Source: an uncultured Gammaproteobacteria bacterium (GTDB lineage Bacteria > Pseudomonadota > Gammaproteobacteria > CAMYKB01). From it: a stretch of 64,000 bases of DNA. Positions 1 to 64,000 of the stretch are shown one piece after another (within the stretch, counting starts at the first letter, position 1; each line of letters opens with the position of its first letter). Below the pieces are notes generated by a model. It was given only the letters and a program-made list of their open reading frames with translations, was not told the DNA's origin and ran no database searches. Location of the stretch: NCBI GenBank assembly GCA_947258875.1, contig CAMYKB010000007.1:62001-126000 (forward strand), read 5' to 3'. The translations under genes were made by a program, and so were the position numbers.

Positions 1-1816
1 GCAGTTGGAAGGGCTCCGAGCCGGCGCCGAAATCGTCAAGGGCAATCCTGCAATTGATTTTCTTGAGACCATCGGAGAGATATTTGGCGTGATTGAGATG
101 GTTGACGATGACATTTTCCTTGATGGTGAAGATAACGTGGGCAGGCGACACCTTGGTCTTCATGAGTTGGTCACTCACCCATTGCAGCAGGGCTTGGTCA
201 TTCACCGACGCTGCGGACAATCTGAAAAAGAAGGTCGTCTCACGCCCGGAATGATGCAGTTCGGAGAGGCGGTTGAGTCCATTCATTATCACCCAGCGGT
301 CCAGTGCCTTGGTGAATCCGGTGCGTTCTGCACTACCCATGAATTCGCCGGTAGGGACTCTCTTGCCATTTTCATCCAGCATCTCCATGAACAGGTCATA
401 ACGTTCGGAGGGGTCGCCCTGCAAGCTGACGATGGGCTGAAATAGCAGGTCGAACCTGTTGTCCTTGAGGGCTTCCCGGATACGGCCATTCCATAACGCA
501 TCGATCTGGCGTTGCGACATTTCGTCTTCGTCCGGGGTGTATATCGAGATTTCCTTGGCTTTGCTGTCAAGGCAATCCTGGCTGGCCTTCCTGGCGCGCT
601 CGAGTAACTCTTCAGATGTCGGGGTATCCTTGTCGATGAGTACCGCGCCGAGGCAGGCCTTGGCTTTGAAGGTTTTGCCTGTAGCGCTGCACACATGATC
701 CTCGATAAGTTTACTCAGGGTTTTGCCATGTTCCTTGAGCTGGCCAAGCTCGGCGTTATGGGAAATGATCGTGATAGTCTGTTCGCTGAAGCGTCCAATG
801 ATATCTGTCTTATCGCAGTGTTTCTGCAGAAGTTTACCAATCTCGGCCAGCACGTTATCAGATGCGGCAAGCCCCATGATCTTTTTGGCATCCTGCATAT
901 TGTAGACTTCAATGTGCAACAGGGCACTATCGCGTTGCCCTTTAATGGCCTGCTGAATCGCGGCTTCGAGTTTATCGAGAAAATGCTTGCGATTGTATAG
1001 GCCGGTGGCGGCGTCGCGCTGACTTAAGCGTTTGAGTTGCTCTTCAAGTTCGCCTGAGTTCTGCTGGTTACGGATTACGATTTGTGTGCAGGGTTCGCCT
1101 TCTACGCTGGCTGGACTGAATTCAAGTTTTCCGCTGAAGACATCGCCGCTGGCATGAAGTAGGTTTATTTCCAGTGCCTGCTTTTCTTCTGAGCTTTCAT
1201 CATGAGTGCGTAGGAAATCCTTGACGGTCTTTTGATCATCAGGTGCGACCATATCCATAAGTGGCATACCCTCAAGCTCATCGAAGCTGGGGTAACCAAA
1301 AAGCTCCAGATAGGAATCATTGCCATAGATATGCATACCTTCGTGAACATAACAGATGGCGTCGCGCGAGCTGTCGAGCAAGGTGCGGTTACGTTCTTCG
1401 CTTTCGGCAAGTGCAGCCTGTGCCTTTTGTAATTGCTCGCGTTGGAATTGATAGCTGGCCGCACGGCTGACTACCAGTTTCAGGTGATCCGGTTGTGTCT
1501 TGGCGACAAGATCGTATGCGCCCTGTTGTAGGTAGTCCACGGCATTGCCATCTGTATCATTACTAACCACAATGACCGGGATGGGATTATCAGTTGGCGC
1601 GATGCAGCCTATGATCTGTTCCAGATTAATGTGTTCACTCTCGAGAGCGAACAGCAGCATATCCGGATCGTGTGTGTTGAGCGCTCCTGTCAGATCTTCT
1701 TCATCTTCAGCACGTTGCGCGCGCACGGCAAACCCACCTGATTTGATTGTGCTGATCATTTTCTCAGCATCATTTGGGTTGTCATCAATAATGATGAGAC
1801 GTAGAACGTTATCCAT
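1..1816 (-). CDS. FimX-like REC-PAS-degenerate GGDEF-degenerate EAL protein (partial, C-terminus beyond window)
   Basis: An open frame starts at the ATG at 1816-1814 and stays open to the window edge, giving 605 visible residues. The order is a receiver-like domain (about 1-120), a PAS domain (about 150-250), a GGDEF-type domain (about 290-440) and the start of an EAL domain. The receiver lacks its phosphoacceptor: Ala57 sits where Asp is expected after PDMLLF. The GGDEF signature is replaced by SEQTI (344-348) and EAL by DLF (474-476), while DDFGAG is kept near the edge. This is the layout of FimX, a non-catalytic c-di-GMP receptor that controls type IV pilus assembly at the cell pole. By inference this protein binds c-di-GMP rather than making or degrading it. 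A paralogue of similar layout is the main alternative. Confidence 0.85.
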   Translation of the reverse strand, partial: MDNVLRLIIIDDNPNDAEKMISTIKSGGFAVRAQRAEDEEDLTGALNTHDPDMLLFALESEHINLEQIIGCIAPTDNPIPVIVVSNDTDGNAVDYLQQGAYDLVAKTQPDHLKLVVSRAASYQFQREQLQKAQAALAESEERNRTLLDSSRDAICYVHEGMHIYGNDSYLELFGYPSFDELEGMPLMDMVAPDDQKTVKDFLRTHDESSEEKQALEINLLHASGDVFSGKLEFSPASVEGEPCTQIVIRNQQNSGELEEQLKRLSQRDAATGLYNRKHFLDKLEAAIQQAIKGQRDSALLHIEVYNMQDAKKIMGLAASDNVLAEIGKLLQKHCDKTDIIGRFSEQTITIISHNAELGQLKEHGKTLSKLIEDHVCSATGKTFKAKACLGAVLIDKDTPTSEELLERARKASQDCLDSKAKEISIYTPDEDEMSQRQIDALWNGRIREALKDNRFDLLFQPIVSLQGDPSERYDLFMEMLDENGKRVPTGEFMGSAERTGFTKALDRWVIMNGLNRLSELHHSGRETTFFFRLSAASVNDQALLQWVSDQLMKTKVSPAHVIFTIKENVIVNHLNHAKYLSDGLKKINCRIALDDFGAGSEPFQL

Positions 1817-2001
1817 ACAGGATTTGGCTTATATTATTAGTTAACAACATTAAGTACCTGTATTGACAGGTGCGGCTCTTCCTGGGTAGTCGGGCCATGT
1901 GGTACTGCTCCACGGAAACATTATTTTTATTGCTGTTTTAGTATAATGGCTCCATTATATCGAGTAATTAGAGATTCCACATCCTTTAAATCGGAGCGGC
2001 T

Positions 2002-2535
2002 ATGACTGACATTAAGGTGCGTGCGGAACGGCCAGCGGATATCCAGGCTATCGGGGTAGTCAATATCAGTGCTTTTGAGGGTGATTGCGAAGCCCAATTG
2101 GTCGCTGATATTCGTAATTCGCCGGCTTATATACCGGAGCTATCATTGGTAGCTGAATACAATGGCCGGCTGGTGGGTCATATCATGTTGTCACGGATGG
2201 AGCTGCAAAGCGGTGCCGGGAAGACGGAGATACTGGCATTGGCGCCGATGTCGGTGGTGCCCTCACAATCCTATCGCGGGATAGGACATATTCTGCTGGA
2301 GCGTGCCACAGAAAAAGCCAGGCAGATGGGCTTTGCGGCGATTGCCGAAGTAGGGCAGGCGAGTTATTTTCTGCGTCATGGTTTTAAGCCGCTGGCGGAT
2401 TATGGTTTAAGCCATTCGCTTTCGGCTGTAGATGATGATGTGACGTTGCTGGAGCTATCTGAAGGACGGCTTGAGTCGGGTGGCAAGCTTGTGTTCCCGC
2501 AAGCCTTTGCGTGCATTTTTAACCGCGCGGCCTGA
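2002..2535 (+). CDS. GNAT-family N-acetyltransferase
   Basis: The 177-residue product has a single GNAT fold: an N-terminal strand with VRAERPADIQAI, a central strand GHIMLSRMEL, and the acetyl-CoA pyrophosphate loop in the form SYRGIGHILLERA. The family transfers acetyl groups from acetyl-CoA to amines of small molecules or proteins. The arrangement resembles the YhbS-type single-domain enzymes, but the substrate cannot be read from sequence. The ATG follows a GGAG ribosome-binding site. The gene stands alone between the divergent FimX-like gene and the convergent PilZ-like gene. Confidence 0.85.
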   Translation: MTDIKVRAERPADIQAIGVVNISAFEGDCEAQLVADIRNSPAYIPELSLVAEYNGRLVGHIMLSRMELQSGAGKTEILALAPMSVVPSQSYRGIGHILLERATEKARQMGFAAIAEVGQASYFLRHGFKPLADYGLSHSLSAVDDDVTLLELSEGRLESGGKLVFPQAFACIFNRAA

Positions 2536-2536
2536 A

Positions 2537-4144
2537 TTAAAGTACCTTGCAATCAAATTGATCAAAGTATTTGCTTTGGTCGCCGGTCTGTGAGAGTTCG
2601 AGTTCCAGTCTGTGTTTGTTCACGCTTAGGGCGATCTTCTCGCCAGACGACAATTGCCCGGCGGGTGCAAGTAACCTCGGTGTGGTATTCGTCTGGGTTT
2701 GTGCAACCAGGGTTTTGATCGTGCCGTGCATGCCGGCCCCCTTGGGTTGTGCGCTGGCGGGCGAGAGTTCGGGTGAGATCATTTCTATACCAATTTCCAC
2801 GCCCTGGTTTTTTTCGTATTTCATGCGGCGAATAATTCCTGCGGCCCATTGATATTCCTTGCCTGTGCGTTTCCGCAGGGTGATGAGTTCACCGACTTGT
2901 GCCTGTGATGTTTGCTGATCACCCAGCAACAGGCTATATCCGCCATTGCTCATGTTTATAACCTGCCAACACTGCCAACTGTCCGGTTTGCTCACGTTTT
3001 GTGTCTGTCTGGGCTTTTCTGCCTGAGCAGAGGGTGCCGGCTCGACAAAATCATCAACAGGAACATCTTGCCATGCCTTGGGATTTCGGGGGCCAGCCGT
3101 TGTAGTGGGTATTTGCTCAGTGTCCTTGTCGGCGCGTGCATTATCAGAAATCAACAGCATGCTGAGATCATTCTCCTGCCGGGGCTGGATCGTGGACTTA
3201 GCGGTCTTTAGCTTAGCTGTTTTGCTATTAGTCGGGGGCGGCGCCTGGATTTCATTTTGCTGTATTGACGGTTTACTGGTCTCACTCTCTGCGCGACTTC
3301 TTCCTTCTTCTATGGCGCGGTAAATATGCTTAAGGCCAACTGCAGCATAGACCACGAATTGTTGATTAACGCGTCTGTCCTTACGGTTCGGATCGATAGT
3401 CAGGTTTTTGAATATGCGTTTGCTCAGGCCGGCGCTCAGGGTGCCCTTTTTGCCGGCCGCGTACTCTCCCTTTTTCTCAATCTGACGGATATGTTTTTCA
3501 AGTTGTGATAGTAGGCTGCCAATTTCCAGATAGCGTGTTTCCGGTGAGGCGATCACCTCATGGCTCGGGGTGTACAATGGCGGGTCATCTGATTCCAGGT
3601 CTGTCATGTAAAGAAAGCCGTTATTGTCTGGGTTCTGGCTTGTACTGACATTGCAGTTACTACTGACAGTCTCAAGGTATGCACGCAGTTGCTCGGCTTC
3701 ATTACTGTGCAGGCTTTCCGGGCGGCAGAGGGCAAACAGGCAGCATTGCTTGTACACATCCTCAATAGTTGATTTAGTAACCGCCTTATGGCTGCTGTCC
3801 TTTATGGATTTTTGCTGTATGTGTTGCTGTTCGGCAAACAAGTACAGCTGATGAATATCACTCCAGAGCTGTTCATGTGAGATGCTATATATCTTAGCGT
3901 CCAGCACCAGCCGTTCATGCAAAAAACGTAATGTGCGGTGTACGGCCAGACTCAGGTCCTTGGGGTTCGGTTTGTTATCAATGCTGGATTCATCGTTAAT
4001 GTAAGTCTTGTAACCATTTGCTATGCCAGACAGGAGTTGTTGCGCTGTGTCGAAGACGCGTTGTAGCCGAACTGGAAGCGGGAAGCTGGATTCGGCAAGT
4101 AGCTGGTCGAGCCCTTCATAGAGACTGTCTGCAACGGGTTTCAT
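2537..4144 (-). CDS. PilZ-like domain protein, probably lacking its native N-terminus
   Basis: The 535-residue product has a helical N-terminal half, a low-complexity Gln/Thr/Ser-rich linker (about 290-390), and a C-terminal PilZ-like domain. That domain carries INMSNGGYSL, the N-x-S-x-x-G part of the PilZ c-di-GMP signature, but no clear RxxxR in front of it, so ligand binding is uncertain. The start codon overlaps the stop of the preceding 68-codon frame as ATGA. The first residues look like the interior of a longer protein rather than a true N-terminus. Close to the FimX-like gene, it may belong to the same c-di-GMP/type IV pilus circuit. It may now be non-functional or translated by coupling. 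Confidence 0.65.
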   Translation of the reverse strand: MKPVADSLYEGLDQLLAESSFPLPVRLQRVFDTAQQLLSGIANGYKTYINDESSIDNKPNPKDLSLAVHRTLRFLHERLVLDAKIYSISHEQLWSDIHQLYLFAEQQHIQQKSIKDSSHKAVTKSTIEDVYKQCCLFALCRPESLHSNEAEQLRAYLETVSSNCNVSTSQNPDNNGFLYMTDLESDDPPLYTPSHEVIASPETRYLEIGSLLSQLEKHIRQIEKKGEYAAGKKGTLSAGLSKRIFKNLTIDPNRKDRRVNQQFVVYAAVGLKHIYRAIEEGRSRAESETSKPSIQQNEIQAPPPTNSKTAKLKTAKSTIQPRQENDLSMLLISDNARADKDTEQIPTTTAGPRNPKAWQDVPVDDFVEPAPSAQAEKPRQTQNVSKPDSWQCWQVINMSNGGYSLLLGDQQTSQAQVGELITLRKRTGKEYQWAAGIIRRMKYEKNQGVEIGIEMISPELSPASAQPKGAGMHGTIKTLVAQTQTNTTPRLLAPAGQLSSGEKIALSVNKHRLELELSQTGDQSKYFDQFDCKVL

Positions 4145-4347
4145 AAGGCCACCGCCCGCGAGGAGAGACCGGCCTGTAGGGCTCGCTCTTTCGCGACCGA
4201 CACGCGGATCTCCTCGTCACCGCTCTCGAGCGAAGTGTCGACGTCCTTGATCATGGGCAGATCGGCCAGCCATTTTTTGATATCACGGGGCTTTATTGCT
4301 GACGCGGGGCCAGATTTAAGGGGCAGCTTGGGGAGATTTAGATGCAT
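4141..4347 (-). pseudogene. Detached 5' end of the PilZ-like gene carrying an RND-pump-like segment
   Basis: The 68-codon frame is a composite. Residues 1 to about 31 (MHLNLPKLPLKS... to KKWLADLP) look like the N-terminus expected for the downstream PilZ-like protein. The rest (KDVDTSLESGDEEIRVSV, then ERALQAGLSSRAVA) resembles the porter-domain segment of RND efflux pumps, where xxEIxVxVDRxRAxxxGLSxxxVA is a common pattern. By hand count the last about 108 nt are near 66 % GC, against about 40 % in a 60-nt sample of the downstream gene. I infer a short foreign insertion or replacement that put the two halves out of frame. A misassembly is also possible. Confidence 0.5.
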
Positions 4348-4493
4348 GGTGAGCCTGGTGGGCGATCCTGTAACGCTATAAGTTATTGATTATCTGCTTA
4401 CTATTGCAGATTCTAGGTATCTTTTTAATATAAACAGCTGTTCCTGGCAAGCAATCGCTGTGTGACCTTATGTGATGGGCGGGGAGTTTGGGG

Positions 4494-5501
4494 TCAGGTT
4501 AAGGGGGTCTTGCTGGGTTTTCCGGCTTCTTCACACACCAGGCGGGGGACCAGATATCCAGGGAGTGTGTGTTTGAGGTCTTTGATTAGATGCCGCGCCC
4601 GGTCTGCCGAAACATCAAAATGAGCAGCCCCCTGCACTTTATCCAATAGATGCAGGTAATAGGGGAGTACGCCAACTGAAAACAGGCGTTCGCAAAGCTG
4701 CCGTTGTGCGGTGACACTATCATTAATACCGTGTAGCAGCACAGACTGATTCAGAAGGGTTGCATCGGCATGCTTCAGCTTGGTGAGTGCCTCCGCCAGC
4801 TCTGTATTGACTTCACTGGCATGGTTGGTGTGGATAACGAGCACTTTCCTCAGGGTGCAATTGCCAAGCCACTCAAGCAGTTTGTAATCAATACGACTGG
4901 GCAACACCACGGGCAGTCGCGTATGGATGCGCAAAGTTTTGACATGGGCAATTTCCTGCAGTCGTGTAACTAGCGAAGCCAGGCGTTGGTCGCTGAGTGT
5001 TAGCGGGTCGCCGCCACTGAGTATGACTTCGTTGATACTACTATCGCTTTGAATATATTCGAGCGCCTGCTGCCAGTGCTGCGATGAGGCGTTGGTGTCG
5101 TTGTAGGGGAAATGCCTACGAAAGCAATAACGGCAATGTACAGCGCAGGCACCGGTAGTGATTACTAATACTCGGCCATGGTATTTGTGTAATACGCCAG
5201 GGACGACCATCGCTTGCAGATCGCCCACCGGATCAGTCACAAAATCTGTAGTGACGTGGGTTTCGGCGGCTATCGGTAGCACCTGCCTCAATAATGGGTC
5301 ATTGATGTCGCCCACTCGCATACGAGCAATATAGCTATGGGGTATGCGCATGCGGAACAGATTGGACGCCAGTTGTGCTGCAGGCAGTAGCCCTGGATCC
5401 AGTTGCAGGCTAGCCAGAAGCTCAGCCGGGTCAGTGACGGCGTTGGCGAGTTCCTGTTGCCACCCGGATATATGTTTTAACTCAGCAGATCGGGTTATCA
5501 T
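4494..5501 (-). CDS. epmB: EF-P beta-lysylation protein, lysine 2,3-aminomutase type
   Basis: This radical-SAM enzyme converts alpha-lysine to (R)-beta-lysine for attachment to elongation factor P. The 335-residue length fits EpmB (YjeK), which is shorter than catabolic lysine 2,3-aminomutases. The radical-SAM cluster motif CxxxCxxC is C119, C123 and C126 in GACAVHCRYCFRRHFPY. A glycine-rich SAM-binding stretch VILSGGDPLTL follows. The gene is divergent from efp, only 61 bp away, with epmA directly behind efp, so target, substrate-making enzyme and ligase lie together. A cytosolic role in translation of polyproline stretches follows from the family. Confidence 0.95.
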   Translation of the reverse strand: MITRSAELKHISGWQQELANAVTDPAELLASLQLDPGLLPAAQLASNLFRMRIPHSYIARMRVGDINDPLLRQVLPIAAETHVTTDFVTDPVGDLQAMVVPGVLHKYHGRVLVITTGACAVHCRYCFRRHFPYNDTNASSQHWQQALEYIQSDSSINEVILSGGDPLTLSDQRLASLVTRLQEIAHVKTLRIHTRLPVVLPSRIDYKLLEWLGNCTLRKVLVIHTNHASEVNTELAEALTKLKHADATLLNQSVLLHGINDSVTAQRQLCERLFSVGVLPYYLHLLDKVQGAAHFDVSADRARHLIKDLKHTLPGYLVPRLVCEEAGKPSKTPLT

Positions 5502-5562
5502 ACGGCGCTTGATTTCGAGGGTTAGGGCAAGACTCGGCGTAGAATGATATTTCGGAGGCCAG

Positions 5563-6132
5563 ATGGCAAGTTACAGTACTAATGAATTCAGGGGTGGCCT
5601 GAAAGTTATGATCGATGGTGATCCTTATAACATCGTCGAGAACGAATTTGTGAAACCGGGTAAAGGGCAGGCCTTTAATCGCGTCAAATTGCGTAATCTC
5701 AAGTCCGGGCGTGTAGTTGACCGTACCTTTAAATCGGGTGACTCAGTAGAGGCCGCCGATGTGATGGACACGGATATGCAGTATCTTTATAGCGACGGTG
5801 AGTTCTGGCACTTTATGGTGCCTGATACCTTCGAGCAGCATGCCGCGAGTGAAACAGCCGTAGGAGATGCTGCGAAGTGGCTCAAAGACCAGGATATGTG
5901 TCAGGTCACGCTGTATAACGGGGAGCCCCTGTCGGTGACACCGCCGAACTTTGTGGAACTGAAAATTACCCAGACTGATCCAGGTGTGCGCGGCGATACC
6001 GCCACCGGCGGTACCAAGCCGGCAACCCTGGAAACCGGCGCCATAGTGAAAGTGCCGCTGTTCATCGAAGAAGGTGAAGTCCTCAAGATCGATACGCGTA
6101 CCGGCGAATACGTCTCGCGCGTTAAGGAGTAG
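5563..6132 (+). CDS. efp: Translation elongation factor P
   Basis: EF-P binds stalled ribosomes between the P and E sites and promotes peptide-bond formation at proline runs. The 189-residue product has the usual three beta-barrel domains. The modified residue is Lys34 in [10 protein letters not shown], the form used by bacteria with EpmA/EpmB beta-lysylation rather than the arginine used with rhamnosylation by EarP. A strong GGAGG ribosome-binding site precedes the ATG. Its stop overlaps the GTG start of epmA, so the two are translationally coupled. Confidence 0.98.
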
Positions 6133-7106
6133 TGCCTCCAAGCATCATAAGCGAGGTCTGGCACCCCGCGGCCGCTCCTGATGTCGTGCGCTTCAGGGCT
6201 GAGTTGCTGGCACGGTTGCGTGGTTATTTTACACAGCAAGGCGTGATGGAGGTCGACACGCCCGCATTGTCGCCAGCAACGATCACTGACCCCCATCTAC
6301 ATAGCTTCAGTCTCGATACTGCCACAGGCCGACGCTATCTGCATACCTCACCCGAATTTCCCATGAAGCGTCTGCTGGCTGCAGGTAGTGGTGATATCTA
6401 CCAGATCTGCAAGGTGTTCCGTGCGGATGAGGCCGGGCGTTTCCATAATCCTGAATTTACTTTGCTCGAGTGGTATCGGCTGGGTTTCGATCAGTATGCA
6501 CTCATGGATGATGTCGACGCGTTATTGTTTGTGATCTTGCATGAAATTAAAGATTTACAGCAATCCGTGCGCATGAGTTATCGCGATGCCTTCGTGCAGC
6601 ATGCAGGCCTGGATCCACTGACGGCTTCATTGCAGGACTGCGAATCGTGCGCACGCGATCGTGGCGTCACGATATCGGGCGAGCTGGATTACGATCAGTG
6701 GCTGGATTTGATTCTCACCCATGTAGTGGCGCGGGCATTCACGGATCATGCTTTTACATTCATCTATGACTATCCGCCGAGTCAGGCCGCCCTGGCGACA
6801 GTGAGGAATGATGCGTCGCCGGTGGCCGAACGTTTCGAGGTGTTTTGGGGGAGGATGGAAATCGCCAACGGTTTCCATGAACTGACTGATGCGCAGGAAC
6901 AGCGGCGTCGTTTTGAGGCTGAATTAAACCAACGCGAGGTATTAGGGTTGCCGCCAGTGCCTATGGATCACAAGTTGTTGGCTGCGTTGCAGGCGGGGTT
7001 ACCTGATTGTTCCGGTGTTGCCCTGGGGGTGGATCGGTTGTTGATGTTGGCGTTGGGGGTTGATGATATTCGTGAGGTGTTGGGTTTTCCTTGGGGTATT
7101 GCCTAG
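6132..7106 (+). CDS. epmA: EF-P--(R)-beta-lysine ligase
   Basis: EpmA (GenX/PoxA/YjeA) is a lysyl-tRNA synthetase paralogue without the anticodon-binding domain; it activates beta-lysine and joins it to Lys34 of EF-P. The 324-residue length fits. Class II synthetase motifs are visible: the motif 2 region VFRADEAGRFHNPEFTLLEW and motif 3 GVALGVDRLLMLALG. The GTG start overlaps the efp stop by one base, and GGAG at the end of efp serves as ribosome-binding site. A terminator hairpin follows closely. Confidence 0.95.
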   Translation: MPPSIISEVWHPAAAPDVVRFRAELLARLRGYFTQQGVMEVDTPALSPATITDPHLHSFSLDTATGRRYLHTSPEFPMKRLLAAGSGDIYQICKVFRADEAGRFHNPEFTLLEWYRLGFDQYALMDDVDALLFVILHEIKDLQQSVRMSYRDAFVQHAGLDPLTASLQDCESCARDRGVTISGELDYDQWLDLILTHVVARAFTDHAFTFIYDYPPSQAALATVRNDASPVAERFEVFWGRMEIANGFHELTDAQEQRRRFEAELNQREVLGLPPVPMDHKLLAALQAGLPDCSGVALGVDRLLMLALGVDDIREVLGFPWGIA

Positions 7107-7110
7107 ATTG

Positions 7111-7400
7111 TGTCGCTAACGCGACGGTTTTTTTATGTGGGTATTCGCACCCACGGGCGAGGTACATTCCTTTGCTTGTCCAAAGAAAAGTACCCAAAAG
7201 AAAGGACACCCGACGACTTGGCCCTACGGGCTACCCTGTGCTTCTCGCCTGAACCGGGCTCGCCTGACGGGCCGTCCCTGGCCCGACAGGCTCATACGCG
7301 CATCCATGCGCGTACCCTAAAGGGCTGATCCGGTTCAGACTGCGATGCTCGGCTGCGTCGAACGGGACGAAGATCAAAACCAAAGTCAAAACCGCTTTTC
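7111..7400 (+). repeat. Left copy of a dispersed hairpin-rich repeat
   Basis: The segment begins at the terminator and holds the palindrome GTGGGTATTCGCACCCAC (7137-7154). A conserved tract with paired CCAAAGAAAAG-like blocks follows, then a hairpin CCTGACGGGCC/GGCCCGACAGG (7263-7290), and a smaller hairpin CGCGCATCCATGCGCG. The reverse complement of 7800-8065 carries the same elements in the same order, with substitutions. I see no coding potential. The right-hand boundary near 7400 is approximate. Confidence 0.75.
7112..7134 (+). terminator. Rho-independent terminator after epmA
   Basis: A GTCGC/GCGAC stem with a TAAC loop is followed by a run of seven T residues. It lies 6 bp past the epmA stop and directly abuts the left copy of the dispersed repeat. 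Confidence 0.75.
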
Positions 7401-7425
7401 TGATTGCGTGGATGCTATTTGCGGG

Positions 7426-7701
7426 CTAATAGGACGCCAATAAAAAATAATATATTAAAAAAACTGAAATGGATGATACAGTTATATAAATCAATTTATC
7501 GTTAGTGGGGATAAATACACTTATAAGTCCGGCTAGAAGTGATAGATAAAATGATATTTTGAAAAAAATCTTATACTCCTGCTCAACGAGTATTATTAAA
7601 CTAAGAGCCATTAATATCATAGCTGTAGATATAAAAGTTAATAAAAATTTATTGATAATCCTTCTTATAGGCATAAATCTTAACCGTCTCCTTATCCACA
7701 T
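7426..7701 (-). CDS. Orphan AT-rich small membrane protein
   Basis: The 91-residue frame (alternative start at Met10, MPIRRI) predicts a basic N-terminus and three hydrophobic segments: LLTFISTAMILMALSLIILV, ISFYLSLLAGLISVFI and LIYITVSSISVFLIYYFLL. I do not recognise the family. The DNA is markedly more AT-rich than every neighbouring gene, with many ATA, TTA and AAA codons. It is bracketed by two inverted repeat copies, so acquisition as a small cassette is plausible. It could also be a non-expressed open frame. Confidence 0.4.
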   Translation of the reverse strand: MWIRRRLRFMPIRRIINKFLLTFISTAMILMALSLIILVEQEYKIFFKISFYLSLLAGLISVFIPTNDKLIYITVSSISVFLIYYFLLASY

Positions 7702-7717
7702 TTTTTTGCTTTTGCAA

Positions 7718-7744
7718 CCTGGGTTAGCGTAGCGTTACCCGGGA
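7718..7744. repeat. Short REP-like imperfect palindrome
   Basis: The segment CCTGGGTTAGCGTAGCG followed by TTACCCGGG can fold into an imperfect hairpin. It lies beside the orphan membrane gene and resembles small intergenic palindromes found in many gammaproteobacteria. No function is assigned. Confidence 0.4.
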
Positions 7745-7799
7745 GCGGTCTTTCAGTTTCATAGTTAGCTTAATTCAAACAACGAAACATAATGCATGG

Positions 7800-8065
7800 G
7801 TTTTAAATCCCCCTTCAGGCGTGCCCGAGCATCGTAAAGCTTTGGCTGGGAGCCCGAAGGGGCGCAGCATGGATGCTGCGCGTTTGTTGTCAGGCCAGGG
7901 ATGGCCTGTCAACAAACCTCGGAGCTAAAGCTGCGAAGCGCAGGAATAGCACGCCTGTTGGGGCGCATTTCTTTTGGTTCGTTTTCTTTGTGCGTTCAAA
8001 GAAAATGAACTCGCCCGTGGGTGCGAATACCCACATAAAACAATCGTGGCGCTAGCCACACAATA
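7800..8065 (-). repeat. Right copy of the dispersed hairpin-rich repeat, inverted
   Basis: Read on the minus strand this segment matches the element at 7111-7400. It has the palindrome at 8017-8034, the AAAGAAAAC-rich block, a 15-bp stem TTTGTTGTCAGGCCA paired with TGGCCTGTCAACAAA (7883-7916, one mismatch) and a 9-bp perfect stem GCGCAGCAT/ATGCTGCGC (7862-7881). The two copies have diverged, so the duplication is not recent or the element is a widely dispersed family. Confidence 0.75.
8037..8059 (-). terminator. Weak terminator-like hairpin after psd
   Basis: On the minus strand a GTGGC/GCCAC stem is followed by GATTGTTTTATG, the same position relative to the repeat as the epmA terminator. 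The T tract is interrupted, so termination would be weak. Confidence 0.5.
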
Positions 8066-8073
8066 TAGTAAAC

Positions 8074-8922
8074 CTAACTCAGCACCCCCAATCGTTGCCC
8101 CATTTTAACCGCATCATCGGCCGAGAGATTCGCATCCCATGCCGCCATGCCTGGAGGAAATAACAGAATAACGGTTGAGCCCATATTGAAACGCCCCATT
8201 TCTTGGCCGCGTTTAAGATGGATCATTTCAGTCGGGTAATCAGTCACGGCGATCTCTTTACCTTTGGGTGGGGTGACTAACCCGGCCCACACGGTTTCGA
8301 TGGCGGCAACATTCACGGCACCTACCAGTACCATGGCCATGGAAGCAAAATCCGTTTCGAACAGGCTGGCAACACGTTCGTTGCGGGCGAACAGGCGTGG
8401 TATCACGCGGGTGGTGTAGGGCGCAACGCTGAAAAGGCGGCCTGGAATATGCACCATTTCAGTCAATAGGCCATCCAGTGGCATGTGCACGCGGTGATAG
8501 TCGCGCGGTGACAGGTAGATGGTACAGAATGTGCCGTCGAAGTATGGCGCTGCGCGTTTTTCTGAACCACCTAATAATTCAGTAACCGTGTAATGCTGGC
8601 CTTTTGCCTGCAAGATGCGGCCGCGATTGATTTTTCCCAGTTGACTGATTCTGCCATCTGCCGGACAGATGATATTTTTGGCGCCACTATTGATAGGCCG
8701 CGCATCAGCTTTGAGGCTGCGGGTAAAAAAAGCATTAAAACTGGAGTATGCAGACAGGTCTGTGGTTTCGGCTTCGCTCATATCGACGTCAAAATGACGT
8801 ATGAACCAGCGCATGACAGGTTGGTTGTAAGCTGTCTCGAGGCGTGTCAGCCAATAAATCGCCCTGGAAAGTAAATGATGCGGAAACACGTAAAATAGAC
8901 GTGCCTTGAGCTGCTCAATCAT
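8074..8922 (-). CDS. psd: Phosphatidylserine decarboxylase proenzyme
   Basis: This inner-membrane enzyme converts phosphatidylserine to phosphatidylethanolamine. The 282-residue length fits the proteobacterial Psd-I class. The self-cleavage site that yields the pyruvoyl group is MGSTVILLF near residue 250, with the serine of GST becoming the pyruvoyl. Conserved YLSPRDYHRVHMPLDG is also present. It lies 17 bp downstream of the SCO-family gene on the same strand, so the two are probably co-transcribed. Confidence 0.96.
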   Translation of the reverse strand: MIEQLKARLFYVFPHHLLSRAIYWLTRLETAYNQPVMRWFIRHFDVDMSEAETTDLSAYSSFNAFFTRSLKADARPINSGAKNIICPADGRISQLGKINRGRILQAKGQHYTVTELLGGSEKRAAPYFDGTFCTIYLSPRDYHRVHMPLDGLLTEMVHIPGRLFSVAPYTTRVIPRLFARNERVASLFETDFASMAMVLVGAVNVAAIETVWAGLVTPPKGKEIAVTDYPTEMIHLKRGQEMGRFNMGSTVILLFPPGMAAWDANLSADDAVKMGQRLGVLS

Positions 8923-8939
8923 GAAACATCCGGCAAATA

Positions 8940-9611
8940 TCAGTTGCGTTCAAAATAGTCGCGGATTTTGTGAAAATCCCCGGCGATGATGGCCGCATCA
9001 TGTGGTGCGCCAAAGTAGGCTTCCATTCTGGCTTCGGGTCCCACAAGGATGACCGCCGAGCTATGATCAACGAGGTAATTTTCAGGGTCTTCAGGAACAG
9101 CGATCTTAGCGCGTACGACGCCCATGGAATGTGCAAATTTTCCGATTTCCTTGTGCGTACCGGTCAGGCCGATAAAGTCCTGATTATAGAAGGGGACGTA
9201 TTCACTAAGCCTTTTGACGTCGTCACGATCAGGGTCCACTGAAACAAAAATAACCTGGGTATCTTTGTGATTGCCTTTCTGTCGCATGCGTTGCACGGCA
9301 TCATTTAAGGTTAGCAGCGTGGTCGGACAAATATCCGGACAGTGAGTGTAGCCGAAAAACAGAAAACTCCATTTGCCTGTCAGGTCGCTGCGGCTGAAGG
9401 GTTGGCCGCGATGTTGCAGCAATGAAAACTCGGGGAGTGGCCGTGCTTGCTCGTATAATACCGTGGCGGTGATCATTTCGGGTCGGGAAGTGGCCTTTTC
9501 GCCAAGCAGCCAGTTTGCCGCAGCGCCCAGTGCCAGTGCGCCAATAGCCATGATCACAAAGGCGGGCATACGGTTTGGAGTATTTTGGTTAGTGGCCATG
9601 ACCTGTATCAT
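8940..9611 (-). CDS. SCO1/SenC family copper-binding protein
   Basis: SCO proteins are membrane-anchored thioredoxin-fold proteins that deliver copper to, or reduce the thiols of, the CuA site of cytochrome c oxidase. The 223-residue product has an N-terminal membrane anchor (about 16-36). The copper-binding CxxxC is C91 and C95 in [13 protein letters not shown], with the third ligand in VDHSSAVIL. An in-frame ATG four codons in (MATNQN) is an equally good start. No oxidase genes are nearby, so the target is not shown by context. Confidence 0.92.
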
Positions 9612-9646
9612 TATACGACGCGATCGACGCTCAAGACCTTAATGAT

Positions 9647-10570
9647 ATGGCTGGAATCCCGTATACACCAGAAAAACCTGTAACACTCCAGGATTTTATT
9701 CTCTGGGCGCAGGCACGCTTCGAGAGTGCCGGCCTGTATTTTGGTCATGGCACCGCCAATGCCTTGGATGAAGCGGCCTGGTTGGTATCTCATGCAGCAG
9801 GTTTGCCGCCCGATTTTACTGACGATGATCTGCGCATGAGTTTGACGGAAAAGCAGCGTCAGTCGGTGTCATCGTTGATCGAGGCGCGCATTGAGACACG
9901 TAAACCGGCTGCTTATCTGACCCATGAAGCCTGGTTTGCGGGGCATCGTTTTTATGTGAATGAACACGTCTTGGTGCCGCGCTCACCAATCGCTGAATTG
10001 ATTGTCGCGCGTTTTGAACCCTGGATCGGCCCGCAAAAGGTTCGCCATATTCTTGATTTGTGTACCGGCAGTGGTTGTATCGGCATCGCCTGCGCGTATG
10101 CCTTCCCCGAAGTCCGTGTCGATTTGTCAGATATCTCCGCAGCCGCGCTAAAGGTCGCGCAGGAAAATATTCAGCGACATGGTTTGGGTGATCGGGTCAA
10201 GGCAATTCAGTCTGACCTTTTTGCAGCATTGCAAGGAAGGCATTACGACATCATCGTCTGTAACCCGCCTTATGTTGATGCAGATGACATGGCCGCCTTG
10301 CCTGAGGAGTATCGGCATGAGCCCGCGCTCGGGCTTGCCGCCGGGGCAGATGGGCTGGATATCGTGATACGACTCTTGAAAGAGGCGGGTCGCTATCTGA
10401 ACCGCGGTGGTATCCTGGTGGTTGAAGTCGGCAATAGCGAATCTGCATTGAATGAGCGGCTACCGGATGCGCCATTCACCTGGCTGGAGTTCGAACATGG
10501 TGGTCAGGGTGTGTTTCTGTTGACTGATCAACAATTGGCCGACATAAATTGCCAAATTCTGCCACAGTGA
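9647..10570 (+). CDS. prmB: 50S ribosomal protein L3 glutamine N5-methyltransferase
   Basis: PrmB methylates the glutamine of ribosomal protein L3 during ribosome assembly. The 307-residue length fits PrmB better than the shorter PrmC. The SAM-binding motif is [15 protein letters not shown] and the substrate-glutamine motif is NPPY at 206-209. The gene precedes aroC, a neighbourhood seen in many gammaproteobacteria, which also favours PrmB over PrmC (usually next to prfA). Confidence 0.93.
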
Positions 10571-10615
10571 TTTCTTCAGCGAGTTAGTCACTGCAACTCT
10601 GATACAATACACGCT

Positions 10616-11713
10616 ATGTCAGGTAACACGATTGGAAAACTTTTTACGGTTACGTCCTTCGGTGAAAGCCATGGTGCGGCTATTGGCTGCATTGTAGACG
10701 GTTGCCCGCCGGGTATGTCGTTGTGTGAAGAGGACTTACAAGCTGACCTGGAGCGCCGCCGCCCAGGCAAGACACGGCATACAACGCAACGCCGTGAGCC
10801 AGACGAGGTGCAAATTCTGTCCGGCGTGTTTGAGGGTTACACCACGGGCGCACCGATTGCGTTGATCATTCATAACGTTGATCAGAAATCCAAGGACTAT
10901 TCTAATATTAAGGATACCTTCCGCCCTGGACATGCCGATTACACCTATTACAAGAAATATGGGCTGCGTGATTATCGCGGCGGTGGACGTTCATCAGCGC
11001 GTGAGACCGCAATGCGGGTTGCGGCTGGCGCGATCGCTAAAAAATATCTGCAACAGCGTTACGGTGTATTGATTCGTGGTTATCTCGCCCAGCTCGGTCC
11101 CATCAAGGCCGAGCAGTTTGATTGGGACGAAGTCGAATGTAATCCGTTTTTCTGCCCTGATGCCGCTAAGGTCGCCGAGATGGAGACCTATATGGATGCG
11201 TTGCGTAAGGAAGGGAATTCCATTGGGGCGAGAATTAATGTAGTGGCCACAGGTATGCGTACCGGCTGGGGTGAACCTATCTTTGCGCGTCTTGATGCCG
11301 ACATTGCGCATGCCATGATGAGTATCAATGCCGTCAAGGCGGTTGAGATCGGTGCCGGTTTTGCCTGTGTGGAGCAAAAAGGTACTGAGCATCGCGATGA
11401 AATCACGCCGCAAGGTTTCATTACGAATCATGCCGGCGGTACACTGGGTGGTATTTCATCGGGCCAGGATATCCTGGTGAGCATGGCACTCAAACCGACA
11501 TCGAGTATTCGCTTGCCGGGTAAGAGTGTTGATCTGCACGGTAACCCTACAGAAGTTGTTACCACCGGTCGCCACGACCCCTGTGTCGGTATTCGCGCCA
11601 CACCGATAGCTGAGGCAATGTTGGCCATCGTCTTGATGGATCATGCCCTGCGTCACCGTGCACAAAATGCCGATGTGACAACGGATCTACCCGATATCCC
11701 TGCATCTACTTAA
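10616..11713 (+). CDS. aroC: Chorismate synthase
   Basis: AroC converts 5-enolpyruvylshikimate-3-phosphate to chorismate using reduced FMN, the last common step to aromatic amino acids. The 365-residue length is standard. Signatures include the N-terminal [18 protein letters not shown], the central [12 protein letters not shown] and the late [11 protein letters not shown]. It lies 45 bp after prmB and 17 bp before an MFS transporter gene on the same strand. Confidence 0.98.
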
Positions 11714-11730
11714 CGCGTCTTCTGAGGCGC

Positions 11731-12900
11731 ATGTCCGAATCATCAGCCACTAAAACGCCGTACTTTCGGTTGTCAGGTTTTTATTTCTTCTACTTTGCAA
11801 CATTGGGCGCGTTTCTGCCTTATTGGGGGCTCTACCTCAAGGATATCGCTTTTACTCCTCTGCAGATCGGTGAAGTCATGGCGGTAGTGATGGGGACAAA
11901 GATCATCGCGCCGAATCTGTGGGGTTGGCTTGCTGATCACAGCGGCAAGCGTGTGCTGATCATTCAGGTTGCAGCCATGTTTGCCACGCTGGCGTTCTCT
12001 GCGTTGTTATTTTTTCAGGGCTACTGGTGGGTGATGCTGGTGATGGTGATATTCAGCTTCTTCTGGAATGCCGCGTTGCCACAATTTGAAGCCACAACCA
12101 TGAATCATCTCGGCGAAGGCACACATCATTATAGCAAGATCCGTTTGTGGGGATCGGTTGGCTTTATTGTCAGTGTTGCCGGGCTTGCGCCTTTATTTGA
12201 TCGATTTGGTGTGCAATGGCTGCCCATTATCGTTTTGTTGCTGCTGGCGGGAATCTGGTTAAATACCTTACTGGTTAAGGAGCGCCCAGGGCAGGTCGCG
12301 CATGTTGAGCAAGCGTCACTTATCGAAACGCTTTCGCAGCCGGTTGTAATTGCGTTGCTGGTCACCTGTTTCCTCGCGCAAGCCAGCCACGGACCCTACT
12401 ACGCATTCTTCAGTATTTATCTGCAGGATCATGGTTATTCAACAAGCCTGATTGGTCAGCTATGGGCGTTAGGTGTTGCAGCAGAGGTGGGTGTTTTCCT
12501 ATTGATGCATCGCTGGTTGCCGCATTACGGCGCACGTTATCTCTTATTGGCAGCACTATTGATTACAGCTGTACGCTGGTTCTTGATTGCCGCATGGGTT
12601 GATTCATTACCGGTTCTGTTGTTCGCGCAACTTATGCACGCTGCCAGTTTCGGCATCCTTCATGCCTCAGCAATCCATCTCATACACCAGCTGTTTCCGG
12701 GCAGACTACAGGGTAGGGGGCAGGCACTTTATTCCAGCCTGAGCTTTGGCCTGGGTGGTGCAGTGGGAATATATTTAAGCGGCCGTGTATGGGTGGCTAT
12801 CGGTCCGGAATGGATCTATGTCATGGGTGCAGTGTTGGCTGCGGCTGCCTTTATGGTAGCGTGGGTTTATATCCGTCAGCATCCAGTTCATGAAGCATAG
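11731..12900 (+). CDS. MFS transporter, HcaT/nucleoside-symporter-like subgroup
   Basis: The 389-residue protein has 12 predicted transmembrane segments and the MFS loop 2-3 pattern as GWLADHSGKRVLI. The opening FYFFYFATLGAFLPYWGLYL matches the MFS_1-like/nucleoside:H+ symporter and 3-phenylpropionate permease (HcaT/YfeJ-like) group. The substrate cannot be predicted. The short gap after aroC suggests a shared transcript, without implying a shared pathway. Confidence 0.85.
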   Translation: MSESSATKTPYFRLSGFYFFYFATLGAFLPYWGLYLKDIAFTPLQIGEVMAVVMGTKIIAPNLWGWLADHSGKRVLIIQVAAMFATLAFSALLFFQGYWWVMLVMVIFSFFWNAALPQFEATTMNHLGEGTHHYSKIRLWGSVGFIVSVAGLAPLFDRFGVQWLPIIVLLLLAGIWLNTLLVKERPGQVAHVEQASLIETLSQPVVIALLVTCFLAQASHGPYYAFFSIYLQDHGYSTSLIGQLWALGVAAEVGVFLLMHRWLPHYGARYLLLAALLITAVRWFLIAAWVDSLPVLLFAQLMHAASFGILHASAIHLIHQLFPGRLQGRGQALYSSLSFGLGGAVGIYLSGRVWVAIGPEWIYVMGAVLAAAAFMVAWVYIRQHPVHEA

Positions 12901-12934
12901 CGGCATGCATTGCGGGGGTGAGACCGTAGACTGT

Positions 12935-14224
12935 TTATGCTGTCTGTCTGCAATGTGTTTCGCGTGTAAGTAACACCAACACCAGCGCGAGTGCCAGCCA
13001 GGCGAGCATGAGTATAAAGCCATTACGATAGGCTTCGAGGTTATAGACACGCACGTCATTGATTGTCTCTCCCTGCCAGGCCCGGTCCAGCATCCAGCCC
13101 ACAGCCGGTTGTAATATCATCGGGCCCATCATCACACCCATATTGGTGACACCCGAGATGGTACCAGATAGGCGTGAGGGCACAGATTCCTTAGCGAAGG
13201 CGAAGCCGATGATCATGTTGCCTGAAGCAAAGCCAACAATAATTAATAAACTCACCAGCAAACTCACGGATAAGTTCGGTATCAACACAATCATGCTCCA
13301 GCCAGCGAGCAGGAACACGCAACCGAGTGCGTATAATGGCTTGCGATAGCCGAGGTGATCCGATAACCAGCCGAAGACGGGCCCACCGATTGCCCAGGAT
13401 ATTAATAATGCCGAACAAATCGCTGCAGCCGTGGTTTTTTCCATCCCATAGTGAGTGGCAAGAAACGGCACCCCCCAAAGCCCGGCGAAGGTGGTGATAC
13501 TGCCCACCACGGCCCCAGGAATCAGATAGAGTAGCCAGGTGTTACGATAACGAAAGATTTCCTTTATGCCTGCAAGCACTCGACTCTCAGTGGTGGCGGC
13601 CTTATTTAGGTGGCTTTGCGCATGGCTCGCATAACCTTTGTCGCTAGGGTCGTCGCGTACCAACCACCAAATACCTATGGCGACTGCAAAGGTAACAACG
13701 GCAGACGTAATCATTACCGGGCGCCAACCAAATGCATTCACCAGTAAGCGTAGCGGTACACCAGCAAACACCGCGCCGATGATGCCGCAGAACAGTGCCA
13801 TCCCCGAGGCCAATGCATATTGGCGGGGTGGCAGCCAGTGACCGGCGAGCTTGAGCATGCTGACGAAGGCCACTGCCACTGAGCCTCCCACCAGCAATCG
13901 ACCTGCATTCGCCCACCAGGCATCGGGCGCCATGCCGAACATAAGTGTCCCCAGTCCAGCTACCGCCGCACCAACAGTGAGTAGCTGTCGTGGCCCCCAG
14001 TGATCCGCAAGAAGCCCGGTAGGCACCTGCATGGCGACGTAGCTATAGAAATAGAAAGCCGACAAGTTGCCGAGAGCGGTGGCGGTCAGACCAAAATCGG
14101 ACATCAGCTCTGTGGTGATGACTCCCGGTGCGACGCGTTGATAGAAGGCGATCAGATAAAACACTGCACCCAGCCCCCAGATCGTCCATGACAGCCGCAA
14201 CGGTGGAAAGGCAGGGGTATTCAT
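12935..14224 (-). CDS. MFS transporter
   Basis: The 429-residue, 12-segment major facilitator protein carries the motif-A region GLLADHWGPRQLL and the repeat-2 equivalent GWLSDHLGYRKPL. FYQRVAPGVITTELM near the N-terminus is typical of the anion/sugar-acid (ACS-like) MFS branch. It converges on the preceding MFS gene with 34 bp between stops. No substrate-indicating neighbour is present. Confidence 0.85.
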   Translation of the reverse strand: MNTPAFPPLRLSWTIWGLGAVFYLIAFYQRVAPGVITTELMSDFGLTATALGNLSAFYFYSYVAMQVPTGLLADHWGPRQLLTVGAAVAGLGTLMFGMAPDAWWANAGRLLVGGSVAVAFVSMLKLAGHWLPPRQYALASGMALFCGIIGAVFAGVPLRLLVNAFGWRPVMITSAVVTFAVAIGIWWLVRDDPSDKGYASHAQSHLNKAATTESRVLAGIKEIFRYRNTWLLYLIPGAVVGSITTFAGLWGVPFLATHYGMEKTTAAAICSALLISWAIGGPVFGWLSDHLGYRKPLYALGCVFLLAGWSMIVLIPNLSVSLLVSLLIIVGFASGNMIIGFAFAKESVPSRLSGTISGVTNMGVMMGPMILQPAVGWMLDRAWQGETINDVRVYNLEAYRNGFILMLAWLALALVLVLLTRETHCRQTA

Positions 14225-14374
14225 CGAGTGATGATAGAGGGTAACGCGTAACGATGTCTAATGATCGATGTGTTAGGGAATTTCTAAGTAGTGGCGTATG
14301 GATGCGTTGTCTCCAGCCCCAAGGATGGTAACAACCAGGGTTTGCTTGGCGTGTGTAAGCCGTACGCTACGAGT

Positions 14375-14515
14375 GTCGGGCATTCAAGATTTTAAACAAC
14401 GCATCAGCTTGTTGATCAAGGTATACCTGCGGTGTTGCGCGACACCGAGTTGCTGTGAGAAGTATGACAAGCCAGATAAGCGGAGCCCTCCATGGTTTAT
14501 TAGGGTGAGCAGGAC
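14375..14515 (-). pseudogene. Decayed C-terminal fragment of a LysR-family regulator
   Basis: Minus-strand translation gives LSYFSQQLGVAQHRRYTL in one frame, then QADALFKILN after a +1/-1 shift. These match the end of the intact neighbour (LPHLSRQLGIVQHRMRTL and AADALLEILK). The upstream HGGLR corresponds to its DHELR. Nothing recognisable continues into 14520-14650. It is best explained as the remnant of a tandem duplication or replacement of the adjacent gene. The remaining bases of this 436-bp gap show no other feature. Confidence 0.65.
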
Positions 14516-14660
14516 GAGGTAACGTTAATGCTTTCTGGTCAAGGTGATTGTCCCCGGCGGATTGGTTGGTTCGTTGACTTTAAAACATCCTATATCATAG
14601 TGTTCATACCGCGCTAATTTAAATCAATTCTCAGGTGATCATGTGAATTGTGATGAATAG

Positions 14661-15539
14661 CTAATGCTGCGTTGAATTATTTTTAAGTATCTCCAGCAAG
14701 GCATCGGCAGCATTACTCAAGGTGCGCATGCGGTGTTGCACGATACCAAGTTGGCGTGAGAGGTGGGGAAGATTAAAACACAACGCACGCAGTTCATGAT
14801 CCAGCATGGTTCGTGGTAAGGCGCTCCAGCCAAGGCCGATTGATACCATCACCTTGATGGTTTCCAGGTAGTTGGTTTCCAAGGCAACTTTTAACTGCAA
14901 ATTTTTTGCTGTAAACACGTTCATAATAATGTCGCGTGTGAATGTGCCTACTGCAGGCAGGATGGCGGGATGCTGGCTGAGGTCGTCAAATTTGACTGGC
15001 GTTTTTTTTAATAGGGGGTGATTCGGGGCGACGACGATGTCCAGGGGGTCATCCCATATTTTTGTCAGCAACAATTTTTCAGAGCGTGCGGCGGGCAGGG
15101 TCACCACGCCCAATTCCAGGTCGCCGTGTTCGACGGCGCTGCAGGCCTGTTCGGAATCCATGAAATGGATGTCCAGTTCGACCCCAGGGTATTGCTGGGT
15201 ATAGGCCCGCAAGATGGGTGGCAGTCGGTGCAGGCCGATGTGGTGTGAGGTGCCCATACTGAGTCGGCCTTTGACGCTGCCGGAGAGGTTGGCGATGACG
15301 CGTCGGCTTTCATCGATGTCCCTGATGATCTTTAAGGCGTTAGGCAACAATGCCCTACCGGCTTCAGTCAGCGTGACCCTGCGACCGATGCGGTCAAACA
15401 GGCGCGTGCCGAGTTCGACTTCCAGGGCAGCGATGCGCTTGCTGACCGCGGGCTGGGTCAGGTGGAGTTGCTCGGCGGCCAATGAGAATGACGCCAACTC
15501 GGAGACGCTCGTGAAGGCCTGTAATTCGTTTATCTCCAT
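14661..15539 (-). CDS. LysR-family transcriptional regulator facing leuC
   Basis: The protein has a winged-helix DNA-binding domain in the first 60 residues (FSLAAEQLHLTQPAVSKRIAALE) and a periplasmic-binding-protein-like effector domain. I chose the ATG giving MEINELQAF, 293 residues, which fits the family; an in-frame ATG 30 bp upstream would add ten untypical residues. It is divergent from leuCDB, and a palindrome lies between them, so control of leucine genes or of itself is likely. A LysR gene in this position also occurs in Pseudomonas. The effector is unknown. Confidence 0.88.
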   Translation of the reverse strand: MEINELQAFTSVSELASFSLAAEQLHLTQPAVSKRIAALEVELGTRLFDRIGRRVTLTEAGRALLPNALKIIRDIDESRRVIANLSGSVKGRLSMGTSHHIGLHRLPPILRAYTQQYPGVELDIHFMDSEQACSAVEHGDLELGVVTLPAARSEKLLLTKIWDDPLDIVVAPNHPLLKKTPVKFDDLSQHPAILPAVGTFTRDIIMNVFTAKNLQLKVALETNYLETIKVMVSIGLGWSALPRTMLDHELRALCFNLPHLSRQLGIVQHRMRTLSNAADALLEILKNNSTQH

Positions 15540-15593
15540 GATCTTGTCTTGGATGTTTAAATATTCCATATAGTAATCTAATTTATGAAAAAT

Positions 15594-15612
15594 ATGAATT
15601 GGAGTTATTCAT
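15594..15612. promoter_or_regulatory. Candidate LysR operator between the regulator and leuC
   Basis: ATGAAT and ATTCAT form a perfect inverted repeat separated by seven bases in the divergent intergenic region. The size and A/T-flanked symmetry fit LysR-type recognition sites. No footprint or second site was identified. Confidence 0.45.
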
Positions 15613-15672
15613 TGGCTTTGACTATTATCTTGCTATTGAAATATCAGCGTTAATGGAAATCGAGGTGCCGTG

Positions 15673-17082
15673 ATGGCTGGCAAGACCCTTTATGACAAGC
15701 TTTGGGAAGATCATTTGGTGCGTGCTGATGAGGATGGTACGTCCCTGATTTATATTGATCGGCATCTGGTCCATGAAGTGACCTCACCGCAGGCCTTCGA
15801 GGGTTTGCGCCTCGCAGGGCGTGATGTCTGGCGTCGCGATTCAATTCTTGCGGTGCCGGATCATAATGTGCCGACCATTGACCGTCAGGTGATTGAGGAT
15901 CCGGTGTCGCGCATCCAGATCGAGACGCTTGACCAGAATTGTGCCGATTTCAAATTGGTTGAGTTCAAGATGAATGATATCCGTCAGGGTATCGTGCATG
16001 TCATCGGTCCGGAACAGGGCGCGACCTTGCCGGGGATGACGGTAGTCTGCGGTGATTCACATACCTCGACGCACGGCGCTTTCGGTGCATTGGCGTTTGG
16101 CATCGGCACTTCCGAAGTTGAACACGTACTTGCCACGCAATGCCTTATCCTTAAAAAATCCAAAAATATGCAGGTGGTGGTCGAGGGCAATGTGGCACCC
16201 GGTATTACTGCCAAGGATATTGCGCTGGCCATCATCGGTCAGATCGGCACTGCGGGCGGTACCGGTTATGTTATTGAATATGCCGGCGCAGCCATTCGCG
16301 CCTTGAGCATGGAAGGACGCATGACCTTGTGCAATATGACCATCGAGGCGGGCGCACGCGCGGGCATGGTCGCCGTTGATGACACTACGGTTGATTATTT
16401 TCGGGGCAAACCGTACGCACCCAGGGACGCGTTGTGGGACCAGGCAGTCGCCGCCTGGTCTGAATTGAAATCCGATAGGGATGCACAGTTTGATGCTGTG
16501 GTACATATCGATGCCGCTAGCATTAAACCGCAAGTGACATGGGGTACCTCGCCGGAAATGGTGGTGACCATTGATGAGCGTGTACCCGATCCAGCCGCGG
16601 AAACCAACGTTGTTAAGGCCGAGGGTATGCAGCGCGCATTGGAGTACATGGGGCTGGAAGCTAATACCCCGATCCAACAGATTCAAGTTGATAAGGTGTT
16701 TATCGGTTCCTGCACCAATTCGCGTATTGAAGATATTCGCGCCGCGGCCGAGATCGTCAAAGGTCGCAAGCTTGCTGACAACGTTAAACTAGCCATGGTG
16801 GTAGCGGGTTCCGGCTTGATCAAACAACAGGCCGAGCAGGAAGGACTTGATAAAGTATTCACTGACGCGGGTTTTGAATGGCGTGAACCGGGTTGTTCCA
16901 TGTGTCTGGCGATGAACGCTGATCGTCTCGAGCCGGGTGAGCGCTGTGCTTCGACTTCCAATCGTAATTTCGAAGGCCGTCAGGGCCAGGGTGGGCGTAC
17001 CCATCTGGTGAGCCCTGCGATGGCGGCCGGTGCGGCCATCGCCGGCCACTTTGTGGATGTGCGCAACCTGTCTGCAACCTGA
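15673..17082 (+). CDS. leuC: 3-isopropylmalate dehydratase large subunit
   Basis: LeuC, with LeuD, isomerises 2-isopropylmalate to 3-isopropylmalate in leucine synthesis. The 469-residue protein belongs to the aconitase superfamily. The [4Fe-4S] ligands are C347 in [12 protein letters not shown] and C408 and C411 in GCSMCLAMN. The ATG preceded by GAGGTGCC was chosen over the GTG directly before it. leuD follows after 18 bp. leuC opens the leuCDB-asd run and faces a LysR gene. Confidence 0.97.
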
Positions 17083-17100
17083 TTTATAAAGAGGATTCCC

Positions 17101-17745
17101 ATGCAAGCATTTACTGTAGTGGAAGGATTAGTGGCGCCGATAGATCGCGCCAATATCGATACCGATGCCGTTATTCCTAAGCAATATCTGAAATCTGTAA
17201 AACGAACCGGCTTCGGCCCGAATTTGTTTGATGAGTGGCGTTATCTTGATCATGGTGAGCCAGGGCAGGACCATAGCCAGCGGCGCCAGAACCCGGATTT
17301 TGTGCTGAACCAGCCGCGCTACCAGGGCGCGCAAATATTATTGGCGCGTAAAAACTTCGGTTGCGGTTCATCACGCGAACACGCCGTCTGGGCGTTGGCG
17401 GATTATGGCTTTCGTGCCGTGATCGCCCCCAGCTTTGCAGATATCTTTTTTGGTAATGCCTTCAAGAATGGTGTGTTGCCGATTCAACTGGACGAGGAAG
17501 TAGTGGATCGATTATTCCGTGATGTCGATGCAACCGAGGGCTATACGCTGAAGATTGATCTGGCAGCGCAGAGCATCACTGCAGCCAATGGCGAGGTCAT
17601 CGGTTTTGAGGTGGATCCCTTTCGCAAGGATTGCCTGCTGAAAGGGCTGGATGATATTAGCCTGACCCTGCAACATGCCGATGCTATCAAGGCGTATGAG
17701 GCGCACCGTAGCGCACAGGCGCCATGGTTGTTTGCGGTGGCCTAA
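17101..17745 (+). CDS. leuD: 3-isopropylmalate dehydratase small subunit
   Basis: This is the swivel-domain partner of LeuC. The 214-residue product has the usual [14 protein letters not shown] start and the substrate-contacting [10 protein letters not shown] loop. A GAGG ribosome-binding site precedes the ATG. The gene sits between leuC and leuB as in other gammaproteobacteria, with an inverted repeat in the gap before leuB. Confidence 0.97.
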
Positions 17746-17779
17746 CGAGTTAGTGATCTATACTGCAGTCAGTTAGCGT

Positions 17780-17805
17780 AACGCACCTGAAGTTGTAGGT
17801 GCGTT
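17780..17805 (+). terminator. Hairpin between leuD and leuB
   Basis: AACGCACCT pairs with AGGTGCGTT around an eight-base loop, followed by AGTAGTTTT. The nine-bp stem and poor T tract suggest partial termination or mRNA processing that would separate leuCD from leuB expression. Confidence 0.5.
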
Positions 17806-17834
17806 AGTAGTTTTGGTGGAGATGGGAATTTGTA

Positions 17835-18920
17835 ATGACACAGAAATTATTAATCGTAGCCGGTGACGGGATAGGGCCCGAGATTGTGGGTGAGGCCATG
17901 AAGATGCTTGACGTCCTGCAGAAGGACTTCGGCCTGGCGTTGGAAATCGAGCACGCGTTGATTGGTGGCGCGGCCTATGATGCGCAAGGTGAGCCTCTGC
18001 CCGATAATACGCTCGCACTGGCCCGTGAAGCGGATGCTGTGCTGCTGGGAGCTGTTGGTGGGCCACAATACGATAGCTTGCCCCGGGAGGTGCGCCCCGA
18101 GCGCGGTTTGCTGCGGATCCGCTCTGAACTGAATTTGTTTGCCAATCTCCGCCCGGCAATGCTTTATTCGCAGCTTGCCGGAGCCTCCACACTTAAAGCG
18201 GAGATCGTCGCTGACCTTGATATCATGATTGTGCGCGAATTGACGGGTGGTATTTACTTCGGTCAGCCGCGTGGCGTGCGCTCCACGGATTCCGGCGAGC
18301 GTGAGGGCTTCAATACACTCGTTTACCGTGAATCTGAAATCGAGCGCATAGCGCGAGCCGCCTTCGAGATTGCCATGAAGCGTGACAAGCGCCTGTGTTC
18401 GGTTGATAAGGCTAACGTGCTGGAGGTGTCCGAACTCTGGCGCGAGGTTGTTGTGGGGGTCAGTAAAGATTATCCGGACGTAGAACTCAGCCACATGTAC
18501 GTGGACAATGCCGCCATGCAGTTGGTGCGTGCCCCCAAGCAGTTTGATGTCATGGTTACGGGAAACATGTTCGGTGATATCCTGTCTGATGCCGCTGCAA
18601 TGCTGACCGGTTCGATTGGTATGTTGCCTTCGGCTTCATTGGATGAGCAGGGGAAAGGCATGTATGAGCCAATCCATGGTTCAGCGCCCGATATAGCAGG
18701 TCAGGGGATTGCCAATCCATTGGCAACCATTTTGTCGATTGCCATGATGCTGCGCTACAGCTTTAATCGCGCTGATTTGGCAGCTCAAGTGCAGGCGGCA
18801 GTGGGTGCGGTGTTGGATCAGGGGCTGCGTACGCCGGATATCCATGCAGAGGGTATGCAGCGCGCAAGTACAGCGCAAATGGGCAATGCGGTCGTCGCTG
18901 CGCTACGAAAGCAGCTGTAA
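17835..18920 (+). CDS. leuB: 3-isopropylmalate dehydrogenase
   Basis: LeuB oxidatively decarboxylates 3-isopropylmalate with NAD+ to the leucine keto acid. The 361-residue length is standard. The family markers are the N-terminal [11 protein letters not shown], the [22 protein letters not shown]-type substrate region and [16 protein letters not shown] near the C-terminus. It follows leuCD and precedes asd. Confidence 0.97.
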
Positions 18921-18983
18921 AGTTTCCAGGGTATGGAATCTAACCAGAGGTTTTTTTATTAATTTATTTTTTTTGGAACGAGA

Positions 18984-20006
18984 ATGAGTAAACAATACGA
19001 TGTTGCGGTCGTGGGTGCGACCGGTGCTGTGGGTGAAACCATGTTGTCGATCCTGGCCGAACGGGATTTTCCTGTTGGCAAGGTTTATCCATTGGCGAGT
19101 AGCCGCTCTGCAGGCAGTCGCGTGGAATTTAAAGGTAAACACTTGGTTGTACAGGATTTGGCTGAATTCGATTTCTCCAAAGCGCAAATCGGCTTATTTT
19201 CTGCGGGCGCTTCGGTATCTAAAGAATATGCACCCAAGGCAGCCGCAGCAGGTTGTGTTGTGGTCGATAACACCTCGCAGTTTCGATATGACGACGAGAT
19301 TCCTCTGGTGGTGCCTGAGGTCAACGCGCAAGCCATTGCTGACTATAAGAGACACGGTATTATCGCGAATCCGAATTGCTCCACTATTCAGATGCTGGTG
19401 GCCTTAAAGCCGATTCAGGATGCCGTGGGTATAGAACGTATCAATGTTGCCACTTATCAGGCCGTTTCAGGCACTGGTAAGGAAGCGATTGAAGAATTGG
19501 CAAAGCAGACTGCACAATTGCTCAATGGCAAAGAGATTGCGAGTGAGGTCTATGCCAAGCAGATCGCGTTTAATGTCCTGCCACATATTGATGTGTTCAT
19601 GGACAACGGCTATACCAAGGAAGAAATGAAAATGGTATGGGAAACCCATAAAATCATGGGTGACGCCGATATCAGGGTGAACCCTACTGCCGTACGGGTG
19701 CCGGTTTTTTATGGCCATTCTGAGGCGGTACATATTGAAACACGTGATAAGATCAGCGCCGAGCAGGCTAGCGCGCTGCTTGAAAAGGCGCCTGGAGTGA
19801 CGGTAATAGATGAGCGTAAGGATGGAGGTTATCCAACGGCTGTGACCGAGGGAGCCAACCATGATGCCGTGTATGTCGGTCGGATTCGCGAAGATATCTC
19901 ACATCCGCGTGGCCTGAACCTGTGGGTCGTTAGTGATAATGTCCGTAAGGGGGCTGCCCTCAACAGTGTTCAAATTGCCGAAATTTTGATAAAAGACTAT
20001 TTATAA
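18984..20006 (+). CDS. asd: Aspartate-semialdehyde dehydrogenase
   Basis: Asd reduces aspartyl phosphate to aspartate semialdehyde, the branch point to lysine/diaminopimelate, threonine and methionine. The 340-residue product shows the NADP-binding GATGAVGETML motif and the catalytic Cys132 in NPNCSTIQ. The leader after leuB is T-rich. Asd between leuB and fimV is a common gammaproteobacterial arrangement. Confidence 0.97.
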   Translation: MSKQYDVAVVGATGAVGETMLSILAERDFPVGKVYPLASSRSAGSRVEFKGKHLVVQDLAEFDFSKAQIGLFSAGASVSKEYAPKAAAAGCVVVDNTSQFRYDDEIPLVVPEVNAQAIADYKRHGIIANPNCSTIQMLVALKPIQDAVGIERINVATYQAVSGTGKEAIEELAKQTAQLLNGKEIASEVYAKQIAFNVLPHIDVFMDNGYTKEEMKMVWETHKIMGDADIRVNPTAVRVPVFYGHSEAVHIETRDKISAEQASALLEKAPGVTVIDERKDGGYPTAVTEGANHDAVYVGRIREDISHPRGLNLWVVSDNVRKGAALNSVQIAEILIKDYL

Positions 20007-20065
20007 TCTATAGTTAGAGCCCATACTTAGAGTTAATTACACCGCTAGAGCGTTGGTGAAGTACC

Positions 20066-23000
20066 ATGAGGGATACCAAAGTGCATAAATTGGCCCGGGG
20101 CGTGACCCTGCTTTCGTTACTGTTGTCAGGGGCCGTATGGTCATTGGGGATGGGTGAAATTCAGGTCAATTCAGCCCTGAACCAGCCTCTGCGAGCGGAA
20201 ATTCAACTGCTATCGGTACGCGCAGATGAATTAGCGGATCTCAAGCTGCGGCTTGCATCCAAGGATGCCTTCTCCAGAGTGGGTATTGATCGCCCGCATA
20301 TACTAAACCAGCTCGAATTCAAACCCGTCAAAAAGTCTGGCCGCACTGTGATCGAGGTGACCAGTCGTAACCCGATCAGGGAGCCTTTCCTGAACTTCCT
20401 GGTGGAAATGCAGTGGCCGAACGGCAAACTGCTGCGGGAATATACCATTCTGCTAGATCCCCCAGTGGTGGCACAACAACGTAGAGTTGTGCCCCAGGCG
20501 CCTGTTGTGAGCCCACAACCTGCAGCTGAGGTGGTCGCGGCGCCACAGCCTGTACCAGAACCCGTAGTCGTTGCGGCACCGCAACCTGAACTCGCCCCAG
20601 TTGTTAGCGGCGATATACCTTCGGACGCTGTTTATGGTGGCAGCCTAGATGTCGATGGTGAAACCTACACCGGTCAACCTGTATCTGGCGGTGGTTATGT
20701 CGAGGATAGTTACAGGGTTCAGGCTAACGATACTCTGTGGGATATCGCCAGCGCCACGCGGCCTGACAGTGGTGTCACAGTAAGTCAGATGATGCTGGCT
20801 TTGCAGCGCACCAATCCTGACGCATTCTTGCGCAACAACATCAACAATCTTAAATCCGGGGTGATCCTGCGTATTCCGGATCAATCAGAAATCTCCGGTA
20901 TAAGCCGCAAAGAGGCGTCAAAAGAGGCATCACGTCAATATGCCGCCTGGAAAGAATACCGGGCGCAAATGAAAGCTGGTATTGAAGCCCAGCCTACTGG
21001 TGAGACGGGCGAGGCTATGGCCGAGACCGGTGAACCCTCAACGAGTGGGCAACAGCCCGCCGCAAGTGACGGTAAGCTCGAGATACTGGCGGCTGACACT
21101 GAGTCAATGACTACGGGATCAGGCGCTGGAGATGAGAATCTTGCAAAACTGCAGTCCGAGTTGGTTCGCGTCAAGGAGATGGCTGAATCCAGGGGCGAGC
21201 AAAACAATGAACTCCAGTCGCGCGTTGAGGAACTGGAGAGCATGATTGCCAAGCAGGAGCGCATCATTCAGCTCCAGAATGAACAGCTTGCCGAGTTGCA
21301 AAGTAGTACAACCAAGGCTGCGGAGGCTGAAGCTAAAGCCGCCGCAGAAGCAGAGGCCGCGGCCGTCGCCGAGGCCGAAGCTGCGAGTGCTGCCGAGGCC
21401 GAAGCGCAGGCTGCTGCCGAGGCCGAAGCTCAGGCTGCTGCCGAGGCCGAAGCTCAGGCTGCCGCCGAGGCCGAGGCTCAGGCTGCCGCCGAGGCCGAAG
21501 CTAAGGTTACCGCAGAGGCTGAGACCCCAGTCGAAGCAACCGAATTGGCAGAAAACAATCTTGTGGGAGAATCGAGTGAAGCGCTAGAGTCTGCGTCTGA
21601 TGAGCTATTCCCACGTGTCGATACCACATCAAGCGAATACACCACGCCTTCATTACCGCTAGAGACTGAAGTTCCGCCAACTGAAGCGGAGCCGCAGGAA
21701 GTCAGCCAACCGGAAATGGTTGCGGCAGTGCCAGATGAGCCTGAAAGTGAGGGTTTACTGGACAAGCTCAAGGCCTTGCCCCTAAAGAGCATCGGTATGG
21801 GGGTTGGCGGTCTTGCAGCGCTGGGCCTCGTTGTGTTGCTGGGCAAACGGGTTGCTGGGCGTAAGAGTGCTTCAGGGGATGCGGATATTCTGCAACAGAC
21901 CATGGAGGAGACGACGCAGCTGGAAGTCGATACCTCGAGCGTTGGTGTTTCTCCTGATTTTGAGCAGCCACTGGAACCCCTTGCCGAGGGAGAGGAGGCA
22001 GGGGCTGATGTGCGTGAGTCGGCAGCAGAGCTGAAAACGGATTCGGTGCTGGATGAAGCCAACGCCATGATTGATTACACATTGTATGATCAGGCCGAGA
22101 GCTTGCTCAAGCAGGGTCTTGAGAAGGATCCGACACGGATTGATTATCACTTGAAATTATTGGAAACCTACCACGCTGACAGAAACAAACAAGGCTTCGA
22201 TGCTGCAGCACGCCAATTCGATGAAGTGTTGAATGACCGCAACAGTAGTAGCTGGGAACATGTGGCCAGCATGGCTAAGGATGTCAGCCCTGATAATCCA
22301 TTGTTTGCTGACAGTGATACTGGGTCGGGAATGGCTGGAGCCGCGGCAGGTGTTGCCGCTGCCGGGGTTGCTGCGTTGGGCGCAGCTGCTGCAAAAGACG
22401 AGATGGATTTGGGAGATACCCAAAAAGCTGATGTGGGCAGTGACTTCGATACGGCTAATTTGGGTCTGGACGTTATACCTGAGGATGACCAGCTAACCAC
22501 CCCGGCGAGCGACGACAATGCGCTGGATTTTGATATTGATGAGCTTGATCTATCGGCTGATCTGAAAGATGACGCGACTTCGTTAACTGGTAGTGCAGTA
22601 GATGATAATTCGCTGGAGTTTGATCTGGATGATAGTGAATTAACCGGGACGCCGGCAGGCGCGCAGGAGACCCAGGAATTAAATGTGCTCGATGAGGCTG
22701 ATGGTGGCTTTAGCAGTCCCGAAATGACCCAGGAACTGGAGAATTTTGTCGAATCCGACGCTGCCGAAACCCAGGTAATGAGGGTCCTTGATGATTCCTC
22801 ACTCAGTGGTCTGCATGAAGATGAGCAGTTGCGCACGGGGGCATTCGAGCTGGATGTGGATCTTGGTCCTGAAATGACACAGGAAATGGATACCCTGGAT
22901 ACTCCAGAGATGACACAGGAAATGGATACCCTGGATACTCCAGAGATGACACAGGAAATGGATATCCCGGATACTCCAGAGATGACGCAGGAGCTCGAGT

Positions 23001-23644
23001 CACTGAATGAACAGGATGCAGTTGAGACACAGGTGATGAGTGTCATGGGCGAGGGTAGCGCAGGCCAGTTGGAAGACGATGAATTACTGCGTACCGGCGC
23101 GTTCGAACTCGAGAATACACTTGCAGAGTCATTTGATGAGACAGCGCAAGACCTTTCAGCTCTAGATGTCGAGATCGATCTTGAAGATGAGTTGGATAGT
23201 AGCGCAGATGCGCCAACCGCCACCTTTGATCTTGATGAAAGCTCGCTTTATTCTGAAGACGTACCAACAGCAGTCTTTGAGAGGGATGAAGCTGCGTTGG
23301 CTGGGAGCGATCAGGAAACTGTAACCTTCGACCCCGGTGAAACCGCGCAAATTGAAAGCGATGACAACACTGCGACATTCGACCCCGGTGAGACCGCGCA
23401 GTATGATTCTCCAGATAATGAAGAAACGGCATTGTTTGCAAAACCGAGTGACACTCTTCTGGGGTTAGAAGATGAGGTCGTTGCTACAACGGAAGACGAA
23501 GTTAGCACCAAGCTTGACTTGGCCAAGGCCTACATCGATATGGGTGATTCAGATGGTGCGCGCAGTGCCCTCGAAGAAATCATACAGGAAGGCAGTGATT
23601 CACAGCGTAAGGAAGCTGAAGCTCTGCTCAAACAACTTTCCTGA
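20066..23644 (+). CDS. fimV: FimV-family pilus/polarity hub protein
   Basis: FimV is a large inner-membrane protein with a peptidoglycan-binding periplasmic part and an acidic cytoplasmic part that organises type IV pilus machinery at the pole. The 1192-residue product has a signal segment, the FimV N-terminal domain (about 28-135), a LysM domain (about 210-270), a coiled coil (about 350-410), an Ala/Glu-rich repeat, one transmembrane segment (about 575-600), a TPR-like part and a very acidic region. The conserved C-terminal FimV motif (DLAKAYIDMGDSDGARSALE) ends the protein. With the FimX-like and PilZ-like genes at the left end it points to twitching-type pili. A strong terminator follows. 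Confidence 0.93.
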   Translation: MRDTKVHKLARGVTLLSLLLSGAVWSLGMGEIQVNSALNQPLRAEIQLLSVRADELADLKLRLASKDAFSRVGIDRPHILNQLEFKPVKKSGRTVIEVTSRNPIREPFLNFLVEMQWPNGKLLREYTILLDPPVVAQQRRVVPQAPVVSPQPAAEVVAAPQPVPEPVVVAAPQPELAPVVSGDIPSDAVYGGSLDVDGETYTGQPVSGGGYVEDSYRVQANDTLWDIASATRPDSGVTVSQMMLALQRTNPDAFLRNNINNLKSGVILRIPDQSEISGISRKEASKEASRQYAAWKEYRAQMKAGIEAQPTGETGEAMAETGEPSTSGQQPAASDGKLEILAADTESMTTGSGAGDENLAKLQSELVRVKEMAESRGEQNNELQSRVEELESMIAKQERIIQLQNEQLAELQSSTTKAAEAEAKAAAEAEAAAVAEAEAASAAEAEAQAAAEAEAQAAAEAEAQAAAEAEAQAAAEAEAKVTAEAETPVEATELAENNLVGESSEALESASDELFPRVDTTSSEYTTPSLPLETEVPPTEAEPQEVSQPEMVAAVPDEPESEGLLDKLKALPLKSIGMGVGGLAALGLVVLLGKRVAGRKSASGDADILQQTMEETTQLEVDTSSVGVSPDFEQPLEPLAEGEEAGADVRESAAELKTDSVLDEANAMIDYTLYDQAESLLKQGLEKDPTRIDYHLKLLETYHADRNKQGFDAAARQFDEVLNDRNSSSWEHVASMAKDVSPDNPLFADSDTGSGMAGAAAGVAAAGVAALGAAAAKDEMDLGDTQKADVGSDFDTANLGLDVIPEDDQLTTPASDDNALDFDIDELDLSADLKDDATSLTGSAVDDNSLEFDLDDSELTGTPAGAQETQELNVLDEADGGFSSPEMTQELENFVESDAAETQVMRVLDDSSLSGLHEDEQLRTGAFELDVDLGPEMTQEMDTLDTPEMTQEMDTLDTPEMTQEMDIPDTPEMTQELESLNEQDAVETQVMSVMGEGSAGQLEDDELLRTGAFELENTLAESFDETAQDLSALDVEIDLEDELDSSADAPTATFDLDESSLYSEDVPTAVFERDEAALAGSDQETVTFDPGETAQIESDDNTATFDPGETAQYDSPDNEETALFAKPSDTLLGLEDEVVATTEDEVSTKLDLAKAYIDMGDSDGARSALEEIIQEGSDSQRKEAEALLKQLS
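21392..21511 (+). repeat. 24-bp tandem repeat inside fimV (AEAEAQAA)
   Basis: Four near-identical units and one diverged unit of a 24-bp sequence encode AEAEAQAA-type octapeptides. The unit length keeps frame, so copy number can change without breaking fimV. It would form an extended helix between the coiled coil and the membrane segment. Confidence 0.85.
22874..22981 (+). repeat. 36-bp tandem repeat inside fimV (MTQEMDTLDTPE)
   Basis: Three units of 36 bp lie head to tail. The first two appear identical and the third differs by a few bases; a fourth, partial unit is diverged. They encode a 12-residue acidic motif in the cytoplasmic region. Related single PEMTQE motifs occur nearby, so the array grew from a pre-existing motif. 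Confidence 0.85.
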
Positions 23645-23667
23645 TTTTATTGAAACACTATTGTCAT

Positions 23668-23699
23668 AGCCGGGCCATGTATGAATGGCCCGGCTTTTT
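23668..23699 (+). terminator. Rho-independent terminator after fimV
   Basis: An 11-bp perfect stem, AGCCGGGCCAT paired with ATGGCCCGGCT, is followed by TTTTT. It closes the fimV transcript 24 bp past the stop and separates it from the downstream genes. Confidence 0.9.
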
Positions 23700-23714
23700 G
23701 TTGCTTGAATATTT

Positions 23715-24398
23715 ATGACCACTGCAATTCACCCTGTTGTGAGAGTGCTGATGCTGTTACTGGTAGTTACCGCGATGATCAGTGGTGGTTGGTTGGTTAT
23801 TGCTGCGGCAGCGATGCTCATTGGACTGATTTATGTGCTCTCGGGTATCGCGCCCGGAATACAACTGTTGCGCATGATGTTACGCTTGCGTTGGTTGCTC
23901 GTGTCAATCGTTGTGGTATATGCCTGGTTTACGCCTGGGCAGGCGCTGCTTCCTGTATTGGGTGCTTTGTCGCCTAGTGAGGCGGGCATTGAGCAGGCGA
24001 TAATGCGCGCCAGCGTACTGTTATTGATTATTGTCTGGGTGTATTGGCTGACGCAGGTAACCAGTAGGCAGCAGATGGTGCAAGCGGTGTTCTGGCTGAC
24101 AACACCATTGTCCTGGTTAGGTTTGGCAACGCGGCAAACATTTGTTGTCAGGTTGGCGTTGGTGCTGGAAACTATTCCGAAAATGCAGGCACAGATCAGC
24201 AACGCTGAGGGGCCGGCCGGACAGCAGGCGAATTCAATAGCAGATCGTGCAGCCCGCTTCGTGAACACCGCGCTGGATGAAGGTGAGCGTGCTGAATTAT
24301 CCAGTATTACAATACCTGTTGATGATGCGCCACAACTGCGTGATTGGTTGTTGTTGCTAACGTTGCTTATTCTGTTTATTACGTTGGCCCGGGTTTGA
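23715..24398 (+). CDS. CbiQ/EcfT-like integral membrane protein
   Basis: The 227-residue protein has about five hydrophobic segments in its first 150 residues, then a helix with LALVLETIPKMQAQ resembling the coupling helix of energy-coupling-factor T components, and a final membrane segment. The homologous position between fimV and truA holds similar proteins in other gammaproteobacteria. No ECF ATPase or S component is adjacent, so a transport role is unproven. Confidence 0.55.
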   Translation: MTTAIHPVVRVLMLLLVVTAMISGGWLVIAAAAMLIGLIYVLSGIAPGIQLLRMMLRLRWLLVSIVVVYAWFTPGQALLPVLGALSPSEAGIEQAIMRASVLLLIIVWVYWLTQVTSRQQMVQAVFWLTTPLSWLGLATRQTFVVRLALVLETIPKMQAQISNAEGPAGQQANSIADRAARFVNTALDEGERAELSSITIPVDDAPQLRDWLLLLTLLILFITLARV

Positions 24399-24407
24399 CT
24401 GCTAGGT

Positions 24408-25187
24408 ATGAAGATTGCGGCTTGTGTGGAATACGACGGTAGTGGCTTTTGCGGCTGGCAAGTCCAACTTGGTGTGCGTACGGTACAGGAATGTGTCGAG
24501 CGCGCATTCTCAAGAGTTGCTGACCATGATGTAAGAGTGGTGTGCGCTGGACGTACTGATACAGGTGTGCATGCTACAGGTCAGATCGTGCACTTTGAAA
24601 CTGACTCGCAACGTGCTGCTCATAATTGGGTATTAGGTGCCAACAGTTTTCTTTCCAAGGATGTCTCGGTAATCTGGTCTCTGGGCGTCGATGAGACGTT
24701 TCATGCCCGGTTTTCGGCGCGTTCACGCCGTTACCGCTATGTTATTTTGAATCGCGCTATACGTCCTGCAATCCTGAATACCAGGGTTAGTTGGTTTCGC
24801 AAGCCACTGGATACCAAACTCATGCAGCAGGCTGCTGACATATTTGTGGGTGAGCATGATTTTTCAAGTTTTCGTTCCTACGCCTGCCAGGCGAAATCTC
24901 CGGTCAGAACTATCCACTCAATAACGATTACCAGGTCCGGCAGCTTTGTCTATATTGATATCCATGCCAATGCGTTTTTGCACCACATGGTGCGTAATAT
25001 TGCGGGTGTTCTGATGGCCGTGGCCTGTGGTGAGCGTTCCAGTTCTTGGGTCAGTGATCTGCTCGAGGTGTGCGACCGGACAGAAGGTGGCGTTACGGCA
25101 TCGCCTGATGGCTTATACCTGGTGCAGGTTGAATATGACCCTGCGTATGGCTTGCCTGAAACAGTGGAATTGCCGCGATATACTTGA
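24408..25187 (+). CDS. truA: tRNA pseudouridine(38-40) synthase
   Basis: TruA modifies uridines 38-40 in the anticodon arm of many tRNAs. The 259-residue length is standard. The catalytic Asp51 lies in CAGRTDTGVHATGQ, and the N-terminal EYDGSGFCGWQ is characteristic. It begins 10 bp after the membrane protein gene and leads into trpF as in Pseudomonas-like genomes. Confidence 0.97.
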   Translation: MKIAACVEYDGSGFCGWQVQLGVRTVQECVERAFSRVADHDVRVVCAGRTDTGVHATGQIVHFETDSQRAAHNWVLGANSFLSKDVSVIWSLGVDETFHARFSARSRRYRYVILNRAIRPAILNTRVSWFRKPLDTKLMQQAADIFVGEHDFSSFRSYACQAKSPVRTIHSITITRSGSFVYIDIHANAFLHHMVRNIAGVLMAVACGERSSSWVSDLLEVCDRTEGGVTASPDGLYLVQVEYDPAYGLPETVELPRYT

Positions 25188-25285
25188 TTTCATTTTGTGG
25201 TTTTGTGTTTGATACAGGAAATGCCTGTTACTCACAGTCGGTCCCTGGGGTATTATTAAACGTTGTCTGATTGTGGAGCTGCGGC

Positions 25286-25921
25286 ATGCGTACACGGGTT
25301 AAAATATGTGGTATCACTCGGGTAGAAGACGCCCAGGTGGCCGCAAACCTTGGCGTCGATGCGATCGGCTTGGTGTTTTATGAGAACAGCCCACGCGTGG
25401 TAACTCCTCGACAGGCGGCTGAAATCGTCAAATCCCTGCCAGCGTTTGTCACGGCAGTTGGCTTGTTTTTGGATGCTGATTCGGCCATGGTGCGGGATGT
25501 TCTGGATCAGGTGCCGCTTGATGAACTGCAATTCCATGGTGATGAAACCGCGCAGGCCTGCCGCCAGTACGCCAGGCCTTATTTCAAGGCGGTGCCAATG
25601 GCATCAGGTATGCAAGCTGCATGCAGTTATATGAGTGCTTATCCTGATGCGCGGGCCTTTTTGCTGGATAGCCACGGTCATGGGCAGGCTGGTGGTAGCG
25701 GTGAGCGATTTGACTGGCTGCAGGTGACTTCCGATCGGCAAAAGCCGTTTATCCTTGCGGGCGGAATTACTCCCGGTAATGTCGCAGAGGCGATTCGCAC
25801 TACCCGTCCTTATGCTGTGGATGTCAGTAGCGGTGTCGAGTCCGCCAAGGGTATCAAGGATCCTGTTAAAATGGCTGCATTCATGCAAGAGGTACGTGAT
25901 GTCGACTGTAATGAAACCTGA
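25286..25921 (+). CDS. trpF: Phosphoribosylanthranilate isomerase
   Basis: TrpF catalyses the third step of tryptophan synthesis after chorismate. The chosen ATG gives [11 protein letters not shown], the normal N-terminus of this TIM-barrel enzyme, and has GTGGAG upstream; a TTG five codons earlier would add unrelated residues. The phosphate-binding [12 protein letters not shown] is near the end. It overlaps the start of trpB by about 23 bp, which implies coupling. Confidence 0.95.
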
Positions 25922-27131
25922 GGCACAGACCATCAAGCTGGGCGAAATGCCCGATAGCAGGGGCCATTTTGGGCCTTATGGGGGTCGTTTTGTTGCTGAA
26001 ACCCTGATGGAGCCGATTGAAGAATTGCGTCAGGCCTATGAACGGTTTCGTGATGATGCGGATTTTCAGGCGGAATTCGATGCCGATCTCAAACATTATG
26101 TTGGCCGGCCGAGCCCCCTGTATTTTGCCGAGCGCCTCAGCAACAAATTGGGCGGAGCGCGGATCTACCTCAAGCGCGAAGACCTGAATCATACCGGTGC
26201 GCACAAGATCAACAACACCATCGGTCAGGCCCTGGTTGCCAGGCGCATGGGTAAGACTCGTATCATCGCCGAGACCGGAGCCGGTCAGCATGGTGTCGCA
26301 TCCGCTACCATTGCTGCGCGCCTGGGCCTGGAATGTGTGGTCTATATGGGTGCAGAGGATATACAGCGACAGGCGCCCAATGTATATCGCATGCGCTTAC
26401 TGGGCGCTGAGGTGGTAGCTGTTACATCAGGTTCGCGTACCTTGAAAGATGCGCTCAATGAAGCCATGCGAGACTGGGTCACCAATGTCGATGACACGTT
26501 TTACATTATCGGCACAGTAGCTGGTCCCCATCCCTATCCGATGATGGTGCGTGATTTCCAGGCCATCATCGGTCGTGAGGCACGTCAACAAATCCAACAG
26601 TTAACAGGCCGCCTGCCGGATGCCCTGGTGGCCTGTGTCGGCGGTGGTTCTAACGCCATTGGCCTGTTTTATCCGTTCCTGGAAGATGCCGGTGTGGCGA
26701 TCTATGGTGTAGAAGCGGCAGGCTTTGGGCTGGATAGCGGCAAGCACTCGGCACCCTTATGCGTGGGTAAACCCGGGGTGTTGCACGGCAACCGCACCTA
26801 CCTTATGGAGGACCAGGATGGGCAGATTATTGAAACCCACTCGATATCGGCAGGCCTTGACTATCCCGGAGTCGGTCCTGAGCACGCCTGGTTGAAAGAT
26901 ATCGGTCGAGCTGAATATGTCGCGGTGACGGATGATGAAGCGATGGCTGGGTTTCATGAACTGACGCGTGTTGAAGGCATTATCCCGGCGCTGGAAAGCA
27001 GTCACGCCCTCGCTTATGTCAGCAAGCTTGCGCCGACTATGGGCAAAGATCAGAACATTATTGTTAATCTTTCAGGGCGTGGTGATAAAGACATTAATAC
27101 CGTCGCAAAATTGGAAGGGATAACACTGTGA
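25899..27131 (+). CDS. trpB: Tryptophan synthase beta chain
   Basis: TrpB condenses indole with serine using PLP. The PLP lysine is Lys103 in [19 protein letters not shown] is the phosphate-binding loop. I chose the ATG giving [10 protein letters not shown] because AGAGG lies at good distance upstream; the ATG four codons later is the alternative. The frame stays open farther upstream inside trpF, but those residues are not part of the family. trpA overlaps its stop. Confidence 0.96.
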
Positions 27132-27955
27132 GTAGAATTGCTGAACGTTTTGCGGCTTTGCAATCAGCTAAGCGCAAGGCGCTAATTCCCTTTATCACCG
27201 CGGGGGACCCGCAGCCATCGCTCACCGTGCCGCTGATGCATGCCATGGTGGAAGCGGGTGCCGATATTCTTGAGCTGGGTGTGCCATTTTCCGATCCTAT
27301 GGCGGAAGGGCCGGTGATCCAGGCGGCATGTGAACGCGCGCTAGTGCATCATGTCAGCCTGCTGCAGGTGATTGCAATGGTACAAGCCTTTCGTAAACGC
27401 GATAAGGATACACCGGTGGTGCTGATGGGCTATCTCAATCCCGTTGAGATCATGGGTTACCGAGCGTTTGCACAGCAAGCGTCTGCAGCAGGTGTCGATG
27501 GTCTGATCACGGTTGACTTGCCGCCAGAGGAAGCGCATGACCTGGTTGCTGAATTGAAGGAGGTCGGGATAGATCCGGTTTTCCTGGTTGCACCGACCAG
27601 TCACGACGAGCGCATCAAGTCCATCTGTGAGCTCGATAGCGGCTTTGTCTACTATGTCTCGCTCAAAGGCGTGACGGGTGCGCACACGCTGGATATCAAT
27701 GCCGTCAAACAGAAGCTCAGCGAAATCCGCAAGCATGCGCACACGCCTATCGGCGTGGGTTTCGGTATCAAGGATGCCACTACTGCGGCACAGGTAGCCG
27801 ATATTGCTGATGCCGTGGTCGTCGGTAGCGCCGTGGTTAAATGTGTTGCCGAAAATATTGGTCATGACGACAAAATAACAGACGAAATACAAAACCTATT
27901 AAGATCGATGCGCGCTGCGATGGATAAGCAGACTGCCAGTGCGCGAGTAGCCTGA
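27128..27955 (+). CDS. trpA: Tryptophan synthase alpha chain
   Basis: TrpA splits indole-3-glycerol phosphate and channels indole to TrpB. The 275-residue TIM barrel has the catalytic Glu in [18 protein letters not shown] and Asp in VDLPPEE. The GTG start overlaps the trpB stop (GTGA), typical translational coupling of an alpha-beta complex. Confidence 0.96.
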
Positions 27956-27976
27956 AGTAATCAAGGGGACAAGCAC

Positions 27977-28891
27977 ATGAGTTGGTTTGAAAAATTGATG
28001 CCTTCACGCATCCGCACAGAAGGCACCAGCAAGCGTAACGTACCTGAGGGTCTGTGGGGCAAATGCGATGCCTGTAATGCGGTTCTTTATCGTGCAGAAC
28101 TTGAGCGCAGCCTGGATGTCTGTCCGAAGTGTGGGCACCACATGCGTATCGGCGCGCGTAAACGCCTGGAGACCTTTTTGGATGAGTCTCCGCGCGAGGA
28201 AATAGCCGATACTATCGAGCCAGTTGATATCCTGAAATTCAAGGACAGTAAAAAATACAAGGACAGGATTAGCGCCAGCCAAAAGGCGACGGGCGAGAAG
28301 GATGCCTTGATCGTCATAAAAGGCAGTGTGCAAGGCTTGCCGGTAGTGGCCTGCGCCTTCGAATTCAGTTTCATGGGGGGCTCCATGGGTTCGGTAGTAG
28401 GTGAACGGTTTGTGCGCGCAGTAAACGTCAGTATCGAGGACAACATTCCGTTGGTATGTTTCTCAGCCAGCGGCGGGGCGCGCATGCAGGAAGCGTTGAT
28501 TTCACTATTTCAGATGGCCAAAACCAGTGCAGCACTGGCGCGCCTGTCGAACCGCGGAATTCCGTTCGTGTCTGTGTTGACAGATCCGACCATGGGTGGG
28601 GTATCCGCCAGTTTGGCGATGTTAGGTGATATTCATATCGCCGAGCCTAATGCGCTAATCGGTTTTGCGGGGCCGCGTGTTATAGAACAAACTGTGGGCG
28701 AAACCTTGCCGGAAGGATTCCAGCGCAGTGAGTTCCTGCTCGAACATGGCGCGATCGATATGATTGTAGATCGGCGCGAGATGCGTGATCGTATCGCAAA
28801 CCTGTTGGCCATGCTGACCGATCAGCAACTTGCAAAAGAAGTGGATGTGGTGTCAGTAAGCGCTACCCCGGCAGGTAGCGTAGAGGAATAG
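27977..28891 (+). CDS. accD: Acetyl-CoA carboxylase carboxyltransferase beta subunit
   Basis: AccD, with AccA, transfers carboxyl from carboxybiotin to acetyl-CoA to make malonyl-CoA for fatty acids. The 304-residue length is normal. The N-terminal zinc ribbon has Cys30, Cys33, Cys49 and Cys52. The crotonase-fold region includes [12 protein letters not shown]. It has a GGGG-type ribosome-binding site and lies 21 bp after trpA, the usual gammaproteobacterial order. Confidence 0.97.
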
Positions 28892-28894
28892 CTG

Positions 28895-28924
28895 GCATGG
28901 CGCTTGGGTGTGCAAGCGCCATGC
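28895..28924. other. Perfect hairpin between accD and gltA
   Basis: GCATGGCGCTTG pairs with CAAGCGCCATGC around GGTGTG between the two convergent genes. Neither strand has a T tract after it, so it is not a typical Rho-independent terminator; it may stabilise 3' ends or block read-through. Confidence 0.55.
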
Positions 28925-28936
28925 GACAATGATGTA

Positions 28937-30241
28937 TCAACGTTTATCGAGAGACTCGTAGTCGCGTTTCTGATAACCGTTATACAGCTGGCGAGGGCGG
29001 CCGATACGCGCTTCCGGATCCGAAATCATTTCCATCCAGTGTGATAACCAGCCGACTGTGCGAGCAAGAGCGAAGATCACGGTAAACATATTCATTGGGA
29101 TGTTCATGGCACGGAAGATGATGCCGGAATAAAAATCCACGTTCGGATAGAGTTTACGTTCGACGAAATAGTCATCCTCTAATGCAATACGCTCCAGTTT
29201 CATTGCGGTGTCCAGCAATTCTTGGTTGGGGTTGTTTGCGCCCAGTTCTGCCAACAGGTCATGACAGATCTTGCGAATAATCTTGGCGCGCGGATCGTAG
29301 TTTTTATACACACGATGGCCGAAGCCCATCAAGCGGAAGCGATCGTTCTTATCCTTGGCGCGGTCAATGTAGTGCTGCAGGCCTTTGCCGGATGAAATGA
29401 TTTCCTCCAACATATTAATCACCGCTTCATTGGCACCGCCATGCGCGGGTCCCCACAAGGATCCAATGCCTGCTGACAGGGCCGCAAACGGGCTGGCCTC
29501 TGAGCTGCCGGTGAGGCGTACTGTCGAGGTAGAGGCATTTTGCTCATGGTCGGCATGTAGGATCAGGATCAGATCCATTGCGCGTTCATACACCGGGTTG
29601 GATTCATAGTCCTCGGTGGGCGTAGCGAACATCATGCGCAGGAAGTTGGCGGTATAACCCAGCTCGTTGCGCGGATACACGTAGGGCTGACCAATCGAGT
29701 ATTTGTAACTCCAGGCAGCAATCGTCGGCATCTTGGCGATCAGTCGGTGTGCGGCGATTTCGCGAGCCACAGGGTCATGTACATCCATGGTGTCGTGATA
29801 AAACGCAGCAAGTGCACCGACAACAGCAACCATAATGGCCATGGGGTGGGCGTCGTGGCGAAAACCACTGTAGAACCGACGGATGGCCTCATCCAGCATT
29901 GAGTGGTGAGTGATGCTCTGATTGTATTTCTCCAGTTGTTGCGGGGCGGGTAATTCTCCATACAGTAGCAAGTAGCAGACTTCGGGATAGCTGCTTTGTT
30001 CGGCAAGCTGCTCGATGGGGTAGCCGCGATAGCGTAGTTCGCCTTGCTTGCCGTTAATGAAAGTGATCTTACTTTCACAGCTGGCCGTCGACATAAAACC
30101 GGGATCGAAAGTGAAATATCCCAGTTCCTTAAAAAGATTGCGGATGTCGATCGTATCCGGACCGTCGGTTCCCTTGAGTACGGGAAGTTCTATGTGCTTA
30201 CCGGTAGCATTGTCGGTCAAGGTGACGGTATCGTTACCCAT
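28937..30241 (-). CDS. gltA: Citrate synthase (type II, hexameric type)
   Basis: This enzyme forms citrate from oxaloacetate and acetyl-CoA at the entry to the TCA cycle. The 434-residue length and the N-terminal domain ([17 protein letters not shown]) fit the NADH-regulated hexameric enzymes of Gram-negative bacteria. The catalytic region [15 protein letters not shown] and the C-terminal [10 protein letters not shown] are present. It is transcribed alone, convergent with accD. Confidence 0.97.
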
Positions 30242-30356
30242 ATTAAAACCCCTTTACATGATGGTTTTCGATGACTATTTGTACAGGTCCGAATGACCCT
30301 TCAAGTAAATAAAATAGTTTAACATTTGTGCCAAACAAAGCGAGCTGCCTTAATGT

Positions 30357-30917
30357 CTAGGCGACTGTCTCGCTGGCACGGTTTTGATCGGTCTGCTTGA
30401 TGTAATCCAGAATAAAATCAGCTATTTGCCGTGGGTTATTGAGGTCCAGTTGTGGTATAGCCGGTGTTTTGGGTAGTGCCTGGTCGGTGGCCAGGGCAAT
30501 GATACTGGGGTCTTCTGTATACAGCAGTGGCTTGCTGAGTTCCGCTCGATGCAGCTCGATCTTGGGGAAGTGCGCATGCTTGAAGCCTTCCACCAGTACC
30601 AGGTCTAGTTGCTCCAGTGAGAGACTGGTCAGCAGATCAGGTAGCTCTGGTTCATCTTGCTCGATGCGGTTTTCGGTCATTAACGCCCATCGTTTGCGTG
30701 ATGCCAGCAATACCTGTTCAGCACCTGCCTCGCGCAGTTTGTAACTGTCCTTACCGGGTTGGTCGACATCGAAGGTATGATGGGCATGCTTGATCATGGC
30801 GACTCTGAGACCATGTTTGGTCAGCAAGGGAAGTACAGCAGTCAATAGGCTGGTTTTGCCGGTGCCGCTAAAGGCACAAAACCCAATGACCGGCGGATTG
30901 TGATGCAACAGTTCCAC
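30357..30917 (-). CDS. mobB: Molybdopterin-guanine dinucleotide biosynthesis adapter protein
   Basis: MobB is a P-loop GTPase that assists MobA. The Walker A motif is GFCAFSGTGKTSLL. I prefer the GTG start that places this motif about ten residues from the N-terminus and lies 5 bp past the mobA stop; an upstream ATG at 30956, overlapping mobA, is the alternative. Its pairing with mobA shows the cofactor is made in the MGD form used by DMSO-reductase-family enzymes. Confidence 0.9.
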   Translation of the reverse strand: MELLHHNPPVIGFCAFSGTGKTSLLTAVLPLLTKHGLRVAMIKHAHHTFDVDQPGKDSYKLREAGAEQVLLASRKRWALMTENRIEQDEPELPDLLTSLSLEQLDLVLVEGFKHAHFPKIELHRAELSKPLLYTEDPSIIALATDQALPKTPAIPQLDLNNPRQIADFILDYIKQTDQNRASETVA

Positions 30918-30922
30918 TCGGT

Positions 30923-31537
30923 TCAGCCTGGCAACATATCCATGATGGTGTTGCAATCTTCCGGTCGGTTGATATTCATAAATGCTTCACGCTTGTCACT
31001 GAAATCGGCAAATGTAAGATGGTGGCTATTGTACCAGTCATCAAGCTTGCGCTGGCCAGATGTCAGGTATTCATGAAGGCTGGGTAACAACCCACGTGTT
31101 AACAGTGCAAACACCTGTTGCATGCGTTGGCCATCATGAACCACGCTGAGCTCAGCGGACTCCTGCCGTAATGATGAATAGAGCCGTTTCACCAGATCAT
31201 CAGGTATCAACGGACTGTCACAGGGGACTACCATCAAGTAAGGAGTCTTAATTTCCGCGAGCACACTTGCGATGCCAGCCAGCGGTCCCTGGTAATCTGA
31301 GATCTTGTCCGGGACGACCGGCATATCGTAGTGACTGTAGCTCGGGAGGTTGCGGTTGGCGTTGATCGTCACGCTGTTGACCTGCGGGGTCAATGCGTCC
31401 AGTACATATTCAATCATCGGCCTGCCTTTGAGTTGCAACAGTCCCTTGTCCTGGCCAGCCATGCGTTCGGCCTTGCCGCCTGTCAGTATGACACCGGTGA
31501 TTTCGTCGATCGGATAGGTAATAACTTGTAATTCCAT
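30923..31537 (-). CDS. mobA: Molybdenum cofactor guanylyltransferase
   Basis: MobA attaches GMP to molybdopterin to make MGD. The 204-residue protein opens with the nucleotide-binding GVILTGGKAERMAGQDKGLL and has the later VPCDSPLIPDDLV motif, where the aspartate binds metal. It is the first gene of a two-gene unit with mobB. Confidence 0.94.
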   Translation of the reverse strand: MELQVITYPIDEITGVILTGGKAERMAGQDKGLLQLKGRPMIEYVLDALTPQVNSVTINANRNLPSYSHYDMPVVPDKISDYQGPLAGIASVLAEIKTPYLMVVPCDSPLIPDDLVKRLYSSLRQESAELSVVHDGQRMQQVFALLTRGLLPSLHEYLTSGQRKLDDWYNSHHLTFADFSDKREAFMNINRPEDCNTIMDMLPG

Positions 31538-31630
31538 AACTTATTTGTCGTTTTTATGAATTAGTGACTTCTCCCGATCATGACTATAATCTGCTTAACG
31601 TGTGAAGGCCAGAACAGATATGGAGTTATC

Positions 31631-31948
31631 ATGACACCCGACATTGACGACCAAAAGCGCACCGAGATTGAAGCAGCAGTCTATCGTCGTCTGAGAGATC
31701 ACCTGCGTGCAAAGACGGAGGTGCAAAATATCGAGCTGATGAATCTCGCAGATTTTTGCCGTAATTGTCTATCGAAATGGTACCTGGCTGCTGCCGAAGA
31801 GCGCGGCGCGAGTATCGATTACGATACTGCGCGCGAGACCGTCTATGGCATGCCATATTCCGAATGGAAGGAGAAATATCAAAAGGAGGCGAGCCCTGAG
31901 CAACTTAAGGTCTTCGCTGACAAACAGCAAAATGGCGAGGGTTCCTGA
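31631..31948 (+). CDS. DUF1244 family protein
   Basis: The 105-residue protein matches the small DUF1244 family: an N-terminal basic helix (RRLRDHLRAKTEVQNIELM) followed by the invariant-looking NLADFCRNCLSKWYLAAAEE and a late YGMPYSEWKEKYQ. The function is unknown; the paired cysteines suggest metal or redox chemistry, which is only inference. The chosen ATG follows TATGGAGTT; an upstream in-frame ATG would add 17 unrelated residues. Confidence 0.85.
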   Translation: MTPDIDDQKRTEIEAAVYRRLRDHLRAKTEVQNIELMNLADFCRNCLSKWYLAAAEERGASIDYDTARETVYGMPYSEWKEKYQKEASPEQLKVFADKQQNGEGS

Positions 31949-32003
31949 GCAGCCGATGTTGCTCTGCTATCTTGTAATGCTGTAAACAGGCAAACCCCCT
32001 TCT

Positions 32004-32756
32004 ATGGATGATCAACAATTATTGCGTTACAACCGTCAGATCATGTTGCCTGACATTGGCATCGAAGGGCAGCAACGCCTACTGGATGCGCGGGTGTTGG
32101 TGATTGGTATGGGTGGCCTGGGTTCGCCACTGTCGATGTATCTTGCAGCCAGCGGGGTTGGCGAGCTGGTGATCGTGGACCATGACCAGGTTGAGTTGTC
32201 CAACCTGCAAAGACAGATCGTCCATAATAGCGCCAGTCTCAATATGGATAAAGTGGTGTCGGCAGGTAACACACTACGGGCATTAAATCCTGAAATCACC
32301 GTTACACAGATCAATCACAGCCTGTCTGGAGATGAGTTGCTGAACGAGGTCGGCCAGGTCGCTGCGGTGGTTGATGCCACGGACAATTTTGCGGCGCGTT
32401 TTGAGATTAACCGGGCCTGTTTACGACAAAGCACGCCGCTGATCTCGGGTGCGGTTATTCGCATGGAAGGGCAGGTCTCGGTATTCCGTTTTGATCGGCC
32501 TGATAGCCCCTGTTATCACTGCCTGTATGGGGATGTTGAGGAACCACCGGAAACCTGTGCCACCAACGGTGTGCTTGGTTCGGTTGCCGGCATCATCGGT
32601 TGTATCCAGGCCACAGAAACCGTCAAGGTGTTGTTGAATATTGGTGAAACACTGGCGGGCCGTTTGTTGCTGCTTGACGCCCTCAATATGGAATGGCGTA
32701 GCATCAGGCTTGCGAAAGACCCTCACTGTCCGATTTGTGCTGCAATGTCTTCATAA
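32004..32756 (+). CDS. moeB: Molybdopterin-synthase adenylyltransferase
   Basis: MoeB adenylates the C-terminal glycine of MoaD so it can be thiocarboxylated; close relatives (ThiF) act on ThiS. The 250-residue E1-like protein has GMGGLGSP near residues 37-44, the DATDNFAAR motif, and two CxxC zinc motifs (CYHC region and CPIC near the end). With mobA and mobB upstream, the Moco role is favoured over thiamine synthesis, but both are possible. Confidence 0.9.
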   Translation: MDDQQLLRYNRQIMLPDIGIEGQQRLLDARVLVIGMGGLGSPLSMYLAASGVGELVIVDHDQVELSNLQRQIVHNSASLNMDKVVSAGNTLRALNPEITVTQINHSLSGDELLNEVGQVAAVVDATDNFAARFEINRACLRQSTPLISGAVIRMEGQVSVFRFDRPDSPCYHCLYGDVEEPPETCATNGVLGSVAGIIGCIQATETVKVLLNIGETLAGRLLLLDALNMEWRSIRLAKDPHCPICAAMSS

Positions 32757-32849
32757 GCTACCTATTCAGCATGCGTTCAGCTTGCCCCGCCTAGAATACA
32801 AGCATGAGATCTATCCGTTCCCGGTCTCTGGATAATACGGAGGTGTAAC

Positions 32850-33257
32850 ATGCACAAAATTTTAGTAAATTCAGCAATACCGTTCATAGCGGCACTGATA
32901 CTTACGCTGGGTATGCCAACACTGGCCTTGGCTAGTGACGATTCCCGCTCCAGAGGCGCGGACCGCGGTGATTATCGTGAGCACCGTGACCGGGGTGAAC
33001 ACCGTAACCATCGTGATTACCGGCGCGATCGCGATCACAGACGCCATGATCGCCATCGTCATAATAGGTATAATGATCATTATGCCGGCTATGACAATTA
33101 TCGCTACCGTAGTCGCCATCACCGGCACCGTCACCGTCATAACTCGCATTGCTATAGTCGCTATGGCTATCCGTATTACGGTCACGGCTATTATCGCAAC
33201 CGGCATGCACCAAGACATCTCGATGGTTTGAGTTTCTCGATACACTATAGAGACTAG
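32850..33257 (+). CDS. Small secreted His/Arg/Tyr-rich protein
   Basis: The 135-residue product has a clear signal peptide (hydrophobic 9-28, cleavage near LALAS). The mature part is almost entirely Arg, His, Asp, Tyr and Gly, beginning with Asp-Arg/His blocks (RRDRDHRRHDRHRHNRY) and ending in a YGYPYYGHGYYRNRH tract. I do not recognise a family beyond low-complexity exported proteins. Metal or polyanion binding is an inference from composition. A strong GGAGGTG ribosome-binding site supports expression, and a terminator follows. Confidence 0.7.
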   Translation: MHKILVNSAIPFIAALILTLGMPTLALASDDSRSRGADRGDYREHRDRGEHRNHRDYRRDRDHRRHDRHRHNRYNDHYAGYDNYRYRSRHHRHRHRHNSHCYSRYGYPYYGHGYYRNRHAPRHLDGLSFSIHYRD

Positions 33258-33297
33258 ACCAGAAGAGCCATCAACAGGCCTTCGAATTTGGTTCTTC

Positions 33298-33323
33298 GGC
33301 GCCCAAAGGGGCGCCATTTTTTT
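33298..33323 (+). terminator. Rho-independent terminator after the His-rich gene
   Basis: GGCGCCC pairs with GGGCGCC around a four-base loop, followed by seven T residues. Confidence 0.88.
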
Positions 33324-33608
33324 GTAACGGCGTTGCGCGTTCTGCAAATAGCGGCTGTCTGTTTGTGCTGGGTATCGCGTTTGCGGATTGTTACTTTTTG
33401 CCGTTAGGTGTGATTAATTCGCAGATCAGGAATCAGCCGGTACGTTACACTGGCTCCAGCCCTGTATGAGGTCTTTGGGTATTCGATATTAGTCCGTTGG
33501 TACCTCATATAGGACCCTTTATCTGTGCTAGGCGACAGCTTGTGCTGAAACAATGATAATCAGGGGTTGATAGTGAATGCGGTTATGAGCTGTATGGATG
33601 CAGCGATA

Positions 33609-33629
33609 ATTTATTCTTATTAGAATAAT
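33609..33629. promoter_or_regulatory. AT-rich palindrome upstream of the diguanylate cyclase
   Basis: TTATTC and GAATAA form an inverted repeat with a TTATTA centre in an AT-rich tract about 40 bp ahead of the GTG start. It could be an operator or part of the promoter. The rest of the 408-bp gap between 33258 and 33665, past the terminator, shows nothing I can name. Confidence 0.35.
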
Positions 33630-33665
33630 AACAATTAATTATAAAGAGTAACCTTAAGGAGAACT

Positions 33666-35621
33666 GTGGCTAGTCGGCAGCGAAGGTGTCGTGCTGAGCA
33701 ATATCCGCGAAACACCCTGGTGCAAGCGCCTGGGTGCGCACGCGTTGCTGCCCACGTGATAACAGATTGCCGCTTTATTCCCTGGCAGATGATATTGCTG
33801 GCATTGCTGTTGGTTTGGGTTGCTTCACCCATCGCGCATGCATCTGCAGACCCGGTACGTCTAACGGATCAAAATAAGCAATACCCACTGGGCAAAAAAC
33901 TCTCTTATCTTGAAGATCCGCAAGGCAACCTGGCTCTGTCCGATGTGTCTGCGGCATCGTATCGCGATCGATTCACCGCGAGTACACAGGATGTTCCAGG
34001 CTTTGGCTTTTCCCGGTCGGCGTACTGGTTTCGTGTCGATATTGAAAATGCTGAGGCGCTTAATAAAAGCTGGTTACTTGAGATCAGTTATCCGCTACTG
34101 GATGAAATCGATGTCTATTTCGTGTCCCCCGATGGTGACGTTAAGCACTATCGTGCAGGTGACCTGCTGCCATTTAATACACGCCCTGTAAAGCACCGTA
34201 ACTTTGTGTTCGATCTGGAGCTTGCACGGGATGAAACAGTCACCACCTACGTCCGGGTCAAGAGTCTGAGTTCCTTGCAGGTGCCGTTGACGTTGTGGGA
34301 AAGCGTTACCCTCTACAAGACGGGACATTCTGCCAGCTATGCCTTTGGTTTTTACTATGGACTGATAATGGCATTGATGCTGTATAACCTGTTGCTGTAT
34401 TTTTCCATACGCGAGGTCAATTACCTGTATTACAGTGTCTCGTTGGGAGCTTTTGCAATGCTCCTGATGTGCCTGAATGGCCTGGCGTTTGAATTGCTTT
34501 GGCCTGACTTGCCACAATGGGGAAATCGCGCCACACCGTTCTTCATTGGTGTCTCAATGTTGTTCACAACCGAATTTAGCCGCAGCTTTCTGCAGCTGAA
34601 GGATTCGTTGCCGGCATGGGATCTGGTATTCAAAGTATTTCTTGCCTGGTTCTATTTCGTGTTGTTAGGGGCATTGTTTCTTGATTACCATATTGTTATC
34701 AAAGCGGGTGCTATTGGTTCGTTTGTGGTGTCGATCTGTATGTTGGCTGCCGGCTATGTGCGCTGGCGACAACGTTTCCGCCCGGCATTCTATTTTATGC
34801 TGGCATGGACCGTCTTGCTGTTGGGCATAATCGTATACGTGTTAAAAACATTTGATATTCTGCCCAAGACGCTGATCACGGAATATGGTATGCAAATAGG
34901 CTCTGCGCTCGAGGTGATCTTATTGTCATTTGCGCTGGCTTACAGGATGAAGGTGCTGGAAGAGGAGAATGAGCGTATTCAGCATGAATCGACGGTGCAG
35001 CTGGAAGACAAGGTGCATGAGCGGACCCGGGAATTGAATCTTGCGCTCGAGGATCTCTCGGCTGCGCATGACAAGCTGCGTGATCTGAGCAAGACAGACG
35101 GTCTGACCGGCGTCAAGAATCGCAAGTTTTTTGACACGCAATTTGATATCGAATGGAAGCGTGCCTACCGCGGTCAATACCCGCTGGGTATGCTGTTGAT
35201 TGATATCGATTACTTCAAGAAGGTAAATGACACTATAGGTCATCTCGGTGGCGATGAAACCCTTAAGCAGGTTGCGCGCACCATCGCCGAAAATATGGAA
35301 CGCCCCGGAGATGAGGTGGCTCGTTATGGTGGTGAAGAGTTTGCGATTATCCTGCCTTCCACGGGTATTGTCGGTGCTGAATATTTGGCCGAAAAGATAC
35401 GCAAGGATATTGAATCACTGCGAATAATTATCGATGGCGAGGAGGTGCGCGTGACGGTAAGTATAGGTGTGACAGCGCTTACTCCCGATCAAATCGGCAA
35501 CAATCATATCCTTATTACAAAGGCAGATCGCGCCTTATACCGGGCGAAGCACGATGGGCGTAATCAGGTTAAGGTGTCAGATAATGGTACTCTACGTTCA
35601 CTCCAGATTGTCGAAACCTGA
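33666..35621 (+). CDS. Membrane diguanylate cyclase with 7TMR-DISM sensor
   Basis: The 651-residue protein has a signal/anchor segment, a periplasmic 7TMR-DISM extracellular domain (about 70-210), seven transmembrane segments (about 220-430), a coiled coil with KVHERTRELNLALEDL, and a GGDEF domain. The active site is intact as GGEEF (555-559), and a product-inhibition I-site RPGD (546-549) lies exactly five residues before it. It should therefore make c-di-GMP in response to an external cue. The GTG start has AAGGAG at good spacing. It could supply the signal read by the FimX-like protein, which is only inference. Confidence 0.92.
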   Translation: MASRQRRCRAEQYPRNTLVQAPGCARVAAHVITDCRFIPWQMILLALLLVWVASPIAHASADPVRLTDQNKQYPLGKKLSYLEDPQGNLALSDVSAASYRDRFTASTQDVPGFGFSRSAYWFRVDIENAEALNKSWLLEISYPLLDEIDVYFVSPDGDVKHYRAGDLLPFNTRPVKHRNFVFDLELARDETVTTYVRVKSLSSLQVPLTLWESVTLYKTGHSASYAFGFYYGLIMALMLYNLLLYFSIREVNYLYYSVSLGAFAMLLMCLNGLAFELLWPDLPQWGNRATPFFIGVSMLFTTEFSRSFLQLKDSLPAWDLVFKVFLAWFYFVLLGALFLDYHIVIKAGAIGSFVVSICMLAAGYVRWRQRFRPAFYFMLAWTVLLLGIIVYVLKTFDILPKTLITEYGMQIGSALEVILLSFALAYRMKVLEEENERIQHESTVQLEDKVHERTRELNLALEDLSAAHDKLRDLSKTDGLTGVKNRKFFDTQFDIEWKRAYRGQYPLGMLLIDIDYFKKVNDTIGHLGGDETLKQVARTIAENMERPGDEVARYGGEEFAIILPSTGIVGAEYLAEKIRKDIESLRIIIDGEEVRVTVSIGVTALTPDQIGNNHILITKADRALYRAKHDGRNQVKVSDNGTLRSLQIVET

Positions 35622-35675
35622 TCCTGTAAGGTGATGCTAACTCCAGGTACAGCACTGTAGCTATAATTCTGCCTC

Positions 35676-37064
35676 ATGTTGAACTCAAACAAAATACTGA
35701 ATTACTTCAAGCGCATTATCTGGGATATCGATGTTGCCACATTGCCGTGGTGGCAGGGCTGGCCATTGCGGTTATCACGGCTGGTATATGTGATTATCAA
35801 GGACTTAACTGACCGGCAGATCACGTTACGCGCCATGAGTTTGGTATTTACTACGTTATTGTCCATGGTGCCGCTGCTTGCGGTGAGTTTTTCGGTATTG
35901 AAAGCCTTTGGTGTACATGACAAGGCTGAGCCCATGGTGCTCAATTTACTGGCCCACCTCGGCGAGCAGGGTGTGGAACTTACAGGCCGCATTATTGGTT
36001 TCGTCGATAACATCGATGCCAGGGTGTTGGGGTTGCTGGGTGTAGCATTATTAATCTATACCGCTGTGTCGCTGGTCTATAAGGTTGAACGTTCTTTCAA
36101 TTACACCTGGCATGTCGAACAATCGCGTTCCTTTGCACGCCGATTCAGTAGCTATTTGACAGTTATTATGATTGGTCCGCTAATGGTATTCGCGGCGCTT
36201 GGGCTGATAGCAACGCTTAAAAGCACAACTGTGGTGCAGGGGCTGGTGGCCATTGAACCCTTTGGTAGTCTGTATAGCCTGTTGGGAACTTTAGCGCCTT
36301 ATGTACTGATCATTGCGGCATTTAGTTTTATGTACGCCTTTATTCCTAATACGCGGGTCACTTTCAGTGCGGCTGTATCTGGTGGAATTGTGGCCGGTTT
36401 ATTGTGGAATTTCAGTGGTTGGGCTTTTGCGACATTTGTCGTGTCATCATCCAACTATCAGGCGATTTATTCCAGTTTCGCAATACTGCTGATTTTTATG
36501 ATCTGGCTTTATGTAAGCTGGTCGATCCTGCTGATCGGCGCGAGCATCGCTTTTTATCAGCAAAATCCCGAATACCTGGTAGCGGGACGATATCCGTCGG
36601 TGCTGAGTAACCGCATGCGCGAAAGGCTCTCGCTGTTGGTGCTAGCGCTGGTGGGCCGTAATTTTTATCAACGCCTGACACCATGGACATTGGAGGGTCT
36701 GGCAAGGGCACTCAATGCGCCGATACAGGCTGTTGAGAAGGTGGTTATGTTGCTGGAGCAGGGGCAACTCCTCACGCGTAATGACGACGAACCAGCCGCC
36801 TATATACCTGCAAGACCTTTCGAGACAACAGGGGTGCACGACGCATTGTTGATCATCCGTGCCCACAATGAACCATCTTATGGCTCCAGGCTGGATATGA
36901 CTGCGGTGCTTGCGGTTGAGCCAGTGCTGTCGCAGATCGATGCGGCGGTGAGCAGTGCGCTTGAGGGCATGATGCTAAAGGACCTTGTAGCGCCGCCCGG
37001 GGTGGAGTCAAGTATTGCCCCTCTGGAGCCTGCTCAGCGGCCACCTGTTGTACGTAAATGCTAA
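35676..37064 (+). CDS. YihY/UPF0761 family membrane protein
   Basis: The 462-residue protein has six transmembrane segments in its first 300 residues with the YihY motifs SLVFTTLLSMVPLLAV and FIPNTRVTFSAAVSGG. The soluble C-terminal extension, about 150 residues, is longer than in E. coli YihY and begins with a winged-helix-like segment (EGLARALNAPIQAVEKVVMLLEQ). Older annotations as RNase BN are considered wrong; the function is not settled. The final residues are low complexity. Confidence 0.85.
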   Translation: MLNSNKILNYFKRIIWDIDVATLPWWQGWPLRLSRLVYVIIKDLTDRQITLRAMSLVFTTLLSMVPLLAVSFSVLKAFGVHDKAEPMVLNLLAHLGEQGVELTGRIIGFVDNIDARVLGLLGVALLIYTAVSLVYKVERSFNYTWHVEQSRSFARRFSSYLTVIMIGPLMVFAALGLIATLKSTTVVQGLVAIEPFGSLYSLLGTLAPYVLIIAAFSFMYAFIPNTRVTFSAAVSGGIVAGLLWNFSGWAFATFVVSSSNYQAIYSSFAILLIFMIWLYVSWSILLIGASIAFYQQNPEYLVAGRYPSVLSNRMRERLSLLVLALVGRNFYQRLTPWTLEGLARALNAPIQAVEKVVMLLEQGQLLTRNDDEPAAYIPARPFETTGVHDALLIIRAHNEPSYGSRLDMTAVLAVEPVLSQIDAAVSSALEGMMLKDLVAPPGVESSIAPLEPAQRPPVVRKC

Positions 37065-37085
37065 GTTGCCGCTGCGCTGTACTGG

Positions 37086-37562
37086 TTAATGAGCTTCCTG
37101 TTGTGGCAGTGTGTCGGTCATAGTGTTACTGCCTAACGCAGCGCTGCCGCGATGAGTGTTTAACAACTTCCCAGTTCCATCGACATAGCAGCTGAAGCTA
37201 TAGCGTTGTTCCTGTCCATCTGCGCCCATTTCGCCGACTAGCAATGCCTCGACGAGATAGCCATTTTGGGTCTTGTTGGCCTTGCCGCGCTTGATGACGC
37301 GTGCGGTGGAGGGCTGGGTGGATTCCGTCAGTGCTGAACGCCGGCAGGTATCAATGGCTGCCCATTGTTCGGGGTGGAAAGTACGGTCAAACCAGTCATT
37401 GGCCGTGTCATTTTCCTGCTTCAGGATAAACAGGCCTATAGCGGCGAAAATCAGGACTGGCAGCAGTCGCGTGAGGCTGCGGCGCGTCTTGCGATATGTG
37501 ACGTCCGTCTCATTTTGGGGTTTTTTGGGAAATCTTGCCTTCATAATGTTTATTTTGATCAA
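37086..37562 (-). CDS. Hypothetical single-pass membrane protein
   Basis: The 158-residue product has one membrane segment (LTRLLPVLIFAAIGLFIL, about 32-49) after a basic N-terminus, and a soluble domain with one cysteine pair. I do not recognise a family. An in-frame ATG six codons in (MKARFPKK) is an alternative start. It converges with the yihY-like gene. Confidence 0.6.
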   Translation of the reverse strand: MIKINIMKARFPKKPQNETDVTYRKTRRSLTRLLPVLIFAAIGLFILKQENDTANDWFDRTFHPEQWAAIDTCRRSALTESTQPSTARVIKRGKANKTQNGYLVEALLVGEMGADGQEQRYSFSCYVDGTGKLLNTHRGSAALGSNTMTDTLPQQEAH

Positions 37563-37705
37563 AATTAATGTCGATTTCTACGTATTTCTACGTACGCGAT
37601 TTTTTTTCATACCTCGTAAGATGTGTCTGAGAACCTGAAACGGGCCTACGATTCGGGTTTTTGCTATTGGTATTTTGTTATTGGTTATGTAAAGGGGTAC
37701 TACTC

Positions 37706-37909
37706 ATGGCATCAGGAACTGTAAAGTGGTTTGACGAATCCAAAGGTTATGGCTTTATTGTAAGCGAAGACGTAGGAGAAGATATTTTCGTGCATCATAC
37801 TGGCATTCTTGGTGAAGGTTTCAAGACCCTCAAGGAAGGTCAGGCAGTGCATTTCGAAGAAACACGTGGCCCTAAGGGACTCTCGGCGACTAACGTTAGC
37901 CCGGAGTAG
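37706..37909 (+). CDS. Cold-shock domain protein (CspA family)
   Basis: The 67-residue protein is one cold-shock domain with RNP1 KGYGFI and RNP2 DIFVHH, which bind single-stranded nucleic acids. The start MASGTVKWF is canonical and has AAGGGG upstream; an in-frame ATG 45 bp earlier is unlikely. A 140-bp leader and a terminator bound the transcript. Which paralogue this is (cold-induced or constitutive) cannot be told. Confidence 0.95.
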
Positions 37910-37961
37910 CAAACATACTAAATTAATGGGCAATCCTGTCGAGAAGTTCGGTGGTTGTTCT

Positions 37962-37985
37962 AAACCCGCTGAGGCGGGTTTTTTT
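37962..37985 (+). terminator. Rho-independent terminator after the cold-shock gene
   Basis: AAACCCGC pairs with GCGGGTTT around TGAG, followed by a T run. Confidence 0.9.
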
Positions 37986-38022
37986 GTGTGCCTGTGCTGT
38001 TAATGCTCGATGTCGTAGCGTT

Positions 38023-38063
38023 GGTATCACGATAACTGGGCTTGCAGTCGTTATCGTGATACC
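38023..38063. other. Perfect 14-bp inverted repeat in the csp-ompA-like gap
   Basis: GGTATCACGATAAC pairs perfectly with GTTATCGTGATACC around a 13-base loop. No T tract follows, and it is distinct from the csp terminator upstream. It may be an operator, a hairpin of an unrecognised RNA, or an insertion remnant. The rest of the 37986-38276 gap holds no gene I can support. Confidence 0.55.
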
Positions 38064-38276
38064 TGATCCCCCAGCTAATCTCAGTTTTACCTGCTTTGGC
38101 GGCGATACTGTGCCGCCCGCAAGAGAACGGTAATCGTGCCGGAAATGTTGGATTTCATTAATCTTTACAATTCATTTCCCGGCTCAAGCTGTCTTTTTCG
38201 GTGTCATTTGAATATGCTGAACACCCTTAAATACCATCTATAGAGTGCGGTTCTCTGAGTATCGCGCTGAGCTGAC

Positions 38277-39395
38277 ATGATAGCGACAGACACCGCAACC
38301 AGCCGTTTTGCCCTCTGGATAGCATGCCTGGTTCTGGCGTCATTCTTTATCTTCTGCCTGTGGGTGCACGTTGAAGGCATTGAGAGCGATCTGGAATCCC
38401 AGTCAGTAGGTGCCCTAAGCACGGCTGGCATTGATAATATGGAGCTCACGCTATCTGGGCGTGACGTCAGGCTTGTAGGGACAGTGGCATCAGAGGAGCA
38501 GCGTGTGGCTGTAGGGCAGCGGCTGCTGGCAATCAAGGGTGTGCGGGCGGTTGATAATCAGCTCACCCTCGCCCGGGGCGCAGCGGCAGTAGCAGCCGAT
38601 AAAGCGGCGCTGTATTTGCCCAATTTAAATTTCACCTTCACTGCCGGCCAAATATCCATCACCGGACTGGTGGCCGATCAACAGACGCGTGATGCTGTCA
38701 TTAAGGCCGCAACGCTTGTCGCCACTGGTAGGCGTGTGCTTAGTGATATCACGGTGAGTAATGATGTTTCTCAAGTCCAAGGCTTGCCGCGGTTAACCCG
38801 TCTGATCAAGGTGTTCGATATCAAGCAACCTGGAATGATTGATCTGAAAGGCCGTGTTCTGACCTTGCGCGGTAGTCTGTCGAGCGAGGGCCTGCGTCAG
38901 CAGTTGCTGGATCAGGCTAGTGCGATGCTAGGGCAGGATGTGAGTATCGAAGACAAGCTTCAGGTTGTTGAGTCTACGCCCTTTCCCACGGTCGCAGACA
39001 AAGCTGCTGTGCAGCAGGAATCAGAAGCCAGCCCCGCCTTACGCCTGCAATCCCTGGATCTGACCGAAGTGACCTTTAAGTCGGGCAGCGATGTGCTGAC
39101 ATCATCCGGCAAGTCAGCTTTGGGTACCGCCATTGGATTGCTCAATCAGTTTCCACATCTAGATGTTGAGGTTGCCGGTCATACGGATGCGTTGGGTGAT
39201 GAGGCGTTCAATTTCGATCTTAGCCAACGTCGTGCGCAATCTGTAGTTGATTACCTGGTAGCGAGTGGTGTGAAGCGTGGTCGGCTGGTGGCGCGGGGAT
39301 ATGGAGAGTATCAACCCGTTGCAGTTAATAATACTGCAGAAGGCAGGGCCAGGAACCGGCGTATCGAATTCCACGTAATGGGAGGTTCGGATTAA
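38277..39395 (+). CDS. BON- and OmpA-domain membrane-anchored protein
   Basis: The 372-residue protein has an N-terminal membrane segment (about 12-30), two BON-like modules (about 40-200), and a C-terminal OmpA-like peptidoglycan-binding domain with GHTDALGDEAFNFDLSQRRA and RARNRRIEF. Such proteins tie the envelope to the peptidoglycan. Its stop is directly coupled to the next gene: the terminal base of one is the first base of the next. Confidence 0.85.
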   Translation: MIATDTATSRFALWIACLVLASFFIFCLWVHVEGIESDLESQSVGALSTAGIDNMELTLSGRDVRLVGTVASEEQRVAVGQRLLAIKGVRAVDNQLTLARGAAAVAADKAALYLPNLNFTFTAGQISITGLVADQQTRDAVIKAATLVATGRRVLSDITVSNDVSQVQGLPRLTRLIKVFDIKQPGMIDLKGRVLTLRGSLSSEGLRQQLLDQASAMLGQDVSIEDKLQVVESTPFPTVADKAAVQQESEASPALRLQSLDLTEVTFKSGSDVLTSSGKSALGTAIGLLNQFPHLDVEVAGHTDALGDEAFNFDLSQRRAQSVVDYLVASGVKRGRLVARGYGEYQPVAVNNTAEGRARNRRIEFHVMGGSD

Positions 39396-40861
39396 TGGTG
39401 TATCTAGTAGGGCAAATTCTCTTTTGTCTGATCCTGGCAGCATTCATAGGAGCAGTAATCGGGTGGTTGTTTCACAAGCTGGGGTCAGATAAGCGTGAAC
39501 GGAAACTGCGCGGCGATATTGATTCCGCGAATCTCGCGTTGGCGACTTCCGAGAAGAGCAGTATAGAATTACGTGCGCAAATCAATAGTGCGCATGGACA
39601 GCTCTCGCGACAACAAAACACAATTGAAGAATTGGAGCTTCAACGGCGCACGATGGAACAGGAGATTAATGCCAAAATTGATAACCTGACGCGAGGACTC
39701 GAACAGGCAAACGCAACACTTAAGGACAAGGAACAGCAACTACAACGAGTGCAAACCGAGCGTGATACGTTAACCCATGAAAAGAATTCGGAAACCGAAC
39801 GTCTGCAGCAACGTATCGCTGAGCTTGAGCCCTTAAGTGATACCGTCAGTCAGCAAAAAACCACCCTCAATGAACTCAAAAACCGTATCGACCAGGTGAC
39901 GGATGAGAAGAGCAGCGAATTGGTTCGCTTGCACCATGCTCACTTGAAGCAACTTGAGTCACTCAACGAGCTGCTCGGCCAACATGAGTTGACTATAGAA
40001 GAACTGGAAGCCAAGGTTGCGGCCATCAATACCGCCAAGAATGCGGAAATCGATCGCTTATCAGAGCAACTCAAGGGGTACGAGTCATTACAGACAGATA
40101 TCGAAGACAAGCAGACGCTAATAACGTCATTGGAAACTAAACTCAACGCGTGGCGTGGTGATCATGATGCTGAGATCAACCGCTACCAGGCGCTTGCTGA
40201 TGAAAAAGATGAGGAAATCAAGCGTTTCTCGGCACAGCTCGAGAATTGCATGACGCTGCAGAAGGATATTGAGGAAAAAGAAGCTGCCATTGATGCCCTG
40301 GGGAACGAACTCGAGGTGCTTTCCAGCCGCCATGAGGCAGAGCTGATCCAACTCAGGAGCGAACACGAGTCTCTGCATGATGCTGTCAATGAGAAAGATA
40401 CGGCCATGTTGCTCATGCAGGATAGGATAAAAACGCTGTCCCGTGATAACCAGGTAGTAGTGGAGCGTTGCCGCGGCGAACAGGCGATTCTACGCAAAAC
40501 CCTCGATGAGCGTGAAGCTGTCATCGCCGAATATGAAGAGCGGCTTGCGGCTGCCGCTCAGCCTGCAGATTCAACGCATGCGGCTTCCGGGTATTCGGAA
40601 TCAGTGACGATGGAGCGTTCCGCGCCTGGTGTCGATATGACAAAAGATAACCTCAAGAAAATATACGGTATTGGCCCGGTATTAGAGAAGACGCTCAATG
40701 GTCTGGGTATTTTTAGTTTTGAACAAATTGCCAGGTTTTCGGACGCCGATATCGAACGCGTTGCTAAACAGATTGGAAGTTTTCCGGATCGTATCCATCG
40801 CGACCAGTGGGTCTCAGGCGCTAGAGAAGAGTACCGAAAGAAGTACGGAAAGACGATATAA
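39395..40861 (+). CDS. Membrane-anchored long coiled-coil protein with C-terminal helix-hairpin-helix domain
   Basis: The 488-residue protein has one N-terminal membrane helix (LVGQILFCLILAAFIGAVIGWLF region), about 350 residues of coiled coil rich in Glu, Gln, Lys and Leu, and a C-terminal domain (about 415-488) with DNLKKIYGIGPVLEKTL. That last domain is the helix-hairpin-helix module found at the ends of many uncharacterised coiled-coil proteins. The start coincides with the stop of the BON-OmpA gene, so the two probably act together as an envelope spacer; this is inference. Confidence 0.8.
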   Translation: MVYLVGQILFCLILAAFIGAVIGWLFHKLGSDKRERKLRGDIDSANLALATSEKSSIELRAQINSAHGQLSRQQNTIEELELQRRTMEQEINAKIDNLTRGLEQANATLKDKEQQLQRVQTERDTLTHEKNSETERLQQRIAELEPLSDTVSQQKTTLNELKNRIDQVTDEKSSELVRLHHAHLKQLESLNELLGQHELTIEELEAKVAAINTAKNAEIDRLSEQLKGYESLQTDIEDKQTLITSLETKLNAWRGDHDAEINRYQALADEKDEEIKRFSAQLENCMTLQKDIEEKEAAIDALGNELEVLSSRHEAELIQLRSEHESLHDAVNEKDTAMLLMQDRIKTLSRDNQVVVERCRGEQAILRKTLDEREAVIAEYEERLAAAAQPADSTHAASGYSESVTMERSAPGVDMTKDNLKKIYGIGPVLEKTLNGLGIFSFEQIARFSDADIERVAKQIGSFPDRIHRDQWVSGAREEYRKKYGKTI

Positions 40862-41081
40862 GGGCCTCTGATTAAGTCTTGTGTGGCTGATTTGTGCCCA
40901 AAATTCTTAACATCCCGACAAGGGCTCCATGCATTACATCACCTAAACAGTCGCAGGTTGTGAGTCTTCGCAATTACAGGCTATTGTGTGTGACTCGCGC
41001 TCCGCCAAGCCAATATGAATATGATGCGATTGTGGGCGACAATTCATTCTACCCAGACTTAATCAGAAGTTTTTCAATGTC

Positions 41082-42323
41082 ATGACAATTTTTAATATAG
41101 TAGCCATCCTTATAACGCTGTCGGCGGTATTCAGTTATATCAATCACCGTTTTGTGAAATTGCCGACCTCTATTGGGTTAATGCTGATTTCTTTGTGCCT
41201 GTCGATGGCATTGCTTGGTCTCGGCAAGCTCGGATTTGCAGATATTCAGCAACAAGCGCAACTACTGATAGGTGAGGTTGATTTTAACGTTACCTTGATG
41301 CATGGCATGTTGAGTTTCTTGCTGTTTGCCGGTGCCTTGCATGTCAACCTGAATGATTTGGCGCGACAGAAATGGGTTATTGCGATGCTGGCGACTGTGG
41401 GTGTGATTGCCTCGACGTTCATCATCGGTTTATCGTCGTGGTGGCTGTTGAAGTTGCTGGGGTTTGAGCTGCCGTTTATTTATTGTCTATTGTTCGGCGC
41501 CTTGATTTCACCGACAGATCCAATTGCGGTGCTCGGTATGCTTAAGACTGCAAATGCGCCGAAAAGTCTGGAGACCAAGATCGCAGGTGAATCGCTGTTT
41601 AATGACGGTGTTGGTGTGGTGGTCTTTATAGTGCTCCTCAATATCGCCAGTAGTGGACATGGTGTCGATGCCGGACATATCGCATTGCTGTTTATGGAGG
41701 AGGCGGTTGGTGGTGTAGTCTTCGGTCTGGTTTTAGGTGGAACTGCTTTCTGGATGTTGCGTAGTGTAGATGACTATCAGGTTGAAATTCTGATTACTCT
41801 GGCACTGGTAATGGGAGGCTATGCGCTGGCGTTGGCGATTCATACCTCTGGACCAATTGCGATGGTAGTGGCTGGCCTGTTGATAGGGAATCACGGGCGG
41901 TTGTTGGCAATGTCGAATGAAACACGGGAGCACATCGATACCTTCTGGATGCTGATTGATGAAGTACTGAACACCGTGTTGTTCGTCCTTATCGGCCTGG
42001 AACTGCTTATTTTGAGTTATACAGGCCCTGTCTTTGTTGCCAGTTTGCTGATGATTCCGCTGGTGTTACTGGCGCGTTTCGTTTGTGTAAGTGTGCCGAT
42101 CAAGATTATGCAACTCAGGCGGGAGTTCACACCTAAAGTCATACGGATCCTGACCTGGGGTGGGTTGCGTGGTGGTATATCAGTAGCCTTGGCCCTGTCA
42201 ATACCGCAAGGGCCGCAGCGTGATCTGATTCTGCCAATCACTTACGCTATCGTTGTGTTCTCTATCCTCATTCAGGGTACTACGATAAGCAAGCTGATTC
42301 CTTCCGAGAACCAGGAGGTGTGA
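41082..42323 (+). CDS. CPA1-type Na+/H+ antiporter
   Basis: The 413-residue protein has about 12 membrane segments and the NhaP/NHE core: ALISPTDPIAVLGML and the ion-binding ND pair in GESLFNDGVGVVVF. It exchanges sodium (or potassium) for protons across the inner membrane. No regulator or other subunit is adjacent. The 220 bp upstream holds no feature I can name. Confidence 0.9.
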   Translation: MTIFNIVAILITLSAVFSYINHRFVKLPTSIGLMLISLCLSMALLGLGKLGFADIQQQAQLLIGEVDFNVTLMHGMLSFLLFAGALHVNLNDLARQKWVIAMLATVGVIASTFIIGLSSWWLLKLLGFELPFIYCLLFGALISPTDPIAVLGMLKTANAPKSLETKIAGESLFNDGVGVVVFIVLLNIASSGHGVDAGHIALLFMEEAVGGVVFGLVLGGTAFWMLRSVDDYQVEILITLALVMGGYALALAIHTSGPIAMVVAGLLIGNHGRLLAMSNETREHIDTFWMLIDEVLNTVLFVLIGLELLILSYTGPVFVASLLMIPLVLLARFVCVSVPIKIMQLRREFTPKVIRILTWGGLRGGISVALALSIPQGPQRDLILPITYAIVVFSILIQGTTISKLIPSENQEV

Positions 42324-42336
42324 ATTCAGACGAGGA

Positions 42337-44454
42337 TCACATCGTGAGGCGCCGGTAGATTTCCGAAACCCTGAGAGGTAACTTGTCGATTTGATTGATT
42401 AGTGAAAAATTGACGGCGCCGTACATATGGGGCAAGTAGTCAAGTGCTTCGTGATCAATGGTAATGCAATAGGGGTGAATGCCGAGGTAACGAGTTTCCT
42501 GCAGTGCTTTGCGTGTATCTTCGATTCCATACTCACCACGGTAGCCGTCCTGATCATCGGGACGGCCATCAGACAATGTGATCAGTAACTTGGTGCGTGC
42601 CTCCACTGAGTTGAGTATTTGTGTGAGGTGACGAATCGCAGGCCCCATGCGTGTATAGTCTTGCGGTTGGATGCCGCTGATGCGTGCTTTGATGTCATTG
42701 TTGTAGGGTTCATCAAAACGTTTGACATGAAACATTTCGCAGCACTGATGCGTATGGCCCGAGAAGCCGTAGATCGCATAACGATCGCCGAGTACTTCCA
42801 ACGCCTCGCATAAAAGAACGAGTGACTCACGCTCCATATCATTAATCCAGCCTTTGGTGGAGCCACTCATGTCGACCATGAACATGACAGCAATATTGCG
42901 CTCATGCTTGCGGTTTTTTGTGAAGAGTTGCTCCGACGCTTCCAGTCCGCAATGTGTATCGGCATAGGATTCCACTAATGCATCAAGATCGATATCTTCG
43001 CCAAAGGGTTGGCGTTTCAAGCGTTTATCGTCCTCGCGTAAGGCTTCAAAGGTACGCAACAGATGTTTTAGCAGGCCACGGTGCTTACGCAAGGTCTGGT
43101 CGACAAATTCACTTGATTGTGGATTGATAGGGCGTTCGCGCAGTCGGCACCATTCTTTACGATAAGAGCGGCGATGATGATCCCATTCATCATAGAAATA
43201 GGCTCCTTGTTGGCGATGTGTTGCACCGTCATCGTCAGCCGGGTTGCTGTTGGCGGGACGATACTGGCCATCTCCGGCGGCGACGAGGTATTCCTCGGGT
43301 ATCTCTCCAAGATCCTGTAATACGGAGTCCAGCAGTTGTTGTACATCTTCAGGGGGTGATGCCGGCACGCCGTCATACTGCAGCTCTATACTGAAACCGT
43401 CGGGCATCTCTTCGTCGGGAGTTTCATTGATGGTGAAACGCGCTTTGTCGATGTGATCCGGTTGTTCATCAGGGTGTTGCTGGCCAAGTTCATATTCGAG
43501 TCTGGCGAGAAAATTTTTCAAATCTTTCTTATCGCGTGCTAGACGCCTCGTCATTACAGCAGCAACACATTCGGGCAGCAACTCGCCTTGATATGGAGTT
43601 GTTTCGGGTAATATAGCTTCGCCATAAAGTTCGGCCAATAACGCAGAACTTTCAGCTACTGTGGCACGGTGATGTTGCAGTCGTTGCCGTGCATGCTGCC
43701 AGACTTGTGTTTCGGGAAAGGCGCTGTGTCTGTTGAATCTCTCTAGTACGCGTCCCATGCCAGGCAACTCACGGCTGATGTGGGCATCGAGTCGTAGCGT
43801 CTCCAGGGTGTGAAACAGTCGTAGTGCGCGAGCTGGATCAGGGTATGTGGAAATAACGCTTTGCAGGTCTTGCCGCCAGCTGCCAAACCACGTCTGCGCC
43901 CATAAATGTATGGCCATCGCCTTGTACATGCGGAAGTTATCTTCACGTTGTTCCTGGCTATCAATTCTTGTCGGCAGAAACAGGGTTTCGGTGTCCGTAT
44001 AGGTTCTTGATGAAGTAGCGAGTTTGAGGGGGCGGCCACCGAGTCCACAGATAAAGCTTTCCAATACGCGACTGACGTCTTCAAATGCGATACCGGTAGA
44101 AGCGGTCACAAGTTTACCGGCATATTCCTCCACGTTTTGCATGGCAGTGATTGCGGGGAATACACCCGCTGCATCATATAAATCAAGTAGGTGAACTATC
44201 CAGTTGTGCCAATGGTTGTTATCAATAATATCCAGTGCGCGTGGCGCAAACTGGCAGAAATTAAAGGCCAGCTCGGTGCTGGTTTCGTCGAGAAATTTTG
44301 TTGATTCGATAAATAGTTGCTGCTTCTCCAGTGGATACCTGGCCAGTGCTTCGGCCGGCGGTTGCACGCTGCGTCGGTGACTAAGTACCATGAATACGAT
44401 ATCTTCAAGCTTTTCCTTGATTTCGTGGGTTGTCATGGCTGTGGGGGTGTTCAT
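42337..44454 (-). CDS. NorD-like VWA-domain protein
   Basis: The 705-residue protein ends in a von Willebrand factor A domain with an intact MIDAS: Asp528, Ser530 and Ser532 in MVDMSGSTKG, and a later ITLSDGRPDDQDGYRG. The long N-terminal part and overall length match NorD/CbbO proteins, which pair with a MoxR-type AAA+ ATPase (NorQ/CbbQ) to activate metalloenzymes such as nitric oxide reductase or Rubisco. Neither the ATPase nor a target enzyme is in this window. The start overlaps the stop of the preceding dipeptidase gene's frame by four bases. Confidence 0.85.
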   Translation of the reverse strand: MNTPTAMTTHEIKEKLEDIVFMVLSHRRSVQPPAEALARYPLEKQQLFIESTKFLDETSTELAFNFCQFAPRALDIIDNNHWHNWIVHLLDLYDAAGVFPAITAMQNVEEYAGKLVTASTGIAFEDVSRVLESFICGLGGRPLKLATSSRTYTDTETLFLPTRIDSQEQREDNFRMYKAMAIHLWAQTWFGSWRQDLQSVISTYPDPARALRLFHTLETLRLDAHISRELPGMGRVLERFNRHSAFPETQVWQHARQRLQHHRATVAESSALLAELYGEAILPETTPYQGELLPECVAAVMTRRLARDKKDLKNFLARLEYELGQQHPDEQPDHIDKARFTINETPDEEMPDGFSIELQYDGVPASPPEDVQQLLDSVLQDLGEIPEEYLVAAGDGQYRPANSNPADDDGATHRQQGAYFYDEWDHHRRSYRKEWCRLRERPINPQSSEFVDQTLRKHRGLLKHLLRTFEALREDDKRLKRQPFGEDIDLDALVESYADTHCGLEASEQLFTKNRKHERNIAVMFMVDMSGSTKGWINDMERESLVLLCEALEVLGDRYAIYGFSGHTHQCCEMFHVKRFDEPYNNDIKARISGIQPQDYTRMGPAIRHLTQILNSVEARTKLLITLSDGRPDDQDGYRGEYGIEDTRKALQETRYLGIHPYCITIDHEALDYLPHMYGAVNFSLINQIDKLPLRVSEIYRRLTM

Positions 44455-45650
44455 GAAGCAGTTAATGTCGTGCTTGTGAGGGGCAGGCTGTGACGTAATA
44501 GTTGCAGGGTATTGCCGCCCATAATTTTGCTGATTTCCAGGGCGCTGAAATTTTCGGCGAGTAGCGCTTCGGTAATTAATCCTATGCCGCTGGCATCGAA
44601 TGGTGTTGTCACAGCGCCATCGAAGTCGGAACCCAGTGCAACGTAGTCAACACCTACAAGATCAACGGTGTAACGAATAGCGCGCGCAATTGCACGTGCA
44701 TCCTGTCCACAGGTGGCAGTTTTCCAGTAACCGATGCCAATGAGGCCTCCTGTCCTGGCGATGCCGCGTATTTGCTTGTCGCTCAAGTTGCGCAGGTTAT
44801 TGCAAGTGCCCTTGACGCCGGTATGTGAGCTTATGACCGGGTTTCTGGATATGCGTAACACGTCATCGATCATCGCAGGGGAGGCATGTGCCACGTCGAC
44901 GATCATGTTGAGATCATTCATGTGCCGGATGACTTCATTGCCAAAGGCTGTCAGTCCTCCTTTTTGTTCACCGTGTGCTGAGCCACCGAGTGTGTTATCG
45001 AAAAAATGCATTAGGCCAATCATGCGAAAACCCGCAGCGTATAGCTTATCAATATTTTTCAGGTCACCCTGTAATGCATGCGCACCCTCAAGTCCCAATA
45101 AACCTCCGACCATATCCGGCGATAGTTTGCGCTGTTTCAAAAAGTGTTCGAGCTCCTGTTGTGAGGTGATGACGGCAAGCTTGTCATTCGAACGTTTGGC
45201 AGCAGTATGTAATTTATGTGCCTGATACAAAGCGCGTTCGCTGAGGTCCTTCCAGGTTTTCACTGGCCATAACTGTCCCATGGCGAGTAGTGTGATTGAG
45301 TCGCGCGCCTGTGCCGAATTGTGTTTTATATTAATGTCCCGCGGTACTTTAGTGACAACGGTAAACATCTGCAGAGCAACATTGCCAGCCTGTAGCCGGG
45401 GTAGATCCACATGTCCATAGGAGTTGTATTTCAGTAGATCCCGGTCCCATAGTAAGCTATCCGCATGCAGGTCCGCGATGAAGAGACCGTCGTGGAGGGA
45501 TTTGACTTTGTCTGGCAGCGTATACGGGCCGGGTGTCTGCACGCGGTTGCGTTGTTTTTCAGCGTGTGCGGGCGCGACGATCAGGAATATGACAAGTGCC
45601 ACGATTAATAGCAGCAGGATGATAAGGCTGCCGCATTTAAGTGCTTTCAT
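44451..45650 (-). CDS. Membrane dipeptidase (peptidase family M19)
   Basis: The 399-residue protein has an N-terminal membrane segment and then the M19 (renal dipeptidase) fold. Metal-ligand motifs are visible: HADSL near residue 61, GLEGAHAL, and the later VDVAHA, SSHTGVKG and GSDFDGAVTTPFD. The family cleaves dipeptides, including D-amino-acid-containing ones, with two zinc ions. It is probably exported or anchored. Its stop overlaps the start of the NorD-like gene, so the two form one unit, an unusual pairing. Confidence 0.9.
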   Translation of the reverse strand: MKALKCGSLIILLLLIVALVIFLIVAPAHAEKQRNRVQTPGPYTLPDKVKSLHDGLFIADLHADSLLWDRDLLKYNSYGHVDLPRLQAGNVALQMFTVVTKVPRDINIKHNSAQARDSITLLAMGQLWPVKTWKDLSERALYQAHKLHTAAKRSNDKLAVITSQQELEHFLKQRKLSPDMVGGLLGLEGAHALQGDLKNIDKLYAAGFRMIGLMHFFDNTLGGSAHGEQKGGLTAFGNEVIRHMNDLNMIVDVAHASPAMIDDVLRISRNPVISSHTGVKGTCNNLRNLSDKQIRGIARTGGLIGIGYWKTATCGQDARAIARAIRYTVDLVGVDYVALGSDFDGAVTTPFDASGIGLITEALLAENFSALEISKIMGGNTLQLLRHSLPLTSTTLTAS

Positions 45651-45836
45651 AGGTATTTCCCATGGCTTCCCTGGTCAGGTATCGTTTGCCGACATACTAT
45701 ACTTGATTCGAAGTGCTGATATCCGCAAATGGATTGCCAGGCTATTGATCGAGTCAGCATATCTTGGCAGCGAAAGTAAAATGTCACGTTAGTACGGGTG
45801 GGCAGATGTGTCTATTCTATTGAGTAAGGAGAAAAC

Positions 45837-47297
45837 ATGAAAATCAATATAACGAGATGGCTCATGCTCGTGATGGCCCCAATGCTGGTGATGGCGACAC
45901 ACAATGCCATGGCTGGCAAGGATGAGGAAACGCGCAGCACACTGGAGGATCAAAAAAAGGTTGCTGTCACGATTTATAACCAGCAACTGGCGTTGGTCAA
46001 GGATCTGCGTGAGATCACGTTACAGAAAGGACTTAATATACTGGCTTTTCGTGAGGTTAGCGGGCAAATTCGACCCGAGACTGCGTTATTGAGAAGCCTA
46101 AGCCATCCGCAGGGATTTTCATTGCTGGAGCAGAATTTCGATTTTGATCTGTTAACACCTGAGAAATTGTTGCAGAAATTTGTTGGTCAGAAGGTGCGTG
46201 TCGTCAAGACACACCCCACCACCGGTGCAGAGAGTAGCGAGACAGCGTTGGTGTTGAGTGCCAATAACGGAGTGGTGCTCAAGATTGGTGATCGGATAGA
46301 AACCGGTATTCCGGGTCGTATCGTGTACGACGAGGTGCCTGCGAACCTGCGCGACCGGCCAACGCTGGTGCTGCAGTTGCAAACTGCGACCAGTCGACCG
46401 CAGCAACTCGAGCTGAGTTATTTGACGGGCGGGTTGTCGTGGAGGGCTGATTATGTTGCTGAATTAAACAACGATGACAGCAGGCTGGATCTCAATGGTT
46501 GGGTAACCCTGACCAACCAAAGCGGCACCAGTTACCCGAATGCGCAGCTGCAACTGGTGGCTGGTGATGTCAATCGGGTGCGTGATGAAATGAAGCAAGC
46601 CCGTAGGTCGGTGCCTATGGCCGCGATGAGCATGGAAAGTGGAGCAGCCGATATGGTCGAAGAGGGTTTGTTCGAATATCACCTGTATACGCTTAATCGC
46701 CTGACCACTATCGCTAACAACCAGACCAAGCAGGTCGCGTTGCTTAGTGCCCAGGCGGTGCCGGTGAAGAAACAGTTTCTGCTTAAGGGGCAGAACTATT
46801 ATTATCAGAGTAGTTATGGCGATCTGGGTCAAAAAATTAAAATTGGTGTCTACGTCGAATTCCAGAACAGTGAGAAAGCAAACCTGGGAATGCCTTTGCC
46901 GAAGGGGATAGTGCGTGTCTACAAGAAAGATAGTAAAGGTAATGCACAATTTGTGGGCGAGGATCGTATTGACCATACTCCGAAAAACGAAGAAGTTAAG
47001 CTCAAATTGGGCGATGCCTTCGATGTCACGGCCAACAAGAAACAGGTGGATTTCAAAAAACTGACAGCCTTTGGTAAGTACAGGTATGCGGCTGAAAGTG
47101 CCTATGAGATTGTATTTAAGAATGCCAAACCGGAGGCGGTTGTCGTTACTGTACAGGAGCCGGTACCAGGTGAATGGAAGATTGTCAGTGAGTCGCACAA
47201 GCACAGCAAGGAAGCTGCTGGTACTGCGGTATGGCAGGTTAAGGTGCCACCAGAGGGCGAAGCGACCCTGTCTTACCGGGTAGAAGTGCGATTCTAG
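45837..47297 (+). CDS. DUF4139 domain-containing exported protein
   Basis: The 486-residue protein has a signal peptide (cleavage near HNAMAG), an N-terminal strand-rich part with VTIYNQQLALVKDLREI, and the DUF4139 region typified by SYLTGGLSWRADYVAEL and GWVTLTNQSGTSYPNA. Function is unknown. A TAAGGAG ribosome-binding site precedes the ATG. It is monocistronic as far as can be seen. Confidence 0.85.
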   Translation: MKINITRWLMLVMAPMLVMATHNAMAGKDEETRSTLEDQKKVAVTIYNQQLALVKDLREITLQKGLNILAFREVSGQIRPETALLRSLSHPQGFSLLEQNFDFDLLTPEKLLQKFVGQKVRVVKTHPTTGAESSETALVLSANNGVVLKIGDRIETGIPGRIVYDEVPANLRDRPTLVLQLQTATSRPQQLELSYLTGGLSWRADYVAELNNDDSRLDLNGWVTLTNQSGTSYPNAQLQLVAGDVNRVRDEMKQARRSVPMAAMSMESGAADMVEEGLFEYHLYTLNRLTTIANNQTKQVALLSAQAVPVKKQFLLKGQNYYYQSSYGDLGQKIKIGVYVEFQNSEKANLGMPLPKGIVRVYKKDSKGNAQFVGEDRIDHTPKNEEVKLKLGDAFDVTANKKQVDFKKLTAFGKYRYAAESAYEIVFKNAKPEAVVVTVQEPVPGEWKIVSESHKHSKEAAGTAVWQVKVPPEGEATLSYRVEVRF

Positions 47298-47462
47298 TAC
47301 TCTACAATGATCCCTCAGTGTGGGTTAAATTCTGTGATCCAGTGGGTATTTGCGCATTGAGCTTGTCGCAGGCGAGGGCCGAGCGCTATGATTCCGGGGA
47401 GAGGTTCTGCATACTAGTGGGATCGGGATGTTAGTGCTAGCGCGTTCCACAACCGGTTTTTC

Positions 47463-48530
47463 TTGATGTTAATACAGTATCACCGACAAATTCTATTCGC
47501 ATTGCTGGCGAGCTTACTGTTGCCAGCAACGGTCAGTGCCGCCAGTTTTCCGCTCCCGGAGCCTGGTGATGATGTAGTGGGTGAACTCGTTTGGGTAAAA
47601 ACGCGTTACGAAGATACCTTGGTCGCGCTGGCGCGGCGTTTTAATGTGGGTTATGAAGAGTTACGCTTGGCCAATCCCGGTATTGATCCCTGGTTGCCCG
47701 GCGAGGGTACACCCGTCCTGATTCCCAGTCGTTTCGTGCTTCCGGATGCGCCTCGCCGTGGCATCGTTATCAATGTGGCTGAATTCAGGTTGTACTATTA
47801 CCCCGAACCGCGTGTCGGCGAGAAACCGGTGGTGGTGACCTATCCAGTGAGTGTCGGCCGCGAAAGCTGGCAAACGCCTTTGGGCACAACCCGTCTGACC
47901 AGTAAGCGGGTTGATCCGGTGTGGCGGCCGCCTGAGTCAGTTCGGCAGGAACACGCGGAAATGGGAGACCCGTTACCGTCGCTGGTTGAGGCCGGTGAGG
48001 ATAATCCATTAGGCCGCTTTGCTATGAATCTGGGTTTGCCGGGTTACCTTATCCACGGTACCAACAAGCCCAGCGGCATCGGTATGCGGGTCACGCATGG
48101 CTGTATTCGCCTGTTTCCGGAGGATGTTGAGTCCCTGTTTCAGCAAACCAGGATAGGCACTCCGGTACATATCATGAATCAACCCTATAAGGCCGGTTGG
48201 CTAAATGGGCGCTTATACCTGGAGGCGCATCTGCAACAGTATGCTGAGAGTGAGGGCAATAACAGAAGCTTTACGCCTTTAATGGAGACAGTGGTCTCGG
48301 CAACGCGACAGCAAGAGAATTATGAGGTGGACTGGAGGCGTGCAGATGGGTTTGGGCGTCAACCGTTGGGTATCCCCCTGTCGCTGGAGGCGGGGGATGC
48401 ATCGTATAGGGAATACTACAACCGGGAAGAACTATCGGCAGCCAAGCTCACAGCAGCTGAACTCCAGCGCCCGGCCCTGGAAGAATTACATCAGCCGGAA
48501 CGCATTCACCTGCGCTTTCCCAGGCGCTGA
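47463..48530 (+). CDS. L,D-transpeptidase (ErfK/YbiS/YcfS/YnhG family)
   Basis: The 355-residue exported enzyme has a signal peptide, a LysM-like segment (about 43-90, YEDTLVALARRFNVGYEELR) and a YkuD catalytic domain with Cys214 in HGTNKPSGIGMRVTHGCIRL. The family cross-links peptidoglycan or attaches the Lpp lipoprotein to it. An alanine-zipper Lpp-like lipoprotein is encoded next door on the opposite strand, consistent with an Lpp-attaching enzyme. Confidence 0.92.
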   Translation: MMLIQYHRQILFALLASLLLPATVSAASFPLPEPGDDVVGELVWVKTRYEDTLVALARRFNVGYEELRLANPGIDPWLPGEGTPVLIPSRFVLPDAPRRGIVINVAEFRLYYYPEPRVGEKPVVVTYPVSVGRESWQTPLGTTRLTSKRVDPVWRPPESVRQEHAEMGDPLPSLVEAGEDNPLGRFAMNLGLPGYLIHGTNKPSGIGMRVTHGCIRLFPEDVESLFQQTRIGTPVHIMNQPYKAGWLNGRLYLEAHLQQYAESEGNNRSFTPLMETVVSATRQQENYEVDWRRADGFGRQPLGIPLSLEAGDASYREYYNREELSAAKLTAAELQRPALEELHQPERIHLRFPRR

Positions 48531-48602
48531 GACAGTGTTGCGATTCTAAGGAACTCCCGCCCGGGCGCTGCTATGACAGGCATCCAGGCGGGGGGTATCC
48601 GT

Positions 48603-48887
48603 TTACTTGGTCTGTGTCGTCGTAAACATCCGTTCTATACGTTGAGTGTTTGCATCGCAACAAGCCTGCGCGCTTTGTGCGGCTTGCTGGGCGCTGCTGG
48701 CAGCCGACATGGCGCGTTCAGCCGTGGCCTGTGCACTTTGAGCGGCCTGCAGAGCGCGGTTGGCGGAATCCATCGCGGACTGCAGATCAGTAGCACTGGC
48801 CGTGTCGGCATTGCTGGCGCAGCCAACAGCCACGGCTGTGGCAGCCGCGATCGTAGCGATTTTGAGAGTATTGCTTATTGTTTTCAT
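48603..48887 (-). CDS. Lpp/OprI-like alanine-zipper lipoprotein
   Basis: From the ATG of MKTISNTLK the product is 94 residues with a lipobox ending AVAVGC at about residue 23, then heptads rich in alanine (SAMDSANRALQAAQSAQATA). This is the alanine-zipper lipoprotein type that forms trimeric coiled coils between outer membrane and peptidoglycan. The chain ends in TTTQTK, and a C-terminal lysine is the residue joined to peptidoglycan in Lpp. A GGAGCAAC ribosome-binding site supports this start. The 230 bp between it and lon holds nothing I can name. Confidence 0.85.
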   Translation of the reverse strand: MKTISNTLKIATIAAATAVAVGCASNADTASATDLQSAMDSANRALQAAQSAQATAERAMSAASSAQQAAQSAQACCDANTQRIERMFTTTQTK

Positions 48888-49117
48888 CGTGTTGCTCCTG
48901 CGTAAAGTAAATGGCAGATCGTAAGATCGAGAAATCCAGGCGGCTAGGAATGCTTTCCGGATCCCCAAGACATAGTTGCGCTACAAAATTAGCATATCCT
49001 GCTATGGCTTGCTCAGAATTTAAGTGTTGCAGGTCTCAAATTTTGTTTCGCAGGCTTGCATCGTCAGCAGGGCAGCCATTATATGTGCGTTTCTGGGATG
49101 CCTGCTACTGGTATACA

Positions 49118-51508
49118 TCAACCGCCGCCAAATACAAGGGGTATGACGTCTGTATAGTGCGATACAAAATGCGCTTGCAGGCCTTTGCGGATATGTTCTG
49201 GCACTTCCCCGTATTCGCCCCGACAGGCATCAGGCAATATCAGGGTACTGATGCCCGCACGCTTTGCGGCGATGACCTTTTCGCGGACGCCTCCGACTGC
49301 GAGCACATGCCCGGTCAATGTCAACTCGCCCGTCATCGCAATGCGGCGGCGCGGTTTGCGTCCGCTGGCGAGCGATAACAGGGCGCTGGCCATGGTAATG
49401 CCTGCGCTGGGGCCGTCCTTGGGTGTAGCGCCAGCCGGTACATGCAGATGAAGGAATGCCTTAGCAAAAAAATCATCCTTTGCGCCAAAGTCATCCGCAT
49501 TGGCGACTATATAACTGTAGGCGATTTCTGCCGATTCCTTCATAACATCGCCTAGCTGCCCTGTTAATTTAAAGCCGCGGCTGAATTCGTGTACCCGTGA
49601 AGCTTCTATATTGAGGGTGGCGCCACCCATCGCGGTCCAGGCAAGACCCGTAATCACCCCAATGCCACTCATACGGGTATCTTCCTGGAATAGCGGCGGG
49701 CCCAGGTAGGTTTCGATATCTGACTTGCCAACCTTGACCGGCGTGTTAGCGTCTTCGAGCAGTTTCACCACGGCCTTACGCACGATTTTACCCAGGTGTT
49801 TTTCCAGGCGCCGCACTCCTGCTTCGCGGGCATAGTCTTCTACGATTTTACGTAACGCGAGCTTGTCGATACGCAATTGCCCGCGTTTAAGCCCTGCCCG
49901 TTTGATCAGGCGGGGTAGCAGGTGATTGCGTGCGATCTCTACCTTTTCGCTGGTGATATAGCCGGATAGCTGAACGACTTCCATGCGATCCAACAACGGG
50001 CCCGGGATGGTATCCAGCTGGTTGGCGGTACAAATAAATAACACCTTGGAAAGATCGAAGCGCACATCCATATAATGATCCAGAAAATCGACATTCTGTT
50101 CCGGATCCAGTACTTCCAGCAATGCCGATGCTGGATCACCGTGATATGAGGCGCCAACCTTGTCGATTTCGTCGAGCATGATGACTGGGTTTGCATATGC
50201 GGTTTCCTTGATGGCCTGGATGAATTTGCCGGGCATGGCGCCGATGTAGGTGCGGCGGTGCCCCTTGATTTCAGCTTCATCGCGCATGCCGCCGAGTGAA
50301 AAGCGATAAAATTTGCGGCCTAGTGCATTGGCTATGGAGCGACCCAGGGATGTCTTGCCAACGCCCGGCGGCCCTACAAATAACAAGATGGAGCCACTGA
50401 CTTCACCGCGCATCTTACCTACGGCCATGAATTCAAGGATGCGCTGCTTGATATCTTCGAGACCGTCGTGATCACGATCCAGGATCTTTGCGGCCATGTT
50501 GAGATCAATCTTATCCTGGGTATACAGGCCCCAGGGTAGCGATGTTAGCCAGTCCAGGTAACTGCGCGTGACAGCGTACTCAGGTGACCCTGTTTCCAGG
50601 ATCGACAATTTATGCAGCTCCTCATTGAGCCGTTTGCCGGCTTCCTCCGGCAGGATCAGCTTGCTGGAGCGTTCCCGGAAATTATCGAGTTCGGCAGTAC
50701 GATCATCCTTGGAGATGCCAAGTTCTTTCTGGATGGCGAGTAATTGTTCGCGCAGGAAATGCTCGCGTTGCTGCGCATGCATTTTGTCTTCAACATGCTT
50801 GCGAATCTCGGCTTGTGCCCGGGCCAGTTCAAGTTCCTTGTTAATAAGCAGTAGCACCTTTTCCAGGCGTGGGAGCATTTGCCTTGCTTCCAGAATTTCC
50901 TGCAATTCATTTTTACCAGCCGTGGTCAGGCTAGCTGCAAAATCTGCCAGATAGGAAGGCTCATTGGGATGAAAACGATCCAGAAAGATCTTGAACTCTT
51001 CCGCATATAATGGGTTTAGCGGCAGTAATTCCTTGATGGTGTTGATGATGGCGACTGCATAGGCCTTGACCTCATTGGCGCCCTCTTGACTGGTTTCCGG
51101 GTAGTATCTAACGCGCGCCGAGTAGGGCGGTTCAGTCGATATCCATTCGCTGATACTAAAGCGCTGCAGACCTTCAAGCATCACCTGAAGCTTGCCGTCA
51201 ATTTCAGTGACCCTGTGGATGCGGCAGGCGGTGCCCATGTTATGAAAATCGCTGTGGCTAATATTGTCCAGGCTGTCAGGCTTGACCAATACCAGTCCCA
51301 GTACGCCGTGTTCAGATTCATGCACTACCTTGATGGTGTTTCCCCATAAATCGATATCGACCAGTAAGGGAACGACCTGTCCCGGGAAAAACGGGCGACT
51401 ATCCAGAGCTAGCAACGGGATGGCACTGGGCAGGACCTCGCTCGCCCTGACTAGATTGCTGCCGGAGTTTTCTGCAGTTATATGATCGTCTGAGTGTTCG
51501 ATGTCCAT
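49118..51508 (-). CDS. lon: ATP-dependent Lon protease
   Basis: Lon degrades misfolded and regulatory proteins. The product has the LonN substrate domain (about 25-220), an AAA+ module with GPPGVGKT and LDEIDK, and the protease domain with the Ser701-Lys744 dyad, spaced 43 residues as in E. coli. I chose the ATG giving MDIEHSDD because the heat-shock-type promoter would place the transcript start only a few bases before the upstream TTG (51532). The length of about 796 residues fits. Confidence 0.96.
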   Translation of the reverse strand: MDIEHSDDHITAENSGSNLVRASEVLPSAIPLLALDSRPFFPGQVVPLLVDIDLWGNTIKVVHESEHGVLGLVLVKPDSLDNISHSDFHNMGTACRIHRVTEIDGKLQVMLEGLQRFSISEWISTEPPYSARVRYYPETSQEGANEVKAYAVAIINTIKELLPLNPLYAEEFKIFLDRFHPNEPSYLADFAASLTTAGKNELQEILEARQMLPRLEKVLLLINKELELARAQAEIRKHVEDKMHAQQREHFLREQLLAIQKELGISKDDRTAELDNFRERSSKLILPEEAGKRLNEELHKLSILETGSPEYAVTRSYLDWLTSLPWGLYTQDKIDLNMAAKILDRDHDGLEDIKQRILEFMAVGKMRGEVSGSILLFVGPPGVGKTSLGRSIANALGRKFYRFSLGGMRDEAEIKGHRRTYIGAMPGKFIQAIKETAYANPVIMLDEIDKVGASYHGDPASALLEVLDPEQNVDFLDHYMDVRFDLSKVLFICTANQLDTIPGPLLDRMEVVQLSGYITSEKVEIARNHLLPRLIKRAGLKRGQLRIDKLALRKIVEDYAREAGVRRLEKHLGKIVRKAVVKLLEDANTPVKVGKSDIETYLGPPLFQEDTRMSGIGVITGLAWTAMGGATLNIEASRVHEFSRGFKLTGQLGDVMKESAEIAYSYIVANADDFGAKDDFFAKAFLHLHVPAGATPKDGPSAGITMASALLSLASGRKPRRRIAMTGELTLTGHVLAVGGVREKVIAAKRAGISTLILPDACRGEYGEVPEHIRKGLQAHFVSHYTDVIPLVFGGG

Positions 51509-51541
51509 ATTTCTAGTCTGAGCTGTAGGCAAGTAGTGTAG

Positions 51542-51570
51542 ATATGCGTACGGTAGCGCGATTTTTCAAG
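51542..51570 (-). promoter_or_regulatory. Sigma-32-type promoter of lon
   Basis: On the minus strand CTTGAAA is followed after 14 bases by ACGCATAT. This compares well with the sigma-32 consensus CTTGAAA, 13-15 bp, CCCCATNT (exact -35, five of the seven defined positions at -10). The transcript would start about 27 bp before the chosen lon ATG, in line with Lon being a heat-shock protein. Confidence 0.7.
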
Positions 51571-51598
51571 CTGCCAGCCACAGTTCACTTTAAGCGTA

Positions 51599-52219
51599 CT
51601 AAAGATTAAATCCAGTCAAGATGCCATCAAGAATATATTGAACCGCCAGTGCTGCCAGCAGCATGCCGAGCAGGCGTGTAATGACGTTGGCGCCGGTTTC
51701 TCCCAGTAAGTGCATGATGCGCGTGGCAGAGATAAGTGCCACTAGTACTACTAGCAGTGATGCCAGCAGTACAACCAGCATGCCGATAGAGATTATAGGT
51801 TCAACTGGCGATGACGCCATCAACAGTACTGTGGTAATTGCTCCAGGACCGGCGATTAATGGGAACGCCAGCGGGAAGACAGAGACATCCAGCTTGTGCT
51901 CGGCTTCTTCCTGTTCGCGATCGGTGGTGGAGCGCAATCCCGATTGGCGCGCAAACACCATGTCTATAGCCAGCAATAACAGCAGTATGCCACCCGCGAT
52001 GCGAAAGGCCGGCAGACCGATACCCATCCACTCTAGCAAGGTGTCGCCTATGAAGAAGAATACCAGCAGGATCATGGTCGAAAGGCCAACGCCCTTGAGT
52101 GCCATACGGCGTCTGTGTTTGAGACTCATGCCGGATGTCAGGCCCATGAATATAGGCGCCGTGCCAATGGGGTCGAGCACGATCAACAAGGCGACAAAGG
52201 TGCTGATGAGGATATCCAC
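51599..52219 (-). CDS. MarC family integral membrane protein
   Basis: The 206-residue, six-segment protein matches the MarC/UPF0056 family: LIVLDPIGTAPIFMGLTSG at the N-terminus and FPLAFPLIAGPGAITTVLLM in the middle. The family was once linked to multiple antibiotic resistance, but that link was withdrawn, and the function is unknown. It is upstream of lon on the same strand and separated by the lon promoter. Confidence 0.9.
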   Translation of the reverse strand: MDILISTFVALLIVLDPIGTAPIFMGLTSGMSLKHRRRMALKGVGLSTMILLVFFFIGDTLLEWMGIGLPAFRIAGGILLLLLAIDMVFARQSGLRSTTDREQEEAEHKLDVSVFPLAFPLIAGPGAITTVLLMASSPVEPIISIGMLVVLLASLLVVLVALISATRIMHLLGETGANVITRLLGMLLAALAVQYILDGILTGFNL

Positions 52220-52360
52220 CGGGTGAATTTATCATACATTCAGGCTAACAGGTGATGTTGCATAACAGGCTAATGCGCCAGCGAATGAATTATTTTTCAG
52301 GGTGGAATGCCGGCCCGTATTGCCGTTTAATTATTAGCTCGTTCACAGTAAGCTGTTGTG

Positions 52361-53275
52361 ATGCGTAAACACAGCTTTGCCGAATGGTTGTTGTTGATGT
52401 CACTGGTGGTGATGTTTGGCAGCGCCTTCATGATGACCAAGATCGCGGTAGCAACCATCGAACCGAGCCAGCTCGTGTTATTGCGTCTGATGGTGGGCGC
52501 CGTTGTGTTGTACCTGATCGCCATGTTTAACAAACAATCATTGCGCGGTCTGGGACGTTTATGGATTTATATTGTTGTGTTGGCGGTGATTGGAAACTGC
52601 ATGCCTTTTTATCTCATTAGCTGGGGGCAGCAGCGTATCGATAGTGGACTGGTTGGTATCCTGATGGCGATCATGCCATTAAGTACCCTGGTCATGGCGC
52701 ATTTCCTGGTGAAGGGCGAAACCATGACACGCACCAAGCTGGCGGGCTTTGTGCTCGGGTTTATCGGCATCGTGGTGTTGATCGGGCCGGATGCCTTGCT
52801 GCAGTTTCAGGGCTCGGGTAAAGCGTTGTTGTCGGAACTCGCGGTACTCGGCGGTGCACTGTGTTATGCCCTCAACGCCATCATTACCAAACGGTTGCCA
52901 GCCAACAACAGCTTGTGCGTAGCCACGGGAGTTTTGATTAGCGCCAGCCTGTTTATGTTACCGATGCCAATGCTCGTGGGCGAGACCGATATCAGCGGCT
53001 TTTCCGCTGCATCCATGATCGCCGCGCTGATGCTGGGTATCTTCTCGACCGGTATCGCCATGTTCGTGTATTTCAAGCTACTGTCGACCGCCACGGCGGC
53101 CTTTTTTTCGCTGATCAATTACCTTATTCCATTGTGGGCATTGTTTATCGGCGTGGTCTTCATGGGGGAGCAGCTTGAGTGGCGGGCAATCATGGCGTTA
53201 TTGTTGATACTGGGTGGTGTAGGGCTGGCTCAGCTGCGCCCACAGAGCGCGTTGCAAAATCCACCCCATGGATGA
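52361..53275 (+). CDS. DMT superfamily transporter (EamA domains)
   Basis: The 304-residue protein has ten membrane segments in two EamA repeats. The repeat signatures are GSAFMMTKIAVATIEPSQLVLLRL (first) and a second repeat ending ALFIGVVFMGEQLEW. The start is the ATG rather than the GTG one codon earlier. Substrates in this superfamily are amino acids and metabolites; none can be named here. Confidence 0.85.
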   Translation: MRKHSFAEWLLLMSLVVMFGSAFMMTKIAVATIEPSQLVLLRLMVGAVVLYLIAMFNKQSLRGLGRLWIYIVVLAVIGNCMPFYLISWGQQRIDSGLVGILMAIMPLSTLVMAHFLVKGETMTRTKLAGFVLGFIGIVVLIGPDALLQFQGSGKALLSELAVLGGALCYALNAIITKRLPANNSLCVATGVLISASLFMLPMPMLVGETDISGFSAASMIAALMLGIFSTGIAMFVYFKLLSTATAAFFSLINYLIPLWALFIGVVFMGEQLEWRAIMALLLILGGVGLAQLRPQSALQNPPHG

Positions 53276-53343
53276 GCCGTACACATGGATGGAGTTGATT
53301 TTAGGTTAGAATAGCATTTCATTCGCTGATCCATGAACATCAT

Positions 53344-54369
53344 ATGTCATCTATTGCCACATCATTGACGGACACCCTGGGCAGGCCGTTACGTGACCTG
53401 CGGATTTCCGTGACCGACCGCTGCAATTTTCGCTGTAGCTACTGCATGCCCAAGCATATCTTCAATGCAGATCATAAATTCCTGCCACGTTCCGAATTGC
53501 TGACCTTGGAAGAAATTGTGCGGCTCGCTAGACTGTTTGTCTCGCAGGGTGTTAAAAAAATCCGTTTAACCGGCGGTGAGCCCCTGATCCGCAGAAACAT
53601 CGAGTTCCTGGTCGAACAACTCGCATCCCTGCCGGGTCTCGAAGACCTGAGCATGACGACTAATGCCTCATTGCTCAGCAGAGAAAAGGCGCGTGCTCTT
53701 AAGGATGCAGGGTTGCAACGTTTGACCGTCAGCCTGGATGCGCTGGACGACAAAACCTTTAGCGCAATCAACGATGTCAACTTTCCGGTTAGCCAGGTAC
53801 TGGATGGCATCGATAATGCAGAGGCTGCAGGGTTAATGCCCATCAAGGTAAACATGGTAGTGAAACACAGCGTCAATGGTGACAGCATCCTACCCATGGC
53901 GAAGCACTTTCATGGCAGCGGGCATGTTCTACGCTTTATCGAATACATGGATGTCGGCAACAGTAATGGTTGGTGTCATGATGAGGTGATTCCATCCAGT
54001 GAAGTCGTCGAGATGATCAATGCAGAGTTGCCACTTGAAGCAGTTGTTTCCAGTTATCATGGTGAAGTCGCCAATCGTTGGCGTTACAAGGACGGTGGTG
54101 GTGAGATAGGCGTCATCGCTTCGGTCACCCAACCCTTTTGTTCGTCCTGTACTCGCTTGCGCCTGTCAGCCAGGGGCCAACTCTATACCTGTTTATTTGC
54201 TGCACAGGGCCATGATATGCGTCGATTCGTCAGGGACGGTGCGTCCGACGACGATCTTATTAAGACGGTGACTTCGATCTGGTTACAGCGCGAGGATCGT
54301 TATTCAGAAATTCGCACCGAACATACAGTTACAATGCCAAAAGTCGAGATGTCATATATCGGTGGGTGA
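53344..54369 (+). CDS. moaA: GTP 3',8-cyclase
   Basis: MoaA starts molybdenum cofactor synthesis by converting GTP to the cyclic 3',8-cH2GTP intermediate. The 341-residue protein has the radical-SAM cluster at Cys27, Cys31 and Cys34, and the second cluster as FCSSCTRLRLSARGQLYTC. The chain ends in GG, a MoaA feature needed for activity. moaB is convergent, three bases away. Confidence 0.97.
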   Translation: MSSIATSLTDTLGRPLRDLRISVTDRCNFRCSYCMPKHIFNADHKFLPRSELLTLEEIVRLARLFVSQGVKKIRLTGGEPLIRRNIEFLVEQLASLPGLEDLSMTTNASLLSREKARALKDAGLQRLTVSLDALDDKTFSAINDVNFPVSQVLDGIDNAEAAGLMPIKVNMVVKHSVNGDSILPMAKHFHGSGHVLRFIEYMDVGNSNGWCHDEVIPSSEVVEMINAELPLEAVVSSYHGEVANRWRYKDGGGEIGVIASVTQPFCSSCTRLRLSARGQLYTCLFAAQGHDMRRFVRDGASDDDLIKTVTSIWLQREDRYSEIRTEHTVTMPKVEMSYIGG

Positions 54370-54372
54370 TGG

Positions 54373-54894
54373 TTATTTTTCAAGTAAGCGCGGCATTAAT
54401 TCAACAAGATTACAGGGCCGCGTACGGTAGTCGATCTGGTGATTGATGAGTTTATCCCAGGCATCGGCGCAGGCGCCCGATGATCCGGGCAGGCAGAACA
54501 GGTAAGTACCGTTGGCGACACCGGCCAGCGCGCGTGATTGCAGTGTCGAGGTCTTGATGCTGTCGTAAGACAAAGCACGGAACATCTCGCCAAAGCCGTC
54601 AATGATTTTATCCAGTAATGGCATCACTGCCTCGGGTGTGCCGTCACGGCCGGTGATGCCGGTTCCGCCCGTGGTCAATACGACTTGTGCGTCCTGTTCG
54701 ACAATCCAGCGAGAAACGATTGCCCGTATCTGATAAATATCATCTGGAACGATGGCTTTTTCGTAGAGCTTATGACCAGCCTTTTCGAGTCGCTCCACCA
54801 ATAGCTTGCCTGACGTGTCGGTGCTCTCGTCGCGGCTGTCAGAAACCGTTAATACACAGATATTGAGTGGGACCAGTTGTCGTTCGTTACTCAT
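54373..54894 (-). CDS. moaB: Molybdenum cofactor biosynthesis protein B
   Basis: MoaB/MogA-type proteins adenylate molybdopterin before molybdenum insertion; the precise role of MoaB in bacteria that also have MogA is unclear. The 173-residue protein has the family motifs LTVSDSRDESTDTSG and TTGGTGITGRDGTPEA. It lies on the opposite strand to moaA and moaE. Confidence 0.94.
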   Translation of the reverse strand: MSNERQLVPLNICVLTVSDSRDESTDTSGKLLVERLEKAGHKLYEKAIVPDDIYQIRAIVSRWIVEQDAQVVLTTGGTGITGRDGTPEAVMPLLDKIIDGFGEMFRALSYDSIKTSTLQSRALAGVANGTYLFCLPGSSGACADAWDKLINHQIDYRTRPCNLVELMPRLLEK

Positions 54895-54995
54895 TAGTAT
54901 GGATTCTCATATGCCGAAGGCGGTAATTGCGATTATACTTGTTTTTGAGCGTGCGCCAGGCCTGACCGCCGAATAATATACTTGAGCAAAGCAAT

Positions 54996-55433
54996 ATGCA
55001 GATTGATATCCGTCAACAACCCTTCGATCCCTGGCAGGAGGTCGATCGCTATCAACGTGAAGTATTGAATGCGGCGGGCAAGTACGGTGCCACGACAGTA
55101 TTCGTGGGTTCCATGCGCGATTTCAATGAGGGTGATGCGGTAACGCACATGACCCTGGAGCACTATCAGGGCATGACCGAAAAGCATCTGGAAAAAATCG
55201 TTAATGAGGCGCTGCAGCGCTGGGATATTCTGGATGCGCTGATTATGCACCGCGTAGGTGATATCCATCCCAATGACCCCATAGTGCTGGTTGCGGTGTG
55301 GTCGGCGCATCGCAAGGAAGCCTATGAAGCCAACCGCTTTATTATGGAAGACCTGAAATCGAAGGCGCCGTTTTGGAAGAAGGAGGCGCTGGGAGAGGGT
55401 GAACGATGGGTGGCGGAAAATACGAAAGGCTAG
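54996..55433 (+). CDS. moaE: Molybdopterin synthase catalytic subunit
   Basis: MoaE, with the sulfur carrier MoaD, converts cyclic pyranopterin monophosphate to molybdopterin. The 145-residue protein has the signatures FVGSMRDFNEGDAV, HYQGMTEKHLEKI and the C-terminal KSKAPFWKKE with active-site lysines. A moaD gene, normally directly upstream, is missing here and from the window. Confidence 0.95.
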   Translation: MQIDIRQQPFDPWQEVDRYQREVLNAAGKYGATTVFVGSMRDFNEGDAVTHMTLEHYQGMTEKHLEKIVNEALQRWDILDALIMHRVGDIHPNDPIVLVAVWSAHRKEAYEANRFIMEDLKSKAPFWKKEALGEGERWVAENTKG

Positions 55434-55443
55434 GTTGTTCCGC

Positions 55444-55501
55444 TTCGCGGGATATTTAAGCGTTTAAGCGGGTATTCGCACCCGCATAAATATCTCGCGA
55501 A
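55444..55501. repeat. Long nested palindrome downstream of moaE
   Basis: Outer arms TTCGCGGGATATTTA and TAAATATCTCGCGAA pair with one mismatch, and an inner stem GCGGGT/ACCCGC encloses ATTCGC. The core GCGGGTATTCGCACCCGC is close to the GTGGGTATTCGCACCCAC cores of the repeats at 7137 and 8017. It may serve as the moaE terminator, although no T tract follows. Confidence 0.7.
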
Positions 55502-55565
55502 ACGATTCAAAATTGGGGATCTCCAAGGAAAAGTAGTGTTTTAGCAGGCGTGCACAAGGCGCTTG

Positions 55566-55994
55566 CTAGAGTTTCAATGCAAGATCTTTAGTGTCGTTGC
55601 TAATATCATTTCTACCAAGAGCTTTTCACATTGATACAGCGGTATTTTTTAGTGAATCAATATCGGGATTCAAGATAAAGTAGTGCAGATTTACCAATGT
55701 TGCTGTTGATGCAAAAAGCAGCATATTATGCCATTCGGCCTTAAGTTCATCTATACCTCATCTTGGTTTTTTAGATCAGGCCGATTGATCCGCATAGATG
55801 TTTTGTTTGTTTCGAAACCATATGCTGCATACATTAGAGGAATTATTATAACGCTTTTCTAAATCCTCGCGCTGGCTTTGAAAAGAAGACTCTTTACGCT
55901 TTAAAGTGTATTGAATCAATGCAGTTAAAACCGAGCCAATGCCAAGTTTAGAAAGTAGTCCGGTCACTAGCGTGATCCAGTTAATTGTATCCAT
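55566..55994 (-). pseudogene. Degraded small membrane-anchored protein gene
   Basis: The start MDTINWITLVTGLLSKLG is followed by a membrane segment and a charged helix ending EKRY. The first frame stops after 74 codons. A continuing coding pattern is visible in other frames: LMYAAYGFETNKTSMR, then DELKAEWHNMLLFASTATL and LHYFILNPDIDSL, then KALGRNDISNDTKDLALKL up to a TAG. Two frameshifts and at least one in-frame TGA interrupt it. The family is unknown. The DNA is more AT-rich than its neighbours, so it may have been acquired and then lost. Confidence 0.6.
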
Positions 55995-56039
55995 AATCAC
56001 CTTTTAAATAATCCTAGTATGAGTGGCGCACAAAATTAT

Positions 56040-57308
56040 TTAAACAAATGCTTCAAACGGAATTACCTCAACCAGATCCCCTGGTTCTGCGCCCATCGAT
56101 TCCATCGGTAAAACAATAAAACAATTCGCTTCGCTCATTGAGCGCAGGATGCCGGAGCCTTGTGCGCCGGTTGTGCTTACGCTGTGTTCGCCGTTGCTAT
56201 CTACGCTAAGGACGGCGCGCTGGTATTCAGTGCGGCCGGGGCGTTTTTTTAGTTTATTGGTGGCGGGGACCTTGAGGTTTAAATAGGGCCTGGGTGCTTC
56301 GCCCATGAGTCGTCTCAAGGCAGGTTGCACGAACAGGTAGAAGGTGGCCATGACGGATACAGGGTTGCCGGGCAGGCCGAAAAAAACGGCATCCTGCAGG
56401 CGGCCGAAGGCCAGTGGACGGCCGGGTTTCATGGCGACTTTCCAGAAGTTGATCTCACCGAGTTTTTCCAGCGTTTCTTTAACATAGTCGGCGTCACCCA
56501 CCGACACTCCGCCAGAGGTGATGACAACGTCGGCATCGCTGGAAGCTTGTGTAAAGGCGTCGATGAGTGAATCGCGATCATCTCGAATCACACCCATGTC
56601 GATGATCTCCACACCGAGACGCGTCAGCATGGCGTGTAAGGTGTAACGATTGCTGTCATAGATCATTCCAGTTTCAAGCGGTTCGCCAATGGAGCGTAGT
56701 TCGTCACCGGTCGAAAAAAATGCGACCCGCAAGCGTCGTTTGACGAGAGCTTCACCGATACCCAACGACGCCAGCAGGCCAATATCAGCTGGCCGCAGGC
56801 GTTTGCCGGTCTTTAATACGCAGGCGCCTTTGCCGATGTCCTCTCCGGCCTGGCGTACGTTTTGCCCCTTACGGTTGCGATCATCGATACGGATCATGTC
56901 GCCGTCGATCTCGACATGTTCCTGCATCACTACGGTGTCGGTGCCCGGTGGCATGGCAGCGCCGGTCATAATGCGTACGCATTCGCCTTTTGCGGTGGGC
57001 TGGGTGAAGGGTTTGCCCGCCCAGGAGGTGCCTATGAGTCTGAGATCATGCGTAGCCTCGATAGGCAGGTCGCTGCTGCGTACGGCGTAGCCGTCCATAG
57101 CGGAATTGGTGTGGCCGGGCACGTTGATGCTGGAATACACATCGCTGGCCAGTATGCGCTCGAGCGCGCTGCGGATTGCGATTTTCTCGAAGCCGGATAC
57201 CGCTTGCAGGCTGGAAGTGATACGTGTGACGGCATCGTCTGGCGACAGGGAATTCGGGTCGTAGTCGTCCATGCAACTTGCGGCGTCGTTGATGGTGTTT
57301 TTACTCAT
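56040..57308 (-). CDS. moeA: Molybdopterin molybdenumtransferase
   Basis: MoeA inserts molybdate into adenylated molybdopterin. The 422-residue protein has the MoeA domains in order, with DGYAVRSSDLP near the start, TGAAMPPGTDTVVMQE, the MoeA/MogA core ITSGGVSVGDADYVKE, and GLPGNPVSVMATFYLFV. It completes the local set with moaA, moaB and moaE, and is divergent from apbE. Confidence 0.96.
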   Translation of the reverse strand: MSKNTINDAASCMDDYDPNSLSPDDAVTRITSSLQAVSGFEKIAIRSALERILASDVYSSINVPGHTNSAMDGYAVRSSDLPIEATHDLRLIGTSWAGKPFTQPTAKGECVRIMTGAAMPPGTDTVVMQEHVEIDGDMIRIDDRNRKGQNVRQAGEDIGKGACVLKTGKRLRPADIGLLASLGIGEALVKRRLRVAFFSTGDELRSIGEPLETGMIYDSNRYTLHAMLTRLGVEIIDMGVIRDDRDSLIDAFTQASSDADVVITSGGVSVGDADYVKETLEKLGEINFWKVAMKPGRPLAFGRLQDAVFFGLPGNPVSVMATFYLFVQPALRRLMGEAPRPYLNLKVPATNKLKKRPGRTEYQRAVLSVDSNGEHSVSTTGAQGSGILRSMSEANCFIVLPMESMGAEPGDLVEVIPFEAFV

Positions 57309-57467
57309 GGTGAATGCCTTGATCTATGTTGGTGTCCTGAATGCGCATCACAGGATATGTTAATAATGTATTAATTGTTGCAGGATTGCACTATGCTCAG
57401 GCGCAAACCCGATTGCTTGCCCGCAACTAGCCAGTGGGCGGCCTCTCACGCGGTACCGTTATCACTT

Positions 57468-58490
57468 ATGACTCTTAAATTGCAAAGATTGTATACAGGC
57501 GCGCTGCTCTTGATCTATCTCTTGTGCAGCGCTCAGGTACAGGCGGACTGGGCGCGCGCCGAGGCTGCGATCATGGGCACCGAGATCCGTGCCGAGGTTT
57601 GGCATGAGGATGCCGCATTGGCGCAAAAAGGCGTTGTTGCGGTCATGGACGAGATGCGCAGAATCGATAGGTTAATGAGTCCCTACAAACCTCAGAGCGA
57701 ATTGTCGCAGATCAATCGGTATGCGGCTGATGAACCCGTTGTTGTGAGCACCGAATTATATGCATTGATAAAACGTTCGATGGAGTTTTCAGTGCTCACG
57801 GGCGGCGCATTTGATATTACCTTTGCCAGTGTCGGCCATCTATATGACTACCGGGAACATCGGAAGCCGGATCAGCAGCAGATAGAGGAAAAATTATCCG
57901 CGATTAATTACCGGCATGTCGAGCTTAATGACAAAGATAGGTATGTACGATTCGCCAGACGAGGTGTCAAAATCGATCTGGGTGGTATTGCCAAAGGTCA
58001 TGCTGTCGATAACGCGCTACAGATCCTGCGGGACCTGGGTATTGAGCATGCCCTGGTTACTGCAGGCGGTGATACTGGCTTGCTCGGGGATCGTCTGGGA
58101 CGGCCCTGGATGGTTGGAATCAAACATCCACGCAAGTCAGGTGCAATGGCCGCCATGCTGCCGTTGCAGGATGAAGCACTTTCAACCTCGGGTGATTATG
58201 AGCGCTTTTTCGAAGAAGACGGTGTTCGTTATCACCATATACTCAATCCGAGTACCGGCAAATCGGTAGGCGAGGTGACCAGTGTGTCCATTCTCGGGCC
58301 GGATGCCACAACCGCGGATGCATTATCGACCAGCGTCTTTGTGCTGGGTGTAGAGCAGGGGATGGCATTGGTTAACCGACTTGCTGGGATCGAGGCCATT
58401 ATCGTGGATAAGGAGCGCCGGCTCTTCTATTCCTTAGGCCTGGAAAAACCGTCGCGCCCGAGTGCCGAGACGAATACCTGGATGAAGTGA
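57468..58490 (+). CDS. apbE: FAD:protein FMN transferase
   Basis: ApbE covalently attaches FMN from FAD to serine or threonine of exported or periplasmic target proteins. After the ATG giving MTLKLQRLYTG the product has a signal peptide ending near AQVQA, the opening IMGTEIRAEVW, ITFASVGHLYD, GIAKGHAVDNAL, VTAGGDTGLLG, STSGDYERFFEE and HHILNPSTGK, all ApbE family motifs. Earlier in-frame ATGs (57393, 57375) would add about 25-31 residues in front of the signal peptide; the start is uncertain. No Nqr or Rnf genes are in view, so the flavinylated partner probably lies in the gene set that follows. Confidence 0.93.
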   Translation: MTLKLQRLYTGALLLIYLLCSAQVQADWARAEAAIMGTEIRAEVWHEDAALAQKGVVAVMDEMRRIDRLMSPYKPQSELSQINRYAADEPVVVSTELYALIKRSMEFSVLTGGAFDITFASVGHLYDYREHRKPDQQQIEEKLSAINYRHVELNDKDRYVRFARRGVKIDLGGIAKGHAVDNALQILRDLGIEHALVTAGGDTGLLGDRLGRPWMVGIKHPRKSGAMAAMLPLQDEALSTSGDYERFFEEDGVRYHHILNPSTGKSVGEVTSVSILGPDATTADALSTSVFVLGVEQGMALVNRLAGIEAIIVDKERRLFYSLGLEKPSRPSAETNTWMK

Positions 58491-58761
58491 GAAAGTAATA
58501 ACCGCAATCTTGGACTCTTAATCCCAAAATTTGGTGGCCCGATTTCCCTGGTCGACCACTTGTCCCTAAAAATGACCCGCCGATCGGCTATGCCTGTGCA
58601 GCAGCACGACCGCGATTACAATCCCAAGTATAAAAAATGTTCGTTTGTGATCATGTTCACGGTGTCCGCGTAGCTATGATCTGAACAATAGACAACAATT
58701 TATAATAACTTTTCACAGCCGTAAGTCTGTATCCCCAATCACGGCCAACTGGAGCAATACG

Positions 58762-61641
58762 ATGCGAGTCAATGCGTTATTTTTGGTGTGTGTGTTGGTG
58801 TCTTACCTGGCCGGCTGCGATAGCAGTACCTCACCTGCAGAGAATACGGTACTAAACGGGGATTTTCCGGTTGTTTATGTGCAACGGCAATTCGAGGCGG
58901 TAGGCAATCCGACCGATGGTATAACGTTTGCACCGGGTGGCGACCTGATGTTCAAAGAGTTGGCGTCAGCGACTTCTGACCCGGTAAACCTCACTGCGAG
59001 CTATACGCAGGGGCAGGGTGATGTCTCTGACCCTGAGGTTTCATTTGATGCCAAGAAAATCCTGTTCTCGATGCGAACACCTACGACGGGAGACACTTGG
59101 AATATTTATGAGTATGACATCGAGACCGAGACACTGGCACGTGTTATTCAGGATGACGTTATCGCTAACGAAGGTAATGATGTTGATCCGTCCTACCTGC
59201 CGGATGGTCGTATTATGTTTTCCTCAAACCGTCAGGAGAAAACCAAGACATTAATGGGGCAAGAAGGTATCGCACCCTACACTTATATTGACGAGTATGA
59301 GCGTGAAGGAACTATTGCCTTACATATACTTAATCGTAACGCTGCCGATCCAGCTGATCTGATTAAGCAGGTCTCGTTCAACCAAAGTCACGATCGCAAC
59401 CCGACAGTATTGAAGTCGGGTGAAGTGATGTTTGCTCGCTGGGACCATGTTGCAAACCGCAACCACTTTCCGATTTTTTTCACCAACCCTGATGGTACCA
59501 ACCTGTTTGTCCAATACGGTGCGTTCAGTCCGGGCAATAGTTTCCTGCATCCGCGTGAAATGCAGGATGGTCGTGTGATTGCGTCACTGATGCCGCTTTC
59601 AGGTACTGACGAGGGTGGCGCACTGGTGACCATCGATATCCAGAATTACTCGGATAATAATGATCCGGCTCCGGGTGTTGCCGCAGGTGGCTCTGGTCAG
59701 GAGGTTATGCAGTTTACAAATCTGGCAGTCAGTTTTGGGCGTGATTTTTCCGAGGGTGGGCGTTATGCGACACCATATCCATTGTGGGATGGGACCAATC
59801 GTGTGTTGGCGGCCTTCAAGCCGGCGCCTCCCAATCCTGTTGAGATTACCAACCCGATCACTGGTGAAGTGACGCTGGATGAGGGTGAGCCGGCTTATAA
59901 AATCTATATGGTCGATCTGGAAACTAAATCACAACGGCCGATTCAGACCACTCCCGAGGACATGGCGCTGTTGGATCCGGTAGCGGTTATCCCGCGCGAT
60001 CCCGCCGATCTTCCAAATATTATTAGTGATAAGGCCCTGGATACCACCTTGGCCACAAAGACTAATACCCTGGGTTCTACCGGTGTGGGTGTGCTTAATG
60101 TGAAAAGTGTCTACGACACAGATGGCCTGGGCATTATGGGTGACCGTGTGTTGGCCGCCGGTGAGGTCATACCCAAGACGTCCGCTGGTCAACCTGACCT
60201 GATGAAAATGAAAGACCCCGTATATCCAGAATTTGCACAGCGTGTGGGCCGCTTCGTGCGTGTCACCCGTGCTGTACCGACACCTCGTGGAATCATGATG
60301 GATGCGATTAGCGAAAACGATTTCGAGATGCAGGAAATCGTTGGATATGCACCGCTTGAACCGGATGGTTCGATCAATATCGAAGTGCCGGCCGATACAC
60401 CCCTCACATTGGCAGTGTTGGACGAACAAGGTCGCGCCTTTCAAACGCATACCAACTGGCTACAAGTGCGTCCCGGTGAAACGCGCACCTGTAACGGTTG
60501 TCATTCGCCGCGTCGGGCTGAAGAGCCGCTCAATACGCCGCCGATCTCCGGTAATCATCCCAATACACTGTTTACAGCAGGTATCGGTGAATCAATGGCT
60601 GAGACGCGTGCACGCGTCGCAGCAAGCCCGCAGAATCTAACAACTGATATCGTGTTTAGCGATGTATGGACAGATCCGACCGTCGCCAGTCCGCAGGCGG
60701 ACATTGTCATCGACTACGCGGGATTAACGACAGCTGCGCCAGCAGAAGGGCGTATCAATTACGCAGAGCAGATACAACCCTTGTGGGAGGCGTCCCGTAC
60801 GGGCGGTGCCTGTGTCAGTTGTCACAACAACAATGACCCGGATGATCTAGTGTCTGTCGGTCTTGATTTGAGCGGTATGATTTCGGGTTCAGGTCGTTTG
60901 GTATCTTACGACGAGTTGCTGATCGGTGATCCCTTATTGGATGCCAACGGCAGTCCGCTACCGCCGAGGATTGATGAAGACGGTGAAGTGATCATCCAGC
61001 GTGGTCCGGCCTTGGTCGAGGTGGGGAGTTCAGGACAAAGCTCGCGTACCAGCCACCTGATTGAAACCATCTTTAACGATAAATTACGTGCTGATGCTAG
61101 CCAGGTACTCGGCACCCCAGATCACAGTGGCATGCTGAATGCTTCCGAGAAACGGCTGGTGACCGAGTGGATCGATGTTGGTGGGCAGTATATCAATGAT
61201 CCCTATGAGGCGGTTGCCGGGTCTGGTGGCCGCGAGATCCGCACCGATCTCCAGATCGCTGGCCTGGATGAGGATGTATTCAACCAGTCTGTACATCCGG
61301 TCTTGATGAATCGTTGCGCAAGTTGTCACCAGGCATTTGGTAATTCGGGCGACTTTGTGAACGTATCCAGCAGTTTTGTTGGTAATAATCGTTTTGTACT
61401 GACAGGAAATCCGCCAGGAGACTTTAATGTTACAGCGGGTATGGTGAATGATGTCTGTGACCCGGCTAACAGCGATCTGTTGTTACGGCCAGTTTCAACC
61501 GAGACTGATACGCCACCACACCCGCAGGTTGCCGCTAGCCCTGGTGACCCGCTAGCACCTGTTTTGTCAGTGGCTGATGCGGATTATCAGACGATTTTAA
61601 GCTGGGTTCAGGCGGCAGCAACTGCAAACAGCTGCCCTTGA
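58762..61641 (+). CDS. Triheme lipoprotein resembling hydrazine synthase alpha subunit (HzsA-like)
   Basis: The 959-residue product has a lipobox cysteine at residue 19 (SYLAGC). Residues about 60-420 contain TolB/WD40-like strand repeats such as LPDGRIMFSSNR and EMQDGRVIASLM. A segment from about 520 (GYAPLEPDGSINIEVPAD) leads into the first haem motif CNGCH (Cys577) after PGETRT. This is the pattern I associate with the middle domain of the hydrazine synthase alpha-subunit family. Two further CxxCH sites follow, CVSCH (Cys684) and CASCH (Cys852). I infer a c-type cytochrome anchored in the envelope. It is not evidence of anammox: relatives occur in many bacteria with no known role. It is probably co-transcribed with the next genes. 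Confidence 0.75.
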   Translation: MRVNALFLVCVLVSYLAGCDSSTSPAENTVLNGDFPVVYVQRQFEAVGNPTDGITFAPGGDLMFKELASATSDPVNLTASYTQGQGDVSDPEVSFDAKKILFSMRTPTTGDTWNIYEYDIETETLARVIQDDVIANEGNDVDPSYLPDGRIMFSSNRQEKTKTLMGQEGIAPYTYIDEYEREGTIALHILNRNAADPADLIKQVSFNQSHDRNPTVLKSGEVMFARWDHVANRNHFPIFFTNPDGTNLFVQYGAFSPGNSFLHPREMQDGRVIASLMPLSGTDEGGALVTIDIQNYSDNNDPAPGVAAGGSGQEVMQFTNLAVSFGRDFSEGGRYATPYPLWDGTNRVLAAFKPAPPNPVEITNPITGEVTLDEGEPAYKIYMVDLETKSQRPIQTTPEDMALLDPVAVIPRDPADLPNIISDKALDTTLATKTNTLGSTGVGVLNVKSVYDTDGLGIMGDRVLAAGEVIPKTSAGQPDLMKMKDPVYPEFAQRVGRFVRVTRAVPTPRGIMMDAISENDFEMQEIVGYAPLEPDGSINIEVPADTPLTLAVLDEQGRAFQTHTNWLQVRPGETRTCNGCHSPRRAEEPLNTPPISGNHPNTLFTAGIGESMAETRARVAASPQNLTTDIVFSDVWTDPTVASPQADIVIDYAGLTTAAPAEGRINYAEQIQPLWEASRTGGACVSCHNNNDPDDLVSVGLDLSGMISGSGRLVSYDELLIGDPLLDANGSPLPPRIDEDGEVIIQRGPALVEVGSSGQSSRTSHLIETIFNDKLRADASQVLGTPDHSGMLNASEKRLVTEWIDVGGQYINDPYEAVAGSGGREIRTDLQIAGLDEDVFNQSVHPVLMNRCASCHQAFGNSGDFVNVSSSFVGNNRFVLTGNPPGDFNVTAGMVNDVCDPANSDLLLRPVSTETDTPPHPQVAASPGDPLAPVLSVADADYQTILSWVQAAATANSCP

Positions 61642-61672
61642 TTTTCTAGACCGGAAAACTTAGGGGTTTCTT

Positions 61673-62176
61673 TTGAAGTATAAAGACTTAACGCTGCTAT
61701 TAACGGCAGTGGTGGCGTTGCTAAGTGCGTGCGATAACGTATCGGTCGAGGATACCCCCGATACGGCAGCCGCCACACTGTGTTATGCCGATTACCAGAC
61801 CTGTGTTGACCCTATCCTGCAGGCGGTTGTCAGTAATGTCACTTGCTCCGCTAGTGCCTGCCATGCTTTAGGCGGTAATGGTGGCGGGTTCAAGATTAAT
61901 CAGAACCCGGCAACTGATGCTGAGTTTATGGTCAACTTCTTCGCTGCAAAGGCATTTGCAAATCTGACTACTCCCACTCAAAGTAAGCTCTTGCTGGAAC
62001 CCTTGCAAGGCAGTTTCGGCATCACGGGTTCGCATGGTGGGGGTAGTATATTTCCCAATACATCTGATCCGTGCTATCAAACAATTTTGACATGGATTAG
62101 TAAGCAGGTCGGAGCGGATGACAGTCCAAGCTGTGGGGTTTGCACACCGATAAACGTGAGCGCATGTGGCTTCTAA
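61673..62176 (+). CDS. Small lipoprotein with CX4CH motif
   Basis: The TTG start has AGGGG upstream, and gives a 167-residue lipoprotein with lipobox ALLSAC (Cys20). Cys58-Cys63-His64 (CSASACH) is a CX4CH motif, the spacing used for haem attachment in some multihaem cytochromes c. It lies in a sequence that aligns loosely with the CASCH region of the preceding protein (both followed by a gapped hydrophobic stretch and a TILTWI/TILSWV tail). A C-terminal CGVC and final cysteine are also present. It lies 31 bp after the large lipoprotein gene. Haem binding is inferred. Confidence 0.6.
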   Translation: MKYKDLTLLLTAVVALLSACDNVSVEDTPDTAAATLCYADYQTCVDPILQAVVSNVTCSASACHALGGNGGGFKINQNPATDAEFMVNFFAAKAFANLTTPTQSKLLLEPLQGSFGITGSHGGGSIFPNTSDPCYQTILTWISKQVGADDSPSCGVCTPINVSACGF

Positions 62177-62210
62177 GTGCCGCAGTTGAATAATATGAAA
62201 TTGAGGCGAC

Positions 62211-62957
62211 ATGATACGTATTTTTCTGGTCTTAATGTTATTAATCAGCCAAGGCTTGGTTGCATCGATTGTCGCCGCAGAAGAAACATATCAAAAAGTA
62301 CAGGTTGTTGATCCTTATATTGAGCTACACACCGGCCCGGGCAGGGGTTATCCGGTTTTTCATGTTTATGAGCGTGGCGAATGGATTGAAGTAATTAAAC
62401 GCAAAACCGATTGGTTTCAAGTCCGCGGTGATAATGGTAAGGATGGCTGGGTAACACGCGTACAGCTGGAGCAGACATTGACTGAGGCGGGGATTGCGCC
62501 CGGCTTTCGAGATATCGCAGTTAGTGATTTTCTGGAACGCAGGTTGGAGTTTGGTTTTGCGGGCGGTGAATTCGAGAACGATCCGGTGGTGACTGCGCGT
62601 GCTGGTTATCATATTTCGGAGAATCTGATGTTGGAATTGTCTGTTGCCGATGTCGCAGGTAGCTTTTCCAGCTCTTCGCTGTATCACATCAATCTGGTAT
62701 CGATGCCATTTCCGGATTGGCGCCTTACGCCATTCTTTACTATTGGTGTTGGGAGGTTTGAGAATATTCCCAAGGCGACTTTGATTGATGCTATCGAGAT
62801 CGATGCAACGGCAGCAAACGCTGGACTTGGTGTGCGTTACTACATAACACGGCGTTTTATCGCGCGCCTGGATTTCAAGAATTATGTAGTACTCAAGAAT
62901 GATATTGAGAATGAAGAATTTCAGGAATGGGTGGCGGGGTTGTCATTCTTTTTTTAG
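62211..62957 (+). CDS. SH3-domain protein with C-terminal outer-membrane beta-barrel-like region
   Basis: The 248-residue product has a signal peptide, an SH3-like domain (about 25-85: LHTGPGRGYPVFHVYERGEW, WFQVRGDNGKDGWV), and a C-terminal half of alternating hydrophobic strands ending in AGLSFFF, where the terminal phenylalanine is typical of outer-membrane barrels. The SH3 part may bind peptidoglycan. The barrel region resembles that of the next gene, so the two are related. Confidence 0.7.
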   Translation: MIRIFLVLMLLISQGLVASIVAAEETYQKVQVVDPYIELHTGPGRGYPVFHVYERGEWIEVIKRKTDWFQVRGDNGKDGWVTRVQLEQTLTEAGIAPGFRDIAVSDFLERRLEFGFAGGEFENDPVVTARAGYHISENLMLELSVADVAGSFSSSSLYHINLVSMPFPDWRLTPFFTIGVGRFENIPKATLIDAIEIDATAANAGLGVRYYITRRFIARLDFKNYVVLKNDIENEEFQEWVAGLSFFF

Positions 62958-62975
62958 CGAATTAAAGGGTTTTCG

Positions 62976-63614
62976 ATGTTCACTAAATCATTGATATTAA
63001 TATTGGGTCTGGCGTTGTTTATGCCGGCGCTTGCAGCAGAAACGCCGGAGCCAGCCCCTGCCGGCGAGCAAGTGATTGAACCCGAACTGGATCGACGCAA
63101 AATTATTGTGCCAAAAATCGATACCGAAGATTTTGAAGTTAATGTATATGCCGGCTTGGTGAGTTTCGAGGATTTTGGTACCAAGCCTGTCTACGGTGCG
63201 CGCATCGCGTTTCACGTAACGGAGGATTTTTTCCTGGAAGCAGCATTTGGGCTCTCGGAAATTTCTGATACCTCATTTCGTGATCTGGGTTTGGCGTTAT
63301 TCCCAAATGAAGACGAGGATGTCACTTATTACAATTTATCGTTGGGTTTTAATCCTTTCCCAGGTGAGATTTTTATTGGTGGGAATCGGGCGATGAGCAG
63401 CACGTTGTACCTAATAGGTGGGGTGGGTAATATCGAATTTATCGACGAAGATGAGTTTGAGTATCATTTTGGTTTTGGTATGCGCGTTATGCCCAAGGAT
63501 TGGTTAACGATACGGCTCGAGCTGCGTGATTACATTTTTGAAACCGATCTTTTGGGCGAAAATAAATTTACAAATAATCTGGAAACGACACTCAGTGTTG
63601 GTATTTTTTTCTAA
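62976..63614 (+). CDS. Outer-membrane beta-barrel protein
   Basis: The 212-residue product has a signal peptide (cleavage near ALAAET), a short proline-rich segment, then about eight amphipathic strands (FEVNVYAGLVSFEDFGTKPV, GARIAFHVTEDFFLEAAF) and a terminal SVGIFF. It belongs to the small outer-membrane beta-barrel type often placed beside SH3-domain and thioredoxin genes. It lies 18 bp after the SH3 gene and 16 bp before the TlpA-like gene, so the genes form one transcript. Confidence 0.75.
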   Translation: MFTKSLILILGLALFMPALAAETPEPAPAGEQVIEPELDRRKIIVPKIDTEDFEVNVYAGLVSFEDFGTKPVYGARIAFHVTEDFFLEAAFGLSEISDTSFRDLGLALFPNEDEDVTYYNLSLGFNPFPGEIFIGGNRAMSSTLYLIGGVGNIEFIDEDEFEYHFGFGMRVMPKDWLTIRLELRDYIFETDLLGENKFTNNLETTLSVGIFF

Positions 63615-63630
63615 CTAAGGGATGCTCGAT

Positions 63631-64000
63631 ATGATCAGGCAATACAGAAACGGAATCTTGCTCGCGATATTTGTGACCCTCATGGTATCTGCGAGTAATG
63701 TCTATTCGCGAACAAGTGACCTTCAAGGCAAGGCGGCACCTAATTTTACTCTCAAGAGTGAAGCCGGTGTCAACATGAAGCTGAGTGAATACCGAGGGCA
63801 GGTTGTTATGCTAAATTTCTGGGCGACCTGGTGTGGTCCCTGTCGCCAGGAAATGCCGCACCTAAACGAGCTCAGTAGTAAGTACGAGAGACTGGGTTTT
63901 ACCTTGATGGGTATTAATATTGACGAAGATCCGCAGCGCGCCAACAACATGGTCGATAAGCTGCTTGTCGGTTATCCGGTGTTGTATGACCAGTCAAAAG
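63631..64000 (+). CDS. TlpA/ResA-like thioredoxin (partial, runs off the window)
   Basis: The first 123 codons are visible. A signal peptide (LLAIFVTLMVSASNVYS) is followed by a peroxiredoxin-like opening GKAAPNFTLKSEAG and the redox motif FWATWCGPCRQEMPHL, Cys68 and Cys71. The TlpA/ResA group reduces disulfides in the envelope, often for cytochrome c maturation, which fits the haem-motif proteins upstream. The start was taken nine bases after an in-frame ATG that lies too close to AAGG. The C-terminus is beyond the window. Confidence 0.88.
   Translation, partial: MIRQYRNGILLAIFVTLMVSASNVYSRTSDLQGKAAPNFTLKSEAGVNMKLSEYRGQVVMLNFWATWCGPCRQEMPHLNELSSKYERLGFTLMGINIDEDPQRANNMVDKLLVGYPVLYDQSK

Follow-up and report, generated by a model that had tools for sequence, protein, structure and literature searches.

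A conserved gammaproteobacterial gene set joining an HzsA-like cytochrome, a candidate flavin barrel and an Agl/Glt-like motor module

Gene content of the locus

The window analysed here, a stretch of 64,000 nucleotides, corresponds to bases 62001-126000 of the 144-kb contig C7, in a genome of 3.0 Mb. An earlier note on this DNA, made from the sequence only, had placed six ORFs of the plus strand at its end, and ORF positions and family searches bear out all of them. The first (57468..58490) encodes ApbE, an exported FAD:protein FMN transferase (PF02424, 8.6e-85). It is followed by a 959-aa HzsA-like lipoprotein with three CXXCH motifs and the lipobox LAGC (58762..61641; PF18582, 2.7e-19), by a mono-haem-type lipoprotein with a CX4CH motif (61673..62176), and by a protein in which an SH3 domain is joined to an outer-membrane barrel (62211..62957; PF08239, PF13505; TIGR04565 below cut-off). 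Then come another outer-membrane barrel, OMP_myx_plus (62976..63614; TIGR04565, 2.9e-43, 147.6 bits for a cut-off of 60), and a TlpA/ResA-like thioredoxin (63622..64000; PF08534, 1.6e-31 for the whole gene), which is cut by the window's end and terminates 146 bases beyond it.

The gap between apbE and the HzsA-like gene measures 271 bp, exactly as the earlier note had it, and the next gaps are 31, 34, 18 and 7 bp. Because of this 271-bp gap, apbE is possibly separate from the rest of the set. Promoter and terminator scans found nothing in the gap; in these scans promoter-like sites were fewer than in shuffles and terminator-like sites slightly more. No RNA family was detected in the region at E 0.5. 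Directly upstream of apbE (window 53344-57308), translations read by eye look like those of moaA, mog/moaB, moaE and moeA; we imply no functional link between these molybdopterin-cofactor-like genes and the set.

The earlier note had proposed to look beyond position 64000 for DUF4266, DUF3570 or a flavinylation motif. All three are present there (PF14086, PF12094, DSISGAS), and the genes past this point are related ones. Their coordinates are given on an extended stretch, L002 (window position = L002 position + 56999). The complete TlpA gene (L002:6623-7147; PF08534) is followed on the same strand by a 77-aa DUF4266 lipoprotein, ending GGGCGCN and thus with a CXC (L002:7157-7390; PF14086, 4.7e-22), and by DUF3570 (L002:7407-8522; PF12094, 4.5e-41). 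The likely start of the latter is L002:7407, the listed ORF beginning too early, within DUF4266 and in another frame. Still on the same strand lie a conserved protein named X220 (L002:8545-9123, start chosen by eye), three TPR proteins of 635, 935 and 196 aa (L002:9171-11078, L002:11075-13882 and L002:13863-14453), a 90-aa protein named X90 (L002:14464-14736), an ExbB/TolQ-type channel (L002:14826-15482), two ExbD-type proteins (L002:15479-15970 and L002:15986-16489), a TonB-like protein with an AgmX/PglI C-terminal domain (L002:16496-17449), and a GspC/PDZ-like protein (L002:17454-18104). A TetR-like gene comes after the set (L002:18266-18961). The whole set thus spans L002:469-18104, from window position 57468 to 11 kb beyond the window's end, all on one strand. 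Between the HzsA-like and PDZ genes, neighbours overlap or are separated by 7 to 47 bp, except for 89 bp before ExbB.

Conservation of the set and co-inheritance of its two modules

The gene order HzsA-like-[CX4CH]-SH3/barrel-barrel-TlpA-DUF4266-DUF3570-X220-TPR-TPR-TPR-X90-ExbB-ExbD-ExbD-AgmX is common to many families. Since it recurs in more than 20 of their genomes, the arrangement is not due to chance. The neighbourhood is therefore not unique to this strain, which the earlier note had listed among its refuting conditions. The redox genes form only one half of the conserved set, and come first in it; the other half, out of sight for the earlier note, is an Agl/Glt-like ExbB/ExbD/TonB/TPR machine. 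Of 56 relative genomes, 8 (including the one from which the window comes) encode a relative of the HzsA-like protein, as do three named gammaproteobacterial MAGs, and the neighbourhoods of these genes follow the same order.

We then took X220 as the marker of the motor module in a class-wide sample of 274 genomes, with a threshold of E below 1e-40 for HzsA-like proteins. HzsA-like proteins were present in 38 genomes, from 26 families, and X220 in 59. X220 occurred in 37 of the 38 genomes with an HzsA-like protein, versus 22 of the 236 others (Fisher 3.5e-29, a value that ignores shared ancestry). The sole exception has a fragmentary HzsA-like gene (G034:C1:1998599-2000236; L029, L030). A second sample of 399 genomes was largely separate, 2 of its 11 HzsA-like genomes being also in the first one. 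X220 was present in 14 of its genomes: all 11 with an HzsA-like protein and 3 of the 388 others, counts that are not corrected for ancestry. At forty further X220 loci the redox and motor modules lay next to each other in most cases and in some were divergent or on separate contigs, and the two are co-inherited even where they lie apart. Motor modules devoid of the redox module also exist, alone among housekeeping genes.

Two forms of the locus can be distinguished. Next to the long, three-haem HzsA-like form lies the gene for the CX4CH lipoprotein, which is absent from loci with the short, two-haem form. Most short-form loci have a divergent operon (L015:3874-9545 and relatives), largely without family assignment, that encodes a mono-haem protein weakly similar to PSD2, a LamG multi-haem lipoprotein and a Tat-exported protein. 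The mono-haem protein, taken as marker of this operon, was found in 32 of the 274 genomes, 30 of which also have the HzsA-like gene; it was not found in the window's genome.

Likeness of the proteins to known systems

The HzsA-like protein is made of a propeller, an HZS-alpha middle domain, a haem domain and an extra C-terminal third haem domain, with CXXCH motifs at residues 577, 684 and 852. The earlier note had proposed to search it against the hydrazine synthase alpha middle-domain family, and the match is clear (PF18582, 70 bits for a cut-off of 26.6). A profile of ten relatives matches 5c2v_A, the hydrazine synthase alpha subunit from Kuenenia (4e-20), collinearly over its whole length. 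The same entry is the best solved-structure match of the predicted model (Foldseek, 1e-31), TolB being second; this model is of middling confidence (pLDDT 66.8) and does not resolve the third haem domain. The protein thus belongs to the HZS_alpha fold superfamily by both PF18582 and whole-length fold, yet it has other partners. With this, all three refuting conditions listed in the earlier note have turned out in favour of its reading. Its score with the hydrazine synthase alpha equivalog NF052339 is 64.5 bits for a cut-off of 800. In hydrazine synthase, haem alpha-I has as ligand Tyr591, four residues past the CXXCH histidine (PMC12607021). The equivalent residue is an arginine in the window protein and a tyrosine in none of 30 relatives. 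The hydrazine synthase beta and gamma families (hzsB/hzsC) were not matched among the adjacent proteins searched. Because Tyr591 is absent and the equivalog score falls well short of its cut-off, we conclude that the protein is a homologue of hydrazine synthase alpha and not a hydrazine synthase, and on the same two grounds hydrazine synthesis was rejected as its role. Besides lacking this ligand, it differs from 5C2V in being a lipoprotein, in its third haem domain and in its different partners, the propeller, middle domain, C-terminal haem domain and whole-length fold being alike. A 2025 study reported more than 600 structural matches to the HZS alpha subunit, and none of the top ones has another experimentally confirmed function (PMC12758564). 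Among the plasmid records searched, the only HZS-alpha-like matches were distant and in Bacteroidota (NZ_AP025307.1, NZ_OY725748.1), most of them annotated as SUMF1/EgtB/PvdO family.

The third haem domain of the HzsA-like protein has a homologue in the CX4CH lipoprotein (hhalign E 4.9e-7). This lipoprotein has no match in Pfam/NCBIfam, and it is kept in the relatives aligned. Judging from their motifs, both proteins would be loaded with haem in this organism.

The flavin and thiol genes resemble a system already described. Clusters of ApbE, DUF3570, a thioredoxin-like protein and DUF4266 are known, some of them with DsbD; in Chlorobium, DUF3570 is flavinylated by ApbE at [ST]GA[ST] sites (Meheust et al. 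2021, PMC8238504, where the part played by DUF3570-based electron transfer is called uncertain). The set shares with these canonical clusters TlpA, a CXC-bearing DUF4266, a motif-bearing DUF3570 and ApbE, clustered as in a DUF3570 flavinylation system, and DsbD is encoded in the window's genome. In relatives, ApbE is found at the equivalent place or beside DUF3570. The set differs from canonical clusters by the HzsA-like cytochrome, by two extra barrels and by the motor beside DUF3570. In 20 canonical DUF3570 loci we found TlpA, DUF3570, nearly always DUF4266 and usually ApbE, but neither an HzsA-like protein nor the extra barrels nor the motor. Since the motor was present in 0 of these 20 loci, we rejected the possibility that it accompanies ordinary DUF3570 clusters as well. 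In a tree, the window-type DUF3570 forms a branch apart from the canonical one (100/99 support). ExbB, TlpA and hydrazine go unmentioned in the main text of PMC8238504.

The motif of ApbE flavinylation is D-x-x-[ST]-G-A-[ST] (PMC12052999), and DUF3570 of the window locus has it exactly and once, as DSISGAS at residues 65-71. Its predicted model (pLDDT 91.3) has the form of a 16-strand barrel and matches porins and exporters of the outer membrane; the motif straddles the end of strand 3 and the loop that follows. In known barrels with an even number of strands, both ends face the periplasm. If both ends do so here too, the motif loop and the other long loops would point outward, and by this topology the flavin site is probably in a surface-exposed loop. 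DUF3570 is presumably flavinylated in this organism. Among 29 window-type DUF3570 proteins, all 26 with DUF4266 in the locus retain the D, A and S/T of the motif, and the 3 for which no DUF4266 was detected there have lost them. In two genomes of one family that lost both DUF4266 and motif, G056 and G192, TlpA is also missing from the locus; the longer of these loci, that of G056, retains HzsA-like, CX4CH, barrel and several motor-module genes. ApbE copies are found elsewhere in genomes whose loci lost DUF4266 and the motif. In G017 (L042:13641-14942), the DUF3570 ORF starts with an apparent degenerate DUF4266 devoid of CXC, and the flavin motif is lost. Many DUF3570 relatives have SSAS in place of SGAS, which makes their flavinylation less sure.

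The ExbB, two ExbD, TonB-like and TPR genes would encode a probable proton-powered, envelope-spanning machine, which by gene composition resembles the one behind Myxococcus gliding. The Agl/Glt core complex (Luciano et al. 2011, PMC3169522) likewise has an ExbB and two ExbD, an AgmX/PglI-type TonB-like protein, three TPR proteins and extra conserved genes, gathered in a single gammaproteobacterial cluster; this comparison is one of composition. In that study this core complex is termed Group B; its genes (gltC, D, E, G, aglR, Q, S and an extra gene) were found clustered in gammaproteobacteria, and its function there was called unknown. Our locus has this core composition in one cluster, with the AgmX/PglI C-terminal domain above cut-off (NF033768), although the Glt equivalogs GltE, GltG and GltJ scored 32, 24 and 22 bits for cut-offs of 225, 650 and 450. 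The set differs from the Agl/Glt core in having haem, flavin and thiol proteins joined on, and 'cytochrome' and 'ApbE' are absent from the main text of PMC3169522. It also differs in one ExbD: of the two ExbD-type proteins (both within L002:15479-16489), the second keeps the membrane Asp, while the first has Asn in nearly all loci. Since one ExbD has Asn in place of this Asp, ion coupling may rest on the other.

A possible envelope-spanning redox device

Gene content, gene order, co-inheritance, predicted folds and the presence of flavin and haem motifs are the observations that an explanation has to accommodate. Our preferred explanation, which we hold tentatively and at somewhat less than even odds, is that the whole set, from apbE to the PDZ gene, encodes one envelope-spanning device, made of a motor and a redox module. 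It is favoured by the contiguous same-strand run, the kept order, the co-inheritance, the confidently predicted 16-strand barrel with its exact motif, the loss of this motif together with DUF4266, the flavinylation of DUF3570 in Chlorobium and the presence of DsbD. Against it stand the motor-only modules, the modules split in some genomes, the SSAS variant, the first ExbD without Asp and the 271-bp gap.

At the base of such a device, a proton-driven ExbB/ExbD motor, a TonB-like arm and periplasmic TPR proteins would be built like the Agl/Glt core complex, and would reach an outer-membrane assembly of the two small barrels, into which the redox module would be plugged. ApbE would put FMN on the DxxSGAS serine of the DUF3570 barrel prior to its insertion. 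TlpA, fed by DsbD, would keep the CXC of DUF4266 reduced, and so the flavin would be fed. The HzsA-like cytochrome and its CX4CH partner would link the flavin barrel to an extracellular substrate by carrying electrons between the two. As in the earlier note, the electron path across the envelope is one that we infer: DsbD to TlpA, DUF4266, FMN on DUF3570, the HzsA-like and CX4CH cytochromes and the outside substrate, or the reverse. The motor may power the assembly, opening or movement of the part at the surface. The direction of electron flow, the substrate, the surface exposure and the physical coupling to the motor are likewise what we infer.

The main rival is a motor-driven device handling a surface polymer, most likely a polysaccharide, which the haem and flavin proteins would oxidise or reduce. 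We give it roughly one chance in five. It draws on the divergent operon of the short-HzsA relatives, with its LamG/concanavalin-like multi-haem lipoprotein and weakly PSD2-like haem protein, on matches of the DUF3570 model to various barrels, the polysaccharide exporters PelB and AlgE included, and on the Agl-Nfs machine of Myxococcus, which moves spore-surface carbohydrate in a similar way (PMC3858216). However, the window's genome does not have the mono-haem protein that marks the LamG operon, the porin matches are generic to barrels, and the set contains no glycan gene. A little less probable still is that two independent systems, an outer-membrane electron conduit that works by itself and a core complex without relation to it, are simply neighbours. 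Motor-only clusters among housekeeping genes and split modules would fit with this, but the genomes in which both modules are co-inherited (37 of 38 and 11 of 11) include split ones, and those motor modules whose X220 scores are highest accompany a redox module.

Two readings restricted to the redox genes appear unlikely. TlpA and DUF4266 might only keep haem-binding cysteines reduced, as an envelope thiol and cytochrome-maturation unit with the flavin as a side branch; the TlpA/ResA family membership and the many haem motifs of the set point that way. Such a unit is hard to reconcile with TlpA-DUF4266-DUF3570-ApbE clusters that exist without any of the cytochromes, or with one locus that lacks TlpA and still has HzsA-like and CX4CH genes, and we consider it improbable. 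A nitrogen-cycle enzyme, in which the HzsA-like protein would make or consume hydrazine or hydroxylamine, is suggested by the HZS-alpha fold and middle domain; with the equivalog score, the missing catalytic-haem ligand and the beta and gamma families unmatched among the neighbouring proteins searched all speaking against it, we regard it as very improbable.

Beyond this locus, we propose, with slightly less assurance than for the single device itself, that an Agl/Glt-like core complex is the motor of a surface redox machine in many gammaproteobacteria, where it would position or gate the flavin barrel and the HzsA-like cytochromes. The pieces are known as families, and their combination seems new with respect to the open-licence papers searched, none of which joins the DUF3570/DUF4266 families with a motor. 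If an outer-membrane barrel does carry a covalent flavin on its outer face, this would be an unusual location for the cofactor. Our results suggest that redox chemistry at the cell surface may be a task of such envelope machines in bacteria for which gliding is not known. The set joins three unknowns, the core complex, the HZS-alpha-like proteins and the role of DUF3570, so that each becomes testable through the others, and any cultured gammaproteobacterium carrying the set would allow such tests.
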